Below are positions 1 through 64,000 of a DNA stretch of 64,000 nucleotides, in pieces. The notes under the pieces are model-generated. The model was not told the origin of the DNA and ran no database searches. It worked only from the letters and a program-made list of their open reading frames with translations. The stretch's first letter is position 1. Every line of letters starts with the position of its first letter. This stretch comes from Pseudomonas sp. BN411 (GTDB lineage: Bacteria; Pseudomonadota; Gammaproteobacteria; Pseudomonadales; Pseudomonadaceae): positions 1 to 64,000 of the forward strand of contig NZ_SSOM01000026.1 of assembly GCF_029871235.1 (NCBI RefSeq). Direction: 5' to 3'. Both the position numbers and the translations under genes were made by a program.

Positions 1-2
1 CG

Positions 3-251
3 GCTGCCACCGCCCCGCTGCCCGCAGCCAAGCTCGACCTCAGCCTGCCGAAGGATCTGGTGGATCAGTTGCAGCCGACCGAGGCAGCGGCCGACCTGCC
101 TGACCAGCAGCTATTGCCGCAGATGTTCGTGGAAAAACCCGTCCCGGAAAGCCCGTTCCAGCTCAATGGCAAGCTGATCACCAATGAGCGGGAAGACGAT
201 TACTGGCGTTCGGTGGAAGGCGCCGAGCTGCAGTTCGAGTTCAAGCGCTGA
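3..251 (+). CDS. C-terminal end of an unidentified protein (5' end outside window)
   Basis: An open frame enters from the left edge and ends at the TGA at 249-251, giving about 82 residues. The visible part is rich in Ala, Pro, Leu and acidic residues and ends in a basic FEFKR. I see no catalytic motif, membrane segment or repeat. It converges on atuH. In P. aeruginosa PAO1 the gene beyond atuH is a hypothetical gene next to the sbrIR sigma/anti-sigma pair; whether this is its counterpart cannot be told from the fragment. An internal ATG at 60 is in frame but unlikely to be the start, because the frame is open upstream. Confidence 0.6.
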   Translation, partial: AATAPLPAAKLDLSLPKDLVDQLQPTEAAADLPDQQLLPQMFVEKPVPESPFQLNGKLITNEREDDYWRSVEGAELQFEFKR

Positions 252-264
252 TCCGGTTGCGTGA

Positions 265-328
265 GTAGGAGCGAGCTTGCTCGCGAAGAGGCCGGGCCCA
301 AAGCATTCGCGAGCAAGCTCGCTCCTAC
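265..328. repeat. REP palindrome pair (BIME-like)
   Basis: Two inverted copies of the GTAGGAGCGAGCTTGCTCGC unit face each other around a short GC-rich loop. It fills the space between two convergent gene ends and could act as a bidirectional 3' end structure. Same family as the copies at 19794, 40470 and 49463. Confidence 0.9.
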
Positions 329-346
329 ATAGTCAGGAAGTCTGCG

Positions 347-2170
347 TCAGAAACGATATTCCCCGCGCTGGATGGCCTGATACAGGGCCCCATCCAGCGG
401 GCGGAAGGCCGGGTCGCCGGGCAGTCGCGCGAAAAGCGGTTCACTCACTGCTGACGGGTCATAGGCCTGTTGCTTCAGGTCGGTCTTCTTGTACTTGAAG
501 GTGCCTGTGGTCTCCACCTCACCCAGCAGGCGCACGAACAGCGGTGAGGCGTAGGCCGGCAGTTCGCGATCGAGGTGAACGGCCAGGGCCTCGCCGTCCA
601 GATGCGCGCCACTGCCCAGACGCAGGGCGGCCATGCCGCAACGACCGTTGGTGCCAGGAATCTCCACGCCGTAGACCACCGCATCTTCCACGCCGGGGAA
701 GGCGCCGAGGGCGTTCTCGACTTCCGTGGTGGAGACGTTTTCGCCTTTCCAGCGGAAGGTGTCGCCGAGGCGGTCGACGAACTGCGCGTGCTTGCAGCCG
801 ATGCCGCGCATCAGGTCGCCGGTGTTGAACCAGGCGTCACCCTTCTTGAACACATCCCGCAGGATCACCGCTTCGCTCTTGGCCGGGTCGGTGTAGCCGT
901 CGAAGGGCCACTTGTCGCTGATTTCGCTGATCAGCAGGCCCGTTTCGCCCTTGCCGACTTCTTCCATCAGGCCCCGGTGGTCCCGTAGCGGGCGGTCGTT
1001 TTCCAGGTCATAGCGGACGATGGCGAAGGTGGCCGGCGAGAAGCCCACCGTATTGTCGAAGTTGAACACGTTGGTGAAGCCGATGTTGCCCTCGCTGGAG
1101 GCGTAGAACTCCATTACCCGTTCGATGCCGAAGCGCGTCTTGAACTCGGCCCAGATCGACGGGCGCAGGCCATTGCCGATCATGCAGGTCAGGCTGTTGC
1201 CCTGTTCCTCGGGGCAGGGCGGCTGGTTCAGCAGGTAGCGGCAGAGCTCGCCGATGTAGCCGAAGCAGGTGGCCTGATAGCGGGCCACGTCCTTCCAGAA
1301 GTTGCTGGCGGAGAACTTGCGGCGCAAGGCGATGGCGGCGCCGCCGGCCAGCACCGAGGCCCAGCTCACGGTGACCGCATTGTTGTGGTAGCAGGGCAGG
1401 GTCAGATAGAAGACGTCGTTCTCGCCGAGGCCCAGGCCCGAGTGGCCGAAACCACCGAAGGCCTTGATCCACTTGCCATGGCTGAGGATGGACGCCTTGG
1501 GCAGGCCGGTGGTGCCCGAGGTGTAGATGTAGAAGCAGGCGTCCTTGAGGCGGACCTGGCCGGTTTCCACCGGATTGTCGCTGGACTGACCCAAGGCCAG
1601 GCGCATCAGGTTCTGCCAGCCGGGTGGGGCGTCGCCGGGGGCGGTCAGGCAGTCACCATCGGCCACCCAGTAGCAGCGGCGGGCATCCTCCAGTTCAGCG
1701 CGGACTTCGTCGAAAGCGCCGCGCAGTTCCTCCCCCACCACAAAGTGCCGGGCCTTGACCAGGTTGAGGCTGTGGCTTAGCACCTTGCCGCGCTGGGTGG
1801 TGTTCACCAGGGCGGCGATGGCACCCAGCTTGGCCAGGGCACCAAGAACCGCCAGCACTTCGATGCGGTTCTCCAGCATCACTGCCACGACGCTGCCGTG
1901 TGCCACGCCTTCGGCTTTCAGGGCGTGCGCCAGGCGATTGCTCCAGGCGTTGAAGTCGGCATAGCTGATCCGGCGTTGTTCATCGATCACGGCCGGGCGC
2001 TCGGGGTACAGCCGCGCAGCGCGCTCCAGCGCCCAACCCAGGGACAACGCCTTTTCGCGGTTGCGGATGCCGGTGTAGTAGAGGCCCAGCACCATGCGCG
2101 GCAAGCGCGGAAGGTTGGCCGGCAGGCGGGCGATGAAGCTCATCGGAGAGATCAGATCGACTTGGCTCAT
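347..2170 (-). CDS. atuH: Long/very-long-chain acyl-CoA synthetase of the terpene cluster
   Basis: 607 residues. An AMP-forming acyl-CoA synthetase: activates a carboxylic acid with ATP and CoA. The AMP-binding signature YTSGTTGLPK is at residues 216-225, and an FNTGDL motif lies in the second half. The N-terminal hydrophobic stretch and overall shape match the fatty-acid-transport-protein/very-long-chain synthetase branch. As the last gene of the atu operon it corresponds to AtuH of P. aeruginosa, proposed to activate citronellic/geranic acid or related intermediates. Start is the ATG at 2170. It is 239 bp from atuG, with a REP pair in the gap. Confidence 0.88.
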   Translation of the reverse strand: MSQVDLISPMSFIARLPANLPRLPRMVLGLYYTGIRNREKALSLGWALERAARLYPERPAVIDEQRRISYADFNAWSNRLAHALKAEGVAHGSVVAVMLENRIEVLAVLGALAKLGAIAALVNTTQRGKVLSHSLNLVKARHFVVGEELRGAFDEVRAELEDARRCYWVADGDCLTAPGDAPPGWQNLMRLALGQSSDNPVETGQVRLKDACFYIYTSGTTGLPKASILSHGKWIKAFGGFGHSGLGLGENDVFYLTLPCYHNNAVTVSWASVLAGGAAIALRRKFSASNFWKDVARYQATCFGYIGELCRYLLNQPPCPEEQGNSLTCMIGNGLRPSIWAEFKTRFGIERVMEFYASSEGNIGFTNVFNFDNTVGFSPATFAIVRYDLENDRPLRDHRGLMEEVGKGETGLLISEISDKWPFDGYTDPAKSEAVILRDVFKKGDAWFNTGDLMRGIGCKHAQFVDRLGDTFRWKGENVSTTEVENALGAFPGVEDAVVYGVEIPGTNGRCGMAALRLGSGAHLDGEALAVHLDRELPAYASPLFVRLLGEVETTGTFKYKKTDLKQQAYDPSAVSEPLFARLPGDPAFRPLDGALYQAIQRGEYRF

Positions 2171-2305
2171 GGTTCTCGCGTGTTGTCGTTGTTGTACGCA
2201 GATATGCCCCTGACTCTAGAGCGGTCGACCGGGCCCCGCCATGACCCTGGCGCGGCGGGGGAAGGGCAGATGGGCAAATGGTGGTGGTGAGGCTGTGGTG
2301 GCTCC

Positions 2306-2403
2306 TTGTGGGGGCGAATTCATTCGCGATGCAGGACGCAGTCCTGCCCTTCGGCCTCAAGGGGCTGCTACGCAGCCCATAGCGAATGAATTCGCCCCCA
2401 CAA
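2306..2403. repeat. Long palindromic REP pair, GAATTCATTCGC family
   Basis: Arms TTGTGGGGGCGAATTCATTC and its exact complement enclose an imperfectly paired middle. This is a different REP family from the GTAGGAGC type. It lies in the atuG-atuH gap, where it may stabilise the upstream message or lower expression of atuH. Confidence 0.88.
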
Positions 2404-2409
2404 ACGGAC

Positions 2410-3234
2410 TCAGTCCAGGAACAGATCCGGCACCAGCGAGCCACCCTGCGGGTCGTAGCGGTACTGCTCAAATTCGGTCTGGCCCTGTTCGCGCAGGATT
2501 TCTTCGTCGATCAGCAGGCGGCCAGTGATGCTGCGGCCCTGGCTGGTGAGGATGGCGTAAGCAGCATCGGCCATGATGGCCGGGGTACGGGCGCGCTTGA
2601 AGGCGTCGCGGCTGCCCAGCTCGAACTCGATGGCGGCGGTGGCGATCATGGTTTGCGGCCAGAGCGAGTTGACGCTGATACCGTACTTCTTGAACTCCTC
2701 GCTCATGCCCAGCGTGAGCATGCTCATGCCGTACTTGGTGACGGTGTAGGGGCCGTGCTGGGCGAACCATTTGGGCGCGAGGTTGAGTGGTGGTGAAAGG
2801 TTGATGATGTGGCTGTTGGCGCTTTGCTTCAGAAAGGGCAATGCGGCCTGGCTGCAGACCATCACCGCGCGGGTGTTGATCTGATACATCAGGTCGAAGC
2901 GCTTGGGGTCCAGGCGTTCTACGCCCACCAGCTTGATGGCGCCGGCATTGTTGACCAGGGCATCGATGCCGCCGAAGTGTTCGGCGGCCTTGGCCATGGC
3001 ATCGCGCACGGCGTTTTCGTCACGCACGTCCAGTTGCAGGGGCAGGGCCTTGCCGCCGGCGGCTTGCACTTCCTCGGCGACGCTGAAGATAGTGCCGGGG
3101 AGTTTCGGATGGGGCTCGGCGCTCTTGGCGGCGACGACGATATTGGCGCCATCGGCGGCGGCGCGCAGAGCGATCTCGCGGCCGATGCCACGGCTGGCGC
3201 CGGTGATGAACAGGGTTTTGCCGGAAAGGGACAT
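2410..3234 (-). CDS. atuG: Short-chain dehydrogenase AtuG (HSDL2-like)
   Basis: 274 residues. NAD(P)-dependent short-chain dehydrogenase: nucleotide-binding TGASRGIG at residues 11-18, NNAG near 95-98, and the catalytic pair Tyr163/Lys167 in YTVTK. It resembles the HSDL2-type branch. In the atu cluster AtuG has been proposed to oxidise citronellol/citronellal. Unlike AtuB it keeps the canonical catalytic Tyr-Lys. Start ATG 3234 follows a good AGGAG site; an upstream in-frame start would read through a REP fragment and was not chosen. Confidence 0.88.
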   Translation of the reverse strand: MSLSGKTLFITGASRGIGREIALRAAADGANIVVAAKSAEPHPKLPGTIFSVAEEVQAAGGKALPLQLDVRDENAVRDAMAKAAEHFGGIDALVNNAGAIKLVGVERLDPKRFDLMYQINTRAVMVCSQAALPFLKQSANSHIINLSPPLNLAPKWFAQHGPYTVTKYGMSMLTLGMSEEFKKYGISVNSLWPQTMIATAAIEFELGSRDAFKRARTPAIMADAAYAILTSQGRSITGRLLIDEEILREQGQTEFEQYRYDPQGGSLVPDLFLD

Positions 3235-3280
3235 CTGGTTCTCCTGGTTCTTGTTGTTGTCCGGGGCCGCGCGGCGGCCC

Positions 3281-3302
3281 TTGGCGAATGAATTCGCCCC
3301 CA
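3281..3302. repeat. Single REP half (GAATTCGCCCCCACA)
   Basis: One unpaired arm of the palindrome family seen at 2306-2403, located in the 82-bp atuF-atuG gap. Confidence 0.7.
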
Positions 3303-3316
3303 CAGAAAATCCTTCG

Positions 3317-5302
3317 TTAAGAGGCTTCTTCCACCTCGACCAGCAGTTGGCGGCTCTTCACCTGGTCGCCGCGGCTGACCTGGACGCGGCGGATCACGCC
3401 GTCCACGCCGGCCTTCAGCGGGTGCTCCATCTTCATGGCTTCCAGCACCACCAGCAGTTGGCCCTTGCCGACCCGATCACCCTCACTCACCAGCACGTCG
3501 ACGATGGCGCCATCCATGGGCGCCTTCACCGTGCCGGAGGCGGCGCCGGCTTGTCCGCCGGCGGGCTCGTGGGTGATGTCCTGCAGTTCCAGGTTGCCGT
3601 TCTGGCCGAACAGCCAGAGCTGCGTGGACTGTTGGTGGTAGGCGACGCGGCGACGGATGCCGTCCAGTTCCATCACTGCCCAGCGGCCATCGGCGCTCAC
3701 CAGGCGGACTGCAACTTCGGTGTCATTCACCCTTGCCAGCAGGCGCGGTTGTTGGCCGGTGTCTTGCACCGCCAGTTCCACGCCGTGCTTCTGCTCGCCC
3801 TGACGCAGAACCAGGCGCCAGGGCGCGCTGCCGGCGCTGCGCCAGCCGGCCAGGCCGCCCTGGTGGGCGCTGGCGGCGGCAGAGGCCTGGTAGAGCAGGG
3901 TGGCGGCCATCGCCAGCTCGGCCGGAGATGCCGCCTGTGGTGTCAGGCTCGGGTCGGCGCCGAAGGTTTCGCCGATGAAGGCGGTGGTGGCTTCCCCGGC
4001 GGCGAACTGCGGGTGGCGCAACAGATTGGCGAGGAAGCGCTGGTTGCCCTTCACGCCGAGGAGCACACAATCCTCCACGGCGCGAGCCAGCTTGCGCCGG
4101 GCTTCCTCGCGGGTAGCGCCCCAGGCGATGACCTTCGCCAGCATGGGGTCGTAGAAGGGCGTCACGGCCTGGCCCTCCACCAGGCCGTGGTCGATGCGGA
4201 TTCCTTCCAGCTCGGCCGGCTCCCAGCGCAACACGTCGCCGGTCTGGGGCAGGAAGCCGGCGGACGGGTCTTCGGCGTAGAGGCGCACTTCCATGGCATG
4301 GCCGTTGAGGCGGATCTCGTCCTGCTTCAATGGCAGCGGTTGGCCCTCGGCCACGCGAATCTGCCAGGCGACCAGGTCCTGGCCGGTGATCAGCTCGGTC
4401 ACCGGGTGCTCGACCTGCAGACGGGTGTTCATTTCCAGGAAGTAGAAGGCGCCGCTGGCATCCAGCAGGAATTCCACCGTGCCGGCGCCCACGTAGCGCA
4501 CTGTGCGCGCGGCCTTCACCGCCGCTTCGCCCATGGCTTGGCGCAGTTCGGGCGTCATGACCGGGCAGGGGGCTTCTTCGATGACTTTCTGGTGGCGACG
4601 CTGCACGGAGCAGTCCCGCTCGCCCAGGTAGACGAGGTTGCCGTGCTGGTCGCCGAACACCTGGATTTCCACATGGCGCGGCCGGATCACGGCCTTTTCC
4701 AGGATCAGCTCGGCGCTGCCGAAGGCATTCAGCGCTTCCGAGCGGGCCGTGCGCAGTTGCGTCGTCAGCTCATCCGCGCCGTTCACCAGGCGCATGCCGC
4801 GTCCGCCGCCGCCGGCGCTGGCCTTGATCATCAGCGGGTAGCCGATGCGTGCGGCTTCGCGGGCCAGCGTGGCGTCGTCCTGCTCGGCCCCTTCGTAGCC
4901 GGGAATGCACGGCACACCAGCTTCGAGCATGGCCAGCTTGGACAGGCGCTTGCTGCCCATCAGGTGGATGGCATCCACAGTGGGGCCGATGAAGATGATG
5001 CCGGCCGCCTCGCAGGCGCGGGCGAATTCGGCGTTCTCGGAGAGGAAGCCATAGCCGGGGTGAACGGCGTCGGCGCCGGTCTTCCGGGCCGCTTCGAGGA
5101 TGGCTGCGACCGACAGGTAGGATTGCCCCACGGGCGCCGGGCCAATGCACACCGCCTCGTCCGCCAGTTGTACATGGCGAGCGTCGGCGTCGGCTTCGCT
5201 GTAGACGGCAACGGTGCGATAGCCGAGCGCCTGGGCGGTGCGCATTACCCGGCAGGCGATCTCGCCACGGTTGGCAATCAGGATCTTGTTGAAGCTGGGC
5301 AT
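3317..5302 (-). CDS. atuF: Geranyl-CoA carboxylase, biotin-carrying alpha subunit
   Basis: 661 residues. Biotin carboxylase domain (about residues 1-450, with NRGEIACR at the N-terminus and the ATP-grasp glycine loop GGGGRGM), a linker domain, and a C-terminal biotinyl domain whose EAMKM motif places the biotinylated lysine at residue 624. With AtuC it carboxylates cis-geranyl-CoA to isohexenylglutaconyl-CoA. Size and neighbourhood separate it from the leucine-pathway LiuD. Start ATG 5302. The 127-bp gap to atuE holds a long palindrome. Confidence 0.93.
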   Translation of the reverse strand: MPSFNKILIANRGEIACRVMRTAQALGYRTVAVYSEADADARHVQLADEAVCIGPAPVGQSYLSVAAILEAARKTGADAVHPGYGFLSENAEFARACEAAGIIFIGPTVDAIHLMGSKRLSKLAMLEAGVPCIPGYEGAEQDDATLAREAARIGYPLMIKASAGGGGRGMRLVNGADELTTQLRTARSEALNAFGSAELILEKAVIRPRHVEIQVFGDQHGNLVYLGERDCSVQRRHQKVIEEAPCPVMTPELRQAMGEAAVKAARTVRYVGAGTVEFLLDASGAFYFLEMNTRLQVEHPVTELITGQDLVAWQIRVAEGQPLPLKQDEIRLNGHAMEVRLYAEDPSAGFLPQTGDVLRWEPAELEGIRIDHGLVEGQAVTPFYDPMLAKVIAWGATREEARRKLARAVEDCVLLGVKGNQRFLANLLRHPQFAAGEATTAFIGETFGADPSLTPQAASPAELAMAATLLYQASAAASAHQGGLAGWRSAGSAPWRLVLRQGEQKHGVELAVQDTGQQPRLLARVNDTEVAVRLVSADGRWAVMELDGIRRRVAYHQQSTQLWLFGQNGNLELQDITHEPAGGQAGAASGTVKAPMDGAIVDVLVSEGDRVGKGQLLVVLEAMKMEHPLKAGVDGVIRRVQVSRGDQVKSRQLLVEVEEAS

Positions 5303-5327
5303 ATTCTCTGGCTCCTCGGATTCTATT

Positions 5328-5421
5328 CCCCGCTCCTCTTGGGAGAGGGGCCAGGGGTGAGGGAACCACCTGCGCGCGGCGGGATTCCCCTCACCCCAAC
5401 CCTCTCCCGGAGGGAGAGGGC
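5328..5421. repeat. Long imperfect palindrome in the atuE-atuF gap
   Basis: Left arm contains GGGAGAGGGGCCAGGGGTGA and the right arm TCACCCCAACCCTCTCCC, so nearly the whole gap can fold on itself. The sequence type (CCCTCTCCC...GGGAGAGGG) is a dispersed intergenic repeat common in gamma-proteobacteria. Confidence 0.75.
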
Positions 5422-5429
5422 GTAAAGGC

Positions 5430-6227
5430 TCACTGCGCCCAGGTGGGCTTGCGCTTCTGCACGAAGGCCAGGGTGCCTTCGGTGCCTTCAGGGCCGGTGA
5501 CGGCAGCGGCGAACTGCTCGGCGGCATGGTCCAGCAGGGCAGCCAGCGGCTCGTCTTCGGTGGCCAGCAGCAGGGCCTTGGTCCGGGCATTGGCACCAGG
5601 CGCGCAGCGCCGGATCTGTTCCAGGCTCTCGGCCAGGCGCTGCTCCACGCCGGCCGTATCGGCCTCGGCGAAGTGCACCAGGCCCAGGCGCAGGGCCTCG
5701 GCGCCATCGAAACGCGCCGCGGTGAGCGCCAGTTGGCGCGCCTGGGTCAGGCCGATGCGCTTGACCACGAAGGGTGCAATCTGCGCCGGCAGCACACCGA
5801 GACTGGTTTCCGGCAGGCCGAACTGGGCGCCGGCGTGGGCAATGGCGATGTCGGAGACGCAGGCCAGGCCGAATCCGCCGCCCAGCACTGCGCCTTCGAG
5901 CACCGCCACCAGCACCTGGGGTTGCGCCTGGGCTTCTTCCAGCAGGCTGCCGAAGGCACGGTTCAGGCTGCGGTAGGCATCGCTGCCGGTGGCTCGGGCG
6001 CTGGCCATGTCCTTGATGTCGCCACCGGCGCAGAAGTGCCCGCCGGCACCGCGCAGCACCAGGGCGCGCACGCTTGAGTCAGTGCGCACCGCGGCCAGGA
6101 CCGCACGCAGTTCCTCGACCATCGTCAGGCTCATGGCGTTGCGACTGTCCGGCCGGTTCAGGGTGATGTGCAGCACGCCAGCGGCCTGTTCCAGCAGCAG
6201 GGTTTCGCAGTTCGGCAATTCATTCAT
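5430..6227 (-). CDS. atuE: Isohexenylglutaconyl-CoA hydratase
   Basis: 265 residues, enoyl-CoA hydratase/isomerase fold. The oxyanion-hole segments are visible as HFCAGGD (near residues 64-70) and GAVLGGGFGL. In the Atu pathway it hydrates isohexenylglutaconyl-CoA to the 3-hydroxy-3-isohexenylglutaryl-CoA intermediate, the step after geranyl-CoA carboxylase. Start ATG 6227; an earlier ATG at 6287 would lie inside a REP palindrome and is rejected. Confidence 0.9.
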   Translation of the reverse strand: MNELPNCETLLLEQAAGVLHITLNRPDSRNAMSLTMVEELRAVLAAVRTDSSVRALVLRGAGGHFCAGGDIKDMASARATGSDAYRSLNRAFGSLLEEAQAQPQVLVAVLEGAVLGGGFGLACVSDIAIAHAGAQFGLPETSLGVLPAQIAPFVVKRIGLTQARQLALTAARFDGAEALRLGLVHFAEADTAGVEQRLAESLEQIRRCAPGANARTKALLLATEDEPLAALLDHAAEQFAAAVTGPEGTEGTLAFVQKRKPTWAQ

Positions 6228-6250
6228 GCCGGCATCCTCGTCAGGGTGTT

Positions 6251-6299
6251 GTAGGAGCCAGCTTGCTGGCGAAGCTTTCGCCAGCAAGCTGGCTCCTAC
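6251..6299. repeat. Perfect REP palindrome (AGCTTGCTGGCGAA variant)
   Basis: GTAGGAGCCAGCTTGCTGGC pairs perfectly with GCCAGCAAGCTGGCTCCTAC. It occupies the atuD-atuE gap, between atuD's stop and atuE's start. Confidence 0.9.
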
Positions 6300-6308
6300 G
6301 GTTCACGA

Positions 6309-7469
6309 TCAACCTTTCTTCTTCCCAGGCAGGGTGCCCATCAGCTTGCAGATGATGCCCAGCATGATTTCGTCGGCGCCGCCGCCGATGGACACCAGGC
6401 GGGTATCGCGATAGGCGCGGGAGACGTGGTTGTCCCACATGAAGCCCATGCCCCCCCAGTACTGCAGGCAGGCGTCGGTGACTTCGCGGCCGAGGCGGCC
6501 GGCCTTGAGCTTGGCCATGGAGGCGAGGCGGGTGACGTCCTTGCCGGTGACGTACAACTCCACCGCCTGGTAGACCAGCGCGCGCAGGGCTTCGATCTCG
6601 GTCATCAGCTCGGCCAGGCGGAAGTGGATCACCTGGTTGTCGATCAGCGGGTTGCCGAAGGTCTTGCGTTCCTTGCAGTAGTCGATGGTGACGTCCACGC
6701 AGTGCTCCAGGCCCTTGATCATGTTGGCGGCGCCGAACATGCGTTCTTCCTGGAACTGCAGCATCTGCATCATGAAGCCCGCGCCTTCGTGGCCGATGCG
6801 GTAGCGCTGCGGCACCCGGACGTTGTCGAAGAACACCTGGGCGGTCTCGGAACTGCGCATGCCGAGTTTGTCGAGGTGGGCGCTGAGGGTGATGCCGGGG
6901 GTGTTCATCGGCACCATGATCAGCGACTTGTTGATGTGCGGCTTGTCGTCCGAGGTGTTGGCCAGCAGGCAGATGAAGTCGGCGCTGGGGGAGTTGGTGA
7001 TCCACATCTTGCTGCCGTTGATCACGTAGTCGCTGCCGTCCTTGCGGGCGGTGGTCTTCATCCCGGCGACGTCCGAGCCGGCGCCCACTTCGGAGACGCC
7101 GATGCAGCCGACCATCTCGCCGGCGATGGCCGGGCGCAGAAACTCCTCGCGCAGCTCATCGGAACCGAAGCGCGCCAGGGCCGGGGTGCACATGTCGGTC
7201 TGTACGCCAATGGACATGGGAATGCCGCCGCAGTGGATGGTGCCGAACTCTTCGGCAGCGACGATCGAGTAGCTGTAGTCCAGGCCCATGCCGCCGAACT
7301 TCTCCGGCTTGGAAATGCCCAGCAGGCCGAGCTCACCGGCCTTCTTGAACACGTCGTGGATCGGGAAGCGGCCGGCTTTCTCCCATTCGTCGACGTAGGG
7401 GTTGATCTCCTTCTCGACGAAATTGCGCACCGTGCGGCGAAGTTCTTCGTGTTCCTGGGTGAAGATCAT
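6309..7469 (-). CDS. atuD: Citronellyl-CoA dehydrogenase
   Basis: 386 residues, acyl-CoA dehydrogenase family, FAD-dependent; introduces the double bond converting citronellyl-CoA to geranyl-CoA. Family features visible: N-terminal helical domain, GVSEVGAGSDVAGM in the middle, and the C-terminal GGGADEIM segment. Passes electrons to ETF. Start ATG 7469. Position between atuC and atuE matches AtuD of P. aeruginosa. Confidence 0.92.
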   Translation of the reverse strand: MIFTQEHEELRRTVRNFVEKEINPYVDEWEKAGRFPIHDVFKKAGELGLLGISKPEKFGGMGLDYSYSIVAAEEFGTIHCGGIPMSIGVQTDMCTPALARFGSDELREEFLRPAIAGEMVGCIGVSEVGAGSDVAGMKTTARKDGSDYVINGSKMWITNSPSADFICLLANTSDDKPHINKSLIMVPMNTPGITLSAHLDKLGMRSSETAQVFFDNVRVPQRYRIGHEGAGFMMQMLQFQEERMFGAANMIKGLEHCVDVTIDYCKERKTFGNPLIDNQVIHFRLAELMTEIEALRALVYQAVELYVTGKDVTRLASMAKLKAGRLGREVTDACLQYWGGMGFMWDNHVSRAYRDTRLVSIGGGADEIMLGIICKLMGTLPGKKKG

Positions 7470-7490
7470 CTTTGTTGTTCTCCTTGTAGA

Positions 7491-7534
7491 GTGCGCCGTG
7501 CGCACCGTGATCTGGTGTGGTGCGCGCGGCGCAC
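7491..7534. repeat. 16-bp inverted repeat in the atuC-atuD gap
   Basis: GTGCGCCGTGCGCACC (7491-7506) pairs with GGTGCGCGCGGCGCAC (7519-7534) with one mismatch and a 12-base loop. It nearly fills the 72-bp gap. There is no T-run, so it is not a simple terminator. Confidence 0.85.
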
Positions 7535-7541
7535 CCAGCGG

Positions 7542-9158
7542 TCAGAAACGTGCCACGCCGAAACTGTTGCCCTTCAGCGGTCGCACGTCCGCCTCCGCGC
7601 AGATATCCAGCAGATAGCCGAGCAAGCGGCGGCTGTCACGGGGGTCGATCAGGCCGTCGTCCCAGAGGTTGGCGGTGCCGTAGAGGGCAGTGGACTGGCT
7701 CTCGAGCTTCTGCGCGGTCACCTGCTCCAGCATGTCGAGCATCTTCGGGTCGGCCTCCTTGCCCTCTTTGGCGTGTTTTTCCTCGGTGACGATGCGCAGC
7801 ACCTTGCCGGCCTGGGCGCCGCCCATCACCGCAGTGCGGCTGTTGGGCCAGGCGAAGATGAAGCGCGGGTCCAGGCCACGGCCGCACATGGCGTAGTTAC
7901 CGGCACCGTAGGAGCCGCCCACCACCAGGGTGAGCTTGGGTACGCGGGCGTTGGCCACGGCCTGGATCATCTTCGAACCATGCTTGATCACGCCCAGTTG
8001 CTCGGACTCGGTGCCGACCATGAAGCCGGTGGTGTTGTGCAGGAACAGCAGCGGCACATTGGTCTGCTCGCAGAGCTGGATGAATTGCGCCGCCTTGGCT
8101 GCGCCCTGGGGCGTGATGGGGCCGTTGTTGCCAATCAGGCCGCACGGGCGCCCTTCGATGCGCAGGTGCCCGCAGACGGTCTGGCTGTCGAACTCGTTCT
8201 TGAAGTCGAGGAACTCCGAGCCATCGGCGATGCGGGCGATGATCTCGCGTACGTCGTAGGGCTTCTTCGGATCGGCCGGAACCACCCCCAGCAGCTCTTC
8301 GGCGCTGTACAGCGGCTCGCGCCATTCGGCGTGGGCTCGGACCGGCAATTGCGCGTTCCAGGGCAGCATCGCGAGGATCTCGCGGGCCAGGCGCAGGCCG
8401 TCGGCATCGTTCTCCGCCAGGTACTCGGCTGTGCCGGCCACTTGGGCGTGCATTTCGGCGCCGCCCAGCTCTTCGTCGCTCGCCACTTCACCGGTGGCGG
8501 CCTTCAGCAGAGGCGGGCCAGCGAGGAACATCTTGGCCTTGCCGCGAACCACGATCACGTAGTCCGACAGGCCCGGCTGATAGGCGCCGCCGGCGGTGCT
8601 CGAACCGTGCACCACAGTGACCTGGGGGATGCCCATGGCGGAAATCCGTGCCTGGTTGGCGAAGCCGCGCGCGCCCTCGACGAAGATTTCCGCCGCGTAG
8701 TTGAGGTTGGCGCCACCGCTTTCGGTGAGGGCCACCAGCGGCAGCTTGTTCTCCATGGCGATCTGCTGCAGGCGCAGGGTCTTCTTCAGCCCGGTGGGGG
8801 AGATGGTGCCGCCCTTGATCGCACTGTTGCTGGCGCTGATCAGGCAACGAATCCCGGAGATGTAGCCGATGCCGGCGATGATGCCGCCGCCGGCCTGGGT
8901 ACCGTCCTTGTCGTCATGCAGCTTGTAGCCGGCCAGGGAGCAGAGTTCGAGGAAGGGGCTGCCCGGGTCCAGCAGCAGGTTCAGACGTTCGCGGGGCAGC
9001 AGCTGGCCGCGCTTTTCGAACTTCGGCCGGGCTTCGGCGGCCTTGTCCAGCACCTTCTGCTCTACCTCGCGGAAACTCGCGATGGCGCTGAGCATGGCTT
9101 CGCGGTTCTTCGCGAAGTCGTCGCCCTGGGCATCGAGTTGGGATTGGATCGCGGTCAT
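7542..9158 (-). CDS. atuC: Geranyl-CoA carboxylase, carboxyltransferase beta subunit
   Basis: 538 residues. Acyl-CoA carboxyltransferase with both crotonase-like halves; glycine-rich stretches such as GGGIIAGIG and GSYGAGNYAMCGRG are visible. It transfers the carboxyl group from AtuF's biotin to geranyl-CoA. Close to the methylcrotonyl-CoA carboxylase beta subunit, so its assignment as AtuC rests on operon position. Its ATG (9158) overlaps the atuB stop by one base, giving translational coupling. Confidence 0.92.
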   Translation of the reverse strand: MTAIQSQLDAQGDDFAKNREAMLSAIASFREVEQKVLDKAAEARPKFEKRGQLLPRERLNLLLDPGSPFLELCSLAGYKLHDDKDGTQAGGGIIAGIGYISGIRCLISASNSAIKGGTISPTGLKKTLRLQQIAMENKLPLVALTESGGANLNYAAEIFVEGARGFANQARISAMGIPQVTVVHGSSTAGGAYQPGLSDYVIVVRGKAKMFLAGPPLLKAATGEVASDEELGGAEMHAQVAGTAEYLAENDADGLRLAREILAMLPWNAQLPVRAHAEWREPLYSAEELLGVVPADPKKPYDVREIIARIADGSEFLDFKNEFDSQTVCGHLRIEGRPCGLIGNNGPITPQGAAKAAQFIQLCEQTNVPLLFLHNTTGFMVGTESEQLGVIKHGSKMIQAVANARVPKLTLVVGGSYGAGNYAMCGRGLDPRFIFAWPNSRTAVMGGAQAGKVLRIVTEEKHAKEGKEADPKMLDMLEQVTAQKLESQSTALYGTANLWDDGLIDPRDSRRLLGYLLDICAEADVRPLKGNSFGVARF

Positions 9159-10033
9159 TACTCTTGATCCTTCAGCACGTCGGGCAGGAATGCCCGGTGG
9201 AACCCGTTGTAGGCCTTGCTCTGGCCGGGCTTGGCCTTGGCCAGGGGGAAGGCACGGCTGCCCTGGCTGGCGGCGCCGTCGATGCGGATGGTGTTGCCGC
9301 TGATGAAGGCGGCGCCAGGGGAAAGGAGGAATACGATGGCGGCGGCCACTTCGGATTCGCTGCCGATGCGCTTGAGCGGCACGTGCTCGCGCAGGGTGGG
9401 GATGATGGCCTTGAAGGCGCCTTCGTAGGTGTCCATGCCGCTGGAGGCGATCCAGCCGGGTGCCACCGCGTTGACCCGTACTCCCGCGTAGCCCCACTCG
9501 ATGGCTGCGGTCTTGGTGAAGTTCTCCATGCCGGCGCGGGCGGCGCCGGAGTGGCCCATGCCGGGCATGCCGCCCCACATGTCGGCGAGCATGTTGACGA
9601 TGCTGCCGCCCGTCTTGCTCATCGACTGGTTGAATACTTCGCGGGCCACCAGGAAGCCGCCCACCAGGTTGGTGCGAACCACGGTCTCGAAGCCTTTCTG
9701 GCTGATCGAGGCCAGTGGCGCGGGGTACTGGCCGCCGGCGTTGTTGACGAGGTGATGGATCGGCCCGCGCTCGGCCAGCAGGGTGGCGACCATGGCTTTC
9801 ACCGCCTCTTCGTCGCGGATATCGCAGGCCTGCCAGCTGGCGCTGCCGCCGTCCTCGCTGATTTCGCCGGCGGTCTTCTCCAGTTTTTCCGCCTTGCGGC
9901 CAACCAGCACCACATGGGCGCCCAGGGCTGCCAGCTCATGGGCGGTGCAACGGCCGATGCCGCTGCCGCCACCGGTGACCATGATTGTCTGGCCGCTGAA
10001 CAGGCCGGGCTTGAATACCGAGTCGTATGCCAT
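9158..10033 (-). CDS. atuB: Short-chain dehydrogenase/reductase AtuB, enoyl-CoA-reductase-like
   Basis: 291 residues. Rossmann motif GGGSGIG at 21-27 and NNAGGQ at 97-102. Where most SDRs have Tyr-x-x-x-Lys this protein reads HSGAARAG (161-168), with no tyrosine and Arg166 instead of lysine. From memory, that segment and the following LTK...EWG pattern match peroxisomal trans-2-enoyl-CoA reductase (PECR) closely. AtuB is usually described as a citronellol/citronellal dehydrogenase candidate; the active site seen here fits an enoyl-CoA reductase at least as well. Lies 11 bp downstream of atuA. Confidence 0.85.
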   Translation of the reverse strand: MAYDSVFKPGLFSGQTIMVTGGGSGIGRCTAHELAALGAHVVLVGRKAEKLEKTAGEISEDGGSASWQACDIRDEEAVKAMVATLLAERGPIHHLVNNAGGQYPAPLASISQKGFETVVRTNLVGGFLVAREVFNQSMSKTGGSIVNMLADMWGGMPGMGHSGAARAGMENFTKTAAIEWGYAGVRVNAVAPGWIASSGMDTYEGAFKAIIPTLREHVPLKRIGSESEVAAAIVFLLSPGAAFISGNTIRIDGAASQGSRAFPLAKAKPGQSKAYNGFHRAFLPDVLKDQE

Positions 10034-10044
10034 GGGTTGCGTCC

Positions 10045-11832
<1,788 letters not shown>

Positions 11833-11874
11833 TGGAGTATTCCGCAGCACTGTTGGGTGATGGATGGAACACTA

Positions 11875-11935
11875 CCAAGCAAGCGCTTGGTTGAAAAGTG
11901 GGAGCTCAGTTCTTTTCACCCGAGCGCTTGCTTGG
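11875..11935. promoter_or_regulatory. AtuR operator: two 13-bp inverted repeats
   Basis: CCAAGCAAGCGCT at 11875-11887 on the plus strand and the exact same 13-mer on the minus strand at 11923-11935. Between them TGAAAAG (11892-11898) and CTTTTCA (11912-11918) form a second inner inverted pair, so the region is symmetric over 61 bp. AtuR of P. aeruginosa is reported to bind two 13-bp inverted repeats in the atuA-atuR intergenic region, which this matches. The site lies directly upstream of atuA. Confidence 0.88.
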
Positions 11936-12024
11936 GCGGATCACCCGGCATAAATTTCGTTAATCAAGACAGAGACTTGCGGACCATTCTTAAGTTGGAG
12001 TGGCCGACTGCAGTGGGGATTCCA

Positions 12025-12654
12025 ATGAGCCTTGACGACGAAAAAGCCCAAGCGGTGATGCAGGAACTGGTTGCCAGCGGCCAGATCACCGACCCTGAAA
12101 GCGCCCGCGGCAAGCTGCTGCAGACCGCCGCCCACCTGTTCCGCAGCAAGGGCTACGAGCGCACCACGGTGCGCGATCTCGCCAGCGCCGTCGGTATCCA
12201 GTCCGGCAGCATCTTCCATCACTTCAAGAGCAAGGATGAGATCCTCCGCTCGGTGATGGAGGAAACCGTCCTCTACAACACCGCGCTGATGCGTGCCTCC
12301 ATGACGGACGCCGGCGACCTGCGCGAGCGGGTGCTGGCGCTGATCCGCTGCGAGCTGCAATCCATCATGGGCGGTACCGGCGAAGCCATGGCGGTGCTGG
12401 TGTACGAGTGGCGCTCGCTGTCCGAGGAAGGCCAGCACCATATCCTCCAGCTGCGTGAAGCCTATGAGCAACTCTGGCTGGATGTGCTGGGTGAAGCGCG
12501 TGCCGAAGGGTATTTCACTGCCGACCCGTTCATCCTGCGGCGTTTCCTCACCGGCGCGCTGAGCTGGACCACCACCTGGTTCCGCCCGGAGGGTCCGATG
12601 ACGCTTGACCAACTCGCCGAGCAAGCGCTGTCGCTGGTGATCAAGGACGCCTGA
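12025..12654 (+). CDS. atuR: TetR-family repressor of the atu operon
   Basis: 209 residues. N-terminal TetR helix-turn-helix (about residues 28-75: ARGKLLQTAAHLFRSKGYER, then TTVRDLASAVGIQSGSIFHHF), and a ligand-binding C-terminal domain. Divergent from atuA with the operator between them; expected to release DNA on binding an acyl-CoA pathway intermediate. Start taken at ATG 12025. The open frame extends far upstream only because it is antisense to atuA. Confidence 0.9.
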   Translation: MSLDDEKAQAVMQELVASGQITDPESARGKLLQTAAHLFRSKGYERTTVRDLASAVGIQSGSIFHHFKSKDEILRSVMEETVLYNTALMRASMTDAGDLRERVLALIRCELQSIMGGTGEAMAVLVYEWRSLSEEGQHHILQLREAYEQLWLDVLGEARAEGYFTADPFILRRFLTGALSWTTTWFRPEGPMTLDQLAEQALSLVIKDA

Positions 12655-12762
12655 CGGCAAATGTGATGTCCGTCACGTCCCGTTCTGGAGAACGTGGGTA
12701 GTTGCAACGTTAATCACGTACTCTGCGGCGCAGTGCCGTAACTGCAGGGAGCAGCTGTAGAG

Positions 12763-13584
12763 ATGGAAGTTTGCAGGGGGTTGTCCCTGAAGGCGTTGTG
12801 GGTTGCCGTAGTCCTGCTGATTTCAGCGCCTGTGGTGGCGTCGCAGACCGTCCAGGTCGCCGGCGCGCATTTCCCTCCCTATGTGGTCAAGCCTGAGTCG
12901 GCCGAGGCCAGCGGCTTGCTCCTGGACATGCTCGCGGCGCTCAACGCATTGCAGACGGACTACCGCTTCGTCGTGCGTCCTACCGCCATTCCCCGGCGCT
13001 TCCGGGATTTCCAGGAAGGGCGGATCGATCTGGCGGTGTTCGAGAATCCGGACTGGGGTTGGCAAGGCATCCCCGGTGCGCGCATCGACATGGGGCTGGC
13101 CGATGCGGAAATCTTCGTCGCCAAGGCCCAGCCCGGGCGCAGCCAGCATTACTTCGGCAAGCTGGCCGGCAAGCGCCTGGCACTTTACAACGGCTATCAC
13201 TACGGCTTTGCCGGCTTCAATCCCGACCCCGAATTTCTCCAGCGCGAGTTCGACGCGAAGCTCACCTATTCCCACGACAGCAACTTGCGGATGCTGCTGC
13301 GCGAGCGTGCGGATATCGCCCTGGTGACCCGTTCCTATTTCAATGCCTACCTGGAGCGAAACCCGGAGCAGGCGGACAGTTTCCTCGCCAGCGACCGGAT
13401 CGATCAGAGCTACCACCACTACGCCTTGCTGAGACCGGGAGCCCCCATCAGTGCCGAGCAGTTTTCCGCACTGCTGGAGCGGCTGCGCGCCGGAGGCCAG
13501 TTACAGCAGATCTTCGGGCGCTATGGCGTGGTGGTCAGGCCAGCCGCAGCGGGTAGCTCAGCAGCAACAGATGGCAGGAATTGA
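12763..13584 (+). CDS. Periplasmic solute-binding protein, family 3
   Basis: 273 residues. Signal peptide at about 1-27 (hydrophobic core ending APVVASQ). The rest fits the amino-acid-binding SBP_bac_3 fold: VAGAHFPPYV opening strand, a GRIDLAVF segment and a late RADIALVTR segment. No permease or ATPase is adjacent, so it may be an orphan binding protein or sensor. Its 3' end overlaps the convergent CPBP gene by 50 bp. Confidence 0.75.
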   Translation: MEVCRGLSLKALWVAVVLLISAPVVASQTVQVAGAHFPPYVVKPESAEASGLLLDMLAALNALQTDYRFVVRPTAIPRRFRDFQEGRIDLAVFENPDWGWQGIPGARIDMGLADAEIFVAKAQPGRSQHYFGKLAGKRLALYNGYHYGFAGFNPDPEFLQREFDAKLTYSHDSNLRMLLRERADIALVTRSYFNAYLERNPEQADSFLASDRIDQSYHHYALLRPGAPISAEQFSALLERLRAGGQLQQIFGRYGVVVRPAAAGSSAATDGRN

Positions 13585-14296
13585 CCGCCAGGTGCAGGGC
13601 CACCGCCATCGATAGCCGGCCGCTGTAGTGGAAAACCAGCCCGTAGCCCAGGCCGGCCAGCCCCGCGACTAAGGCGAACAGTGGGCTGAACGGCAGGTGG
13701 ACGGCTCCGAAGATCGCCGCCGTGAGCAGCACGCCATTGCGTGCACCGAGCCGGGAGACCAGCGCCGGTTGCAGCAATCCGCGAAATACCAGTTCTTCCG
13801 CCAGCACGGTGACCAGCAGGTTTACCGCCAGCCACTCCCAGACCATCTCCGGCCATTTCGGCTGCCAGCCCACCAGCCCGATCGCAAGCGCCAGCAGTGG
13901 CACCAGCAGCAAGGTGGCGAGGGCGGCGAGCCAGGCGTTGCGCGGCGCAGGCGCAAACGCTCGCAGTGTCGGGCGGCCCAGCCACCAGGCGAGCAGGGTC
14001 ATGCCCACCAGCAGCTTGTCCCAGGAAACACGCAATCCGTAGGGCGGCGCGTCGGGGCTCAGGCGCTGCGGTTCGCCCAGGGGAAATGGGCTGAAGCCCG
14101 GCACCAGGTGGGCGGCGAGGGCGACGGAAGAGAGCAGGGTGACCGGCAGCCAGAGCCGCGCCGGCAACTGCCGATCGGCGAAAACCCAGCCGGCATAGGA
14201 GACGCCTGCCAGCAGGGCGATCACCTGTACGCCGCCCAGCCCTTGGCCAAGGGCAAGGACGATCAGCGGGAACAGCAGTTGCAGGTGGAGCGGCAT
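13535..14296 (-). CDS. CPBP-family intramembrane metalloprotease
   Basis: 253 residues from ATG 14296. A multi-pass membrane protein with the CPBP/Abi glutamyl-protease motifs: EELVFRGLLQ (first motif, Glu-Glu...Arg) and AIFGAVHLPFS (second, with His). The function in bacteria is mostly unknown; homologues process CAAX-like or bacteriocin-related peptides. A longer frame from 14386 would overlap the upstream small gene by 38 bp and adds a polar, non-conserved-looking leader, so the shorter start is chosen. Confidence 0.75.
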   Translation of the reverse strand: MPLHLQLLFPLIVLALGQGLGGVQVIALLAGVSYAGWVFADRQLPARLWLPVTLLSSVALAAHLVPGFSPFPLGEPQRLSPDAPPYGLRVSWDKLLVGMTLLAWWLGRPTLRAFAPAPRNAWLAALATLLLVPLLALAIGLVGWQPKWPEMVWEWLAVNLLVTVLAEELVFRGLLQPALVSRLGARNGVLLTAAIFGAVHLPFSPLFALVAGLAGLGYGLVFHYSGRLSMAVALHLAVNSCHLLLLSYPLRLA

Positions 14297-14348
14297 GACG
14301 CTTCTCAGCGACGCTGCCGCGCTTTGTTGCTCGGGGGAAGGCACGGGG

Positions 14349-14516
14349 TCAGCGGTCCTTGGCTTCCTTGGCATCCATTTCGGCATTGCGCTCGCGGATG
14401 CGTTTGAGCTGCTCTTCGGTCAGCGGCAGTTTCTTCGCCGTGTCGCGCAACAGCATCAGGCTACCGACTATGGAGCCGATGGCCAGGACCAGTATCAGCC
14501 AGGCATACCAGGGCAT
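14349..14516 (-). CDS. Small membrane protein, DUF2897-like
   Basis: 55 residues. One N-terminal membrane helix (YAWLILVLAIGSIVGSLMLL) followed by a charged cytosolic tail (LTEEQLKRIRERNAEMDAKE). It has the look of the DUF2897 family found widely in Pseudomonas. Start ATG 14516 with GGAGA upstream. It immediately precedes the CPBP gene on the same strand. Function unknown. Confidence 0.75.
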   Translation of the reverse strand: MPWYAWLILVLAIGSIVGSLMLLRDTAKKLPLTEEQLKRIRERNAEMDAKEAKDR

Positions 14517-14602
14517 GATGTTCTCCTGCGAAAAGGGGCCACTACTCTATTCGATTGTGCGCGCCTTTCCACGTTCCCGGGAGCCTGCGATTCCCGTGCG
14601 GC

Positions 14603-15076
14603 TCAACGGGCGCTGCAATCGGCAGCGCGCTCGGCCCGGCCTTCCACCAGGCGGGCACGCAGGGTGTCGTAGGTCCAGTTGAACACCAGGGTGTAGGGCA
14701 GGAAGAACAGCAGCAGCCCGATATCCAGCACAAAGGCTTCCACCAGCACGATCGACAGCCACCAGGCCGCCAGCGGAACCAGCACCACGATCAGCCCCAG
14801 CTCGAACAGGACGGCGTGGGTGATGCGCACCGACAAGGTGCGCTGGAAGCCGAAGCGCTGCTGGGCGCGGTCGAACAGGCTGTTGAATGCCATGTTCCAG
14901 AGCATTGCCACGGTGGAGAACATCAGCGTGAGCGCGCCCATGTGCGCCAGCGACTTGCCCAGTACCAGCGACAGCACGGGCGCGGTCAGCAGCACGGCCA
15001 GGCCCTCGAAGGCCAGGGCATGAAAAACCCGCTCCTTGATGGATTTGTTCAGGGCGGCAGTGGTGGTCAGGGTCAT
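14603..15076 (-). CDS. PACE-family efflux transporter
   Basis: 157 residues, four predicted membrane helices arranged as two tandem bacterial-transmembrane-pair units (about 18-62 and 83-140). Matches the AceI-type chlorhexidine/biogenic-amine exporters: RVFHALAFEG near the start and the repeated E...W..N signature (LWNMAFNSLFD, FVFNWTYD-like). Start ATG 15076 behind CAGGAGAG. Divergent from a LysR gene, the same arrangement as aceI/aceR in Acinetobacter. Confidence 0.82.
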   Translation of the reverse strand: MTLTTTAALNKSIKERVFHALAFEGLAVLLTAPVLSLVLGKSLAHMGALTLMFSTVAMLWNMAFNSLFDRAQQRFGFQRTLSVRITHAVLFELGLIVVLVPLAAWWLSIVLVEAFVLDIGLLLFFLPYTLVFNWTYDTLRARLVEGRAERAADCSAR

Positions 15077-15166
15077 GGTGCTCTCCTGGCTCCTGATGAA
15101 GACATGCCCTGTATTCTCATCGGTCGATGGGATAGGGTTAAGTGAGATGCCATCGGGAAAGCCGAT

Positions 15167-16054
15167 ATGAACTACTCCCCTGAATCCCTTGAAGCCTTCG
15201 CCCAGGCAGTCGCCCTCGGCTCCTTCAGTGCCGCCGCGCGCAAGCTGGGCAAGAGCCAGTCCACCGTCAGCGAAGCCATCGCCCGGCTGGAAATCGACCT
15301 TGGGCTGGAACTCTTCGACCGCAGCAGCCGACAGCCGCAGCTGACCGACGCCGGTCGGGCCCTGCTGGGGCGGGTCGATGAGATCCTCGCGGCATCCGAC
15401 CGCTTGCAGCACGCTGCCGCGCAATTGGCTGGCGGGTTGGAGCCACGGGTCAGCCTGGCGCTGTCGGACGCCTACCAGTCGGCGCAGTACGAAGAGCGCC
15501 TGACGGAACTGGATCAGCGCTACCCCGACCTCGAGTTCGAATGCCTGATCGCCGAGCATCACGACGTGATCGAACTGGTCGTACAAGGGCGCGCCACCCT
15601 GGGCCTGCTGGCGGCACAGGGCAGCTACCCGCCGGAGGTGGGCTCGGCGACCGTGGCCGAGCGTGCGGACTTCGGCTTGTTCGCGGCCCGGGAGCACCCG
15701 CTCGCGCAGTTGGCCGATGTACGGGAGAGCGACCTCGCTGGCTGGCGGTTGCTGCGCCTGAATACCGTGGGCGACGCCATGGCCCTGGATGACGGGCTGC
15801 CGTTCAGTGGCGGCCGCTGCTGGTCGGCGCCGAGCTACCTGATGCTGCTGGATATGGCCAGCAACGGTTTCGGCTGGGCAGAGCTGCCGCGCTGGCTGGT
15901 CAGCGGCTACGCCAACGGACGCCTGAAGGAATTGCAGGTGCCCGGCTGGCCGCGCAGTCAGGCTGTGGATGTGGTCTGGTCCCGCCAGCGTCCGCTGGGG
16001 CCGGCGGCGAGTTGGTTGCTGGAGCGCCTGCTGGACCGTCCGGCGGCGCGCTGA
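15167..16054 (+). CDS. LysR-family transcriptional regulator
   Basis: 295 residues. N-terminal winged HTH (LEAFAQAVALGSFSAAARKL, then KSQSTVSEAIARLE) and a LysR substrate-binding domain from about residue 90. Sits 90 bp from and divergent to the PACE efflux gene, and by analogy with AceR probably activates it in response to an amine ligand. Confidence 0.82.
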   Translation: MNYSPESLEAFAQAVALGSFSAAARKLGKSQSTVSEAIARLEIDLGLELFDRSSRQPQLTDAGRALLGRVDEILAASDRLQHAAAQLAGGLEPRVSLALSDAYQSAQYEERLTELDQRYPDLEFECLIAEHHDVIELVVQGRATLGLLAAQGSYPPEVGSATVAERADFGLFAAREHPLAQLADVRESDLAGWRLLRLNTVGDAMALDDGLPFSGGRCWSAPSYLMLLDMASNGFGWAELPRWLVSGYANGRLKELQVPGWPRSQAVDVVWSRQRPLGPAASWLLERLLDRPAAR

Positions 16055-16099
16055 GACCGTTCTGGTAGCCTTGGCCCCGGTAATTCAAGGAGGAAGGAC

Positions 16100-16843
16100 A
16101 TGCAGATTCCCGTCACCATCCAGGCCGGCCTCTGGGGCTGGCTGGCCGCCAGCAGCCTGCTGATCGGCGCCGCCATCGGCTTTTTGGTGAAGCTGCCGCA
16201 GAAGGTGGTGGCCTCGATCATGGCCTATGGCAGCGGCGTGCTGGTCGCCGCCCTCTGCTTCGGCCAGATTCCGGAAGCCGAACGCATCGGCGGTCTCTGG
16301 CCAACCCTGGCGGGCATGCTGGCCGGCGGTGCCGTGTTCGTCCTGGCCAGCCAGTACATCGATCGCCTGGAACGGCACCATCGCGGCAAGAGCAGCAACG
16401 GCGGCAGCGGCATGGTCGCGTTGCTGATCGCCGTCGGCGCCTTTCTCGACGGCATTCCCGAATCCCTCGGCCTGGGGTTGGGGCTGCTGGACGGTGGCGA
16501 GGTCAGCCTGCTGATGCTGGTGGCGATCTTCCTGGCCAACCTGCCCGAGGGCCTGGCCAGCGCGGCCGGGTTGCGCGAGGAGAAGCGCAGCGGCTGGGTG
16601 GTGTTCGCGCTCTGGGGTGTGATCGCGTTGCTGTCCGGACTAGCGGCCATGGCAGGTCCCGGGCTGTTCGCCGACCTTCAGCCCCATTGGCTGGCCTTCG
16701 CCCTGGGTTTCTCGGCGGGGGCGGTGCTCTGCATGCTGGTCGATACCCTGATTCCCGAAGCCTTCGAAAGCACTCACGCCTGGACCGGGCTGATCACACT
16801 GGCGGGGTTCATGACGGCGTTTGCCCTCGATCATCTCGTCTGA
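16100..16843 (+). CDS. ZIP-family metal transporter
   Basis: 247 residues, about seven to eight membrane helices. The two helix motifs with DGIPESLGLG and NLPEGLAS correspond to the metal-site helices IV and V of ZIP transporters, and a short charged loop (ERHHRGKSS) precedes them. ZIP proteins import zinc or other divalent ions. Strong AAGGAGGAAGG ribosome site. It stands alone between a LysR gene and a dispersed repeat. Confidence 0.75.
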   Translation: MQIPVTIQAGLWGWLAASSLLIGAAIGFLVKLPQKVVASIMAYGSGVLVAALCFGQIPEAERIGGLWPTLAGMLAGGAVFVLASQYIDRLERHHRGKSSNGGSGMVALLIAVGAFLDGIPESLGLGLGLLDGGEVSLLMLVAIFLANLPEGLASAAGLREEKRSGWVVFALWGVIALLSGLAAMAGPGLFADLQPHWLAFALGFSAGAVLCMLVDTLIPEAFESTHAWTGLITLAGFMTAFALDHLV

Positions 16844-16983
16844 GAGCCTGCCTACACGCTGCTGCGCGTCTGAAATACTGCGTTGAAAACGGCTTCGAAA
16901 TGCTCATTTACAGCTCGTAGACTCCGCTTTCTCAGCCGTTTTCGCCTTGTCTTTCCATAGCTCGCGAGCGCGTAAACAGGCTC
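16844..16983 (+). repeat. Dispersed 140-bp palindromic repeat, copy A
   Basis: Outer arms GAGCCTG (16844-16850) and CAGGCTC (16977-16983) pair exactly. The core contains GAAATGCTCATTTACAG and CTCCGCTTTCTCAGCCGTTTT. The same core recurs at 28045 (inverted) and 50734. It sits right behind the ZIP gene and upstream of pyrF. Confidence 0.85.
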
Positions 16984-17023
16984 CATGAGGCAGCGGCGCG
17001 CGCCGGCTTCCGCTACAATGCGC

Positions 17024-17029
17024 GCCGTT
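17024..17029 (+). promoter_or_regulatory. Probable -10 element for pyrF
   Basis: TACAAT about 25 bp before the pyrF start; no clear -35 partner, so this is a weak call. Confidence 0.35.
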
Positions 17030-17053
17030 TCCGATTCGTATGAGATTTCCTCC

Positions 17054-17752
17054 ATGTCCGCCTGTCAGACGCCGATCATTGTCGCCCTCGACTTTCCCAC
17101 CCGCGAAGCTGCCCTGCGGCTGGCTGACCAGCTGGATCCCAAGCTGTGCCGGGTCAAGGTGGGCAAGGAGCTGTTCACCAGCTGCGCCGCCGAAATCGTC
17201 TCGACCCTGCGTGACCGGGGCTTCGAGGTCTTCCTCGACCTGAAATTCCACGACATCCCCAACACCACGGCGATGGCGGTGAAGGCTGCTGCCGAGATGG
17301 GTGTGTGGATGGTCAATGTGCACTGCTCCGGCGGTCTGCGCATGATGGCGGCCTGCCGCGAGACCCTGGACAAGTTCAACGGTCCCAAGCCGCTGCTGAT
17401 CGGCGTGACCGTGCTGACCAGCATGGAGCGCGAAGACCTGGCCGGCATTGGCCTCGACATCGAGCCCAAGGAGCAGGTGCTGCGCTTGGCCGGTCTGGCC
17501 GACAAGGCCGGCATGGATGGCCTGGTGTGCTCGGCCCAGGAAGCCACCGACCTCAAGTCCGCCTATCCGCGCCTGCAACTGGTGACGCCGGGTATTCGCC
17601 CGGCCGGCAGCGCCCAGGACGACCAGCGCCGTATCCTCACCCCGCGCCAGGCCCTGGATGCCGGTTCCGACTACCTGGTGATCGGCCGCCCGATCAGCCA
17701 GGCCGCCGACCCGGCCAAGGCGCTGGCCGCAGTCGTCGCCGAACTGGCCTGA
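17054..17752 (+). CDS. pyrF: Orotidine 5'-phosphate decarboxylase
   Basis: 232 residues, the usual size. Catalyses the last step of UMP synthesis. The catalytic Asp-x-Lys-x-x-Asp set is visible in [11 protein letters not shown] (Asp62, Lys64, Asp67), with the N-terminal IVALDFP and C-terminal TPGIRP/VIGRPI phosphate-binding segments. Start ATG 17054; a GC-rich cruciform at 17760-17784 follows the stop. Confidence 0.96.
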
Positions 17753-17795
17753 CGCCGCTGGCGCGCTGCCCTGGGCAGCGCGCCGTTCGCGCCGA

Positions 17796-18800
17796 TCAGC
17801 GCACCTTCAACACCAGCTTTCCGAAGTTCTCTCCGCTGAACAGCTTGCCCAGGGTTTCCGGGAAGCTTTCCAGCCCCGTTACCACATCTTCCTTGCTCTT
17901 CAATTCGCCACTGGCCAGCCAGCCGGCGATGTCCTTGACCGCCTCGCCGAAGCGCGGCGCGTAATCGAACACCACCATGCCTTCCATGCGCGCGCGGTTG
18001 ACCAGCAGCGCCAGGTAATTGGCCGGACCTTTTACCGCTTCCTTGTTGTTGTACTGGCTGATGGCGCCGCAGATGACGATGCGCGCCTTGCGATTGATGC
18101 GGGTGAGCACGGCATCGAGGATGTCGCCGCCAACGTTGTCGAAGTAGACGTCCACGCCCTTCGGGCATTCGCGCTTGAGGGCGGCGTGGAGGTTCTCGGC
18201 CTTGTAGTCGATGGCGCCATCGAAGCCCAGTTCCTCCACCAGGTAGCGGCACTTGTCGGCACCGCCGGCGATGCCCACTACGCGGCAACCCTTGATCCGT
18301 GCGATCTGCCCGGCAACGCTGCCCACCGCGCCGGCGGCCCCGGAAATGACCACGGTTTCCCCGGCCTTTGGCTGGCCCACGTCGAGCAGGGCGAAGTAGG
18401 CGGTCATGCCGGTCATGCCCAGGGCAGAAAGATAGAGGGGCAGGGGAGCCTGGTTCGGGTTGACCTTGTGGAAGTCGCGCGGCTCGCCCAGGAAGTAGTC
18501 CTGCACGCCCAGCACGCCGCTGATGTGATCGCCCACCTTGAAGTCCGGATGCACGGAGGCCACTACCTTGCCGATGCCCAGCGCGCGCATCACTTCACCG
18601 ATGGCCACCGGGGGGATGTAGGAGCGTGCGTCGTTCATCCAGCCGCGCATGGCCGGGTCCAGGGACAGATAGAGGTTCTCCACCAGCACCTGACCGGAGG
18701 CGGGCTCGCCGACCGGGGTTTCCACGTAGGAGAAGGTCTCCCGGGTGGCCGGGCCTACCGGACGCTGGGCAAGGAGGAACTGGCGATTGAGCGTGGACAT
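17796..18800 (-). CDS. NADP-dependent medium-chain oxidoreductase (CurA/leukotriene-B4-DH-like)
   Basis: 334 residues. Zinc-free medium-chain reductase: AAGAVGSVAGQIA nucleotide-binding segment and GIAGGADKC following it, YFDNVGG near residue 220. Relatives reduce the double bond of alpha,beta-unsaturated ketones and aldehydes (curcumin/dihydrocurcumin reductase, 2-alkenal reductase). Convergent with pyrF and divergent from the SDR gene at 19026. Confidence 0.82.
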   Translation of the reverse strand: MSTLNRQFLLAQRPVGPATRETFSYVETPVGEPASGQVLVENLYLSLDPAMRGWMNDARSYIPPVAIGEVMRALGIGKVVASVHPDFKVGDHISGVLGVQDYFLGEPRDFHKVNPNQAPLPLYLSALGMTGMTAYFALLDVGQPKAGETVVISGAAGAVGSVAGQIARIKGCRVVGIAGGADKCRYLVEELGFDGAIDYKAENLHAALKRECPKGVDVYFDNVGGDILDAVLTRINRKARIVICGAISQYNNKEAVKGPANYLALLVNRARMEGMVVFDYAPRFGEAVKDIAGWLASGELKSKEDVVTGLESFPETLGKLFSGENFGKLVLKVR

Positions 18801-19025
18801 GGCAGGAACTCCAGAAGGGAAAGTTCTGGTGATAGTCGGCCAGCGGGGGCGGGGCAAGTTCGGTGATCGGGCGGAATGTCCCGTCATGGATGGCAATGAT
18901 CTGGTGGCGAGTGTTTCATCAGCGTTCTGGATGGTGTGTTCACCAGAGCCCTGATGATGCTGACGTTGCACACAGGCGACTGAATAGACTTCGCCCCAGT
19001 TTCCACTCCCGTCGAGGATGCACAG
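18801..19025. other. Divergent intergenic region
   Basis: 225 bp between the CurA-like gene and the SDR gene. No ORF, RNA gene or strong palindrome was recognised; presumably it holds the two promoters. Confidence 0.5.
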
Positions 19026-19787
19026 ATGAGCATGAAGTTCTCCGGCCAGGTCGCCCTGGTAACCGGCGCCGCCAACGGTATCGGCCGCGCAACCGCCCAG
19101 GCGTTCGCTGCCGAGGGCCTGAAGGTGGTGGTATCCGATGTGGACGCTGCCGGGGGCGAAGGCACCGTGGAGCTGATCCGCGCCGCTGGCGGCGATGCCG
19201 TGTTCATCCGCTGCAACGTGACCCGTGACGCCGAGGTCAAGGCGCTGATGGAAGGCACCCTGGCCGCCTATGGCCGCCTCGACTATGCCTTCAACAACGC
19301 CGGCATCGAGATTGAAAAGGGCAAGCTGGCCGATGGCGACGAGGCGGAGTTCGACGCCATCATGGGCGTCAACGTGAAGGGCGTATGGCTGTGCATGAAG
19401 CACCAGATCCCGCTGATGCTGGCCCAGGGCGCTGGTGCCATCGTCAACACCGCTTCGGTGGCCGGCCTGGGCGCGGCGCCGAAGATGAGCATCTATGCCG
19501 CGTCCAAGCATGCGGTGATCGGACTGACCAAGTCCGCAGCCGTCGAGTACGCGAAGAAGAAGGTCCGGGTAAATGCCGTATGCCCGGCGGTGATCGACAC
19601 CGATATGTTCCGCCGTGCTTATGAAGCCGACCCGAAGAAGGCCGAGTTCGTCGCCACCATGCACCCGGTGGGGCGCATCGGCAAGGTCGAGGAAATCGCT
19701 GCGGCGGTGCTCTACCTCTGCTGCGATGCGGCTGGCTTCACTACCGGTCATGCCCTGGCGGTGGACGGCGGAGCCACTGCTATCTGA
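19026..19787 (+). CDS. Short-chain dehydrogenase
   Basis: 253 residues. Complete SDR set: TGAANGIGRA at the N-terminus, NNAGIE, catalytic Ser in NTASVAGLG, and YAASKHAV with Tyr and Lys. Likely a glucose-1-dehydrogenase/3-oxoacyl-reductase-type enzyme of unknown substrate. Start ATG 19026; followed by a REP pair and a terminator. Confidence 0.8.
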   Translation: MSMKFSGQVALVTGAANGIGRATAQAFAAEGLKVVVSDVDAAGGEGTVELIRAAGGDAVFIRCNVTRDAEVKALMEGTLAAYGRLDYAFNNAGIEIEKGKLADGDEAEFDAIMGVNVKGVWLCMKHQIPLMLAQGAGAIVNTASVAGLGAAPKMSIYAASKHAVIGLTKSAAVEYAKKKVRVNAVCPAVIDTDMFRRAYEADPKKAEFVATMHPVGRIGKVEEIAAAVLYLCCDAAGFTTGHALAVDGGATAI

Positions 19788-19793
19788 AGAACG

Positions 19794-19849
19794 GTAGGAG
19801 CGAGCTTGCTCGCGAACGGTTCCGCCTTCGCGAGCAAGCTCGCTCCTAC
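19794..19849. repeat. REP palindrome pair
   Basis: GTAGGAGCGAGCTTGCTCGC and its complement, loop GGTTCCGCC. Follows the SDR stop by a few bases. Confidence 0.9.
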
Positions 19850-19873
19850 GAAGTCATGTGCTGTTGCGAATTC

Positions 19874-19897
19874 AAGGCGCCTTCCGGCGCCTTTTTC
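19874..19897 (+). terminator. Intrinsic terminator after the SDR gene
   Basis: GGCGCC (19876-19881) and GGCGCC (19886-19891) form a 6-bp stem extended by A-T pairs, followed by a T-run. Its T-run touches the end of the convergent BenE gene. Confidence 0.8.
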
Positions 19898-21110
19898 ATT
19901 TGTCCTTGCCAGTGTCGACGTTGAGGATCAGCAGGGTCAGTACCCCGGCGATCAGGCCCCAGAAGGCCGAACCGATGGACAGCAGGGTCATGCCCGAAGC
20001 GGTAACCATGAAGGTGATCAGCGCCGCTTCACGCTCCTTGGGCTCCTGCATGGCGGCGGTCAGGCCGTTGCTGATGGAGCCGAACAACGCCAGGGCAGCG
20101 ATGGACAGCACCAACTCCTTGGGCAGGGCGGCGAAGAGCGCCGCCAGGGTTGCGCCGAAAGTGCCGGCGATGCCGTAGAAAATCCCGCACCAGACGGCGG
20201 CGGTGTAGCGCTTGTTGCGGTCCTCGTGGGCATGGGGCCCGGTGCAGATGGCCGCGCTGATGGCCGCCAGGTTGATGCCGTGGGAGCCGAAGGGCGCCAG
20301 CAGCAGCGAGGCGATGCCGGTCACCGAGATCAGCGGCGAGGCGGGTACCTGATAGCCGTCGGCGCGCAGCACCGCGATACCGGGAATGTTCTGCGAGGCC
20401 ATGGCCACCACGAACAGGGGGATGCCGATGCTGATTACCGCCGTGACGGAGAATTCAGGTGTGGTCCACACAGGTTCGGCCAGGGCGAACTCGAAGCCGT
20501 TGAAATCCAGCAGGCCCAGCGCCGCCGCCATCACGCAGCCCACTACGAGCGCCACCAGCACGGCGTAGCGTGGCTGCAGGCGCTTGAACAGTAAGTAGCT
20601 GAAGAACATCGCCAGGACCAGGGTGGTGCGATGCTGGGCGGCGATGAAGATTTCACTGCCGATCTTGAACAGGATGCCCGCCAGCAGGGCCGCCGCCAAG
20701 GACGCTGGAAGGCGGCGCATCAGGCGCTCGAAGCCCCCGGTCAGACCCACCAGCGCGAGCAGGGCGGCGCAGACGACGAAAGCGCCGATGGCCTCGCCGT
20801 AGCTCACACCCGGCAGGCTGGTGATCAGCAGGGCCGCGCCCGGCGTGGACCAGGCAACGACTATGGGCGTGCGGTAGCGCAGGGAGAGGCCGACGGTGGT
20901 CAGGGCCATGCCGATGGACAGCGCCCAGATCCAGGAGGAGATCTGCGCGCTGCTGAGCCCCGCGGCCTGGCCGGCCTGGAACATCAGCACCAGGGAACTG
21001 GTGTAGCCGGTGAGCATGGCGATGAACCCCGCCACCACGGCAGAAGGCGAAGAGTCGGCCAGGGGGCGCAGCCGTGCGGGGTTGGCCGGGGATTCGGACA
21101 CTTGGGTCAT
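19896..21110 (-). CDS. Benzoate:H+ symporter, BenE family
   Basis: 404 residues with about 12 hydrophobic segments. The N-terminal VVAGFIAMLTGYTSSLVL and the middle SWIWALSIGM / VAWSTPGAALL segments are typical of BenE. No benzoate catabolic genes are adjacent, so the substrate may be another aromatic or unrelated acid. Its ATG shares one base with the stop of the upstream LysE-type gene (TGATG), so the two are translationally coupled. Confidence 0.85.
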   Translation of the reverse strand: MTQVSESPANPARLRPLADSSPSAVVAGFIAMLTGYTSSLVLMFQAGQAAGLSSAQISSWIWALSIGMALTTVGLSLRYRTPIVVAWSTPGAALLITSLPGVSYGEAIGAFVVCAALLALVGLTGGFERLMRRLPASLAAALLAGILFKIGSEIFIAAQHRTTLVLAMFFSYLLFKRLQPRYAVLVALVVGCVMAAALGLLDFNGFEFALAEPVWTTPEFSVTAVISIGIPLFVVAMASQNIPGIAVLRADGYQVPASPLISVTGIASLLLAPFGSHGINLAAISAAICTGPHAHEDRNKRYTAAVWCGIFYGIAGTFGATLAALFAALPKELVLSIAALALFGSISNGLTAAMQEPKEREAALITFMVTASGMTLLSIGSAFWGLIAGVLTLLILNVDTGKDK

Positions 21111-21727
21111 CAGATCTTTCCGTTGACGTCGACCAGGATGGGGTAGAGCGAAGCCACCAGCAGCAGGGCCATGCCGATGTTGAACAGGCGCAGTATGCGC
21201 GGTTCGGACAGCCAGCGACGCATCAGGCTGCCAGCCACCGTCCAGAGGCCGACGCTGGGGCAGTTGACCAGGGCGAACAGCGCGGCGATCAGGACCACAT
21301 TGACCACGAAGTTTTCCTGCGGCGTGTAGGTGGTGATGGCGCCGATGGCCATGACCCAGGCCTTGGGGTTGACCCACTGGAAGGCCGCGGCCTGGAGGAA
21401 GGTGAAGGGCTTCGGCCGTTTCTCGGAGTTGTTGGCGTCCGGTGCGCCTGAGCCGGCGATCTTCCAGGCGAGGTAGAGCAGGTAGGCGGCGCCGATGTAG
21501 CGCAGCGCGATGTAGAGTTCGGGGATCTGCCGGAACACCTGGGAAAGTCCCAGGCCCACGGCCATCACCAGCACCATGAAGCCGAGGCTGATGCCGAGCA
21601 TGTGCGGCACGCTGCGGCGCACACCGAAGTTCACGCCGGAGGCGAGCAGCATCATGTTGTTGGGGCCGGGGGTCACCGAGGTGACGAAGGCGAAGAGGAT
21701 GAAGGCGAAGATCAGTTCCAGGCTCAT
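21110..21727 (-). CDS. LysE/RhtB-family amino-acid exporter
   Basis: 205 residues, about six membrane helices. The family signature FVTSVTPGPNNMML is at residues 14-27, and FQWVNPKAWVMAIG marks the middle. Exports amino acids or derivatives. First gene of a two-gene unit with the BenE-type transporter. Confidence 0.88.
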   Translation of the reverse strand: MSLELIFAFILFAFVTSVTPGPNNMMLLASGVNFGVRRSVPHMLGISLGFMVLVMAVGLGLSQVFRQIPELYIALRYIGAAYLLYLAWKIAGSGAPDANNSEKRPKPFTFLQAAAFQWVNPKAWVMAIGAITTYTPQENFVVNVVLIAALFALVNCPSVGLWTVAGSLMRRWLSEPRILRLFNIGMALLLVASLYPILVDVNGKI

Positions 21728-21874
21728 GGCGGTCACCTTGTCGTTGTGTCCGCAGACTAAAGCTTGGGAACTTGCAACGTCCCCGTACAGCAACACGCGC
21801 GTTGAGCGATACAGTCGATTGGCACCTGGGGGATCTGCGGCTACTGTGTTGGTTTTCCGCCTGGAGAGACGCAC

Positions 21875-22504
21875 ATGGACGAGAATCCCTACGCCGCGCC
21901 GCGGGTGGATCTGGTCGAGGATGCCGGTCCACGGCAGATGAACGGCTGGACCCCGGGAAACCTCAAGCTGCTGGGCTGGCTGAGCCTGGTCAGCGCGGTG
22001 GGCACCCTGGTCATTACCGGTTTCGCGGTGGCCGCCGGTGTCACCGAGGACCCACGGCTGGTCAGCGTTTCCGACTGGATTGGCGTGGCCCTGACCTTCC
22101 TCGGCTGCTACCTGCTGATCCGCTTCAAGCTGTTCGCCGAGGCGCGGTTCTCCGCCGAAGGGCTGGCGCCGCCAATCTGGGCGGTGATCGTCGTCAGCCT
22201 GGGAATCGAAGTACTGGACCTGCTGATGGGCGATGCCAGTACCGAACCCGGTTGGCCGATGCTGCTCTACTTCGGGGTGATTGCCTTGCTGGGAGCCCTG
22301 ACCGCGTGGTTCGGGATACGTCTGCTGAAGGTGCAGAACGTCTATCCGGTGTTTCGTGTGATGGCCTGGCTGGACCTGGTCGGCGGGATCATGATGGCCA
22401 CCATCGTGCTGATGATGCTGGGCCTGTTGCCGCTGATCGCCAGCAGCGTGGCGATGATGCTGGTGTTCTTCCGTGGCGCGCGGGAGCTGGAGCCTTCGCT
22501 CTAG
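21875..22504 (+). CDS. Membrane protein of unknown function
   Basis: 209 residues. A polar N-terminal stretch (MDENPYAAPRVDLVEDA) that resembles the NPYAAP leader of several DUF membrane proteins is followed by six hydrophobic segments from about residue 35 on. No catalytic motif seen. Ribosome site CTGGAGAG. Its stop overlaps the convergent MarR gene by 4 bp. Confidence 0.7.
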   Translation: MDENPYAAPRVDLVEDAGPRQMNGWTPGNLKLLGWLSLVSAVGTLVITGFAVAAGVTEDPRLVSVSDWIGVALTFLGCYLLIRFKLFAEARFSAEGLAPPIWAVIVVSLGIEVLDLLMGDASTEPGWPMLLYFGVIALLGALTAWFGIRLLKVQNVYPVFRVMAWLDLVGGIMMATIVLMMLGLLPLIASSVAMMLVFFRGARELEPSL

Positions 22505-22956
22505 CCTTCCGAGGCTTCTCCCTGGCGTGCGGTGCACAGCGCCTGGTTGACCTCCAGCCAGCCGCGCACCGCTTCCTCCCCGGCTTCGCCAAAGGCGCGT
22601 TGCAACAGGCGCGCCTGTTCCCGGCGCAGGGCCTGTTCCAGCTTCGCCCCTTCACTGGTGAAGCCGAGCATGCGCTTACGCTTGTCGTCGATCGCGGCCA
22701 CGCTTTCCACCAGCTTCAACTCGACCAGTTGCCGTAGCGGCGTGTTCAGCGCCTGCTTGGTCACGCCCAGGTAGCCCAGCAACTCCTTGACGCTCAGCCC
22801 CGGGTACTTGGCGATGAAGAACAGGATGCGGTGATGCACCCGCGACAGGCCTCGGCGGGCGAGGATTTCGTCCGGCTTGCTGGTGAAGGCCTGGTAGCCG
22901 AAGAAGAAGGCTTCCATGGCGGCTTGCTGAATGGTGGGATTTTTCAGGTCAAGCAT
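22501..22956 (-). CDS. MarR-family transcriptional regulator
   Basis: 151 residues. Winged HTH around residues 45-100 (VKELLGYLGVTKQALNTPLR, then LVELKLVE and the wing DDKRKR). Divergent from the aminotransferase at 23039 across 82 bp, so it probably controls that gene or itself. Confidence 0.82.
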   Translation of the reverse strand: MLDLKNPTIQQAAMEAFFFGYQAFTSKPDEILARRGLSRVHHRILFFIAKYPGLSVKELLGYLGVTKQALNTPLRQLVELKLVESVAAIDDKRKRMLGFTSEGAKLEQALRREQARLLQRAFGEAGEEAVRGWLEVNQALCTARQGEASEG

Positions 22957-23038
22957 ATTGACGTATCTGTCGCGGTCGTCGTAGTTTCGGTCAAGCAGTT
23001 TGACTTAATTTCCTCGCTTCCGCACCCGGTGACAATCC

Positions 23039-24205
23039 ATGGCCTTCTCCGAACGCATCGCCCGCCTGAAAAGCTCCCTGATCCGCGAAATCCTTGCAGC
23101 CGCCCAGCGTCCGGAAGTGATGTCCTTCGCTGGAGGCCTGCCGGCCGAGCCGATGCTGCCGAAGGTGGATTGGGACGAGATGCCGGCCAGCATGGGCCAG
23201 TACGGCATGAGCGAAGGCGAGCCGGCGCTGCGTGAAGCCATTGCCGCCGAAGCGCGAGCCCTCGGCGTGCCCTGCGAAGCGAGCCAGGTGCTGATCGTCA
23301 GCGGCTCCCAGCAGACCCTGGACCTGGCCTCCAAGCTGTTCATCGATCCGGGCACCGAAGTACTGCTGGAGGCCCCGACCTACCTGGCGGCCCTGCAGGC
23401 GTTCCAGCTGTTCGGCGCCGATTGCATCGCCGTCCCCCAGGAAGCCGACGGCCCCGAGATCGCGGCTCTGCGCCAGCGCCTGCAGCAGCACAAGCCGTCC
23501 TTTGCCTACCTGATCCCGACTTTCCAGAATCCGTCCGGCACCCGCTACAGCGAGGCCAAGCGCGATGCGGTCGCCGCGTTGCTGGACGAGTTCGGCGTCA
23601 CCCTGATTGAAGACGAGCCCTATCGCGAGCTGGTGTTCGATGAAGGCGCCGCCACTCCCATCGTCAGCCGTCTGAAGAAGGCCAGCTGGATCTACACCGG
23701 TACCGTGTCCAAGACCCTGCTGCCGGGCCTGCGCGTGGGCTTCCTGATCGCCACACCGGATCTCTTCCCGCACCTGCTGCGCCTGAAGCAGTCCGCCGAC
23801 CTGCACACCAACCGCATCGGCCAGTGGCAGGCGCTGCAGTGGTTCGGTACCGAGCAGTACCGTCAGCACCTGGCCGAGCTGCGTGACTTTTACCGCGTGC
23901 GCCGTGATTCCATGCAGGCGGCGCTGGAAGAGCACTTCGGCGAGCTGGCCACCTGGGAAATCCCCCAGGGCGGGCTGTTCTTCTGGCTGACCCTGAAGCA
24001 GCCGCTGGACACCCGCACGCTGCTCAAGCCGGCGCTGGAGCAGAATGTCGCCTTCATGCCGGGCGAACCTTTCTTCATCGATCCGGACCAGCACCCGGGC
24101 CACCTGCGCCTGAACTTCAGCCACGTAGCACCCGAGCGGCTGGGCGAAGGCCTGAAGCGGCTCGCGGGTGTCATCCGTCAAGCCCAGGCAGCGGAAGCTG
24201 CCTGA
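23039..24205 (+). CDS. PLP-dependent aminotransferase (class I/II, 2-aminoadipate/valine type)
   Basis: 388 residues. The PLP-binding lysine lies in TGTVSKTLLPGLRVG; FQNPSGTRY and EDEPYRELVF are the conserved substrate/PLP segments. The stand-alone domain is like the aminotransferase half of MocR proteins (LysN/2-aminoadipate aminotransferase type) but without a GntR domain. Substrate not determinable. Followed 20 bp later by a GST gene, likely co-transcribed. Confidence 0.85.
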   Translation: MAFSERIARLKSSLIREILAAAQRPEVMSFAGGLPAEPMLPKVDWDEMPASMGQYGMSEGEPALREAIAAEARALGVPCEASQVLIVSGSQQTLDLASKLFIDPGTEVLLEAPTYLAALQAFQLFGADCIAVPQEADGPEIAALRQRLQQHKPSFAYLIPTFQNPSGTRYSEAKRDAVAALLDEFGVTLIEDEPYRELVFDEGAATPIVSRLKKASWIYTGTVSKTLLPGLRVGFLIATPDLFPHLLRLKQSADLHTNRIGQWQALQWFGTEQYRQHLAELRDFYRVRRDSMQAALEEHFGELATWEIPQGGLFFWLTLKQPLDTRTLLKPALEQNVAFMPGEPFFIDPDQHPGHLRLNFSHVAPERLGEGLKRLAGVIRQAQAAEAA

Positions 24206-24225
24206 CCACCGGGGAGGGAGTAGCG

Positions 24226-24828
24226 ATGTACAAGGTTTATGGCGACTACAAATCCGGCAACTGCTACAAGGTCAAGCTGATCCTCAACCTGCTCGGCCAG
24301 CCGTATCAGTGGATTCCGGTGGACATTCTCAAGGGTGAGACCCAGAGCGCCGAATTCCTGGAGAAGAACCCCAACGGCAAGATCCCGGTACTGGAGCTGG
24401 AAGATGGCACGACCCTGTGGGAGTCCAACGCCATCCTGAATTTCCTCGCCGAAGGCACCGACCTGCTGCCCGCCGAGCCGCGCCTGCGTACCCAGGTACT
24501 GCAGTGGCAGTTCTTCGAGCAGTACAGCCACGAGCCCTATGTCGCAGTGGCGCGATTCATCCAGCTGTACCAGGGCATGCCGGAAGATCGCCTGGAGGAG
24601 TACAAGGTCTGCCAGGTGCGTGGGAACAAGGCACTGAAGGTGATGGAGAAGCAGCTGCAGCGCACGCCGTACCTGGTGGGCGACCAGTACTCCATCGCTG
24701 ATATCGCCCTCTACGCCTACACCCATGTGGCCCACGAAGGCGGATTCGACCTCTCCGGCTACCCGGCGATCCTCGCCTGGCTGGACCGAGTGGCCAGCCA
24801 CCCGCGCCATGTGGGCATGTTCGGCTGA
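24226..24828 (+). CDS. Glutathione S-transferase
   Basis: 200 residues. Thioredoxin-like N-terminal domain with SGNCYKVKL and the glutathione-contacting NPNGKIPVLEL and WESNAIL; all-helical C-terminal domain with the ...YSIADIALYAYTH N-capping motif. Good GGGAGG ribosome site. A terminator follows immediately. Confidence 0.88.
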   Translation: MYKVYGDYKSGNCYKVKLILNLLGQPYQWIPVDILKGETQSAEFLEKNPNGKIPVLELEDGTTLWESNAILNFLAEGTDLLPAEPRLRTQVLQWQFFEQYSHEPYVAVARFIQLYQGMPEDRLEEYKVCQVRGNKALKVMEKQLQRTPYLVGDQYSIADIALYAYTHVAHEGGFDLSGYPAILAWLDRVASHPRHVGMFG

Positions 24829-24844
24829 GGTTCTCTGATTCACG

Positions 24845-24870
24845 AAAAAAGCCGGCGCAAGCCGGCTTTT
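24845..24870 (+). terminator. Intrinsic terminator after GST gene
   Basis: AAAAAAGCCGGC-GCAA-GCCGGCTTTTT: stem GCCGGC (24851-24856 / 24861-24866), tetraloop, T-run. Confidence 0.92.
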
Positions 24871-25001
24871 TCGTCTCTGGCAGACAGCGAGCGCCAGGCG
24901 GAAATCAGTTGCTCCGGGCTGTCCGGTGTTCAAGGTCCGGGAACCGCTCGCGGTGAGCCGCAATACTGTTCACGACCTGGCTGCAGGTTGTTCTCATCTT
25001 A

Positions 25002-25015
25002 TTGATTGGAATCAA
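25002..25015 (+). promoter_or_regulatory. Perfect Anr/Dnr (FNR) box upstream of bacteriohemerythrin
   Basis: TTGAT-TGGA-ATCAA, an exact match to the TTGAT-N4-ATCAA consensus. Its centre is about 41 bp before a start site expected from the -10-like TAGCCT at 25038-25043, the class II activator position. Implies induction under low oxygen. Confidence 0.85.
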
Positions 25016-25096
25016 GATTTTCCCCGCTGTCAGCCACTAGCCTACCGGCCGTTTCGAAATTTCAGACAATGCCGGGCGGCGCGGTGAGGAGAGCAA

Positions 25097-25558
25097 GTGG
25101 CGTATCTCGAGTGGGAAAGTGATCTGGACACCGGCATCGAGGTCATCGATGGCCAGCACAAGCGCATCGTCGAGATGATCAACGACTTGCATGCCGCCCA
25201 GTTGCAGATGGACAAGGCGGCTGTCGCCCGGGTGATCGAGGAAGTAGTCGACTACACGTTGTCGCACTTCGCCTTCGAAGAAACCCTGCTGGAAGATGCC
25301 GGTTACCAGTTCAGCCGGGCCCACAAGAAGGTCCACGAACTGTTCATCCGGCGAGTGAACGTGTTCCGCACACGTCATCAGGCTGGTGATGATGTGGCCG
25401 ACGAACTCAAGGATCTGCTCGGTCGCTGGCTGTTCAATCACATCCGCAACGACGACGCCAACTACGTCGAAGCGGTCAAGGCCAACATGCAGCAGTTGAC
25501 TCGGGATGACAGCAGCGGCGGCTGGCTATCGCGCTCGATGAGACGCTTCTTCGCTTGA
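25097..25558 (+). CDS. Bacteriohemerythrin
   Basis: 153 residues, GTG start at 25097 behind GAGGAG. The full set of di-iron ligands is visible: His21, His57, Glu61, His76, His80, His115 and Asp120. A reversible oxygen-binding protein. A perfect Anr box upstream argues for an oxygen delivery or storage role in microoxic growth, as reported for the PA1673 protein of P. aeruginosa. The C-terminal 20 residues beyond the fold are basic/aromatic (WLSRSMRRFF) and could contact a membrane or partner. Confidence 0.92.
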   Translation: MAYLEWESDLDTGIEVIDGQHKRIVEMINDLHAAQLQMDKAAVARVIEEVVDYTLSHFAFEETLLEDAGYQFSRAHKKVHELFIRRVNVFRTRHQAGDDVADELKDLLGRWLFNHIRNDDANYVEAVKANMQQLTRDDSSGGWLSRSMRRFFA

Positions 25559-25660
25559 GTGCTTGTTGCGGCCTCTTTTCGGCATTCATGGCGGACCTAC
25601 CGGCCCTGTACTAAGTTGGACGCTCCAGCCTGCCAACAGGCGTTTCCGGGAGTGTCGACC

Positions 25661-26008
25661 ATGAAATATCGAGGCAGCTGCCACTGCGGGAAGATCGCCT
25701 TCGAAGTGGAAGGCACCCTGGAGCAGGTCATGGAGTGCAACTGCTCGTTGTGCAGCCGGCGCGGTTACCTGCTCTGGTTCGTCCCGCGCGAGCAGCTCAA
25801 GCTCGCCACGCCCGAGTCCGATCTTTCCACCTATCGCTTCAATCGCATGCATATCGCCCACCACTTCTGCGCCAATTGCGGCTGCGCGCCCTTCGGCGAG
25901 GCCACCGATCCGAAGGGAAAGGCCGTGGCCGCGGTGAACGTGCGCTGCCTGGAGGACGTGCCCCTGGACGGTCTCAAGGTGGTGAAGGTGGACGGGCGGA
26001 GTTTCTAG
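25661..26008 (+). CDS. GFA-family (glutathione-dependent formaldehyde-activating-like) zinc protein
   Basis: 115 residues. Zinc-binding cysteines in SCHCGK, ECNCSLCSRRG and CANCGC define the Mss4-like GFA fold. The family is named for glutathione binding, but most members, including this one, have no proven reaction. ATG 25661 chosen because it starts directly at MKYRGSCHCG; upstream frame is non-conserved-looking. Stops 4 bp into a convergent small gene. Confidence 0.85.
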   Translation: MKYRGSCHCGKIAFEVEGTLEQVMECNCSLCSRRGYLLWFVPREQLKLATPESDLSTYRFNRMHIAHHFCANCGCAPFGEATDPKGKAVAAVNVRCLEDVPLDGLKVVKVDGRSF

Positions 26009-26241
26009 TCGGCGAAGCTCAGGCCGCTGACCAGGCCGCTGTCGAACAGCCTGCCGAGCGCCTCGCCGGCTTCGGCTTCGTGCCCTTGCCAGGGGCAGGC
26101 AGCCAGCACCCAAAGGCCGGCATCGGGCTGTTCCAGCTGGCCACCGAAGCGCGCGACCAGGAGGTGCAGATGCTGTTGCAGCTTTCTCGCGCTCCGGTGC
26201 TGTGCGTGGATCAGGATTGTGCAGGGCGTTGTGGTCGACAT
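26005..26241 (-). CDS. Small conserved-looking protein, function unknown
   Basis: 78 residues, no signal peptide or membrane helix. Contains several histidines in the first half (HAQHRSARKLQQHLHLL). Tail-to-tail 4-bp overlap with the GFA gene and an upstream GGAGATGG ribosome site support a real gene, but I do not recognise the family. Confidence 0.55.
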   Translation of the reverse strand: MSTTTPCTILIHAQHRSARKLQQHLHLLVARFGGQLEQPDAGLWVLAACPWQGHEAEAGEALGRLFDSGLVSGLSFAD

Positions 26242-26381
26242 GGTCCATCTCCTTCCGAGAGGCGTGAGCCGGGGAATGTTTGGAGATGCCAGCTTGCGCG
26301 CGCCATCGTGACAATCCGATAGCCAATCGCCCGGAATACACCGGGGCCAATCCCGGATTGGCCTCTGCGCCGAGCGGAAAC

Positions 26382-26409
26382 AAAAAAGCCGGCTTGCGCC
26401 GGCTTTTTC
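26382..26409 (-). terminator. Bidirectional terminator downstream of folE
   Basis: AAAAAAGCCGGC-TTGC-GCCGGCTTTTT: stem 26388-26393 / 26398-26403, with A-run left and T-run right, so it can stop folE on the minus strand. Confidence 0.88.
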
Positions 26410-26423
26410 GGGGGTAGCGAAAC

Positions 26424-26972
26424 TCAGTTGTTGATCAGGCTGAGGAATTCGCTACGGGTGGCGGCGTTTTCGCGGAATTCGCCGAGCATCACCGAAGTGA
26501 CCATGGAGGAATTCTGCTTCTCCACGCCGCGCATCATCATGCACATGTGCTGGGCTTCGATGACCACTGCGACGCCCAGGGCGCCAGTGACCTGCTGGAT
26601 GGCTTCAGCGATCTGGCGGCTGAGGTTTTCCTGAATCTGCAGGCGGCGGGCGTACATGTCGACGATGCGCGCCACCTTGGACAGGCCCAGCACCTTGCCG
26701 TTGGGGATGTAGGCCACGTGGGCCTTGCCGATGAACGGCAGCAGGTGGTGCTCGCAGAGCGAGTACAGCTCGATGTTCTTCACCAGCACCATTTCGCTGT
26801 TGTCGGAGCTGAACAGGGCGCCGTTGGTGACTTCTTCCAGCGTCTGCTGATAGCCGCGGCAGAGGTACTGCATCGCCTTGGCGGCACGCTTCGGAGTATC
26901 GAGCAGGCCTTCGCGGGAGACATCCTCGCCGAGCTGGCCGAGGATCGCGGTGTAATTCTGTTCCAGGGACAT
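26424..26972 (-). CDS. folE: GTP cyclohydrolase I
   Basis: 182 residues. First step of pterin/folate synthesis: GTP to dihydroneopterin triphosphate plus formate. Zinc and catalytic residues are in [10 protein letters not shown] and in [11 protein letters not shown]. Pseudomonas genomes usually carry two folE genes; the location next to bacteriohemerythrin matches the copy named folE2 in PAO1. Start ATG 26972. Confidence 0.95.
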
Positions 26973-27055
26973 GGAAATTCCTGTGGGGGTTTACGCAAAG
27001 GCGCAGGGTAGGGCGCGAAGGGGCGGCTGGCAAGGGCGCCATGCGCCAGCGTGAG

Positions 27056-27394
27056 TCATTTTTCGGGCGCGGGCAGACGGCTGGCCCAATGCTCGGCCCA
27101 TTCCGCCAGCGGCAGGCAGTGCAGCGCCAGTTCTTTGCCGTCCGCCGTCAGCTCATAGCCCGCCTCGCCGTTTTCCACCAGCAGCGCCTGACGTAATTCT
27201 CCCAGGCGGGTGTTGAGAACCGAGGGTGACAGGCCTTCGCAGCGCGCCTGCAAGTCGCGAAAGGTCGCCGGTCCCTGGTGCAGTTCCCAGAGGATACGCA
27301 GGCTCCAGCGTCGGCCGAGGAGGTCGAGCAGCGCCATGATCGGCCGCCCGCTGGTGGAACCGCGAACCGGTTGGCCGGGAAGGGGTGTGGTCAT
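27056..27394 (-). CDS. HxlR-family transcriptional regulator
   Basis: 112 residues. Winged HTH typical of HxlR/YtfH: LLGRRWSLRILWEL, then FRDLQARCEGLSPSVLNTRL and a wing EAGYELTADGKEL. Divergent from a carboxymuconolactone-decarboxylase-family gene with two 17-bp palindromes between them. Confidence 0.88.
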   Translation of the reverse strand: MTTPLPGQPVRGSTSGRPIMALLDLLGRRWSLRILWELHQGPATFRDLQARCEGLSPSVLNTRLGELRQALLVENGEAGYELTADGKELALHCLPLAEWAEHWASRLPAPEK

Positions 27395-27407
27395 GGTCGT
27401 TCCTGTT

Positions 27408-27458
27408 GCTTCTAATTTAGTAGCAAGTCTTGATTCTGAGTGCTACGTTTTCGGTAGC
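27408..27458. promoter_or_regulatory. Two 17-bp palindromes, candidate HxlR operators
   Basis: GCTTCTAATTTAGTAGC (27408-27424; 7 of 8 pairs) and GCTACGTTTTCGGTAGC (27442-27458; outer 5 bp exact) share GCTnC...GnAGC ends and are spaced 34 bp start to start, about three helical turns, between the HxlR gene and its divergent partner. Inference from symmetry and location. Confidence 0.6.
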
Positions 27459-27483
27459 GTATCAGTCCAACAGGAGTACCGCC

Positions 27484-28038
27484 ATGAACGAACCTCGCAT
27501 CCAGCCCGTCGAGGCCCCCTACGATCCGGACATCCAGGCCGCCTTCGACCGGGTGATGTCAGGCGCACCGCCCCTGCTGCTGTTCCGCTGCGTCGCGCGC
27601 AATCCGCGCGTGCTGCAGCGGATGATGGCCGGCGGGCTGCTGGATCGCGGAAGCATCAGCCTGCGTGAACGAGAACTGCTGATCCTGCGCAGCACCGCCC
27701 GTTGCGGCGCCGAGTACGAATGGGGCGTGCATGTGGCGGCGTTCAACGCCAAAGCGGGGTTCAGCCCGGCCCAACTGGCCGACACCTGCCGGGTGCCGGT
27801 GGATGCTGGGATTTGGGATGAGTCGGAGTTGGTATTGCTGGCCATGGCCGATGCCCTGCATGAGCAGGCGGATATCGACGACGACCTGTGGCAGCGCCTG
27901 CGCGGGTACTTCAGTGAGGAGCAACTGGTGGAGTGCGTGATGCTGGCGGGCTTCTATCACGCAGTGTCTTTCCTGGTGAAAGGCCTGCGGGTGGCACTGG
28001 AGAATTTTGCGCCGAGGTTCCCGCTAGTGGACCAGTGA
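27484..28038 (+). CDS. Carboxymuconolactone decarboxylase (AhpD-like) family protein
   Basis: 184 residues, all-helical. AhpD-like core: RERELLILRSTARCGAEYEWGVH, whose ERELLIL...R...EW(G)VH residues match the family, although the CxxC of true AhpD is absent (only one Cys here). The second helix pair ends ECVMLAGFYHAVSFLVKGL. Probably a small-molecule decarboxylase/hydroperoxide-type enzyme controlled by the divergent HxlR regulator. ATG 27484 after CAGGAG. Confidence 0.8.
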   Translation: MNEPRIQPVEAPYDPDIQAAFDRVMSGAPPLLLFRCVARNPRVLQRMMAGGLLDRGSISLRERELLILRSTARCGAEYEWGVHVAAFNAKAGFSPAQLADTCRVPVDAGIWDESELVLLAMADALHEQADIDDDLWQRLRGYFSEEQLVECVMLAGFYHAVSFLVKGLRVALENFAPRFPLVDQ

Positions 28039-28044
28039 GGATCG

Positions 28045-28179
28045 AGGATCTCGCGAGCTAGAGCGAGGCAAGGCAAAAACTGCCGAGGAAGCGGACTGGG
28101 CTCGCACACGAGTTTACGACTGTAAATGAGCATTCCGAGGCTGTTTTTAACGCAGCATCGCCGACGCGCAGCAGATCCT
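28045..28179 (-). repeat. Dispersed palindromic repeat, copy B (inverted)
   Basis: Arms AGGATCT (28045-28051) and AGATCCT (28173-28179) pair exactly. Read on the minus strand the core GGAATGCTCATTTACAG...GTCCGCTTCCTCGGC matches copies at 16844 and 50734, with about 15 extra bases in the middle. Lies between convergent gene ends. Confidence 0.85.
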
Positions 28180-28182
28180 TGG

Positions 28183-28755
28183 TTACTCGTCGCGACCTTC
28201 GAGCATGGTCCGGCGCAGCATCACATAGACGGCGCCGGTGCCGCCGTGCTTCGGCATGCAGGAGGTGAAGCCGAGTACCTGCGGATGCTGGCGCAGCCAG
28301 GTGTTGACGTGGCTCTTGATCAGCGGACGCTTGCCGTCCAGGCGTGCCGCCTTACCGTGGGTGACACGCACGCAGCGCACTTCGAAGCGGGTGGCTTCGG
28401 CGATGAAGTCCCAAAGGGTTTCGCGGGCTTTTTCCACCGTCATGCCGTGCAGGTCGAGGCTGCCCTCGAAGCCGATCTGGCCCTGCTTGAGTTTGCGCAT
28501 CTGGCCTTCCTGCACACCGTCGCGAGCCCAGTAGAGTTCGTCCTCCGCACCCACGTCGATGACGAACTGGTCGGACAGGCCATCCACCTTGATGTTCGTT
28601 TGCGTGACCGTGGCGTTCTGCCGACGGTTGGCGAGCTGGCGGTTGTCGATCCTGGGCTTGCCGGTGTCTGCGCGATCGTCATGGATACGCTTCACACCGC
28701 GCATCTGCTCGGTGAACAGGGAAAAATTTTCGTCGTTGTGGGCGTCGTCTTGCAT
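28183..28755 (-). CDS. Smr-domain protein
   Basis: 190 residues. C-terminal Smr (small MutS-related) domain from about residue 95: LDLHGMTVEKA (the LDxHG motif), RCVRVTHGKA (THGKG-like) and a final GGTGAVYVML. Smr domains have DNA/RNA nicking activity; stand-alone SmrA/SmrB-type proteins act in RNA or ribosome quality control (E. coli SmrB cuts mRNA at collided ribosomes). N-terminal half is charged and likely flexible. Confidence 0.88.
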   Translation of the reverse strand: MQDDAHNDENFSLFTEQMRGVKRIHDDRADTGKPRIDNRQLANRRQNATVTQTNIKVDGLSDQFVIDVGAEDELYWARDGVQEGQMRKLKQGQIGFEGSLDLHGMTVEKARETLWDFIAEATRFEVRCVRVTHGKAARLDGKRPLIKSHVNTWLRQHPQVLGFTSCMPKHGGTGAVYVMLRRTMLEGRDE

Positions 28756-28805
28756 ACAGGCCTCCGCGAAGGGCGGCTAGTGTACCCAAATGCCCGGCGC
28801 CAGGC

Positions 28806-29126
28806 TCAGTCGCGTTTCTTCATCAGGTGCGGGGACATGCTGAGGCCGTTGCGGCGCCTGGAACGTCGTCGGCAGAGGCGCCAGCCGAGTACGCCGATCC
28901 AGAGAAAGAGCAGGCCGAAGAGCAGCAGCACGATGGCAGCGCCGGTGCTGTCGTTGAGGGGGCCGAGGGCAGGTGGGCGGCCCAGGAGGGTGGCGGCGCC
29001 GGCCATTGCCAGCAGCACGCCGAAGCCGGCGAGCAGTGCGGCCAGTGCCGCTGCGAAACGCCAGCGCCAGCTGCCCGGGCCTCGGGGGCGCAGGCGGCGG
29101 GCATCGAAACCATCGGATAACTTCAT
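28806..29126 (-). CDS. Small two-helix membrane protein, function unknown
   Basis: 106 residues. Two membrane helices (about 22-46 and 61-85) between basic stretches; C-terminus is strongly basic (RRRSRRR). ATG 29126 chosen over the in-frame GTG at 29132 because AAGAGG sits eight bases before the ATG. Not recognised beyond its position between Smr and isochorismatase genes. Confidence 0.6.
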   Translation of the reverse strand: MKLSDGFDARRLRPRGPGSWRWRFAAALAALLAGFGVLLAMAGAATLLGRPPALGPLNDSTGAAIVLLLFGLLFLWIGVLGWRLCRRRSRRRNGLSMSPHLMKKRD

Positions 29127-29223
29127 CCGCACGTCCTCTTGCTTGATCGGGGTATGACCGGCGCCTTCTGGCGGTGGTTCCGGCCAACCCCGTCGCGGAT
29201 GTCGCGGGATGTACGGCGCGTCT

Positions 29224-29820
29224 TTAGATGAGCGCCTTGGCCTGCGGCACCACGCTGGCGAAGTTATCGGCCAGGGCGATCACCTCGACTCGGTGCATTT
29301 CTTCCGCGCTGATGACGCCGCCATCGACGGTCGGCAGGTCGCGGGTCGCGCAGGCAGCGCTCACCAGCGTGCAGCGATAACCATAGTCCTTGGCGGCGCG
29401 GACCGTGGTGCTGATGCTGGAATGGGTCATGAAGCCGCAGACGATCAGGTCCAGGTGGCCAATGGCTTGCAGGCGGTCATGCAGGTCTGTGCCGGCGAAG
29501 GCGTTGGGCAGGCGCTTCTCCACCACGATCTCGCCCGGCAGGGGCGCGGCTTCGGGCAGGTGCTCGCCGCGTTCGCCGCGGGGGTCGAAGATGCCGCCGG
29601 GGACGCCGAGGTGTTTCACGTGGACGATCGCGCTGCCCATGGCGCGGGCGGCAGCAAGGAGGCTGGCGATTTCGCCAAGGGCGGCATCGAGGCCGGGCAG
29701 GGCGAGAACACCGCTGCGGTACTCTTCCTGGGCGTCGACGATCACCAGGGTGGCATTGTTCAGATTGGCCGGCGGATAGCCGCGGCCACTGAGCTGGAAC
29801 ATGGATTTGGGAGCGGACAT
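29224..29820 (-). CDS. Isochorismatase-family hydrolase with Ser at the nucleophile position
   Basis: 198 residues. Cysteine-hydrolase fold: acid residue in IVDAQEEY, lysine in VEKRLPNAF, and the third motif GFMTHSSISTT. In nicotinamidase-type enzymes this last motif is G-x-x-T-x-x-C; here the Cys is Ser. The protein may be an isochorismatase-like hydrolase that does not use a thiol (as PhzD/EntB), or an altered enzyme. ATG 29820 follows CTGGAG. Substrate unknown. Confidence 0.78.
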   Translation of the reverse strand: MSAPKSMFQLSGRGYPPANLNNATLVIVDAQEEYRSGVLALPGLDAALGEIASLLAAARAMGSAIVHVKHLGVPGGIFDPRGERGEHLPEAAPLPGEIVVEKRLPNAFAGTDLHDRLQAIGHLDLIVCGFMTHSSISTTVRAAKDYGYRCTLVSAACATRDLPTVDGGVISAEEMHRVEVIALADNFASVVPQAKALI

Positions 29821-30044
29821 GCGAATCTCCAGGTACGACATGGCCACCATTGTCCGCCCTGCGACGGAATAAGTGAACCATGGACCAAGGTCCAGTTGCC
29901 TCGCGATTGTCGGTCTTCAGTTGTCATGCGGCTTGCTGGAGGGGATCGGGTGCAGCGTCGGGGAGGCCGTTCGTCGGCCGCTGCGGGCTGCCCCTGAGCG
30001 ACAGGGGTGGTAGAATCTGCGGCCCGTTTTCTGAGGTAGCTGCC
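29821..30044. other. Divergent intergenic region with probable prmB promoter
   Basis: 224 bp. TGGTAGAAT (extended -10, TAGAAT at 30011-30016) lies about 30 bp before prmB. Nothing else recognised. Confidence 0.45.
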
Positions 30045-30959
30045 GTGTCCGAATCCCGCCTGCGCACCCTGCGTGACCACATCCGCTGGGCTGTCAGCCG
30101 TTTCCATGCCGAAAACCTGTTCTTCGGTCACGGCACCGATAACGCCTGGGATGAGGCCCGTCAGTTGGTGCTGGGCGCGCTGCACCTGCCCTATGAGATT
30201 GCCGACAGCTACCTGGATTGCCGTCTGGAAGAGGAAGAGTGCGCGCACCTGCGTGAACTGCTGCGCCGCCGCATCGAAGAACGTGTGCCGGTGGCCTACT
30301 TGCTGGGCGAGGCCTGGTTCTGTGGCATGCCCTTCGTGGTGGATGAGCGGGTGCTGGTGCCGCGTTCACCCATTTCCGAACTGATCCAGCAGCAGTTCTC
30401 CCCCTGGTTGCCCCAGGACCCGGCGCGGGTGCTCGACCTCTGCACCGGCTCGGGCTGCATCGGTATCGCCTGTGCCCACGTGTTCCCCGAAGCCGAGGTG
30501 GTGCTTGGCGACCTCTCCTTCGACGCCCTGGAAGTGGCCAACCTGAACATCGAGCGCCACGGCCTGGAAGACCGCGTCTACACGGTGCAGGGCGACGGCT
30601 TCGACGGCCTGCCGGGACAGCGCTTCGACCTCATCGTGTCCAACCCGCCCTACGTGGATGAGGAAGACTTCGCCGACATGCCGGTGGAGTACCACCACGA
30701 ACCCGAACTGGGTCTGGCCTGCGGCAATGACGGCCTCGACCTGGTGCGGCGAATGCTGGCCGAAGCGGCGGACCATCTCACTGAGAAGGGCCTGCTGATC
30801 GTGGAAGTGGGGAACAGCCAGGTTCACGTGGAAGCGCTTTATCCGGAGGTGGATTTCCTCTGGCTGGACTTCGAGCATGGCGGCCACGGCGTGTTCATGC
30901 TCAGCGCCAACCAGTGCCGCCAGCACCAGGCGCTGTTCCGCTCGCGGCTGATTCCCTGA
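30045..30959 (+). CDS. prmB: Ribosomal protein L3 N5-glutamine methyltransferase
   Basis: 304 residues from the GTG at 30045 (TGAGGT ribosome site). SAM-dependent methyltransferase: glycine-rich DLCTGSG at 131-137 and catalytic NPPY at 200-203. Methylates the glutamine of L3. Distinguished from PrmC (release-factor enzyme) by its N-terminal region with [18 protein letters not shown], typical of PrmB, and by location near aroC. Confidence 0.93.
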
Positions 30960-30968
30960 CCCGTCGGA

Positions 30969-31748
30969 TCAGCGGGTAGTAATCCAGATCAGTAGGCCGG
31001 CCTGGAATACCGCAAAGGCCACCAGGCAGGCGATGGTGAAGCGCAGGCCGCCGTCTTCGCGTTTGTAGATGGCGATGCGCTCTTCCAGTTTGCGAATCTC
31101 CACGTCCTGCCTCTGCAGGTTCTGGTCGGCCTGTTCGAGCATGGCGGCGACTTCCTGCAACCCGAGGATCTGCACCTTCTCGCGGTGCCAGTCACCGTGC
31201 AGTTCGCTGACCCGGCCGGCGCCGTAGGTGGCTTTCAGCTGAACGTTGTCCAGGTAGGTCACTTCGAAACCCTGTGCTTTGAGCACGTGGTCGCGGCGCA
31301 GGCGGGTTTCGTTGTCCAGGGCGTCCTTGGCGGGCAGGGCGCCACCTTCTACCCGATAGTGCGCCCAGCGTTGCCTGGCCCAGGCAATGCCCTGGGCCAG
31401 CAGGAAGCGACCCAGGCCGCGGTTCTGTGGTTCCAGGTTAAGACCGCTGTCCGGACCGAAGCGGACTTCCTTGTTGCGATGGTCGGCCCAGACCTCCAGC
31501 AGATTCTGTTCCTTGCGCACCTTTTGCCCGGGCAAACCGATGCTCAGGCGCAGCATGCTCTGCTCGCTGTTGTGGCGCTCCACGCGACCCAGTTCGACGA
31601 AACGCAGTGGCCGTGCCCCGGTATGGCGGTCAATGGGCAGGGGCGCGAGGCGCAGGAGGTCGAAGTGCTCGGCGACCAGCTCCGCCCATGGATGGGGCTG
31701 GGGCACGGCCTCTTCGGCGCTCTGCTGTTCGGCTGGGCTTTCGGTCAT
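30969..31748 (-). CDS. Membrane-anchored coiled-coil protein, function unknown
   Basis: 259 residues. Soluble N-terminal part, a predicted coiled coil around residues 195-230 (LEQADQNLQRQDVEIRKLEE) and one C-terminal membrane helix (TIACLVAFAVFQAGLLIWI). Tail-anchored topology with the bulk in the cytosol. Convergent with prmB. The position matches a conserved hypothetical gene of P. aeruginosa. Confidence 0.7.
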   Translation of the reverse strand: MTESPAEQQSAEEAVPQPHPWAELVAEHFDLLRLAPLPIDRHTGARPLRFVELGRVERHNSEQSMLRLSIGLPGQKVRKEQNLLEVWADHRNKEVRFGPDSGLNLEPQNRGLGRFLLAQGIAWARQRWAHYRVEGGALPAKDALDNETRLRRDHVLKAQGFEVTYLDNVQLKATYGAGRVSELHGDWHREKVQILGLQEVAAMLEQADQNLQRQDVEIRKLEERIAIYKREDGGLRFTIACLVAFAVFQAGLLIWITTR

Positions 31749-31760
31749 GGGGAAGTACCT

Positions 31761-31841
31761 TGTAGGAGCCTGTGACGACGTATCTGGTACGTCAGTCCAG
31801 ATTCTGTACGCAATTGCCTACGCCAGGCCAGATTTCCTACA
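31761..31841. repeat. 81-bp element with exact 7-bp inverted ends
   Basis: Ends TGTAGGA (31761-31767) and TCCTACA (31835-31841). Inside, GACGTA-TCTGG-TACGTC (31777-31793) forms a hairpin. No coding potential. Looks like another dispersed palindromic unit, single copy in this window. Confidence 0.55.
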
Positions 31842-31853
31842 GAACCGTTCGTC

Positions 31854-32834
31854 TTATCGGCCGATTCCCGCATTTCTGGAGTCGGGCAGCCCCTTGATAA
31901 ACGCCAGGATGTGCGTGCCCAGTTCCTGCGCCAGGGGCAGCTGCGGATTGCGATAGGACGCCAGCTGCTGCTCCATGTCCATGGGCACGATGCGCAGCAT
32001 GTGGTTCATGCCTTCGACGATCACCAGTTCGGCGTCGGGGCGGGCGACCTTGAGCTGCTCGGCATCGCTCACACTGACCTGGATATCGCTGCTGCCCTGC
32101 AGGATCAGCGCCGGAATCCGCAGCCGGCCGAATGCCTGCGCCGGGTCCTGGCGGAACAGGGAGATCAGGTAGGGCTGCACGCTGGGGCGGAATAGCGCCT
32201 CTAGCGGCTGGGGCACTTCGGCCACCTGCTGGCCGGCACGCAGGCTGGCCAGCAGTGCTTCGCTCTGGGTCAGCAGGGGCGGTGTCAGACGGCTCTGCAA
32301 CTGGTCGCGCAACAGTTGGTCGATGGGGCGGGCACTGCCGGAAATGCTGATCAACGCATCGGCGCCAGCCGCATCCGCCGCCAGGCTGGCGATCAGTGCA
32401 CCCTCGCTGTGGCCAATCAGGATGAGCTTCGAGAAGCGCGGATCCTGCTTGAGGGACTGCCCCCAGGCCGCTGCGTCGCGGGTGTAAAGCTCGATGCTCA
32501 GCTGGCGTTCGTCGGTTCCGGCATCGCGACTGGCAGCAATGCCGCGCTTGTCGTAGCGCACGCTGGCAATGCCATTGCGTGCCAGCAGTTGGGCGAGTTT
32601 CTTCAGGCTGTCGTTGCGCCCGCCGATGGGGTTATTGCCGTCGCGGTCGGTGGGGCCGGAGCCGGCGATGATCAGCGCCACCGGCACGGGCTGGTCGGTC
32701 TTCGGCCGCAGCAGGGTGCCGCGCAGGATGCCGTTGCCGGTGTCCAGTTCGACCGGGCGTTGCAGCACGCTCTGGGGGGCAGCCTGGGCCAGGCCGGCGA
32801 GGAGGGGGAGTAGGAGGAGAAATAGTCGCAGCAT
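31854..32834 (-). CDS. Secreted alpha/beta hydrolase
   Basis: 326 residues. Signal peptide 1-18 ([15 protein letters not shown]). Nucleophile elbow GHSEGA, oxyanion-side [11 protein letters not shown], and late acid/His segments [11 protein letters not shown] and GMNHML. Probably a periplasmic esterase/peptidase-like enzyme of the S9/DLH-like type. ATG 32834 chosen because it begins the signal peptide. Confidence 0.75.
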
Positions 32835-32968
32835 CGGGACGGGGTCGGTGTCTGGAGTGGCGGGTTGGACGCGGGTGCTGGCACAAGGTTCGAGGGGTGA
32901 ACTGGCCAGGCGCCGCGGGTATACTGCTCGACCTTCGAATCGAGGCCAATTTCTGCGGAGCACTGTGC

Positions 32969-34060
32969 ATGTCCGGCAACACCTACGGCAAGCTGTTCAC
33001 CGTCACCACCGCTGGCGAAAGCCATGGTCCGGCGCTGGTCGCCATAGTCGACGGCTGCCCGCCGGGGCTGGAACTGTCCCTTGAGGACCTGCAGCGTGAC
33101 CTCGACCGCCGCAAACCGGGCACCAGCCGCCATACCACCCAGCGCCAGGAAGCCGACGAGGTGGAAATCCTCTCCGGCGTCTTCGAAGGCAAGACCACTG
33201 GTTGCGCCATCGGCCTGCTGATCCGCAACACCGACCAGAAGTCCAAGGACTACTCGGCGATCAAGGACCTGTTCCGCCCGGCCCACGCCGACTACACCTA
33301 CCACCACAAGTACGGCATCCGCGACTACCGTGGCGGCGGCCGTTCTTCGGCGCGGGAAACCGCCATGCGCGTGGCCGCCGGCGCCATCGCCAAGAAATTC
33401 CTGGCCACCCAGGGCATCACCGTGCGTGGCTACATGAGCCAGCTCGGTCCCATCGAGATTCCCTTCAAGACCTGGGATTCGGTGGAGCAGAACGCTTTCT
33501 TCAGTCCTGATCCGGACAAGGTGCCCGAGCTGGAGGCCTACATGGACCAGCTGCGTCGCGACCAGGATTCGGTGGGCGCCAAGATCACCGTGGTTGCCGA
33601 AGGCGTGCCGCCGGGCCTGGGTGAGCCGATCTTCGACCGCCTGGACGCCGAACTGGCCCATGCGCTGATGAGCATCAACGCGGTGAAGGGCGTGGAAATC
33701 GGCGCCGGCTTCGACAGCGTCTCCCAGCGTGGCACCGAGCACCGCGACGAGCTGACGCCGGAAGGCTTCCTCAGCAACAACGCCGGCGGCATCCTCGGTG
33801 GCATCTCCTCGGGCCAGCCGATCGTCGCCAACCTGGCGCTCAAACCCACCTCCAGCATCACCACCCCCGGCCGTTCCATCGACATCAACGGCAACCCGGT
33901 GGAGGTGATCACCAAAGGCCGCCATGACCCTTGCGTGGGCATCCGCGCCACGCCGATTGCCGAAGCCATGATGGCCATCGTGCTGATGGACCACCTGCTG
34001 CGCCACCGCGCGCAGAATGCCGACGTGCGGGTGGAAACCCCGGTGCTCGGCCAGCTGTGA
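32969..34060 (+). CDS. aroC: Chorismate synthase
   Basis: 363 residues. Converts EPSP to chorismate using reduced FMN; last step of the shikimate pathway. Family signatures [14 protein letters not shown] near the N-terminus, [12 protein letters not shown] in the middle and SGQPI/KPTSSI near the end. ATG 32969 after GCGGAG; a TATACT -10 lies at 32920-32925. Its stop overlaps the GTG of the next gene by 4 bp. Confidence 0.97.
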
Positions 34061-35217
34061 CGGGCGGCGCGAACGCGCTGCCCTATTGGCGGCTGTCCAG
34101 TTTCTATCTCTTCTACTTTTCCCTGCTGGGCGCCACGGCGCCCTTCCTGGGCCTGTACTTCGCGAACCTGGGCTTCTCCAGTGCGCGCATCGGCGAACTG
34201 CTGGCCATCCCCATGCTGATGCGTTGCGTTGCACCCAATCTCTGGGGCTGGCTGGGCGATCGCAGTGGCCGGCGGCTGGACATCGTGCGCTTCGGCGCTT
34301 TCTGCACCCTGCTGACCTTCTCGTTGATTTTCGTCAGCCACAGCTATGCCTGGCTGGCGCTGATCATGGCGCTGCACGCCTTCTTCTGGCATGCGGTGCT
34401 GCCGCAGTTCGAGGTGATTACCCTGGCGCACCTGCGGGAGCAGGCGGCGCGCTATAGCCAGGTGCGGCTGTGGGGTTCCATCGGCTTCATCCTCACGGTG
34501 ATCGGCCTGGGCAAGCTGTTCGAGCTGTTCAGCCTGGACCTCTATCCCTGGGCGCTGGTGTTCATCATGGGCGGCATCGTCCTCAGCAGCTTCTGGGTGC
34601 CCAACGCGACGCCCCAGGCCCGACCGGATGCGGCGGGGCAGGGTGGTTTCCTGGCCCAGTTGCGCCAGCCGGGCGTGCGGGCCTTCTATATATGTGTAGG
34701 GCTGATGCAGCTGTCCCATGGGCCCTACTACAGCTTCCAGACCATCTACCTGGAATCGCTCGGCTATTCGCGCAGCCTGATCGGCCAGCTCTGGGCCCTG
34801 GGCGTGGTGGCCGAGGTACTGCTGTTCATCGTGATGGCGCGCATCCTCGCGCGCTATTCGGTGCGAGTGGTGCTGCTGGCCAGCTTCCTGATCGCGGCAC
34901 TGCGCTGGCTGCTGCTGGGTAATTTCGCCGACCAGCTGCCGGTCCTGCTGTTCGCCCAGGTGCTGCACGCCGCCACATTCGGCAGCTTTCACGCAGCCGC
35001 CATCCATTTCGTGCAACGTCGGTTCGGAGCACGCCAGCAAGGTCAGGGCCAGGCGCTCTACGCAGCCCTGGCCGGTACCGGCGGCGCTCTCGGCGCCCTT
35101 TACTCGGGCTACAGCTGGAGCAGCCTTGGGCCGCTCTGGACCTACGTCATCGCCAGTCTCGCGGCACTTGCCGCAGCCGTTATCATTGCCACCCGATTGC
35201 AGGAGGAGCGGGCATGA
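34057..35217 (+). CDS. Major facilitator transporter (HcaT/PPP family)
   Basis: 386 residues, 12 membrane helices. The start [20 protein letters not shown] and the loop [11 protein letters not shown] are typical of the 3-phenylpropionate-permease-like branch. GTG start 34057 overlaps the aroC stop (GTGA) and its own stop overlaps the mtnB start (ATGA). The coupling places it in an aroC-mtn unit; it may carry a methionine-salvage substrate, but that is only context. Confidence 0.82.
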
Positions 35218-35828
35218 ATCGCCAACAACTCGCCCAGGAAATCATCGACGCAGGCCGCTTCCTGTACGGCCGCGGCTGGTCGCCGGCCACCAGCAGCAAC
35301 TATTCGACGCGGCTCTCCGCCAGTGAGGCGCTGCTGACCGTATCCGGCAAGCACAAGGGCCAACTCGGCCCGGACGACGTGCTGGCCACCGACATGGACG
35401 GCAACAGCCTGGAGCCGGGCAAGAAGCCTTCGGCGGAAACCCTGCTGCACACCCAGCTCTACCGCTGGAAGCCGGAGATCGGCGCGGTGCTGCATACGCA
35501 CTCGGTGAACGCCACGGTGCTGTCGCGGCTGACCCTGGCCGACTCCCTGGTGTTCGCCGACTACGAACTGCAGAAGGCCTTCAGCGGCATCACTACCCAT
35601 GAATCGCAGGTGCTGGTGCCGATCTTCGACAACGACCAGGACATCGCCCGTCTGGCCACCAAGGTGCAACCCTGGCTGGACGAGCATCCGGACTGCGTCG
35701 GATACCTGATCCGTGGTCACGGCCTCTATACTTGGGGGCCGCGCATGAGCGACGTCCTGCGCCAGGTCGAGGCCTTCGAATTCCTTTTCGAGTGCGAGCT
35801 GAAGACCCTCTCGATCACCCGACGCTGA
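35214..35828 (+). CDS. mtnB: Methylthioribulose-1-phosphate dehydratase
   Basis: 204 residues, class II aldolase fold. Methionine salvage: dehydrates methylthioribulose-1-phosphate. Metal-binding HTHS (in VLHTHSVNATV) and a later RGHGLYTWG histidine are visible. ATG overlaps the MFS stop. Confidence 0.93.
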   Translation: MNRQQLAQEIIDAGRFLYGRGWSPATSSNYSTRLSASEALLTVSGKHKGQLGPDDVLATDMDGNSLEPGKKPSAETLLHTQLYRWKPEIGAVLHTHSVNATVLSRLTLADSLVFADYELQKAFSGITTHESQVLVPIFDNDQDIARLATKVQPWLDEHPDCVGYLIRGHGLYTWGPRMSDVLRQVEAFEFLFECELKTLSITRR

Positions 35829-35916
35829 TGCTTCCTTCCCACGAAGGTGCCTGACTGACAACGGCGCCGTCCGACCCGCCCAAAGAGCCGGGAGGAGGCC
35901 CGCAAGGAGTACCCAG

Positions 35917-36462
35917 ATGAGCAGCCTGACCGTCTACCACGAATCCAGCCCGGACCTGCCGAACAAGGTCCTGACCCACCTGGACGACATTGCCTCCACC
36001 CTGGCGTCCGTTGGTGTGCGCTTCGAGCGTTGGGAGGCTTCGGCCCCCATCGCCCCGGGTGCCAGCCAGGATGAGGTGATCACTGCCTACCGCCCACAGA
36101 TCGACCGGCTGATGCGCGAGCAAGGCTATGTGACTGTCGACGTGGTCAGTCTGAACAGCGACCACCCGCAGAAGGCCGAACTGCGCGCCAAGTTCCTCGA
36201 CGAGCACCGCCATGGCGAGGACGAAGTGCGCTTCTTCGTCGCCGGCCGTGGCCTGTTCACCCTGCATATCGACGACTACGTCTATGCGGTGCTCTGCGAG
36301 AAGAACGACTTGATCTCCGTGCCGGCTGGCACCCGTCACTGGTTCGACATGGGTGAGCACCCGCATTTCGTGGCCATTCGCCTGTTCAACAACCCGGAAG
36401 GCTGGGTCGCTAATTTCACCGGCGACGAGATCGCCAAGCGCTTCCCGCAACTGGAAGACTGA
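35917..36462 (+). CDS. mtnD: Acireductone dioxygenase
   Basis: 181 residues, cupin. Metal ligands in DEHRHGEDEVRFFV (His, His, Glu) and GTRHWFDMG (His). With Fe it gives the methionine precursor ketoacid; with Ni, CO and methylthiopropionate. Follows mtnB by 88 bp with a good AAGGAG site. Confidence 0.94.
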   Translation: MSSLTVYHESSPDLPNKVLTHLDDIASTLASVGVRFERWEASAPIAPGASQDEVITAYRPQIDRLMREQGYVTVDVVSLNSDHPQKAELRAKFLDEHRHGEDEVRFFVAGRGLFTLHIDDYVYAVLCEKNDLISVPAGTRHWFDMGEHPHFVAIRLFNNPEGWVANFTGDEIAKRFPQLED

Positions 36463-36473
36463 TCCCGGCCTCG

Positions 36474-36529
36474 GTAGGAGCGAGCTTGCTCGCGAAACGT
36501 TGTGATTTCGCCAGCAAGCCGGCTCCTGC
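36474..36529. repeat. Mosaic REP pair between mtnD and mtnC
   Basis: Left arm is the GAGCTTGCTCGCGAA type; the right arm (TTCGCCAGCAAGCCGGCTCC) is the AGCTTGCTGGC type, so the arms pair imperfectly. It sits within the mtn operon. Confidence 0.8.
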
Positions 36530-36562
36530 GACGGCAACATTCGATTCACCTGGAGTTTCCCA

Positions 36563-37246
36563 ATGCCCATCAAGGCCATCCTCACCGACATCGAAGGCAC
36601 CACCAGCGCGGTGAGCTTCGTCTTCGACGTCCTCTTCCCCTTCGCTGCGCGTCACCTGCCCGAGTTTGTCCTGACCCACGCCGATGAGCCGGCAGTGGTG
36701 CAGCAGATCGACGCGGTGCGCGCGGAAAGCGGCGAAGCCGGGGCCAGCCCTGAGCGGGTGGTGGAGATTCTCCTGGGCTGGATCGCCGAAGACCGCAAGG
36801 CTACGCCGCTGAAAGCACTCCAGGGGATGGTCTGGGAGCAGGGCTACCGCGCCGGCCAGCTCAAGGGCCATGTCTACCCGGATGCGGTGGAGGCGCTGCG
36901 CCGTTGGAAACAGGACGGCTACGACCTCTATGTCTACTCCTCCGGTTCGATCCAGGCACAGAAGCTGATTTTCGGCTGCTCCGAAGCGGGTGACCTGACT
37001 CCGCTGTTCTCCGGCTACTTCGATACCACTACCGGGCCCAAGCGCGAGGCGGCATCGTACCGGCAGATCGCCGCGGCCATTGGTCTGCCCGGCGAGCAGA
37101 TCCTCTTCCTGTCCGATGTGGTCCAGGAGCTGGACGCTGCGCTCGAGGCGGGCATGCAGACCATCGGCCTGGCGCGCGAGGGCGGTGTGCTGGAAGGCCA
37201 CGAGACTGTGGCCAGCTTCGCGGTGATCGATCTGGCGCGATTCTGA
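36563..37246 (+). CDS. mtnC: Enolase-phosphatase E1
   Basis: 227 residues, HAD superfamily. Motif [12 protein letters not shown], motif [13 protein letters not shown], lysine in GPKREA and motif [12 protein letters not shown]. Converts the methylthio-ketopentyl-1-phosphate to acireductone, the substrate of MtnD. mtnA and mtnP are not in the window. Confidence 0.95.
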
Positions 37247-37429
37247 CGCTGCCTGAAATCGTCTGACGGGACGCGAGGAAGGCCGCCGTCGGTCGATCTA
37301 TCCTTGGGGTGACTGCATCCATCCGGGAGCGTCCCCCATGGGTTCCTGCCTCTGCGTCGCCGCGGCTTGTCCTGATCCGGACCTGTTCGGGATCGCCTGT
37401 GGCCGGGTTCCGCCATTGGCGACCTGGCC

Positions 37430-37987
37430 ATGACCCGTTTCGTCATCCTGACGCTCATCGCGCTGCTGGCATTGCCGGTGGCCGCCGACCAGAAGTCGGC
37501 ATGGCAGGCCCTGCGCGACGGCAAGGCCTTCCTCCTGCTGCGCCATACCACTGCCCCGGGCACCGGTGATCCGGAAGGATTCCGCCTGGGAGATTGCAGC
37601 ACCCAGCGCAATCTCAGCGACCGGGGCCGTCAGGAAGCGCGGCGCTGGGGCAAGCTGCTGGTGCGACGCAAGGTGGATCAGCCACGCCTCTATACCAGCA
37701 ACTGGTGCCGCGCCCAGGACACCGCTCAGGAGATGGGGTTGGGGGCCGTGGAAACCCTGTCGGCGCTGGATTCTTTCTTCCGCGATCCGGAAAGTCAGGC
37801 GGCGCAGATCGTGGAGCTGCGCAAGGCCATCGACAAGGTGCCCAAGGACCGGCCCGTGGTGATGGTCAGCCACCAGGTGAACATCAAGGCGCTGACCGGG
37901 GTGGAGCCTAAGAACGGGGAAGGGTTGATCATCGAGTTGCCGCTGGCGGAGCCGCCGAAGGTGCTGGCGCGCATCCGTCAGCCCTGA
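37430..37987 (+). CDS. Secreted histidine-phosphatase-family protein
   Basis: 185 residues. Signal peptide 1-19. Active-site LLLRHTTAPGTGDP (Arg-His) and the second histidine in VMVSHQVNIKALTG. Likely a periplasmic phosphatase related to Ais/SixA-like proteins. The 183 bp before it show no other feature. Confidence 0.8.
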   Translation: MTRFVILTLIALLALPVAADQKSAWQALRDGKAFLLLRHTTAPGTGDPEGFRLGDCSTQRNLSDRGRQEARRWGKLLVRRKVDQPRLYTSNWCRAQDTAQEMGLGAVETLSALDSFFRDPESQAAQIVELRKAIDKVPKDRPVVMVSHQVNIKALTGVEPKNGEGLIIELPLAEPPKVLARIRQP

Positions 37988-37988
37988 G

Positions 37989-38489
37989 TCAGATCAGCAG
38001 CAACTGATCCTGCTCCGGCTGCAGCTTCACGCCTTCCAGTTTCAGCAGTAGCGCCTTTCGCGCCAGGCCGCCGGCATAGCCCGTCAGGCTGCCGTCGCGG
38101 CCGATCACCCGATGGCAGGGAATGATGATGGAAATGGGGTTGGCGCCATTGGCCGTGCCCACCGCCCGCACCGACTTCGGATTGCCAATGCGTTCGGCCA
38201 GTTCGCTGTAGCTGGTGGTGTGCCCGTAGGGAATCTCCAGCAGGGCCTGCCAGACCTGCTGCTGGAAGGGCGTGCCGCGGGGCGCGAGAGACAGGTCGAA
38301 GCGCTTCAGGCGGCCTTCGAAGTAGCGGTCCAGTTGCCGGCAGGCTTCGTCGAACTGGCGGTCGGCCGGCTGCCAGTCGGCATTAGGGTATCCGCGTCGC
38401 TCGGTGTCCATGTAGAGCATCTGCAGGCCCGCATCGTCGCCCGCAAGCAGCAGGGAACCGGTGGGGCTGTCGTGAAAGCGGAAATACAT
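37989..38489 (-). CDS. ogt: Methylated-DNA-protein cysteine methyltransferase
   Basis: 166 residues. Acceptor motif IIIPCHRVIG with the reactive Cys; upstream YGHTTSYSELAERIG is the DNA-binding HTH. Repairs O6-methylguanine. ATG 38489 lies one base from the alkA stop, so both alkylation-repair genes form one unit. Confidence 0.92.
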   Translation of the reverse strand: MYFRFHDSPTGSLLLAGDDAGLQMLYMDTERRGYPNADWQPADRQFDEACRQLDRYFEGRLKRFDLSLAPRGTPFQQQVWQALLEIPYGHTTSYSELAERIGNPKSVRAVGTANGANPISIIIPCHRVIGRDGSLTGYAGGLARKALLLKLEGVKLQPEQDQLLLI

Positions 38490-38490
38490 G

Positions 38491-39399
38491 TCAGTTGTCC
38501 TCGGCATAGCTCTGCCAGAGATAGACGGCGGCATAGGCGCGCCACGGTCGCCACTGTTCGGCGCGGCTGGTCAGTTCCCGGGCGCTGATGCCCTCCGGTC
38601 CCCAGAGCGGCGACTTGAGCAGGCCGAGGTCAGCGGCGGGGAAGGCGTCCGGCTGGCCGAAGGCGCGCAGGGCGATGTATTCGGCGGTCCAGCGGCCGAT
38701 GCCGCGCTGGGCGCAGAGACGTTCGATCAGGGCTTCGACGCCTGCCGTCAGGCTCAGTTCCAGGCTTCCGTCCGCGACCGCCTGGGCAAAGCGGCGCAAA
38801 GTGTCGACACGTTTGCCGGGCATGCCGATGCCGGGCAGCGGATCGTCGGCGATGGCCCGGGGTGTGGGGAATAGTCGTTGTGGACCGTCGCCTTCGGCAT
38901 CTTCCAGCGGGTCGCCCAGTCGTTCCACCAGGCGTCCGGCAATGGTCACCGCGGCCTTTACCGTCACCTGCTGGCCGATGATGGTGCGCACCCCTTGTTC
39001 GAACGGGTCGAAGGCCACCGGCAGGCGCAGGCCCGGATAGCGCGCCAGCAGGCCCTGCAGCAACGGATCGCGTCCGAGGTGTCGCGCGATGGTGGCGGGG
39101 TCGCTGTCCAGGTCGAACATTTGCCGGATGCGTGGCGCCAGACGTGGGGCGAGATCTCTGGCTGCCGGGCTCAGTTCGAGTTCCAGGGCGCCTTGTGAAG
39201 GCCGCAGGCGAAACCAGCCAGTACGCTCGCCGAGGCGGAAGCTGCGGCAGTAGCTGTCGTCGGTCAGCTGCTCGACACCGGGCAGGCGGCGCAGGGCGAA
39301 ATGTTGCTGGAACTGCTTCCAGCTCCAGGGCTCGAAGTATTCAAGGCGCATGGGCTCGATGGGCTCGCGGGAATCAGTCGAGGGAGCGTTTGTGGTCAT
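38491..39399 (-). CDS. alkA: DNA-3-methyladenine glycosylase II
   Basis: 302 residues. Helix-hairpin-helix GPD motif at the C-terminal half: QRGIGRWTAEYIA followed by the catalytic Asp in FPAADLGL. N-terminal AlkA domain with EYFEPWSW. Start uncertain: ATG 39399 is used, ATG 39351 (MRLEYFEP) is the alternative. Removes alkylated bases; paired with ogt. Confidence 0.9.
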   Translation of the reverse strand: MTTNAPSTDSREPIEPMRLEYFEPWSWKQFQQHFALRRLPGVEQLTDDSYCRSFRLGERTGWFRLRPSQGALELELSPAARDLAPRLAPRIRQMFDLDSDPATIARHLGRDPLLQGLLARYPGLRLPVAFDPFEQGVRTIIGQQVTVKAAVTIAGRLVERLGDPLEDAEGDGPQRLFPTPRAIADDPLPGIGMPGKRVDTLRRFAQAVADGSLELSLTAGVEALIERLCAQRGIGRWTAEYIALRAFGQPDAFPAADLGLLKSPLWGPEGISARELTSRAEQWRPWRAYAAVYLWQSYAEDN

Positions 39400-39557
39400 G
39401 GTGCGACGATATTCTCCTGGCGCCGTGTCGTCTCTGCAAAACTGACTTTCAAATTCGCCCGCTGCGGTTCGACCTGTCATCGAAGCCATCGTAGAATGCG
39501 CGCCTTTTCATGGGGCGGTGCACCGTCCGCGAATACAGCCAGCAGGGGAGACAACCC

Positions 39558-40418
39558 ATGAGCGATTACCAGGAAACTCTCTACGACGGATACGGCCAGC
39601 GCTTCCGCATGGACAAGCTGCTGCACGAAGTGCGCACCGAGCACCAGCACCTGGTGATCTTCGAGAACGCGCGTATGGGGCGTGTGATGGCGCTGGACGG
39701 CGTGATCCAGACCACCGAGGCGGACGAGTTCATCTATCACGAGATGCTGACCCACGTTCCGATCCTCGCCCACGGCGCGGTGAAGAGCGTGCTAATCATC
39801 GGCGGTGGCGATGGCGGCATGCTGCGTGAAGTGCGCAAGCATCGTGATATCGAGCGCATCACCATGGTCGAAATCGATGGCACTGTCGTCGAGATGTGCA
39901 AGGAATTCCTGCCGAACCACTCCAAGGGTGCTTACGAAGACCCGCGCCTGAACCTGGTGATCGACGACGGCATGCGCTTCGTCGCCACCACCGAGGAGAA
40001 GTTCGACGTGATCATCTCCGACTCCACCGACCCGATCGGTCCGGGCGAGGTGCTGTTCTCCGAGAACTTCTACCAGGCCTGCCGCCGCTGCCTGAATGAT
40101 GGCGGCGTGCTGGTGACCCAGAACGGCACGCCCTTCATGCAGCTCGGTGAAGTGCAGACCACGGCCGGTCGCATGGACAGCCTGTTCGCCGACTGGCACT
40201 TCTACCAGGCAGCCGTGCCGACCTACATCGGCGGCTCCATGACCTTCGCCTGGGGCGCCACCGATCCGGAAATGCGCAAGCTGCCGCTGGAAACCCTGCG
40301 CCAGCGCTACGCCGGTACCGGCATCGTGACTCGTTACTACAACCCGGAAATCCACGTTGGCGCCTTCGCTCTGCCGCAGTACGTGCTGCACGCCATCAAC
40401 AAGCCCAGCAACGATTGA
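39558..40418 (+). CDS. speE: Spermidine synthase (polyamine aminopropyltransferase)
   Basis: 286 residues. Family signatures [11 protein letters not shown] (decarboxy-SAM binding) and [12 protein letters not shown]; catalytic Asp in the latter. Transfers aminopropyl groups to putrescine, producing methylthioadenosine, which feeds the methionine salvage genes upstream. TAGAAT (39492-39497) with TTCGAC 18 bp upstream is a plausible promoter. Confidence 0.94.
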
Positions 40419-40440
40419 GATTGCACGGGTAAATGAAGAA

Positions 40441-40463
40441 GGGGCCGAAAGGCCCCTTTTTTT
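40441..40463 (+). terminator. Terminator of speE
   Basis: GGGGCC-GAAA-GGCCCC followed by seven T. Confidence 0.93.
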
Positions 40464-40469
40464 GCACTT

Positions 40470-40533
40470 GTAGGAGCGAGCTTGCTCGCGAACAGCCCGT
40501 GCACGATCCTTTCGCGAGCAAGCTCGCTCCTAC
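40470..40533. repeat. REP palindrome pair
   Basis: GTAGGAGCGAGCTTGCTCGC and its complement around a 20-base loop, directly after the speE terminator. Confidence 0.9.
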
Positions 40534-40578
40534 AGGAAGGTCGGTTTCATAGGCGGAGCCGGTGGCCCAGGCTCAAAC

Positions 40579-40612
40579 GAAAAAGCCCGGCAATTAGCCG
40601 GGCTTTTCTTTT
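40579..40612 (-). terminator. Bidirectional terminator at the end of the 7TM/ligase operon
   Basis: Stem GCCCGG (40585-40590) / CCGGGC (40598-40603), with AAAAA on the left and TTTTCTTTT on the right. Confidence 0.85.
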
Positions 40613-40623
40613 GGAGCGGTGGA

Positions 40624-41610
40624 TCAGATCTCCGTCGGCCGCACATGGCCGAAGAGCTCCTGGGAGAAGCGCACGCGTTCTTCCGGGGTTTCCTGGATAC
40701 CCTTGGCCTTCAGCTCTTCGAGGCGGGCCTCGACGGCGTGGGCGCGGTGGGTCAGGCCGCAGTCGTTGGCGATCTGGATGTTCAGGCCGGGTCGGGCGTT
40801 GAGCTCGAGGATCAACGGGCCCTTGTCCTGGTCCAGCACCATGTCGACACCGATGTAGCCCAGGCCGCACAGCTCGTAGCAACCGGCCGCCAGCTTCATG
40901 AAGCCGTCCCAGTTCGGCAGCTGCACGCCGTCCACCGCGTTGGTGGTGTCCGGGTGCTTGGCGATCTTGTTGTTCAGCCAGGTACCGCGCAGGGTGACGC
41001 CGGTGGCCAGGTCCACGCCGACGCCGATAGCGCCCTGGTGGAGGTTGGCCTTGCCGTTGGACTGCCGGGTCGGCAGGCGCAGCATGGCCATCACCGGGTA
41101 GCCCATCAGCACGATGATGCGGATGTCCGGCACGCCTTCGTAGCTGATGCTCTTGAAGATCTGGTCCGGGGTCACGCGGTACTCGATCAGCGCGCGGTCG
41201 CGGTGCCCGCCGAGGGAGTAGAGGCCGGTGAGGATCGAGGAAATCTGGTGCTCGATTTCGTCGTGGCTGATGATCTTGCCGGATACCGTCTTGTAGCGGC
41301 CTTCGAAGCGGTCGGCGATCACGAGGATGCCGTCGCCACCGGCGCCCTGCGCCGGCTTGATCACGAAGTCGTTACGCTCGCCGATGATGTCGTTGAGCTT
41401 CTCGATTTCCTTCTCGGTGGAAATGATCCCGTACATCTCGGGTACGTGGATTCCCGCCTCGATGGCGCGCTGCTTGGTGATGATCTTGTCGTCGACGATC
41501 GGGTACAGGTGCCGTTTGTTGTACTTCAGCACGTAGTCCGCGTTTCGCCGATTGATGCCCATGATGCCTTTGGCTTCGAGGGCTTTCCACGTCTTGAGCA
41601 GGCCGAACAT
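40624..41610 (-). CDS. ATP-grasp alpha-L-glutamate-ligase-like protein
   Basis: 328 residues. RimK-like ATP-grasp enzyme: substrate/ATP segments KPAQGAGGDGILVI, EYRVTPDQIF, and the metal/ATP C-terminal block GVDMVLDQDKGPLILELNARPGLNIQIA. Probably ligates an amino acid to a protein or peptide in the cytosol. Third gene of a tight operon after the retropepsin-like and 7TM genes (3-bp gap). Substrate not known to me. Confidence 0.85.
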   Translation of the reverse strand: MFGLLKTWKALEAKGIMGINRRNADYVLKYNKRHLYPIVDDKIITKQRAIEAGIHVPEMYGIISTEKEIEKLNDIIGERNDFVIKPAQGAGGDGILVIADRFEGRYKTVSGKIISHDEIEHQISSILTGLYSLGGHRDRALIEYRVTPDQIFKSISYEGVPDIRIIVLMGYPVMAMLRLPTRQSNGKANLHQGAIGVGVDLATGVTLRGTWLNNKIAKHPDTTNAVDGVQLPNWDGFMKLAAGCYELCGLGYIGVDMVLDQDKGPLILELNARPGLNIQIANDCGLTHRAHAVEARLEELKAKGIQETPEERVRFSQELFGHVRPTEI

Positions 41611-41613
41611 GGC

Positions 41614-43140
41614 TCAGTCCTTCAGGAAGGCTTTGAAGCGGAAGAGCTCGGTCAGGCGGTAGCCGCGGTAGCGACCCATCGCCAGCATGAAGCCCACCAT
41701 GATCAGCAGTACTGCCGGGAAGGTGAAGATGAAGTAGGTCAGCTCCGGCACGGTCATCAGCAGGTGCGCCAGGGTGGCCGCGACCAGGGTGCCAATGGCT
41801 ACCTTGAAGGCATGGCCACCGCCGCGCTCTTCCCAGGTGATGGACAGGCGTTCGATGGTCATGGTCAGGATCACCATCGGGAACAGGGCCACGGACAGGC
41901 CGCGCTCCAGGCCGAGCTTGTGGCTCAGCAGGCTGATGACCGCAATCAGCACCACCACGAAGGTCAGCACCACCGAGAGCCTTGGCAACATCTGTAGCTT
42001 CAAGTGCTCAAGGTACGACCGTAGCGACAGGCCGAGCGCCGTGATGATGGTGAACAGCACGATGCCGAAGCCCAGCTGGGTTTCGCGGAAGGCGAGGGCG
42101 ATCAGCACTGGGGTGAAGGTACCCAGGGTCTGCAGGCCGCCGAGGTTACGCAGGATCAGAATCACCAGCACACCGATCGGGATCATGATCATAATCTGGT
42201 AGGTCTGTTGGGTCTGCAGCGGCAGGCCGTAGAGCGAGTACTCGAGGAAGTCGGCGTCGGTGTTCTCGTCGGTCAGCTTGGCCAGGCGAATGGCGTTCAT
42301 TTCGCTGTTGTTCATGCTGAAGGTCACCTGGACCTTCTTGCCGCCGTCGACATTGATCAGGTTGTCGTCACCGGTCCACCAGATCAGACGGTCGCTGGGC
42401 AGGCCCTGCTCGCCGTTGTCCGGGTTGAAGTACAGCCAGTTTTCGCCGTTGAAGCTGCGCAGCCAGAGCTCGGGGTTCTGGGCCTGCTCGCTCATCAGGC
42501 GAATGGTGTGCACGCGTTCCATCGGCACGTGGGCGATGGACAGCAGCAGCTCGATGGCCTTGGCCTTGTTCGGGGTGCTGGTGTCGCCGGCCAGCAGCAG
42601 CTTGACGTTGTCATCGTTCAGGTTGTTGACCCGTTTGATGGTCTCGCTGATGAAGGTCTCGACGTCGGCCGAGTGCTGGCGGATGGGGGCCAGCAGGGCT
42701 TCGGCGGCGATCTTCTCGGGGCCTTCCACCGGGATGCTGTCGCGGAAGATCGGACCCTTGTCCTTGGGCTTCTCGCCGCTATAGCGCTTGGTCAGCACCA
42801 GGCGGTAATAGAGGGTCTGGTTGCCACTGGCGCGACGCGCGGACCAGGTCACCTTGCGGTTGCCATCCACGCGATTGATGCTCACGCCGTAGTTGTTGGA
42901 GATGAAGCTCTCGTTGAGGCTGACGTAGTCCCGGTTCAGCGGCGGAACGAACATCTGGACCTTGACCGGGTCGCGTGGATTCGCCTGGAACTCGACTTTG
43001 GCGTCGATGTTCCAGAGGTCGTCGGTCGCATCCTCGGTGATCGGGATGCCCTGGATGAAGATCTGGTAGGCCGTTATCAGAACGCCCAGGCTCACCAACA
43101 GGGTGATCAGGACTTTCAGATGCAGGGTAAGAGAGCGCAT
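41614..43140 (-). CDS. Inactive-transglutaminase-like protein fused to seven membrane helices
   Basis: 508 residues. One membrane anchor (about 7-27), a periplasmic domain to about residue 312 of the kind annotated as an inactive transglutaminase fold, then a block of about seven hydrophobic helices to the C-terminus. Probably a membrane sensor or scaffold linking the periplasmic protease (upstream gene, 5-bp gap) with the cytosolic ligase (downstream gene). Confidence 0.82.
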   Translation of the reverse strand: MRSLTLHLKVLITLLVSLGVLITAYQIFIQGIPITEDATDDLWNIDAKVEFQANPRDPVKVQMFVPPLNRDYVSLNESFISNNYGVSINRVDGNRKVTWSARRASGNQTLYYRLVLTKRYSGEKPKDKGPIFRDSIPVEGPEKIAAEALLAPIRQHSADVETFISETIKRVNNLNDDNVKLLLAGDTSTPNKAKAIELLLSIAHVPMERVHTIRLMSEQAQNPELWLRSFNGENWLYFNPDNGEQGLPSDRLIWWTGDDNLINVDGGKKVQVTFSMNNSEMNAIRLAKLTDENTDADFLEYSLYGLPLQTQQTYQIMIMIPIGVLVILILRNLGGLQTLGTFTPVLIALAFRETQLGFGIVLFTIITALGLSLRSYLEHLKLQMLPRLSVVLTFVVVLIAVISLLSHKLGLERGLSVALFPMVILTMTIERLSITWEERGGGHAFKVAIGTLVAATLAHLLMTVPELTYFIFTFPAVLLIMVGFMLAMGRYRGYRLTELFRFKAFLKD

Positions 43141-43145
43141 GTGGG

Positions 43146-43682
43146 TTACTCGTCAGAGTTTGCGTCGGTGGCACAGCCGGGTTTGCCGGCAGCGTATTTA
43201 AGGCTCGGGTCGACCAGTGCATCGAAGCGCTTGAGCGCCTCGGAACCGATCAGAAGCGGGTATTGGAAAGCACTGCGGTCGGTGAGGTTCACTTCGATCT
43301 GCCGCAGGGCCTTGCCCATGCACACCTCCAGTTCGATGACCGGGCGTGCGGTGTAGGTCTTGCCTTCATCGGGGTTGTAGTCCCCGGCGCGGCGTTTGAT
43401 CTTGCTGATCCGCGCCAGCGGGCGCTCGATCGGATGTTCGTGAGCATCGTCGATGGCGAGATAGAAACGCACCCAGGCTTCGCCATCCTTCTTGAAGCGC
43501 TTGATGTCGCGGGCACTGAGGGAAGCGGTCTTGGCGCCGGTGTCGAGTTTGGCTGCGACTTCCAGGTCGAGGCCTTTCAGCTTGGCGTATTCGTTAAGGC
43601 CGTAGACGGTCTTCTCGGTAGCGAAGCCAAGGCCGGGGAGGGCGAGCAGGCAGGCAATCGGGGCGAAGGGCTTGAGTGTCAT
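43146..43682 (-). CDS. Periplasmic retropepsin-like aspartic protease (DUF785 / ATP-dependent zinc protease family)
   Basis: 178 residues. Signal peptide 1-21. The aspartic-protease D-T-G triad is at Asp47-Thr48-Gly49 (KLDTGAKTASL), as in retropepsins; the fold continues to PLLIGSEALKRF. The family label 'ATP-dependent zinc protease' is historical; no ATP- or zinc-binding motif is visible. ATG 43682 follows AAAGGACTT. First gene of the operon. Confidence 0.82.
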   Translation of the reverse strand: MTLKPFAPIACLLALPGLGFATEKTVYGLNEYAKLKGLDLEVAAKLDTGAKTASLSARDIKRFKKDGEAWVRFYLAIDDAHEHPIERPLARISKIKRRAGDYNPDEGKTYTARPVIELEVCMGKALRQIEVNLTDRSAFQYPLLIGSEALKRFDALVDPSLKYAAGKPGCATDANSDE

Positions 43683-43986
43683 AAGTCCTTTGAGCGTAAC
43701 GCGGTCATCGGTCCAGGAGCCCGGCCCACGGCCATCTTGGCTGCGGCGCCTGGTCTGGGAGTCTAGCAGGCAAGTCATTGGCGCCCAGACTGGCGCTGGC
43801 GGCGCGCATTCTAACACGCGGATTTTCCGGCGCGACAGACGCTTATGACGCAGGTGACCGGAGCGTGACGCTGTAGATGAATTTTTTGGAATTAGACGGA
43901 TTGTCGACAATTAGTCGAATGGTGTTTGACAGGCTTGCTTGTATGGCAGTAGTTTTGCGCCACCAAACAAGAATGTGTCGACAATC
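43683..43986. other. Divergent intergenic region before prp operon
   Basis: 304 bp between the retropepsin gene and the gntR gene. The left half has no recognisable feature; the right half holds the prp operator and promoter described separately. Confidence 0.5.
43900..43985 (+). promoter_or_regulatory. prp promoter flanked by GTCGACAAT operators
   Basis: ATTGTCGACAAT (43900-43911) is a perfect 12-bp palindrome; GTGTCGACAAT (43975-43985) repeats most of it just before the gntR start. Between them TTGACA (43926-43931) and TAGTTT (43950-43955, 18-bp spacing) form a sigma-70 promoter. The palindrome is the probable binding site of the GntR regulator encoded by the first gene, implying autoregulation. 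Confidence 0.7.
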
Positions 43987-44709
43987 ATGCTGGACACCCC
44001 CGAAAGCACCGTCACCGAACAGCTGGACTCGGAAACCCTGGCCGAAAGCGTCTTCCGCCGCATCCAGACGGCCATCGTGCGTGGCGACATCGCCCCCGGC
44101 AGCAAGATTTCCGAGCCCGAGCTGGCGCGCACCTACGGCATCAGCCGTGGCCCGCTGCGCGAGGCTATCCATCGCCTGGAAGGGCAGCGGCTGCTGGTGC
44201 GCGTCCCCCACGTCGGCGCGCGGGTCGTATCCCTCAACCATGCCGAGCTGATCGAGCTCTACGAAATTCGCGAATCCCTCGAGGGCATGGCCTGCCGCCT
44301 GGCCGCCGAGCGCATGAGCCAGGCCGAGATCGACGAATTGCGCCTGGTGCTGGATACCCACGAGCGCGACGAGGCCTTCCAGGCCGGTCGTGGCTACTAC
44401 CAGCAGGAAGGCGACTTCGACTTTCACTACCGGATCATCCAGGGCAGCGGCAACCAGACCCTGACCAAGATGCTCTGCGGCGAGCTGTACCAGCTGGTGC
44501 GCATGTACCGCCTGCAGTTCTCCACCGTTCCGAATCGGCCGCGCCAGGCCTTCAACGAACACCACCGGATTCTCGATGCCATCGCCGACCGAGACGGCGA
44601 ACTGGCCGAGTTGCTGATGCGCCGTCACATCGGTGCCTCCAAGCGCAATATCGAGCGCCACTACCAGGAAGCGCTCGCCAACCCGTCCAAAACACGAGGT
44701 GAGTCATGA
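43987..44709 (+). CDS. GntR/FadR-family regulator of the methylcitrate operon
   Basis: 240 residues. N-terminal GntR HTH ([20 protein letters not shown], then HRLEGQRLL) and a C-terminal FCD ligand domain with the metal-type DFHYRI and HRRH-like segments. First gene of the prp operon; overlaps prpB by ATGA. Likely senses methylcitrate/methylisocitrate. Confidence 0.88.
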
Positions 44710-45590
44710 CTCAGAAAACTGCCGGCCAGCGCTTCCGCGACGCCATTGCCGAGGAAAGTCCGCTGCAGGTCATCGGCGCGATCAACGCCAACCACGCGCT
44801 GCTGGCCAAGCGTGCCGGTTTCAAGGCCATCTACCTGTCCGGTGGCGGTGTCGCCGCCGGCTCGCTGGGCCTGCCGGACCTGGGCATCAACACTCTGGAC
44901 GACGTGCTCACCGACGTACGCCGTATCACCGACGTGTGCGACCTGCCGCTGCTGGTGGACATCGACACCGGTTTCGGTCCGAGCGCCTTCAACATCGAGC
45001 GCACCGTCAAGAACCTGATCAAGGCCGGCGCCGCTGCCGCCCACATCGAAGACCAGGTCGGCGCCAAGCGCTGCGGCCATCGTCCGGGCAAGGAAATCGT
45101 CTCCACCGAAGAGATGGCTGACCGCGTCAAGGCCGCTGCCGATGCCAAGACCGATCCGAACTTCTTCCTGATCGCCCGTACCGACGCCATCCAGGCTGAA
45201 GGTGTGGACGCTGCCATCGAGCGCTGCCAGCGCTACGTCGAAGCCGGCGCCGACGCCATCTTCGCCGAAGCTGCCTACGACCTGCCGACCTACAAGCGCT
45301 TCGTCGACGCGCTGAACGTGCCGATCCTGGCCAACATCACCGAATTCGGCGCCACCCCGCTGTTCTCCCGCGACGAGCTGGCTTCGGTCGGCGTAGCCAT
45401 CCAGCTGTACCCGCTGTCGGCCTTCCGCGCCGCCAACAAGGCTGCTGAGGCTGTCTACACCGCCGTTCGCCGCGATGGCCACCAGAAAGAAGTCATCGAT
45501 CTGATGCAGACCCGCGCGGAACTGTACGACCGCATCGGCTACCACGCCTTCGAACAGAAGCTCGACGCCCTGTTCGCCGCCAAGAAATGA
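44706..45590 (+). CDS. prpB: 2-methylisocitrate lyase
   Basis: 294 residues. Cleaves methylisocitrate to pyruvate and succinate. Catalytic loop KRCGHRPGK with Cys123, and metal-binding [11 protein letters not shown] overlaps the gntR stop. An 11-bp perfect hairpin follows the stop. Confidence 0.96.
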
Positions 45591-45594
45591 CCGG

Positions 45595-45627
45595 ACGCAG
45601 GCCGCTCTGCAGAAGGGCGGCCTGCGT
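45595..45627. promoter_or_regulatory. Perfect 11-bp stem-loop between prpB and prpC
   Basis: ACGCAGGCCGC (45595-45605) pairs exactly with GCGGCCTGCGT (45617-45627), 11-base loop. No T-run follows, so it is more likely an mRNA-processing or stabilising hairpin than a terminator. Confidence 0.75.
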
Positions 45628-45673
45628 AAAAACAAGACCGAAGCAACCGGATTGAAATGAGGAGAATCACGCG

Positions 45674-46831
45674 ATGAGCGCTACCGAAAACACCACCGCC
45701 TTCAAACCGAAGAAGTCCGTGGCCCTGAGTGGCACCGCCGCCGGCAACACCGCCCTGTGCACCGTTGGCCGCACCGGTAACGACCTGCACTACCGCGGCT
45801 ATGACATTCTCGACTTCGCCACCTCCTGCGAATTCGAGGAAATCGCCCACCTGCTGGTGCATGGCAAGCTGCCGAACGTCGCCGAACTGGCCGGCTACAA
45901 GGCCAAGCTGAAGGCCCTGCGTGGCCTGCCGGCCGGCGTCAAGGCTGCCCTGGAACAACTGCCGCCGTCCGCCCACCCGATGGACGTGATGCGTACCGCC
46001 GTTTCCGTGCTGGGCTGCCTGTCCCCGGAGAAGGATGACCACAACCATCCGGGCGCCCGCGACATCGCTGACAAGCTGATGGCTTCCCTCGGCTCCGCGC
46101 TGCTCTACTGGTACCACTTCAGCCACAACGGCAAGCGCATCGACGTCGAGACCGACGACGATTCCATTGGCGGTCACTTCCTGCACCTGCTGCACGGCGA
46201 GAAGCCGCGTGACTCCTGGGTCCGCGCCATGCACACCTCGCTGATCCTCTACGCCGAGCACGAATTCAACGCGTCGACCTTCACCTCCCGCGTGATCGCC
46301 GGCACCGGTTCCGACATGTACTCCTGCATCACCGGCGCCATCGGCGCGCTGCGTGGGCCGAAGCATGGCGGCGCCAACGAAGTCGCCTTCGAGATCCAGA
46401 AGCGCTACGACAATCCGAACGAGGCGGAAGCGGACATCCGCGCCCGCGTCGAGAAGAAGGAAGTGGTGATCGGCTTCGGCCACCCGGTCTACACCGTGTC
46501 CGACCCGCGTAACAAGGTGATCAAGGAAGTGGCTCGCGAGCTCTCCGACGAGCAGAAGAACACCAAGATGTTCGACATCGCCGAGCGCCTTGAATCGACC
46601 ATGTGGGAAATCAAGAAGATGTTCCCCAACCTCGATTGGTTCAGCGCCGTGAGCTACCACATGATGGGCGTGCCCACCGCCATGTTCACCCCGCTGTTCG
46701 TGATCGCCCGTACCTCCGGCTGGTCCTCCCACGTCATCGAGCAGCGCATCGACGGCAAGATCATTCGCCCGAGCGCCAACTACGTCGGCCCGGAAGACCT
46801 CAAGTTCGTGCCCCTGAAGGATCGCGCCTAA
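45674..46831 (+). CDS. prpC: 2-methylcitrate synthase
   Basis: 385 residues. Condenses propionyl-CoA and oxaloacetate. Citrate-synthase residues visible: the two active-site histidine regions (...[13 protein letters not shown] and [13 protein letters not shown]). ATG 45674 after GAGGAG. Separated from acnD by two bases. Confidence 0.95.
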
Positions 46832-46833
46832 TC

Positions 46834-49455
46834 ATGAACAGCCAATACCGCAAGAGCCTGCCGGGCACGGTGCTCGACTACTTCGATACCCGCGAGGCGG
46901 TGGATGCCATCGCCCCCGGCGCCTACGCCAAGCTGCCGTACACCTCCCGCGTGCTGGCCGAGCAGCTGGTGCGCCGTTGCGATCCGGCCATGCTGACCGA
47001 TTCGCTCAAGCAGCTGATCGAGCGCAAGCGTGACCTGGACTTCCCCTGGTACCCGGCCCGCGTGGTCTGCCACGACATCCTCGGCCAGACCGCGCTGGTG
47101 GACCTGGCCGGTCTGCGCGACGCCATTGCCGATCAGGGCGGTGACCCGTCCAAGGTCAACCCGGTGGTGCCGACCCAACTGATCGTCGACCACTCCCTGG
47201 CCGTCGAATTTGGTGGTTTCGACCCGGACGCGTTCGAGAAGAACCGTGCTGTCGAAGAGCGCCGCAACGAGGACCGCTTCCACTTCATCGAGTGGACCAA
47301 GACTGCGTTCAAGAACGTCGACGTGATCCCGGCCGGCAACGGCATCATGCACCAGATCAACCTGGAGAAAATGAGCCCGGTGATCCAGGCGCGTGGGGGC
47401 GTGGCCTTCCCCGACACCTGCGTCGGCACTGACAGCCACACTCCGCACGTGGACGCCCTGGGCGTGATCGCCATCGGTGTTGGCGGTCTGGAAGCTGAAA
47501 CCGTAATGCTCGGCCGCGCTTCGATGATGCGCCTGCCCGACATCGTCGGCGTCAAGCTGACCGGTAAGCGTCAGCCCGGCATCACCGCGACCGATATCGT
47601 CCTGGCGCTGACCGAGTTCCTGCGCAAGGAGAAGGTGGTGGGTGCCTATGTCGAGTTCTTCGGCGAAGGTGCTGACAGCCTGTCCATCGGCGACCGCGCC
47701 ACTATCTCCAACATGTGCCCGGAATACGGCGCGACTGCGGCGATGTTCTACATCGACCAGCAGACGATCGAGTACCTCACGCTCACCGGTCGCGAGCCGG
47801 AGCAGGTGGCACTGGTCGAGAACTACGCCCGGACCACCGGTCTGTGGGGCGACGCGCTGGTTACCGCCGAGTACGAGCGAGTGCTGCAGTTCGACCTGTC
47901 CACCGTGGCACGCAACATGGCTGGCCCGTCCAACCCGCATCGTCGCCTGCCGACTTCGGCGCTGGCCGAGCGCGGCATCGCCGACGAAGCCAAGCTCGAA
48001 GCGGGCAAGGCTGAGGAAGCCGACGGCCTGATGCCGGATGGCGCGGTGATCATCGCCGCCATCACCAGCTGCACCAACACCTCCAACCCGCGCAACGTCG
48101 TGGCTGCCGGTCTGGTGGCGAAGAAGGCCAACGAACTGGGTCTGGTACGCAAGCCCTGGGTGAAGACCTCCTTCGCGCCGGGCTCGAAGGTCGCCAAGCT
48201 GTACCTGGAAGAAGCCGGCCTGCTGCCGGAACTGGAGAAGCTTGGCTTCGGCATCGTCGCCTACGCGTGCACCACCTGTAACGGCATGTCCGGCGCGCTC
48301 GATCCTGTGATCCAGCAGGAAATCATCGACCGTGACCTCTACGCCACTGCCGTGCTGTCGGGTAACCGCAACTTCGACGGTCGTATCCACCCCTACGCCA
48401 AGCAGGCTTTCCTCGCCTCACCGCCGCTGGTGGTGGCCTACGCCATCGCCGGTACCGTGCGCTTCGACATCGAGCAGGACGTGCTGGGCCATGACCAGGC
48501 GGGCAACCCCATCACCCTGAAGGACCTGTGGCCGAGCGACGAGGAGATCGACGCCATCGTCGCCGCCTCGGTGAAGCCCGAGCAGTTCAAGCAGATCTAC
48601 ATCCCGATGTTCGACCTCGGCACCGTGAAGGAAGCCGAGAGCCCGCTCTACGACTGGCGTCCGATGTCCACCTACATCCGTCGTCCGCCGTACTGGGAAG
48701 GCGCCCTGGCCGGCGAGCGTACCCTCAAGGGCATGCGTCCGCTGGCGGTGCTGCCGGACAACATCACCACCGACCACCTGTCGCCGTCCAACGCGATCAT
48801 GGCGAACTCGGCGGCTGGCGAATACCTGGCGAAAATGGGCCTGCCGGAGGAGGACTTCAACTCCTACGCGACCCACCGCGGCGATCACCTGACCGCCCAG
48901 CGCGCCACCTTCGCCAACCCGCAACTGGTGAACGAAATGGCCGTGGTCGACGGCGAGGTGAAGAAGGGTTCCCTGACCCGTGTCGAGCCGGAAGGCAAGG
49001 TGATGCGCATGTGGGAAGCCATCGAGACCTACATGGATCGCAAGCAGCCGCTGATCATCATCGCCGGTGCCGACTACGGTCAGGGTTCGTCCCGTGACTG
49101 GGCGGCCAAGGGCGTGCGCCTGGCGGGTGTCGAGTCCATCGTCGCCGAGGGCTTCGAGCGTATCCACCGCACCAACCTGATCGGCATGGGCGTGCTGCCG
49201 CTGGAGTTCAAGCCGGGTACCACCCGCAAGACCCTCGGCATCGACGGCACCGAGACCTTCGACGTGATCGGCGAGCGCAAGCCGCGCGCTGACCTGACCC
49301 TGGTGATCCGCCGTACCAACGGCGAAGCCATCAAGGTTCCGGTGACCTGCCGCCTGGATACCGCCGAAGAGGTGTCCATCTACGAGGCCGGCGGCGTGCT
49401 GCAGCGCTTCGCCCAGGACTTCCTGGAAGCCTCGTCGGAAAAAGCTGTCGGCTAG
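46834..49455 (+). CDS. acnD: Fe/S-dependent 2-methylcitrate dehydratase
   Basis: 873 residues, aconitase family. Substrate-binding PDTCVGTDSHTPHVD, the cluster cysteines in TSCTNTSNP and CTTCNGMSG, and GSSRDWAAKG of the swivel domain. Dehydrates 2-methylcitrate to 2-methyl-trans-aconitate; needs PrpF. Replaces the cofactor-independent PrpD, which is not present here. Confidence 0.95.
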   Translation: MNSQYRKSLPGTVLDYFDTREAVDAIAPGAYAKLPYTSRVLAEQLVRRCDPAMLTDSLKQLIERKRDLDFPWYPARVVCHDILGQTALVDLAGLRDAIADQGGDPSKVNPVVPTQLIVDHSLAVEFGGFDPDAFEKNRAVEERRNEDRFHFIEWTKTAFKNVDVIPAGNGIMHQINLEKMSPVIQARGGVAFPDTCVGTDSHTPHVDALGVIAIGVGGLEAETVMLGRASMMRLPDIVGVKLTGKRQPGITATDIVLALTEFLRKEKVVGAYVEFFGEGADSLSIGDRATISNMCPEYGATAAMFYIDQQTIEYLTLTGREPEQVALVENYARTTGLWGDALVTAEYERVLQFDLSTVARNMAGPSNPHRRLPTSALAERGIADEAKLEAGKAEEADGLMPDGAVIIAAITSCTNTSNPRNVVAAGLVAKKANELGLVRKPWVKTSFAPGSKVAKLYLEEAGLLPELEKLGFGIVAYACTTCNGMSGALDPVIQQEIIDRDLYATAVLSGNRNFDGRIHPYAKQAFLASPPLVVAYAIAGTVRFDIEQDVLGHDQAGNPITLKDLWPSDEEIDAIVAASVKPEQFKQIYIPMFDLGTVKEAESPLYDWRPMSTYIRRPPYWEGALAGERTLKGMRPLAVLPDNITTDHLSPSNAIMANSAAGEYLAKMGLPEEDFNSYATHRGDHLTAQRATFANPQLVNEMAVVDGEVKKGSLTRVEPEGKVMRMWEAIETYMDRKQPLIIIAGADYGQGSSRDWAAKGVRLAGVESIVAEGFERIHRTNLIGMGVLPLEFKPGTTRKTLGIDGTETFDVIGERKPRADLTLVIRRTNGEAIKVPVTCRLDTAEEVSIYEAGGVLQRFAQDFLEASSEKAVG

Positions 49456-49462
49456 CCCAGCT

Positions 49463-49529
49463 GTAGGAGCGAGCTTGCTCGCGAATGGCTCCCGGTGCGG
49501 GGGCGATTCGCGGGCAAGCCCGCTCTTAC
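49463..49529. repeat. REP palindrome pair between acnD and prpF
   Basis: Left arm GTAGGAGCGAGCTTGCTCGC; right arm diverged to CGCGGGCAAGCCCGCTCTTAC, so pairing has several wobble/mismatch positions. Confidence 0.85.
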
Positions 49530-49548
49530 CTACCTACAGGACATGAGA

Positions 49549-50736
49549 ATGGCCCACGTACCCCAAGTGAAAATCCCCGCCACCTACATCCGTGGTGGTA
49601 CCAGCAAGGGCGTGTTCTTCCGCCTGCAAGACCTGCCCGAGCGCTGCCAGGTGCCCGGCGCGGCGCGCGACAAGCTGTTCATGCGCGTGATCGGCAGTCC
49701 CGACCCGTACTCCGCGCATATCGACGGCATGGGCGGCGCCACGTCCAGCACCAGCAAGTGCGTGATCCTGTCGAAGAGCCGCCAGCCCGGCCACGACGTG
49801 GATTACCTCTACGGCCAGATTTCCATCGACAAGGCCTTCGTCGACTGGAGCGGCAACTGCGGCAACCTGTCCACCGCAGCCGGCTCCTTCGCCCTGCACG
49901 CAGGACTGGTCGATCCGGAGCGCATTCCGGAGAACGGTACCTGCGTGGTGCGTATCTGGCAGGCCAATATCCAGAAAACCATCATTGCCCACGTACCGGT
50001 CACCAACGGCCAGGTACAGGAAACCGGCGACTTCGAGCTCGACGGCGTGACCTTCCCGGCCGCGGAAATCGTGCTGGAGTTCATCGATCCGTCCGACGAC
50101 GGGGAGGAGGGGGGCTCGATGTTCCCCACCGGCAACCTCGTGGACGACCTGGAAGTGCCCGGTGTAGGCACCTTCAAGGCGACCATGATCAGCGCCGGCA
50201 TCCCGACAGTGTTCGTCAACGCCGAGGACATCGGCTACACCGGTGCCGAGCTGCGTGAAGCCATCAACGGCGATCCGGAGCAACTGGCGCGTTTCGAAAA
50301 GATCCGCGTCGCCGGCGCCCTGCGCATGGGCTTGATCAAGAGCCCTGAGGAAGCGGCGACCCGCCAGCACACGCCGAAGATCGCCTTCGTCGCCCCGGCA
50401 AAGAACTATCGCACCTCCAGCGGCAAGGAAGTGCAGGCCGGGGAAATCGACCTGCTGGTTCGCGCTCTGTCCATGGGCAAGCTGCACCACGCCATGATGG
50501 GCACCGCTGCAGTGGCCATCGGCACCGCCGCGGCTGTTCCGGGCACCCTGGTGAACCTTGCCGCCGGTGGTGGCGAGCGCAGCGCCGTACGTTTCGGTCA
50601 TCCCTCCGGCACCCTGCGCGTGGGCGCAGAGGCGAAGCAGGTGGACGGCGAGTGGACGGTCACCAAGGCCATCATGAGCCGCAGCTCCCGCGTGCTGATG
50701 GAGGGCTGGGTACGGGTGCCGGGCGATGCCTTCTAG
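49549..50736 (+). CDS. prpF: 2-methylaconitate cis-trans isomerase
   Basis: 395 residues. Diaminopimelate-epimerase-like fold; works with AcnD on methylaconitate. N-terminal PATYIRGGTSKGVFFRL and later MGGATSSTSKC, WSGNCGNLS are family hallmarks. ATG 49549 preferred over 49543 by spacing to AGGA. Last gene of the operon; its stop codon lies inside repeat copy C. Confidence 0.95.
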   Translation: MAHVPQVKIPATYIRGGTSKGVFFRLQDLPERCQVPGAARDKLFMRVIGSPDPYSAHIDGMGGATSSTSKCVILSKSRQPGHDVDYLYGQISIDKAFVDWSGNCGNLSTAAGSFALHAGLVDPERIPENGTCVVRIWQANIQKTIIAHVPVTNGQVQETGDFELDGVTFPAAEIVLEFIDPSDDGEEGGSMFPTGNLVDDLEVPGVGTFKATMISAGIPTVFVNAEDIGYTGAELREAINGDPEQLARFEKIRVAGALRMGLIKSPEEAATRQHTPKIAFVAPAKNYRTSSGKEVQAGEIDLLVRALSMGKLHHAMMGTAAVAIGTAAAVPGTLVNLAAGGGERSAVRFGHPSGTLRVGAEAKQVDGEWTVTKAIMSRSSRVLMEGWVRVPGDAF

Positions 50737-50877
50737 GTTATGTACGAAAACTGCCTGCGCTCGGTGATGCTTCGTTAAAAATCGGTTCGGAATGCTCATT
50801 AACAGTCGTTAACTCCGCTTCCTCACCAATTTTTGCCTCGCCTGACCTTCGCTCGACGACTTCTCGTACAAAACCTA
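50734..50877 (+). repeat. Dispersed palindromic repeat, copy C
   Basis: Nested arms TAGGTT (50734-50739) / AACCTA (50872-50877) and GTACGA (50742-50747) / TCGTAC (50864-50869). Core GGAATGCTCATTAACAG...CTCCGCTTCCTCACC matches copies A and B. The first arm includes the prpF stop codon. Confidence 0.85.
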
Positions 50878-50898
50878 GGTCGCTGGTTCCCAGGCATG

Positions 50899-50928
50899 AA
50901 AAAGCCCGCCGAGGCGGGCTTTTTCTTT
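50899..50928. terminator. Bidirectional terminator between prpF and ppsR
   Basis: AAAAAGCCCGCC-GA-GGCGGGCTTTTT, stem 50903-50910 / 50913-50920, shared by the two convergent genes. Confidence 0.9.
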
Positions 50929-50939
50929 GGGTGTCCGAC

Positions 50940-51758
50940 TTACTTGAGCCGGCGCTCGACGCCTTTTTCCACCAGGATCTTGGCGGAGATTTCCTCCACC
51001 GAGAAATGGGTGGAGTTGATGAAATTGATGTTCTCGCGACGGAACAGGGTTTCCACCTCGCGCACTTCGAACTCGCACTGGGCGAAGCTCGCGTAACGGC
51101 TGTTGGGCTTGCGCTCGTTGCGGATGGCGGTGAGGCGATCGGGGTCGATGGTCAGGCCGAACAGCTTGTCCTTGTACTTCTTGAGGGCAGCGGGAAGCTG
51201 CAGTCGCTCCATGTCTTCCTCGGTCAAGGGATAATTTGCGGCACGAATTCCGTATTGCATTGCCATATACAGGCAGGTCGGCGTTTTGCCGCAGCGGGAC
51301 ACGCCCACCAGGATCAGGTCGGCCTTGTCGTAGTAGTGGGTGCGGGCGCCGTCGTCGTTGTCGAGGGCGAAGTTGACCGCCTCGATCCGCTCCATGTAGT
51401 TGGTGTGGTGGCCGATGGAGTGGGATTTGCCGACGGAGTAGGAAGAGTGCGAAGTAAGTTCCTGTTCCAGCGGGGAGAGGAATGTGGAGAAGATGTCGAT
51501 CATGAAGCCATTGGACGTGGCCAGGATGTCGCGGATCTCCTGGTTCACAATGGTGTCGAAGATGATCGGCCGGACGCCGTCCGTCTCCGCAGCCTTGTTG
51601 ATTTGCTGTACCATGGCGCGCGCTTTCTCGACGCTGTCTATATAGGGGCGCGTGAGCTTGTTGAAGGTAATGGTTTCAAACTGCGCCAGGAGGCTCTGGC
51701 CAAGGGTTTCCGCAGTGATACCGGTACCATCGGAGATGAAGAAAGCGGTTCGTTTCAT
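50940..51758 (-). CDS. ppsR: PEP synthase regulatory protein (bifunctional kinase/pyrophosphorylase)
   Basis: 272 residues, DUF299 family. P-loop [11 protein letters not shown] in the second half and [12 protein letters not shown] at the N-terminus. Inactivates PpsA by ADP-dependent phosphorylation and reactivates it by Pi-dependent dephosphorylation. Divergent from ppsA. ATG 51758; the TTG three codons earlier is less likely. Confidence 0.93.
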
Positions 51759-51922
51759 TTGCGCCAAAGGCCTTAAGTCAGGAACGATTCTTGGCTATGA
51801 TAGGCCGCGTTTTTCGCCAGGCCCGAGCCGGTCGGCATTGTGACGTATTTTTCTGGACCAAAGCCAGAATGCTGCGGAGTGGTTCCGCATGAGCTTTTCC
51901 AACAAATAGTGGAGAGATCACC

Positions 51923-54292
<2,370 letters not shown>

Positions 54293-54310
54293 TCCTTCGT
54301 TAGCCAAAAC

Positions 54311-54344
54311 GAAAAGGGCGGGTTCCAGAACCCGCCCTTTTTTT
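54311..54344 (+). terminator. Terminator of ppsA
   Basis: GGGCGGGTT-CCAG-AACCCGCCC followed by seven T. Confidence 0.93.
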
Positions 54345-54359
54345 GTGCAAGCAGCAATC

Positions 54360-55346
54360 ATGCAAAGCAGTAGCGAACTCTTTCCCGTGGCGCTGATCAG
54401 CGCAGAACTCCGTGGCGACCTGACCGAAGACGTCTATCGCCTGAAACCCGGCAATAGCCCTGACCCCAGCGTCGAACTGGTCCTTACTCGTCTTGGCCGC
54501 TTCGGTCATGAAGGCGCTCGTGGCGTGCCGGTAATCCTGGTGCACGGCAGCTTTTCCAATCGCCGTTTCTGGTACTCGCCCAAGGGTCTGGGACTCGGCC
54601 CGCACCTGGCGCGTGCCGGCTTCGACGTGTGGATCGCAGAGATGCGCGGGCACGGCCTGTCGCCGCGCAATCAGCACTACCGCCGCAACCGGGTAGCGGA
54701 TTACGCCCAATACGACCTGCCGGCCATTGCGGCCTTCGTTCGTGAGCAGGCCGGTCAGGCGCCGCACTGGGTTGGACATTCCCTGGGTGGCACGACGCTG
54801 GCTGCGGCTTTGGGTGGGCACTACCTGGGCGAGGAGGACGTGGCATCCGCTGCGCTCTTCGGTAGTCAGGTCAGCCGTGTCTACTGGCCGCTCAAGATGC
54901 CGCCGGTAGAGTGGGGTGGCCGCGTGCTGCTCAAGCGCTTCGGCGTGCTTTCCGGCTCGTGGCTGAAGCGCGGGCCGGAAGACGAACCGATCGGCCTCGC
55001 CCTGGAGAGCATGCGCTGGCACGGCCTGTTCGGCCGCTTTGGCGATGCCGAGCGGGACTGGTGGGCCGGTCTTTCGGATGTGCGCGTGCCGGTTTTGGCG
55101 GTAGCTGCCGCAGGCGACCTGCAGGACCCGGTCTGGGCCTGCCGCAAGCTGGTAGAGCAGGTGCCCGAGGACTGCCGTCACTTCCTGAAGCTGGCGAAGG
55201 ATGAAGGGTTCAGCGACGACTTCGGTCACATCGAGATGCTGGTGAGCAAGGCCGCCGAGCGCGAGGTATGGCCTCTGGTGGCTCATTGGCTGAAGCACCA
55301 GGCCCTGCCAGGCGCGGCGCAAGGCGCCGAAGCTCTGGTGCTCTAG
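54360..55346 (+). CDS. Alpha/beta hydrolase
   Basis: 328 residues. HGSFSNRRFW oxyanion region, nucleophile elbow GHSLGG, and C-terminal acid and histidine (DLQDPV and FGHIEMLV). No signal peptide. Likely an esterase or lipase-like enzyme; the same gene follows ppsA in P. aeruginosa. ATG 54360 used; an in-frame GTG at 54345 overlaps the terminator. Confidence 0.82.
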   Translation: MQSSSELFPVALISAELRGDLTEDVYRLKPGNSPDPSVELVLTRLGRFGHEGARGVPVILVHGSFSNRRFWYSPKGLGLGPHLARAGFDVWIAEMRGHGLSPRNQHYRRNRVADYAQYDLPAIAAFVREQAGQAPHWVGHSLGGTTLAAALGGHYLGEEDVASAALFGSQVSRVYWPLKMPPVEWGGRVLLKRFGVLSGSWLKRGPEDEPIGLALESMRWHGLFGRFGDAERDWWAGLSDVRVPVLAVAAAGDLQDPVWACRKLVEQVPEDCRHFLKLAKDEGFSDDFGHIEMLVSKAAEREVWPLVAHWLKHQALPGAAQGAEALVL

Positions 55347-55430
55347 CTCGCTGCCCGCCGGTGTTTTCCGGTTTCGGGAGGCGGGAGGCTGTGCTAAAGA
55401 TGGCGGGAATCGCGGAGCGCTGGAGGCTCC

Positions 55431-55730
55431 ATGTTCGTAGCGCTGGAACGACTGATCAATCTGCAGGATGGCTATCGCGGTACTTTTCAGGTGCAAGGGC
55501 GGCATTTATTGCTGATCGTCGTTGATCAGCAGTCGATCCTCATGGAAAATCGCTGCCCACACCAGGGTGCGCCCCTGCACACCAGCACGCTCGAACAGGG
55601 GATGCTGCGTTGTTCCAGGCATGGCATCGCCTTCGACCTGGCCAATGGTCGTCCGGTCAATGCGCCTTGCCCGCCGTTGCGGCGCCTGCCGCTGAGCTAT
55701 GACGGCGACCGCATCGGTCTCGATCTGTAA
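55431..55730 (+). CDS. Small Rieske [2Fe-2S] protein
   Basis: 99 residues. Both halves of the Rieske ligand set: CPHQGAPL and [11 protein letters not shown] single-domain ferredoxin-like Rieske protein, probably an electron carrier or regulator of unknown partner. GGAGGCTCC directly before ATG 55431. Confidence 0.85.
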
Positions 55731-55750
55731 CTGCTATCAAGGAGATGTCC

Positions 55751-56239
55751 ATGCAATACGTTACCCCTGATCTGTGCGATGCCTATCCGGACCTGGTCCA
55801 GGTCGTCGAGCCGATGTTCAGCAACTTCGGCGGCCGCGACTCCTTCGGCGGTGAGATCGTCACCATCAAGTGCTTCGAGGACAACTCCCTGGTCAAGGAG
55901 CAGGTCGACCTGCCGGGCAAGGGCAAGGTGCTGGTGGTGGATGGCGGCGGTTCCCTGCGCCGGGCCCTGCTGGGCGACATGCTGGCCGAGAAGGCTGCGA
56001 AGAACGGTTGGGAAGGCATTGTGGTCTATGGCTGCATCCGTGACGTCGATGTGATCGCCCAGACCGACCTGGGCGTCCAGGCGCTGGCCAGCCACCCGAT
56101 GAAGACCGACAAGCGCGGCATCGGCGATCTGAACGTGGTCGTCACCTTTGGCGGCGTCACCTTCCGCCCTGGCGAATTCGTCTATGCCGACAACAACGGC
56201 ATCATCATTTCGCCAAAGCCACTGGAAATGCCGGCCTGA
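55751..56239 (+). CDS. rraA: RraA-family protein (RNase E inhibitor / HMG aldolase-like)
   Basis: 162 residues. [16 protein letters not shown] and the GCIRDVDVI segment define the family, in which some members inhibit RNase E and others are 4-hydroxy-4-methyl-2-oxoglutarate aldolases (the Arg-Asp pair for metal binding is retained here). Start ATG 55751 spaced correctly from AGGAG; 55745 lies on the ribosome site. Confidence 0.88.
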
Positions 56240-56240
56240 C

Positions 56241-56269
56241 AAAAAAGCCCGGCAGATGCCGGGCTTTTT
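56241..56269 (+). terminator. Terminator of rraA
   Basis: AAAAAAGCCCGGC-AGAT-GCCGGGCTTTTT, stem 56247-56253 / 56258-56264. Confidence 0.92.
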
Positions 56270-56285
56270 CTTCCAAGGAGACTGA

Positions 56286-57281
56286 ATGTTCGAGGAACAG
56301 AACGCCCAGTGGGGGCTGGTACACGCCTTCGTGCTGGACGGGCAGGGCGGTGCCGAGCCGATCTCCCGTGAGGCGCTGGCCGATCTGCGGTTGAGGCCGG
56401 AGCAAAGCGTCTGGCTGCACTGGGATCGCAGCCACCCGTTGGCGCGACGCTGGCTGCGGGAGCAGAGCGGGCTGTCCGAGTTCACCTGCGACCTGCTGCT
56501 GGAAGAAAGCACGCGGCCACGCATGCTGGCCCAGCCTGGTGACGAACTTCTGCTGTTCCTCCGCGGCGTGAACCTGAATCCGGGGGCGGAACCGGAGGAC
56601 ATGGTCTCGGTGCGCATCTTCGCTTCGTCGCAGCGCATCCTCTCTCTGCGCCTGCGCCCATTGCACGCCACCGATGAGCTGATCGAGCAGTGGGCCAGCG
56701 GCACCGGCCCGAAGGTGGCGTCCGAGGTGCTCCTGTATCTGGCCGAACACCTGACTGACAAGGTCGATTCGCTGGTAGCCGAATTGTCGGAGAAGATCGA
56801 CGAACAGGAAGAGCATCTCGACAACAACGAGCGCTTCCGTCCGGATCATGACCTGATGCTGCAGATCCGTCGACGGGCAGCAGGACTCAAGCGTTTCCTC
56901 GCGCCCCAGCGAGACATCTACGGGCAGTTGGCGCGCAGCCGGATGCCCTGGTTCGTCGAAGACGACAGCGATTACTGGAACGAGCTGAACAACCGATTGA
57001 CCCGTTACCTGGAAGAGCTGGAGCTGATCCGCGAGCGCATCGGCCTGGTGCTGGAAAGCGAGAGTCGCCGCCAGGGTGAACGCACCAGTCGCACCATGTA
57101 CCTGCTCGGCATCACGACGGGTTTCTTCCTGCCGCTGAGCTTCATCACCGGCTTGCTAGGCATGAATGTGGGCGGTATTCCCGGAGACGAGGCGCCTTAT
57201 GGCTTTATCCTGGCCTGCGTGCTGATCTTCGGAATTGCAGGGTTCCAGTTATGGCTTTTCCGTCGGCTTCGATGGCTTTGA
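56286..57281 (+). CDS. cmaX: CorA-family transporter CmaX
   Basis: 331 residues. Long cytosolic N-terminal domain, long helix with charged residues, and two C-terminal membrane helices separated by the GMN motif (GLLGMNVGGIPG). Closer to ZntB-type than to classical CorA. First gene of the cmaX-crfX-cmpX-sigX-oprF region. Confidence 0.9.
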   Translation: MFEEQNAQWGLVHAFVLDGQGGAEPISREALADLRLRPEQSVWLHWDRSHPLARRWLREQSGLSEFTCDLLLEESTRPRMLAQPGDELLLFLRGVNLNPGAEPEDMVSVRIFASSQRILSLRLRPLHATDELIEQWASGTGPKVASEVLLYLAEHLTDKVDSLVAELSEKIDEQEEHLDNNERFRPDHDLMLQIRRRAAGLKRFLAPQRDIYGQLARSRMPWFVEDDSDYWNELNNRLTRYLEELELIRERIGLVLESESRRQGERTSRTMYLLGITTGFFLPLSFITGLLGMNVGGIPGDEAPYGFILACVLIFGIAGFQLWLFRRLRWL

Positions 57282-57335
57282 TGTGACCCGGCCAGCTCCA
57301 GCCACGTCTAGCCGACATATCCACGTGAGGTGCGC

Positions 57336-57584
57336 ATGCACGATCCGTTCGAAGAATCTTTGCGGGACCTGCTCAAGGCGTCTCCGCATTCCGACCACGA
57401 CGACGACGCAACCCTGGGCCGCGTGCTCAAGACCGCGAATCGTCAGGTGGGCGCCGGGGATCTGTTCAGCCTCATGGGCCACTGGCTCGAGGCGATGATG
57501 ATCGCCCTCAACAATGGCTCGCCCCATCTGGCGCCTGTTTCGCGCCGCAATGCTTCTGTCCGTTCTGCAGATAAGGCTGATTGA
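57336..57584 (+). CDS. crfX: Small protein CrfX
   Basis: 82 residues. Acidic middle (HSDHDDDATLG) and an amphipathic helical segment (FSLMGHWLEAMMIAL). No known activity. Placed between cmaX and cmpX, two bases before cmpX, as in other Pseudomonas. ATG 57336 after GTGAGG. Confidence 0.85.
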   Translation: MHDPFEESLRDLLKASPHSDHDDDATLGRVLKTANRQVGAGDLFSLMGHWLEAMMIALNNGSPHLAPVSRRNASVRSADKAD

Positions 57585-57586
57585 AC

Positions 57587-58411
57587 ATGGAATTCGACCC
57601 CTGGACCCAAGGACTCGTTAACGCCATGACCACGGTGTGGACACCGGTGGCAGGCTTCATTCCGCGCCTGTTCGGCGCGCTGGTCGTGGTACTGCTGGGC
57701 TTCGTGGTGGCCAAGCTGTTGGATACCCTGCTGTCCAAGTTGCTGGCCAAGGTGGGGCTGGATCGCCTGATGGCGGGTACCGGCCTGACCAAGATGCTGG
57801 CCCGCGCCGGCATTCAGGTGCCGGTTTCCACCCTGATCGGAAAGATCGTCTACTGGTTCGTGCTGCTGATCTTCCTGGTCTCCGCAGCTGAGTCCCTGGG
57901 CCTGGACCGCGTTTCGGCCACCCTTGACGTGCTCGCTCTCTACCTGCCCAAGGTGCTGGGTGCAGCGCTGGTACTGCTGGCTGGCGTCCTGTTGGCGCAA
58001 CTGGTCAGCGGCCTGGTGCGCGGCGCGGCCGAAGGCGTGGGCCTGGACTACGCCCACGGGCTGGGCCGTATCGCCCAGGGCCTGGTCATCATCATCAGCA
58101 TCTCCGTGGCCATCGGCCAACTGGAGGTCAAGACCGACCTGCTGAACAACGTCATCGCAATTGTGCTGATTTCCATCGGCCTGGCGGCGGCACTGGCGTT
58201 GGGTCTCGGCAGTCGCGAAATCGCCGGGCAGATCCTCGCCGGCATCTATGTGCGTGAGCTCTATCAGGTCGGGCAACAAGTCAAGGTCGGCGATGTCGAA
58301 GGGCAGATCGAGGAAATCGGTACGGTGAAAACCCTGCTGCTTACCGAAGAAGGTGAGCTGGTATCGGTGTCGAATCGTACTTTGCTCGATCAACGGGTAA
58401 CCAGCCGCTAA
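57587..58411 (+). CDS. cmpX: MscS-like membrane protein CmpX
   Basis: 274 residues. Four to five N-terminal membrane helices and a C-terminal soluble part with VGQQVKVGDVEGQIEEIG, the beta-domain of MscS-type channels. Linked to envelope homeostasis and SigX control in Pseudomonas. ATG 57587 chosen over TTG 57581. Confidence 0.9.
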   Translation: MEFDPWTQGLVNAMTTVWTPVAGFIPRLFGALVVVLLGFVVAKLLDTLLSKLLAKVGLDRLMAGTGLTKMLARAGIQVPVSTLIGKIVYWFVLLIFLVSAAESLGLDRVSATLDVLALYLPKVLGAALVLLAGVLLAQLVSGLVRGAAEGVGLDYAHGLGRIAQGLVIIISISVAIGQLEVKTDLLNNVIAIVLISIGLAAALALGLGSREIAGQILAGIYVRELYQVGQQVKVGDVEGQIEEIGTVKTLLLTEEGELVSVSNRTLLDQRVTSR

Positions 58412-58507
58412 CACGACGGCTTTTCCCTGCTAATGTATGCCGCCAGACAGGGTGCGCGAACCCCGCGCCCCCGGCGGCTTTTGACCTGACTGTCGGCCCG
58501 ACCCGTT

Positions 58508-59098
58508 TTGAACAAGCCCCAATCGCTTTCCTTGCGCTATGACCCACGCGAGCTCTCCGATGAAGAGCTCGTGGAACGTGCGCATGTCGAGCTATTCCAT
58601 GTCACCCGCGCCTATGAAGAATTGATGCGGCGCTATCAACGTACCTTGTTCAACGTCTGTGCCCGCTATTTAGGCAACGACCGCGACGCAGATGATGTCT
58701 GCCAGGAAGTGATGCTGAAGGTGCTTTATGGATTGAAGAACTTCGAAGGCAAGTCGAAGTTCAAGACATGGCTATATAGCATCACGTACAACGAGTGCAT
58801 TACCCAATATCGGAAAGAGCGTCGAAAGCGACGTTTACTTGACGCACTGAGTCTGGATCCTCTTGAAGAAGCCTCGGACGAGAAAGCCCCCAAGGTCGAG
58901 GAGCGTGGGGGGCTGGAGCGATGGCTGGTACATGTCAATCCCATTGACAGGGAAATTCTTGTGCTACGTTTTGTCGCAGAGCTCGAGTTTCAAGAGATTG
59001 CAGACATTATGCATATGGGGTTGAGCGCCACGAAAATGCGCTACAAGCGTGCGCTCGATCGCCTTCGCGAAAAATTTTCCGGACTCGCTGAAACTTAG
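58508..59098 (+). CDS. sigX: ECF sigma factor SigX
   Basis: 196 residues from a TTG start at 58508. Sigma-2 region YEELMRRYQRTLFNVCARYL, then DADDVCQEV, and sigma-4 region EFQEIADIMHMGLSATKMRYKRA. Controls oprF, fatty-acid synthesis and envelope genes. No anti-sigma gene is adjacent. A+T-rich codons in the second half compared with neighbours are visible. Confidence 0.95.
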   Translation: MNKPQSLSLRYDPRELSDEELVERAHVELFHVTRAYEELMRRYQRTLFNVCARYLGNDRDADDVCQEVMLKVLYGLKNFEGKSKFKTWLYSITYNECITQYRKERRKRRLLDALSLDPLEEASDEKAPKVEERGGLERWLVHVNPIDREILVLRFVAELEFQEIADIMHMGLSATKMRYKRALDRLREKFSGLAET

Positions 59099-59137
59099 TT
59101 CGGGAAAAATTATCTCTTATGGGCCGGCGTGTTCTGC

Positions 59138-59179
59138 TAGAATTGCCGCCCAAGTTGTCCGGAGATTGTTCGACAACTT
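59138..59179 (+). promoter_or_regulatory. oprF -10 element and 5'-UTR stem-loop
   Basis: TGCTAGAAT gives an extended -10 (TAGAAT 59138-59143). About ten bases downstream, AAGTTGTC (59152-59159) pairs exactly with GACAACTT (59172-59179), so the message would begin with a hairpin that could protect it. A SigX promoter is also expected in this gap, but I could not assign it confidently. Confidence 0.55.
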
Positions 59180-59206
59180 ACTGACCACCAAGATGGGGAT
59201 TTACGG

Positions 59207-60259
59207 ATGAAACTGAAAAACACCTTAGGCGTAGCCGTTGGCTCTCTTGTTGCCGCCTTTTCGCTGAACGCGCTGGCTCAGGGCCAAGGCGCAGTTGAGG
59301 TGGAAGCTTTCGGTAAGCGTTACTTCACCGATAGTTCTCGCGATCTCGAGAACGGCAACCTGTACGGCGGCTCGGTAGGCTACTACCTGACCGACGACGT
59401 CTCCCTGGCTCTGTCGTACGGCGAATACCACGACATGACCTCCGAAGACTCCTTCGGTACCGATGGCCACAAGGACATCAAGGGCAACCTGGCTTCCCTG
59501 GACGCCATCTACCACTTCGGCACCCCGGGTGTTGGCCTGCGTCCGTACGTTTCTGCCGGCTTCGCCCATCAGAACATCAGCAACATCCCGCCGCGTACCG
59601 GCCGTGACCACAGCACCTTCGCCAACGTTGGCACCGGTCTGAAGTACTACTTCACCGAGAACTTCTTCGCCAAGGCAAGCCTGGACGGCATGTACAACCT
59701 GGACGCCCAGGAATCCGAGTGGATGGCTGGCGTAGGTGTTGGCGTGAACTTCGGCGGTTCCACCAAGCAAGCCGAGCCGGCTCCGGCTCCGGTTGCTGAA
59801 GTGTGCGCTGACAGCGACAACGACGGCGTTTGCGACAACGTCGACAAGTGCCCGGACACCCCGGCCAACGTCACCGTTGACGCCGATGGCTGCCCGGCCG
59901 TTGCCGAAGTCGTACGTGTTGAGCTGGACGTGAAGTTCGACTTCGACAAGTCCAAGGTGAAAGAAGAAAGCTACGGCGACATCAAGAACCTGGCTGACTT
60001 CATGAACCAGTACCCGGCTACCACCACCACCGTTGAAGGTCACACCGACTCCGTTGGTACCGACGCCTACAACCAGAAGCTGTCCGAGCGCCGTGCCAAC
60101 GCCGTTCGTGAAGTTCTGGTCAACCAGTACGGTGTTGGTGGCGAGCGCGTCAACGCTGTTGGCTACGGCGAAACCCGCCCGGTTGCTGACAACGCCACTG
60201 CTGACGGCCGCGCTGTTAACCGCCGCGTAGAAGCCGAAGTAGAAGCCCAGGCCAAGTAA
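59207..60259 (+). CDS. oprF: Major outer-membrane porin OprF
   Basis: 350 residues. Signal peptide 1-24 (ending ALA). N-terminal eight-strand beta-barrel to about 170; Pro-Ala linker EPAPAPVAE; calcium-type repeat DSDNDGVCDNVDKCPDTP with four Cys in the vicinity; C-terminal OmpA-like peptidoglycan-binding domain (VEGHTDSVGTDAYNQKLSE...). Structural and permeability role. Confidence 0.98.
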   Translation: MKLKNTLGVAVGSLVAAFSLNALAQGQGAVEVEAFGKRYFTDSSRDLENGNLYGGSVGYYLTDDVSLALSYGEYHDMTSEDSFGTDGHKDIKGNLASLDAIYHFGTPGVGLRPYVSAGFAHQNISNIPPRTGRDHSTFANVGTGLKYYFTENFFAKASLDGMYNLDAQESEWMAGVGVGVNFGGSTKQAEPAPAPVAEVCADSDNDGVCDNVDKCPDTPANVTVDADGCPAVAEVVRVELDVKFDFDKSKVKEESYGDIKNLADFMNQYPATTTTVEGHTDSVGTDAYNQKLSERRANAVREVLVNQYGVGGERVNAVGYGETRPVADNATADGRAVNRRVEAEVEAQAK

Positions 60260-60275
60260 TTGGTTTGAGCTGCAG

Positions 60276-60306
60276 GAAAAACCCGGCCTAGGCCGGGTTT
60301 TTCTTT
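60276..60306 (+). terminator. Terminator of oprF
   Basis: 20-bp palindrome AACCCGGCCTAGGCCGGGTT (60280-60299) preceded by A's and followed by TTTCTTT. Confidence 0.92.
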
Positions 60307-60379
60307 GCCCGGAGAAAAGTGCCGGAGGAAGACGGCAATTTCGAGCGCCGCTGTTTGGTACCGGCACTGCCTTCTTTCT

Positions 60380-60453
60380 GTAGGCGCGAATTCATTCGCG
60401 AAGGGCCGCGTGCGGCCCGTGATCCCGTATCGGGAATGAATTCGCTCCCGCGC
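60380..60453. repeat. REP palindrome pair, GAATTCATTCGC family
   Basis: GTAGGCGCGAATTCATTCGC ... GGGAATGAATTCGCTCCCGC, between convergent oprF and cobA; same family as 2306-2403. Confidence 0.85.
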
Positions 60454-60457
60454 CCAT

Positions 60458-60480
60458 AAAAAAGCCCGGTAGAACCGGGC
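60458..60480 (-). terminator. Terminator of cobA
   Basis: On the minus strand: GCCCGGT-TCT-ACCGGGC followed by six T (A-run at 60458-60463 on plus). Confidence 0.9.
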
Positions 60481-60510
60481 AAGCACTACTTCGCAGGAGC
60501 GAAGAGAGAT

Positions 60511-61248
60511 TCAGGCGCTTTGCGCCATCGGAAGGATCGCTTCGGCCGCGGCGACTTCACCTATGACCAGAATGGCCGGGCTCTTGAGTTCGAACGCCCT
60601 GGCATCCGTTTGCATGCAGGCAAGGGTGCTGCGGCACTCCCGTTGATGGGGCAGGGAAGCGTTCTCGATCATCGCCACGGGCATGGCGCCGGTCATGCCG
60701 CCAGCCAGCAGTCCTTCCCTGATATCCGCCAGTTTTGCGACCCCCATGTAAACCACCAGGGTGGTGCCCGATTGCGCCAGGGCACCCCAGTTGAGGCTGC
60801 TGTCGTCCTGGGTGTGGGCAGTGACCAGGGTCACGCCACGGCTGATGCCGCGCAGGGTGAGGGGAATACCGCAGTTGGTGGCTCCGGCCAGGCCCGCGGT
60901 GATGCCATTGACCAACTCACTTTCGATGCCGCGCTCGGCGAGCCACTCGGCCTCTTCGCCGCCGCGACCGAAAATGCACGGATCGCCGCCTTTCAGACGC
61001 ACCACGCACTTGCCCTGGCGCGCATAGCGCAACATCAGGCGATGAATGAATTCCTGGGGTGTCGAGCGACAGCCACCGCGCTTGCCGACGCGGACCACCC
61101 GAGCAGTGGGGGAGTGCTCGAGCACAGATGGATTGACCAGGTCGTCGATCATGACCACATCCGCCTGATTCAAGGCCTTTACCGCCTTGAGGGTGAGGAG
61201 CTCAGGGTCGCCAGGGCCCGCACCTACCAGCCAGACTTTGCCGTTCAT
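60511..61248 (-). CDS. cobA: Uroporphyrinogen-III C-methyltransferase
   Basis: 245 residues. SAM-dependent; makes precorrin-2, the precursor of sirohaem and cobalamin. N-terminal VWLVGAGPGDPELLTLKA, VRLKGGDPCIFGRGGEE and ITAGLAGATNCGIPLT are family signatures. Sirohaem is the cofactor of assimilatory nitrite reductase, which explains the usual nir-cobA neighbourhood. ATG 61248 after GGGAGA. Confidence 0.96.
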   Translation of the reverse strand: MNGKVWLVGAGPGDPELLTLKAVKALNQADVVMIDDLVNPSVLEHSPTARVVRVGKRGGCRSTPQEFIHRLMLRYARQGKCVVRLKGGDPCIFGRGGEEAEWLAERGIESELVNGITAGLAGATNCGIPLTLRGISRGVTLVTAHTQDDSSLNWGALAQSGTTLVVYMGVAKLADIREGLLAGGMTGAMPVAMIENASLPHQRECRSTLACMQTDARAFELKSPAILVIGEVAAAEAILPMAQSA

Positions 61249-61285
61249 TGGAGTTCTCCCGGGCGCATTGCGCTCCACAATTGAT

Positions 61286-62386
61286 TCAGGTCCAGGCGAG
61301 CACGTCGTTGGAAGCCAGTTCGATCTGCCAGTCATGCAGGGGGCACGCCTCGTGGCCCTCGGCTGCGTGACCGGCATGGGGGAGGTCGCCAGCGCAGAAC
61401 ATCTCGATTCCGGCGATCTTGAGTCGGGTGCCCGTGCGCGCCCCCTGGTAACGGGCGAAACCGAGCATGGCCAGGTGATTGGCACAGACCTTGGCCTGCT
61501 CCATCAGCGGCGCTACCAGGCCATAGGAAACACCGCGATGGTTGGCGCATTCACCGATGGCATAGATGCGCGGATCGTAGGTCTGCAGGGTGTCGTCGAC
61601 CAGGATGCCGTGCTTGCAGGGCAGACCCGCCCGTTCGGCGAGTTCTGTATTGGGCGTGATACCGGCCGCCATCACCACCAGGTCGGCAGTGATGATTTCG
61701 CCGCCCGCCAGTTGTACCGCGCATACCTGGCCACCCCCGTTGTCGATCAACTCTTCAGTGGCAGTGCCCAGGCGGAATCGGATGCCCCGGGCCTGCAATG
61801 CGCGCAGCAGCTTGTCGCCGGCCGGTTGGTCGAGTTGCTTCTCCAGCAGCCAGTCGGCCAGGTGCACCACGGTTACGTCCATGCCGCGTTGCTTGAGGCC
61901 ATTGGCGGCTTCCAGACCGAGCAGGCCGCCTCCTATCACCACGGCGTGGCTGTGGGTGCGGGCGGTTTCAATCATGGCGCGCGCGCCGGCGATATCGCGG
62001 TAGCCGATCACGCCTTGCAGCCGATTGCCGGGGATGGATACGCGGCTCGGCGTGGAGCCGGTGGCGATCACCAGGCGGTCGTAATCGGCGCAGGTGCCGT
62101 TTTCGGCGATCACCTGGCGGCGCTGGCGATCGATTTTCACCACCTTGCGGCCCAGCAAGAGTTCAATTCCGTTATCCGCGTACCACGCCAGGTCATTGAG
62201 GATGATCTCCTCGAAGGACTGTTCGCCCGCTAGCACCGGGGAGAGCAGGGTGCGGTTGTAGTTCGGATGGGGTTCGGCGCCGAACACCGTGATCTGGTAT
62301 CGCTCCGGCGCGAGCTTCAGCAGCTCTTCGAGGGTACGCACTCCGGCCATGCCGTTTCCGATCACCACCAGCTTGGATGTCTTCAT
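61286..62386 (-). CDS. Orphan NirB-type NADH/FAD module, probably a deleted nitrite reductase
   Basis: 366 residues. FAD motif GNGMAG (10-15), NAD motif GGGLLG (152-157) and a late AIGECA FAD segment. To about residue 335 it reads like the N-terminal flavin domain of NirB (about 850 residues). The BFD-type cluster and sirohaem domains are missing. The tail CPLHDWQIELASND (348-361) instead resembles the second half of a Rieske-type NirD ligand motif. Only 37 bp separate the stop from cobA, where nirB, nirD and nitrate reductase stand in P. aeruginosa. Could be a deletion remnant, or an active stand-alone reductase. Confidence 0.75.
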   Translation of the reverse strand: MKTSKLVVIGNGMAGVRTLEELLKLAPERYQITVFGAEPHPNYNRTLLSPVLAGEQSFEEIILNDLAWYADNGIELLLGRKVVKIDRQRRQVIAENGTCADYDRLVIATGSTPSRVSIPGNRLQGVIGYRDIAGARAMIETARTHSHAVVIGGGLLGLEAANGLKQRGMDVTVVHLADWLLEKQLDQPAGDKLLRALQARGIRFRLGTATEELIDNGGGQVCAVQLAGGEIITADLVVMAAGITPNTELAERAGLPCKHGILVDDTLQTYDPRIYAIGECANHRGVSYGLVAPLMEQAKVCANHLAMLGFARYQGARTGTRLKIAGIEMFCAGDLPHAGHAAEGHEACPLHDWQIELASNDVLAWT

Positions 62387-62419
62387 GCCAGGACACTCCT
62401 GCATAAACGTCGAGCAAAC

Positions 62420-62453
62420 AAAAAAGGCGTCCCGCTGTTGCCAGCAGGACGCC
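62420..62453 (-). terminator. Leader terminator (attenuator) of the NirB-like gene
   Basis: On the minus strand GGCGTCC (62453-62447) pairs with GGACGCC (62432-62426), an inner GCTG-GCAA-CAGC extends it, and six T's follow. It ends 34 bp before the gene, so it must be read through for expression. Confidence 0.9.
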
Positions 62454-62463
62454 TTTGTCCAAG

Positions 62464-62504
62464 TCCCGTTCGACCGGGAAAGTGCCGTCTCGTCGTTGAG
62501 GCGG
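62464..62504 (-). ncRNA. Dual hairpin resembling an ANTAR (NasT/NasR) target
   Basis: Minus strand, 5' to 3': hairpin 1 CCGCCTC-AACGAC-GAGACGG (one mismatch; loop has the A1/G4 pattern of ANTAR sites) at 62504-62485, then hairpin 2 TCCCG-GTCGAA-CGGGA at 62479-62464 (six-base loop with G4 but G at position 1). They sit just 5' of the terminator, the order found in nitrate-responsive antitermination leaders. Confidence 0.7.
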
Positions 62505-62533
62505 GCGCTTTTTGTAGATTGTCGAATGGGTTA

Positions 62534-62551
62534 TTGCAGGTGCCGTGCCAA
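62534..62551 (-). promoter_or_regulatory. Sigma-54 (RpoN) promoter
   Basis: Minus strand TTGGCACGGCACCTGCAA: GG and GC elements exactly 10 bases apart, one mismatch to YTGGCACG-N4-TTGCW. Transcription would start about 62522, just upstream of the dual hairpin. Implies NtrC-type activation under nitrogen limitation. Confidence 0.8.
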
Positions 62552-62640
62552 CCCTTGCATGCCTTGAATCACGTGGTCCCGGGTGTTGACTCCCGGGTCG
62601 CCCCGCACCTTCCTGGGGCGGGCTGCATTGAACTGGTGCG

Positions 62641-64000
62641 TCAGCCCAGCAGGGCGACCAGTAGCACCAGATTGAGCACCAGCGACAGCAGGGCCAGTCC
62701 GCGCCAGACCTTCAGCGGCTCGCGTTCCAGCAAGGGCCTGGGTTTGGCGGTGAGGGCGCGGCGCTCCCCTTGTTCCAGGGCCAGTAGCCATTCCTCCATC
62801 GTTTCGTAGCGCCCGATCGGGTCGGCGGCGACTGCGCGAGTCAGGCATTCGTCCAGCCAGGCGGGCAGGTCGGGGCGGTAGCGGCTGGGCGGGGCGGGCG
62901 TACCGAAGCGTGGATGCTGGAAGGCCTCGACTTCGCCGTACGGGTAGTGCCCGGTGAGCAGGTGGTAGAGGGTGACGCCCGCAGCGTAGAGATCCTGCCG
63001 GGGAGACGGTGGCGTTCCGGAAAATGCTTCCGGGGCGATGTAGCTGGGAGTGCCCGGCAGGCTGTGAGCCTCGTCCTGGGACAGGCCGGGGCAATAGGCC
63101 AGGCCGAAATCCAGCAAGCGCAACTCGCCGTCATCGCCCCAAAGCAGGTTCTCCGGTTTGACGTCGCGATGCAGGATGTTGCGGCGGTGCAGCTGGCCCA
63201 GCGCCTTCAGCAGGCGCGGGGCGATATCCAGCCACTCCGGGAGCACCATGGGGCCGCTGAGGCGCAGGTGCTCGGCCAGCGTCTGCCCGGCGTATTCGCG
63301 CTGCACGTAATAAAGATGCTGGCGCCCGGGCAGAGGATGCACTTCGGGGAAGTGACGCCCGGCGACACGACGCAGGAACCACTCTTCCAGCATCAGGGCC
63401 GGGGCGGCGCCGGGTTCGTCGTGGCGGCTGGCGGGCAGGGTCTTCAGCAGCCAGCGGCGGTCCTGGCTATCGCGCACCCGATAGACCATGGACTGGCGGG
63501 ATTCGGCGACCAGACGGTCTACCTGCCAGCCCTCGAAGTCGTGACCTTCCTGCAGGCGCGGTGGCAGTGGCCAGTGATCGAGTTGCGCCAGGGTATCGGC
63601 CAAACCCGCTTGGGGCAGGTTGTCGACGCGAATCAGCAGGGCGCTGGCATTGTCCTGGCCACCCGCCAGGTGCGCGGCGCTGACCAGTGCCTGGGCGGCG
63701 GCGGGGAGGTCCTGTTCATCCTGAAGGATGCGCTGGATGCCCTGGTCGCCGAGCACGGCCCAGACGCCATCGCTGACCAGTACGAAACCCTCGCGCTCCG
63801 CCAGTTCGCCATCGAGGTAATCCACCACCAGGTGCTGGTCCAGGCCGAGGGCCCGCTTGAGCACGTGCTGCATGCCGGGCTGTTCCCAGACGTGGTCCTC
63901 GCTGAGGCGGCTCAACTGCTGGCCGTCCCAGCGATAGGCACGGCAGTCGCCCACATGGGCCAGGGTGAAGCGGCGTCCGCGCAGCACCATGGCGGTCAGG
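62641..64000 (-). CDS. PP2C phosphatase - serine/threonine kinase fusion (5' end outside window)
   Basis: At least 453 residues; the frame is open to the window edge. N-terminal part is the end of a PP2C phosphatase domain (VGDCRAYRW, VLVSDGVWAVLGD, GGQDNASALLIRV). Then a Hanks-type kinase with HRDVKPENLLW catalytic loop, DFGLAY metal loop and GTPSYIAPEA activation segment. A single C-terminal membrane helix (GLALLSLVLNLVLLVALLG). In P. aeruginosa an equivalent gene lies between nirB and the nitrate transporter, so the link to nitrogen assimilation is positional only. Confidence 0.88.
   Translation of the reverse strand, partial: LTAMVLRGRRFTLAHVGDCRAYRWDGQQLSRLSEDHVWEQPGMQHVLKRALGLDQHLVVDYLDGELAEREGFVLVSDGVWAVLGDQGIQRILQDEQDLPAAAQALVSAAHLAGGQDNASALLIRVDNLPQAGLADTLAQLDHWPLPPRLQEGHDFEGWQVDRLVAESRQSMVYRVRDSQDRRWLLKTLPASRHDEPGAAPALMLEEWFLRRVAGRHFPEVHPLPGRQHLYYVQREYAGQTLAEHLRLSGPMVLPEWLDIAPRLLKALGQLHRRNILHRDVKPENLLWGDDGELRLLDFGLAYCPGLSQDEAHSLPGTPSYIAPEAFSGTPPSPRQDLYAAGVTLYHLLTGHYPYGEVEAFQHPRFGTPAPPSRYRPDLPAWLDECLTRAVAADPIGRYETMEEWLLALEQGERRALTAKPRPLLEREPLKVWRGLALLSLVLNLVLLVALLG

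Follow-up and report, generated by a model that had tools for sequence, protein, structure and literature searches.

The P11 RNA of Pseudomonas as a probable NasT-controlled nitrate switch in front of a shortened operon for a flavoprotein and cobA

The leader of the nirBD-PA1779-cobA operon of Pseudomonas aeruginosa was reportedly described by Romeo et al. in 2012. An excerpt of PMC8092218, citing Romeo 2012, places this operon under the control of RpoN, NtrC and NasT, and Romeo et al. 2012 is likewise the source given for its leader in an excerpt of PMC7261876. The RNA targets of ANTAR proteins are, according to the available part of PMC3369931, hairpins with a six-base loop in which position 1 is A and position 4 is G (A1/G4), the second hairpin (P2) overlapping a terminator. 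For P. aeruginosa PA14, the accessible portion of PMC12080996 presents P11 as a regulator of this nitrogen assimilation operon and as an RNA sensed by Caenorhabditis elegans, and its main text, when searched for 'antiterminat', 'leader' and 'attenuat', returned none of them; the inheritance results failed to replicate according to an excerpt of PMC11942167.

This paper describes a leader in the window, i.e., the whole 64,000-nucleotide stretch of Pseudomonas sp. BN411 DNA that was analysed, which resembles that of the P. aeruginosa nirBD-PA1779-cobA operon in gene neighbourhood and in its candidate regulators. The operon behind it differs from that of P. aeruginosa in having lost nirD, nasA and all of nirB but the flavoprotein end, so that only two genes follow the leader, that for the flavoprotein and cobA. 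Like the dual-hairpin leaders of EutV, AmiR and NasR, it has two A1/G4 hexaloops, the second of which overlaps a terminator; unlike them, P11 and, by its fold, the nirB leader of the same genome have a third hairpin in between, mostly of the A1/G4 type. The kind of leader is already known from P. aeruginosa nirBD-PA1779-cobA; its third A1/G4 hairpin is less familiar, as are the regulon and the hollowed operon. A literature search returned no three-hairpin ANTAR leader in Pseudomonas, although a link between P11 and ANTAR proteins, or the third hairpin, may yet be in print; among the matches for P11 with NasT in Pseudomonas, the 'Nast' in the available part of PMC8155505 is an author's name, and PMC4334518 concerns S. 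aureus. Judged from its sequence, the P11 leader is very probably a working nitrate/nitrite attenuator controlled by NasT, transcribed under NtrC and sigma-54 and serving the flavoprotein gene and cobA.

Architecture and folding of the P11 leader

A search of the window against Rfam (cmscan, gathering scores) gave a single match, P11 (RF00625), at 62426-62562 on the minus strand, with 94.3 bits against a gathering score of 70, an E-value of 4.6e-19, and model positions 1-139 covered, i.e., a full-length match. Rfam describes this family as an sRNA, whereas the RNA in the window has the anatomy of a cis-acting ANTAR leader. An earlier note, made from the letters alone, had read a sigma-54 promoter, two hairpins with six-base loops and a terminator 34 bp before the gene from this stretch of the minus strand, and had recommended a search with the ANTAR covariance model. 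All of these elements are present in the sequence; no Rfam ANTAR model matched, the covariance match being that to P11. The order on the minus strand is NtrC-like site, sigma-54 box, three hairpins, terminator, flavoprotein gene and cobA, with the likely gene start at 62386, 34 bp behind the terminator:

62625..62639, minus strand: NtrC-like site GCACC-AGTTC-AATGC, 2 mismatches to GCACC-N5-GGTGC
62535..62550, minus strand: sigma-54 promoter TGGCACGGCACCTGCA, TGGCAC-GGCACC-TGCA, GG-N10-GC, from the sequence
62426..62562, minus strand: Rfam P11 RNA (RF00625), 94.3 bits, gathering score 70
62480..62510, minus strand: hairpin P1, core CUC-AACGAC-GAG (62500-62489), A1/G4 hexaloop, by fold
62464..62479, minus strand: middle hairpin M, UCCCG-GUCGAA-CGGGA, with G1 here, by fold
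62447..62460, minus strand: hairpin P2, GGAC-AAAGGC-GUCC, A1/G4 hexaloop, by fold without the 3' arm
62420..62456, minus strand: intrinsic terminator, 15-bp stem, 4-base loop and U run, by fold
61286..62386, minus strand: gene for a NirB-like short flavoprotein, 366 aa if translated from the ATG that follows AGGAG and 372 aa if from the one at 62404
60511..61248, minus strand: cobA, uroporphyrinogen-III C-methyltransferase (sirohaem synthesis), TIGR01469 302 bits, cut-off 185

The open reading frames past cobA are presumably oprF, sigX and cmpX, with a phosphatase/kinase gene upstream, an order known from the PA1774-PA1782 region of P. aeruginosa.

The promoter follows the sigma-54 consensus GG-N10-GC, and its box, TTGGCAC...CTGCA, recurs in all 17 P11 loci of the genus. 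The NtrC consensus is GCACC-N5-GGTGC. The degenerate NtrC-like site, a putative activator site, lies 89 bases upstream of the promoter's TGG. The best NtrC-like site falls at -88/-89 in 10 of the 17 genus loci; in other genera it falls at -99 to -101 at 13 of 17 loci, these 17 being the ones with a promoter among 20 taken (none was found in three); a script that ranked the window's own sites put a different one first, at -69 with 1 mismatch.

The first loop, AACGAC, fits the A1/G4 rule, as had been noted before (CUC-AACGAC-GAG at 62500-62489). The second hairpin of the earlier note, M, exists as well, but its loop GUCGAA breaks A1, and a third hairpin, GGAC-AAAGGC-GUCC, probably the second of the ANTAR pair, had been overlooked. 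P1 and P2 are both hexaloop stem-loops with A1 and G4, and it is P2 (62460-62447) that overlaps the 5' arm of the terminator (62456-62420). A strict descriptor, consisting of a sigma-54 box, an A1/G4 hairpin and another A1/G4 hairpin within a terminator, matched once in the window and not at all in 30 simulated 64-kb sequences whose dinucleotide frequencies were those of the window.

For the 103-nt leader the predicted folding energy is -46.7 kcal/mol (z -6.0), which none of 200 shuffles equalled, and for the terminator by itself -29 kcal/mol (z -7.5). An RNA that ends at GUCC (62447) is predicted to form P1-M-P2, with the three six-base loops AACGAC, GUCGAA and AAAGGC, and with the 3' arm included the 15-bp terminator displaces P2; the structure prediction advised in the earlier note has accordingly returned two alternative states, P1-M-P2 or terminator. 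The folds without the 3' arm barely beat their shuffles (z -1.35, equalled by 19 of 200; z -0.72, equalled by 42 of 200). M as the hairpin that overlaps the terminator was rejected by the fold. Covariation was determined in an alignment of 40 hand-picked leaders, the window's and 39 of 71 different ones, in which 10 of 12 base pairs in the long helix of P1 display two-sided changes and the whole-structure score amounts to 0.240, as compared with 0.108 when shuffled and 0.037-0.094 with slid partners. M is nearly invariant in this alignment and P2 entirely so, and P2 therefore carries no covariation information.

The ANTAR pair could in principle consist of P1 and M, as in the earlier note, with P2 as mere base of the terminator. 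By their coordinates the loops of P1 and M are 23 bases apart, like the P1 and P2 loops of four other leaders (22-27), whereas the P1-P2 spacing is 41 bases in P11 and 73 in the nirB leader; moreover, M has an A1/G4 hexaloop in 156 of 172 leaders, or 61 of 71 once near copies are removed. However, M has G1 in the window, there is no hexaloop at its place in six of the 172 leaders (one of them a locus cut off), and it lies clear of the terminator. The P2 core with loop AAAGGC, similar to the P2 loops found elsewhere in the same genome, occurs in 66 of the 67 loci derived from Rfam (at least two genomes being counted twice), the exception being L098 with GGACAAAGGUGUCC. It is these loci that can test P2, and not those found by pattern, because the search pattern includes the P2 core. 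A P1-M pair thus appears unlikely, and P1 and P2 are taken as the pair below. Positions 5 and 6 of the M loop are A in 161 and 142 of 166, so that a purely structural role of M is possible. The 172-leader set includes some genomes repeatedly, and 14 further leaders had been dropped from it; among the 12 of these that were shown, eight had P1 loops AAUG.. or AAAG.. and one an insertion, so that the uniformity of P1 is overstated in this count.

Distribution, regulators and related leaders

P11 scored above cut-off in 17 of the 18 genomes of the genus, including all 13 with the short operon, and, in a sample of the family, in 197 of 298 genomes. An ANTAR protein is encoded in 17 of the 18, which are the same 17 that carry P11, and in each of these P11 directly precedes the operon. 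The remaining genome, G004, has neither ANTAR protein nor P11, gave no match below E 0.0038 to the leader model R1 (described below) and no NirB match above 158 bits, and its nitrate reductase matches are not close (best 33% identity). Nitrate assimilation appears to have been lost from G004 as a whole.

These distributions bear on the notion that P11 is chiefly a trans-acting small RNA, for which the terminator makes the 3' end and the downstream genes are incidental. Rfam indeed classes P11 as an sRNA gene, and the available part of PMC12080996 treats PA14 P11 as an sRNA sensed by C. elegans in addition to an operon regulator. The conserved parts of P11 are, however, the parts of an ANTAR leader, the RNA stands straight before the operon in 17 of 17 genus loci, and the sole genome without ANTAR proteins is also without P11, all of which makes a mainly trans-acting P11 quite improbable. 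Since the product of attenuation can also work in trans, this reading and that of an attenuator are compatible. The PA14 RNA is equated here with RF00625 by name and operon rather than by sequence comparison. Its match to maco-1 is said to comprise 17 nt.

The antitermination leader under NtrC and NasT that the earlier note had proposed finds its candidate regulators in the genome, where the absence of nasT or ntrC had been named as a ground for refutation, and the hairpins and terminator fit this reading. NtrC (798 bits) and RpoN (516 bits) both exceed their cut-offs, and the genome therefore combines a GG-N10-GC box with rpoN and ntrC, as expected of a sigma-54/NtrC promoter. Two ANTAR proteins exceed the Pfam cut-off (C82:71488 and C53:33434); in both, a receiver domain precedes the ANTAR domain and the gene adjoins that of an NMT1_2 protein, which is the build of NasT beside NasS; the names nasT and nasS follow from build and place, and NCBIfam at E 1e-20 named neither. 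One nasS-nasT pair, which answers the search for nasT that had been recommended, shares the contig of P11 and is located approximately 9 kb upstream of it, and the second is on contig C53 before nrtA-like (NMT1_2), presumed nrtB (assigned by place alone) and nrtC-type (TIGR01184) genes; either paralogue may be the acting NasT. Median dN/dS is 0.097 for nasS (12 of 13 sequences) and 0.059 for nasT (13 sequences). Two ANTAR proteins occur in 9 of the 18 genus genomes. The C53 region (C53:31500-38800; L028 6500-13800) comprises the second nasS-nasT pair with a leader of its own, followed by nrtA-, nrtB-, nrtC- and porin-like genes, of which the nrtA and porin-like genes are both preceded by a sigma-54 box with an ANTAR-type leader; the porin-like gene gives a weak Alginate_exp match.

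In total, eight ANTAR-type leaders were detected in the genome, before nitrate-assimilation genes with the porin-like gene among them. A descriptor scan over 101 kb of the genome chosen around nitrate and sirohaem genes placed leaders at P11 and before nasS, a NarK-type nitrate transporter gene, nrtA, the porin-like gene and nirB (C55), along with one match, in L031, that is without a proper sigma-54 box; the strict descriptor gave six matches in these loci. The whole genome was searched with model R1, which spans 46 positions and was made from 21 leaders (five own, the others from relatives). Five of its seven matches (E 8.8e-11 to 1.2e-5) are leaders on which it had been trained, those of P11, nasS, the transporter, nrtA and the porin, and therefore show only that nothing else in the 6.37 Mb scores alike. 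The two new matches are a leader before a gene for a NasA-CysJ fusion (E 0.0043), with a P2 stem that is imperfect by eye, and one on C54 (E 0.089), which is probably due to chance; the former recurs in 12 of 13 loci scanned (L256-L268). The leader before the second nasS was read by eye, and its P2 loop has G at position 1. The nirB leader on C55 is conserved in relatives, with a middle hairpin loop that holds A1 and G4 in 12 rows (11 genomes, G014 appearing twice; the fold of one row draws the loop differently) and varies at its other positions. On contig C55 (L029 10350-11080), nirB and the NasA-CysJ gene are divergent, each with a sigma-54 box and an ANTAR-type leader.

The operon behind the leader and its replacement genes

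The gene behind the leader had been taken for a stub of nirB. It matches TIGR02374 with 386 bits against a cut-off of 578 and over positions 1-332 of 794, short of NirB, and among Pfam families (E 0.001) it matches only Pyr_redox (Pyr_redox_2), with no Rubredoxin_C, Fer2_BFD or NIR_SIR. Nevertheless, 13 of the 17 P11 loci in the genus have an intact gene for the 372-aa flavoprotein, always ending alike (...AWT or ...TWT), and a median dN/dS of 0.086 indicates purifying selection (13 genus sequences; the C-terminal part is looser, 0.178). With nirBD encoded elsewhere, the reading as a stub is not supported. The other four loci have longer forms (two near-identical) followed by nasA; counted from the IGNGMAG stretch these have 424 or 440 residues as compared with 361 in the short form, and the one that was scanned has Rubredoxin_C and no Fer2_BFD. 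The longer form beside nasA may be a NADH-oxidising flavoprotein of the NasC/NasB type, partnered with NasA. In trees made by a quick method the 13 short forms constitute one clade with support 100, on a stem 0.35-0.37 long and beside the longer forms of the genus; the four outgroup rows of the first tree were probably read in the wrong frame, and a repeat with one correct outgroup row left the 13-row clade unchanged. In the reading favoured here, the short flavoprotein descends from the NADH-oxidising front end of NirB.

The second gene, cobA, has a median dN/dS of 0.088 in the same 13 genomes, in all of which both genes are open. A second gene for the same step (SUMT), probably of the CysG type, is present on C19, so that the P11-driven cobA looks like an inducible extra.

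The enzymes whose genes are missing from this operon have, as far as gene content tells, been replaced elsewhere in the genome rather than simply lost. A NasA-CysJ fusion of 1423 aa, i.e., a nitrate reductase with its own flavodoxin, FAD and NAD(P) domains, is present near full length in exactly the 13 genomes with the short operon (identity 65% in G002, 83-100% in the rest), and an operon-type nasA in exactly the other four P11 genomes. Of the 18 genomes, 16 encode a full NirB away from the P11 operon, and in G009 its gene is divided between two reading frames. The NirB encoded on C55 shares only 39% identity with the flavoprotein over 311 residues and stands on a very long branch in the tree, so it belongs to another NirB lineage and is not the moved original; a simple relocation of the operon's nirB was rejected on both grounds. 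The nirB frame appears broken in L190 (Stutzerimonas azotifigens) and is in two parts in G009:C1:4975040-4977420, by either sequencing error or decay.

Alternatively, as the earlier note had considered, the cassette may persist as a relic that became irrelevant when nirBD and nasA left the operon. The window's operon does lack nasA and nirD as well as that half of nirB which encodes the sirohaem part, the flavoprotein is without the Rubredoxin_C of the longer form and its clade has a long stem (0.35-0.37), and A1 has been lost from the M loop in the window. Against this, P11 is above cut-off in 13 of 13 short-operon genomes, both genes are open in all 13, and their median dN/dS values are 0.086 and 0.088; the short operon is conserved, and nirBD and NasA-CysJ are found elsewhere behind ANTAR-type leaders of their own. 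A switch that is intact in relatives after the enzymes were replaced elsewhere seems not to be a leftover, and a relic is highly improbable; the reading of the genes as pseudogenes was rejected on dN/dS, open frames and conservation. Of the two options that had been given, the better one is that the flavoprotein gene and cobA are what the cassette controls today.

Across the family, the gene orders indicate that the operon has shrunk repeatedly, down to cobA alone. Among 20 family loci picked by hand to span genera, 16 have P11-nirB-nirD-nasA-cobA (nirD being inferred from spacing, as the nirD query matched none), three have a short flavoprotein, nasA and cobA, and one (L081) has cobA alone. 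Of at least 119 loci found by pattern, 50 are full, 20 short with nasA, three flavoprotein with cobA and one cobA alone among the matches listed, and 45 of the 119 listed end too early to be classified; the three with flavoprotein and cobA comprise two from the genus and L159, whose flavoprotein ends differently. The short-plus-nasA type involves at least five changes on starred branches of the trees, so that nirB has probably been cut back repeatedly. Behind P11, cobA is present in 37 of 37 loci compared and, among the matches listed, in 41 of the 42 pattern loci that extend far enough to tell, two sets that share some genomes. The exception is L169 (P. cichorii ICMP 3353), in which P11, a short flavoprotein gene and nasA are followed by oprF (by eye); cobA is therefore dispensable to the arrangement, and the proposition that it is always kept was rejected. 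L159 (Pseudomonas sp. MRCP1333) has its short flavoprotein with cobA and without nasA apparently independently, with another C-terminus and a long branch. In L081 (G080) and L148 (Pseudomonas peli), P11 stands straight before cobA with no flavoprotein or nasA gene in between.

Proposed switch and its meaning

In the mechanism that we infer, shortage of fixed nitrogen would lead NtrC and sigma-54 RNA polymerase to initiate near 62525. When nitrate and nitrite are absent, NasS would hold NasT, the terminator at 62456-62420 would form, and a short RNA, P11, would be released. When either is present, free NasT dimers would bind the hexaloop hairpins P1 and P2; the terminator could not form with P2 bound, because P2 shares bases with its 5' arm, and polymerase would continue into the flavoprotein gene and cobA. 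The cassette is probably kept for extra sirohaem, which would be supplied to the nitrite reductase encoded elsewhere. More broadly, and put forward tentatively, P11, published as the small RNA through which C. elegans is said to learn avoidance of P. aeruginosa, may be the terminated product of a NasT-gated three-hairpin leader, and this leader a portable nitrate switch, mostly for cobA, that outlasts the departure of every nitrate and nitrite reductase gene from the operon.

On this account a curated 'sRNA' family becomes an attenuator that can be read mechanistically, one genome offers eight candidate leaders of an ANTAR regulon, and the family provides a natural series of ever shorter operons, all of which retain the switch and nearly all of them cobA too. 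If true, the abundance of P11 would report a cell that is 'nitrogen-starved, no nitrate', and if P. aeruginosa P11 follows NasT-dependent termination, the disputed dependence of worm avoidance on growth conditions would become testable via nitrate and ammonium.
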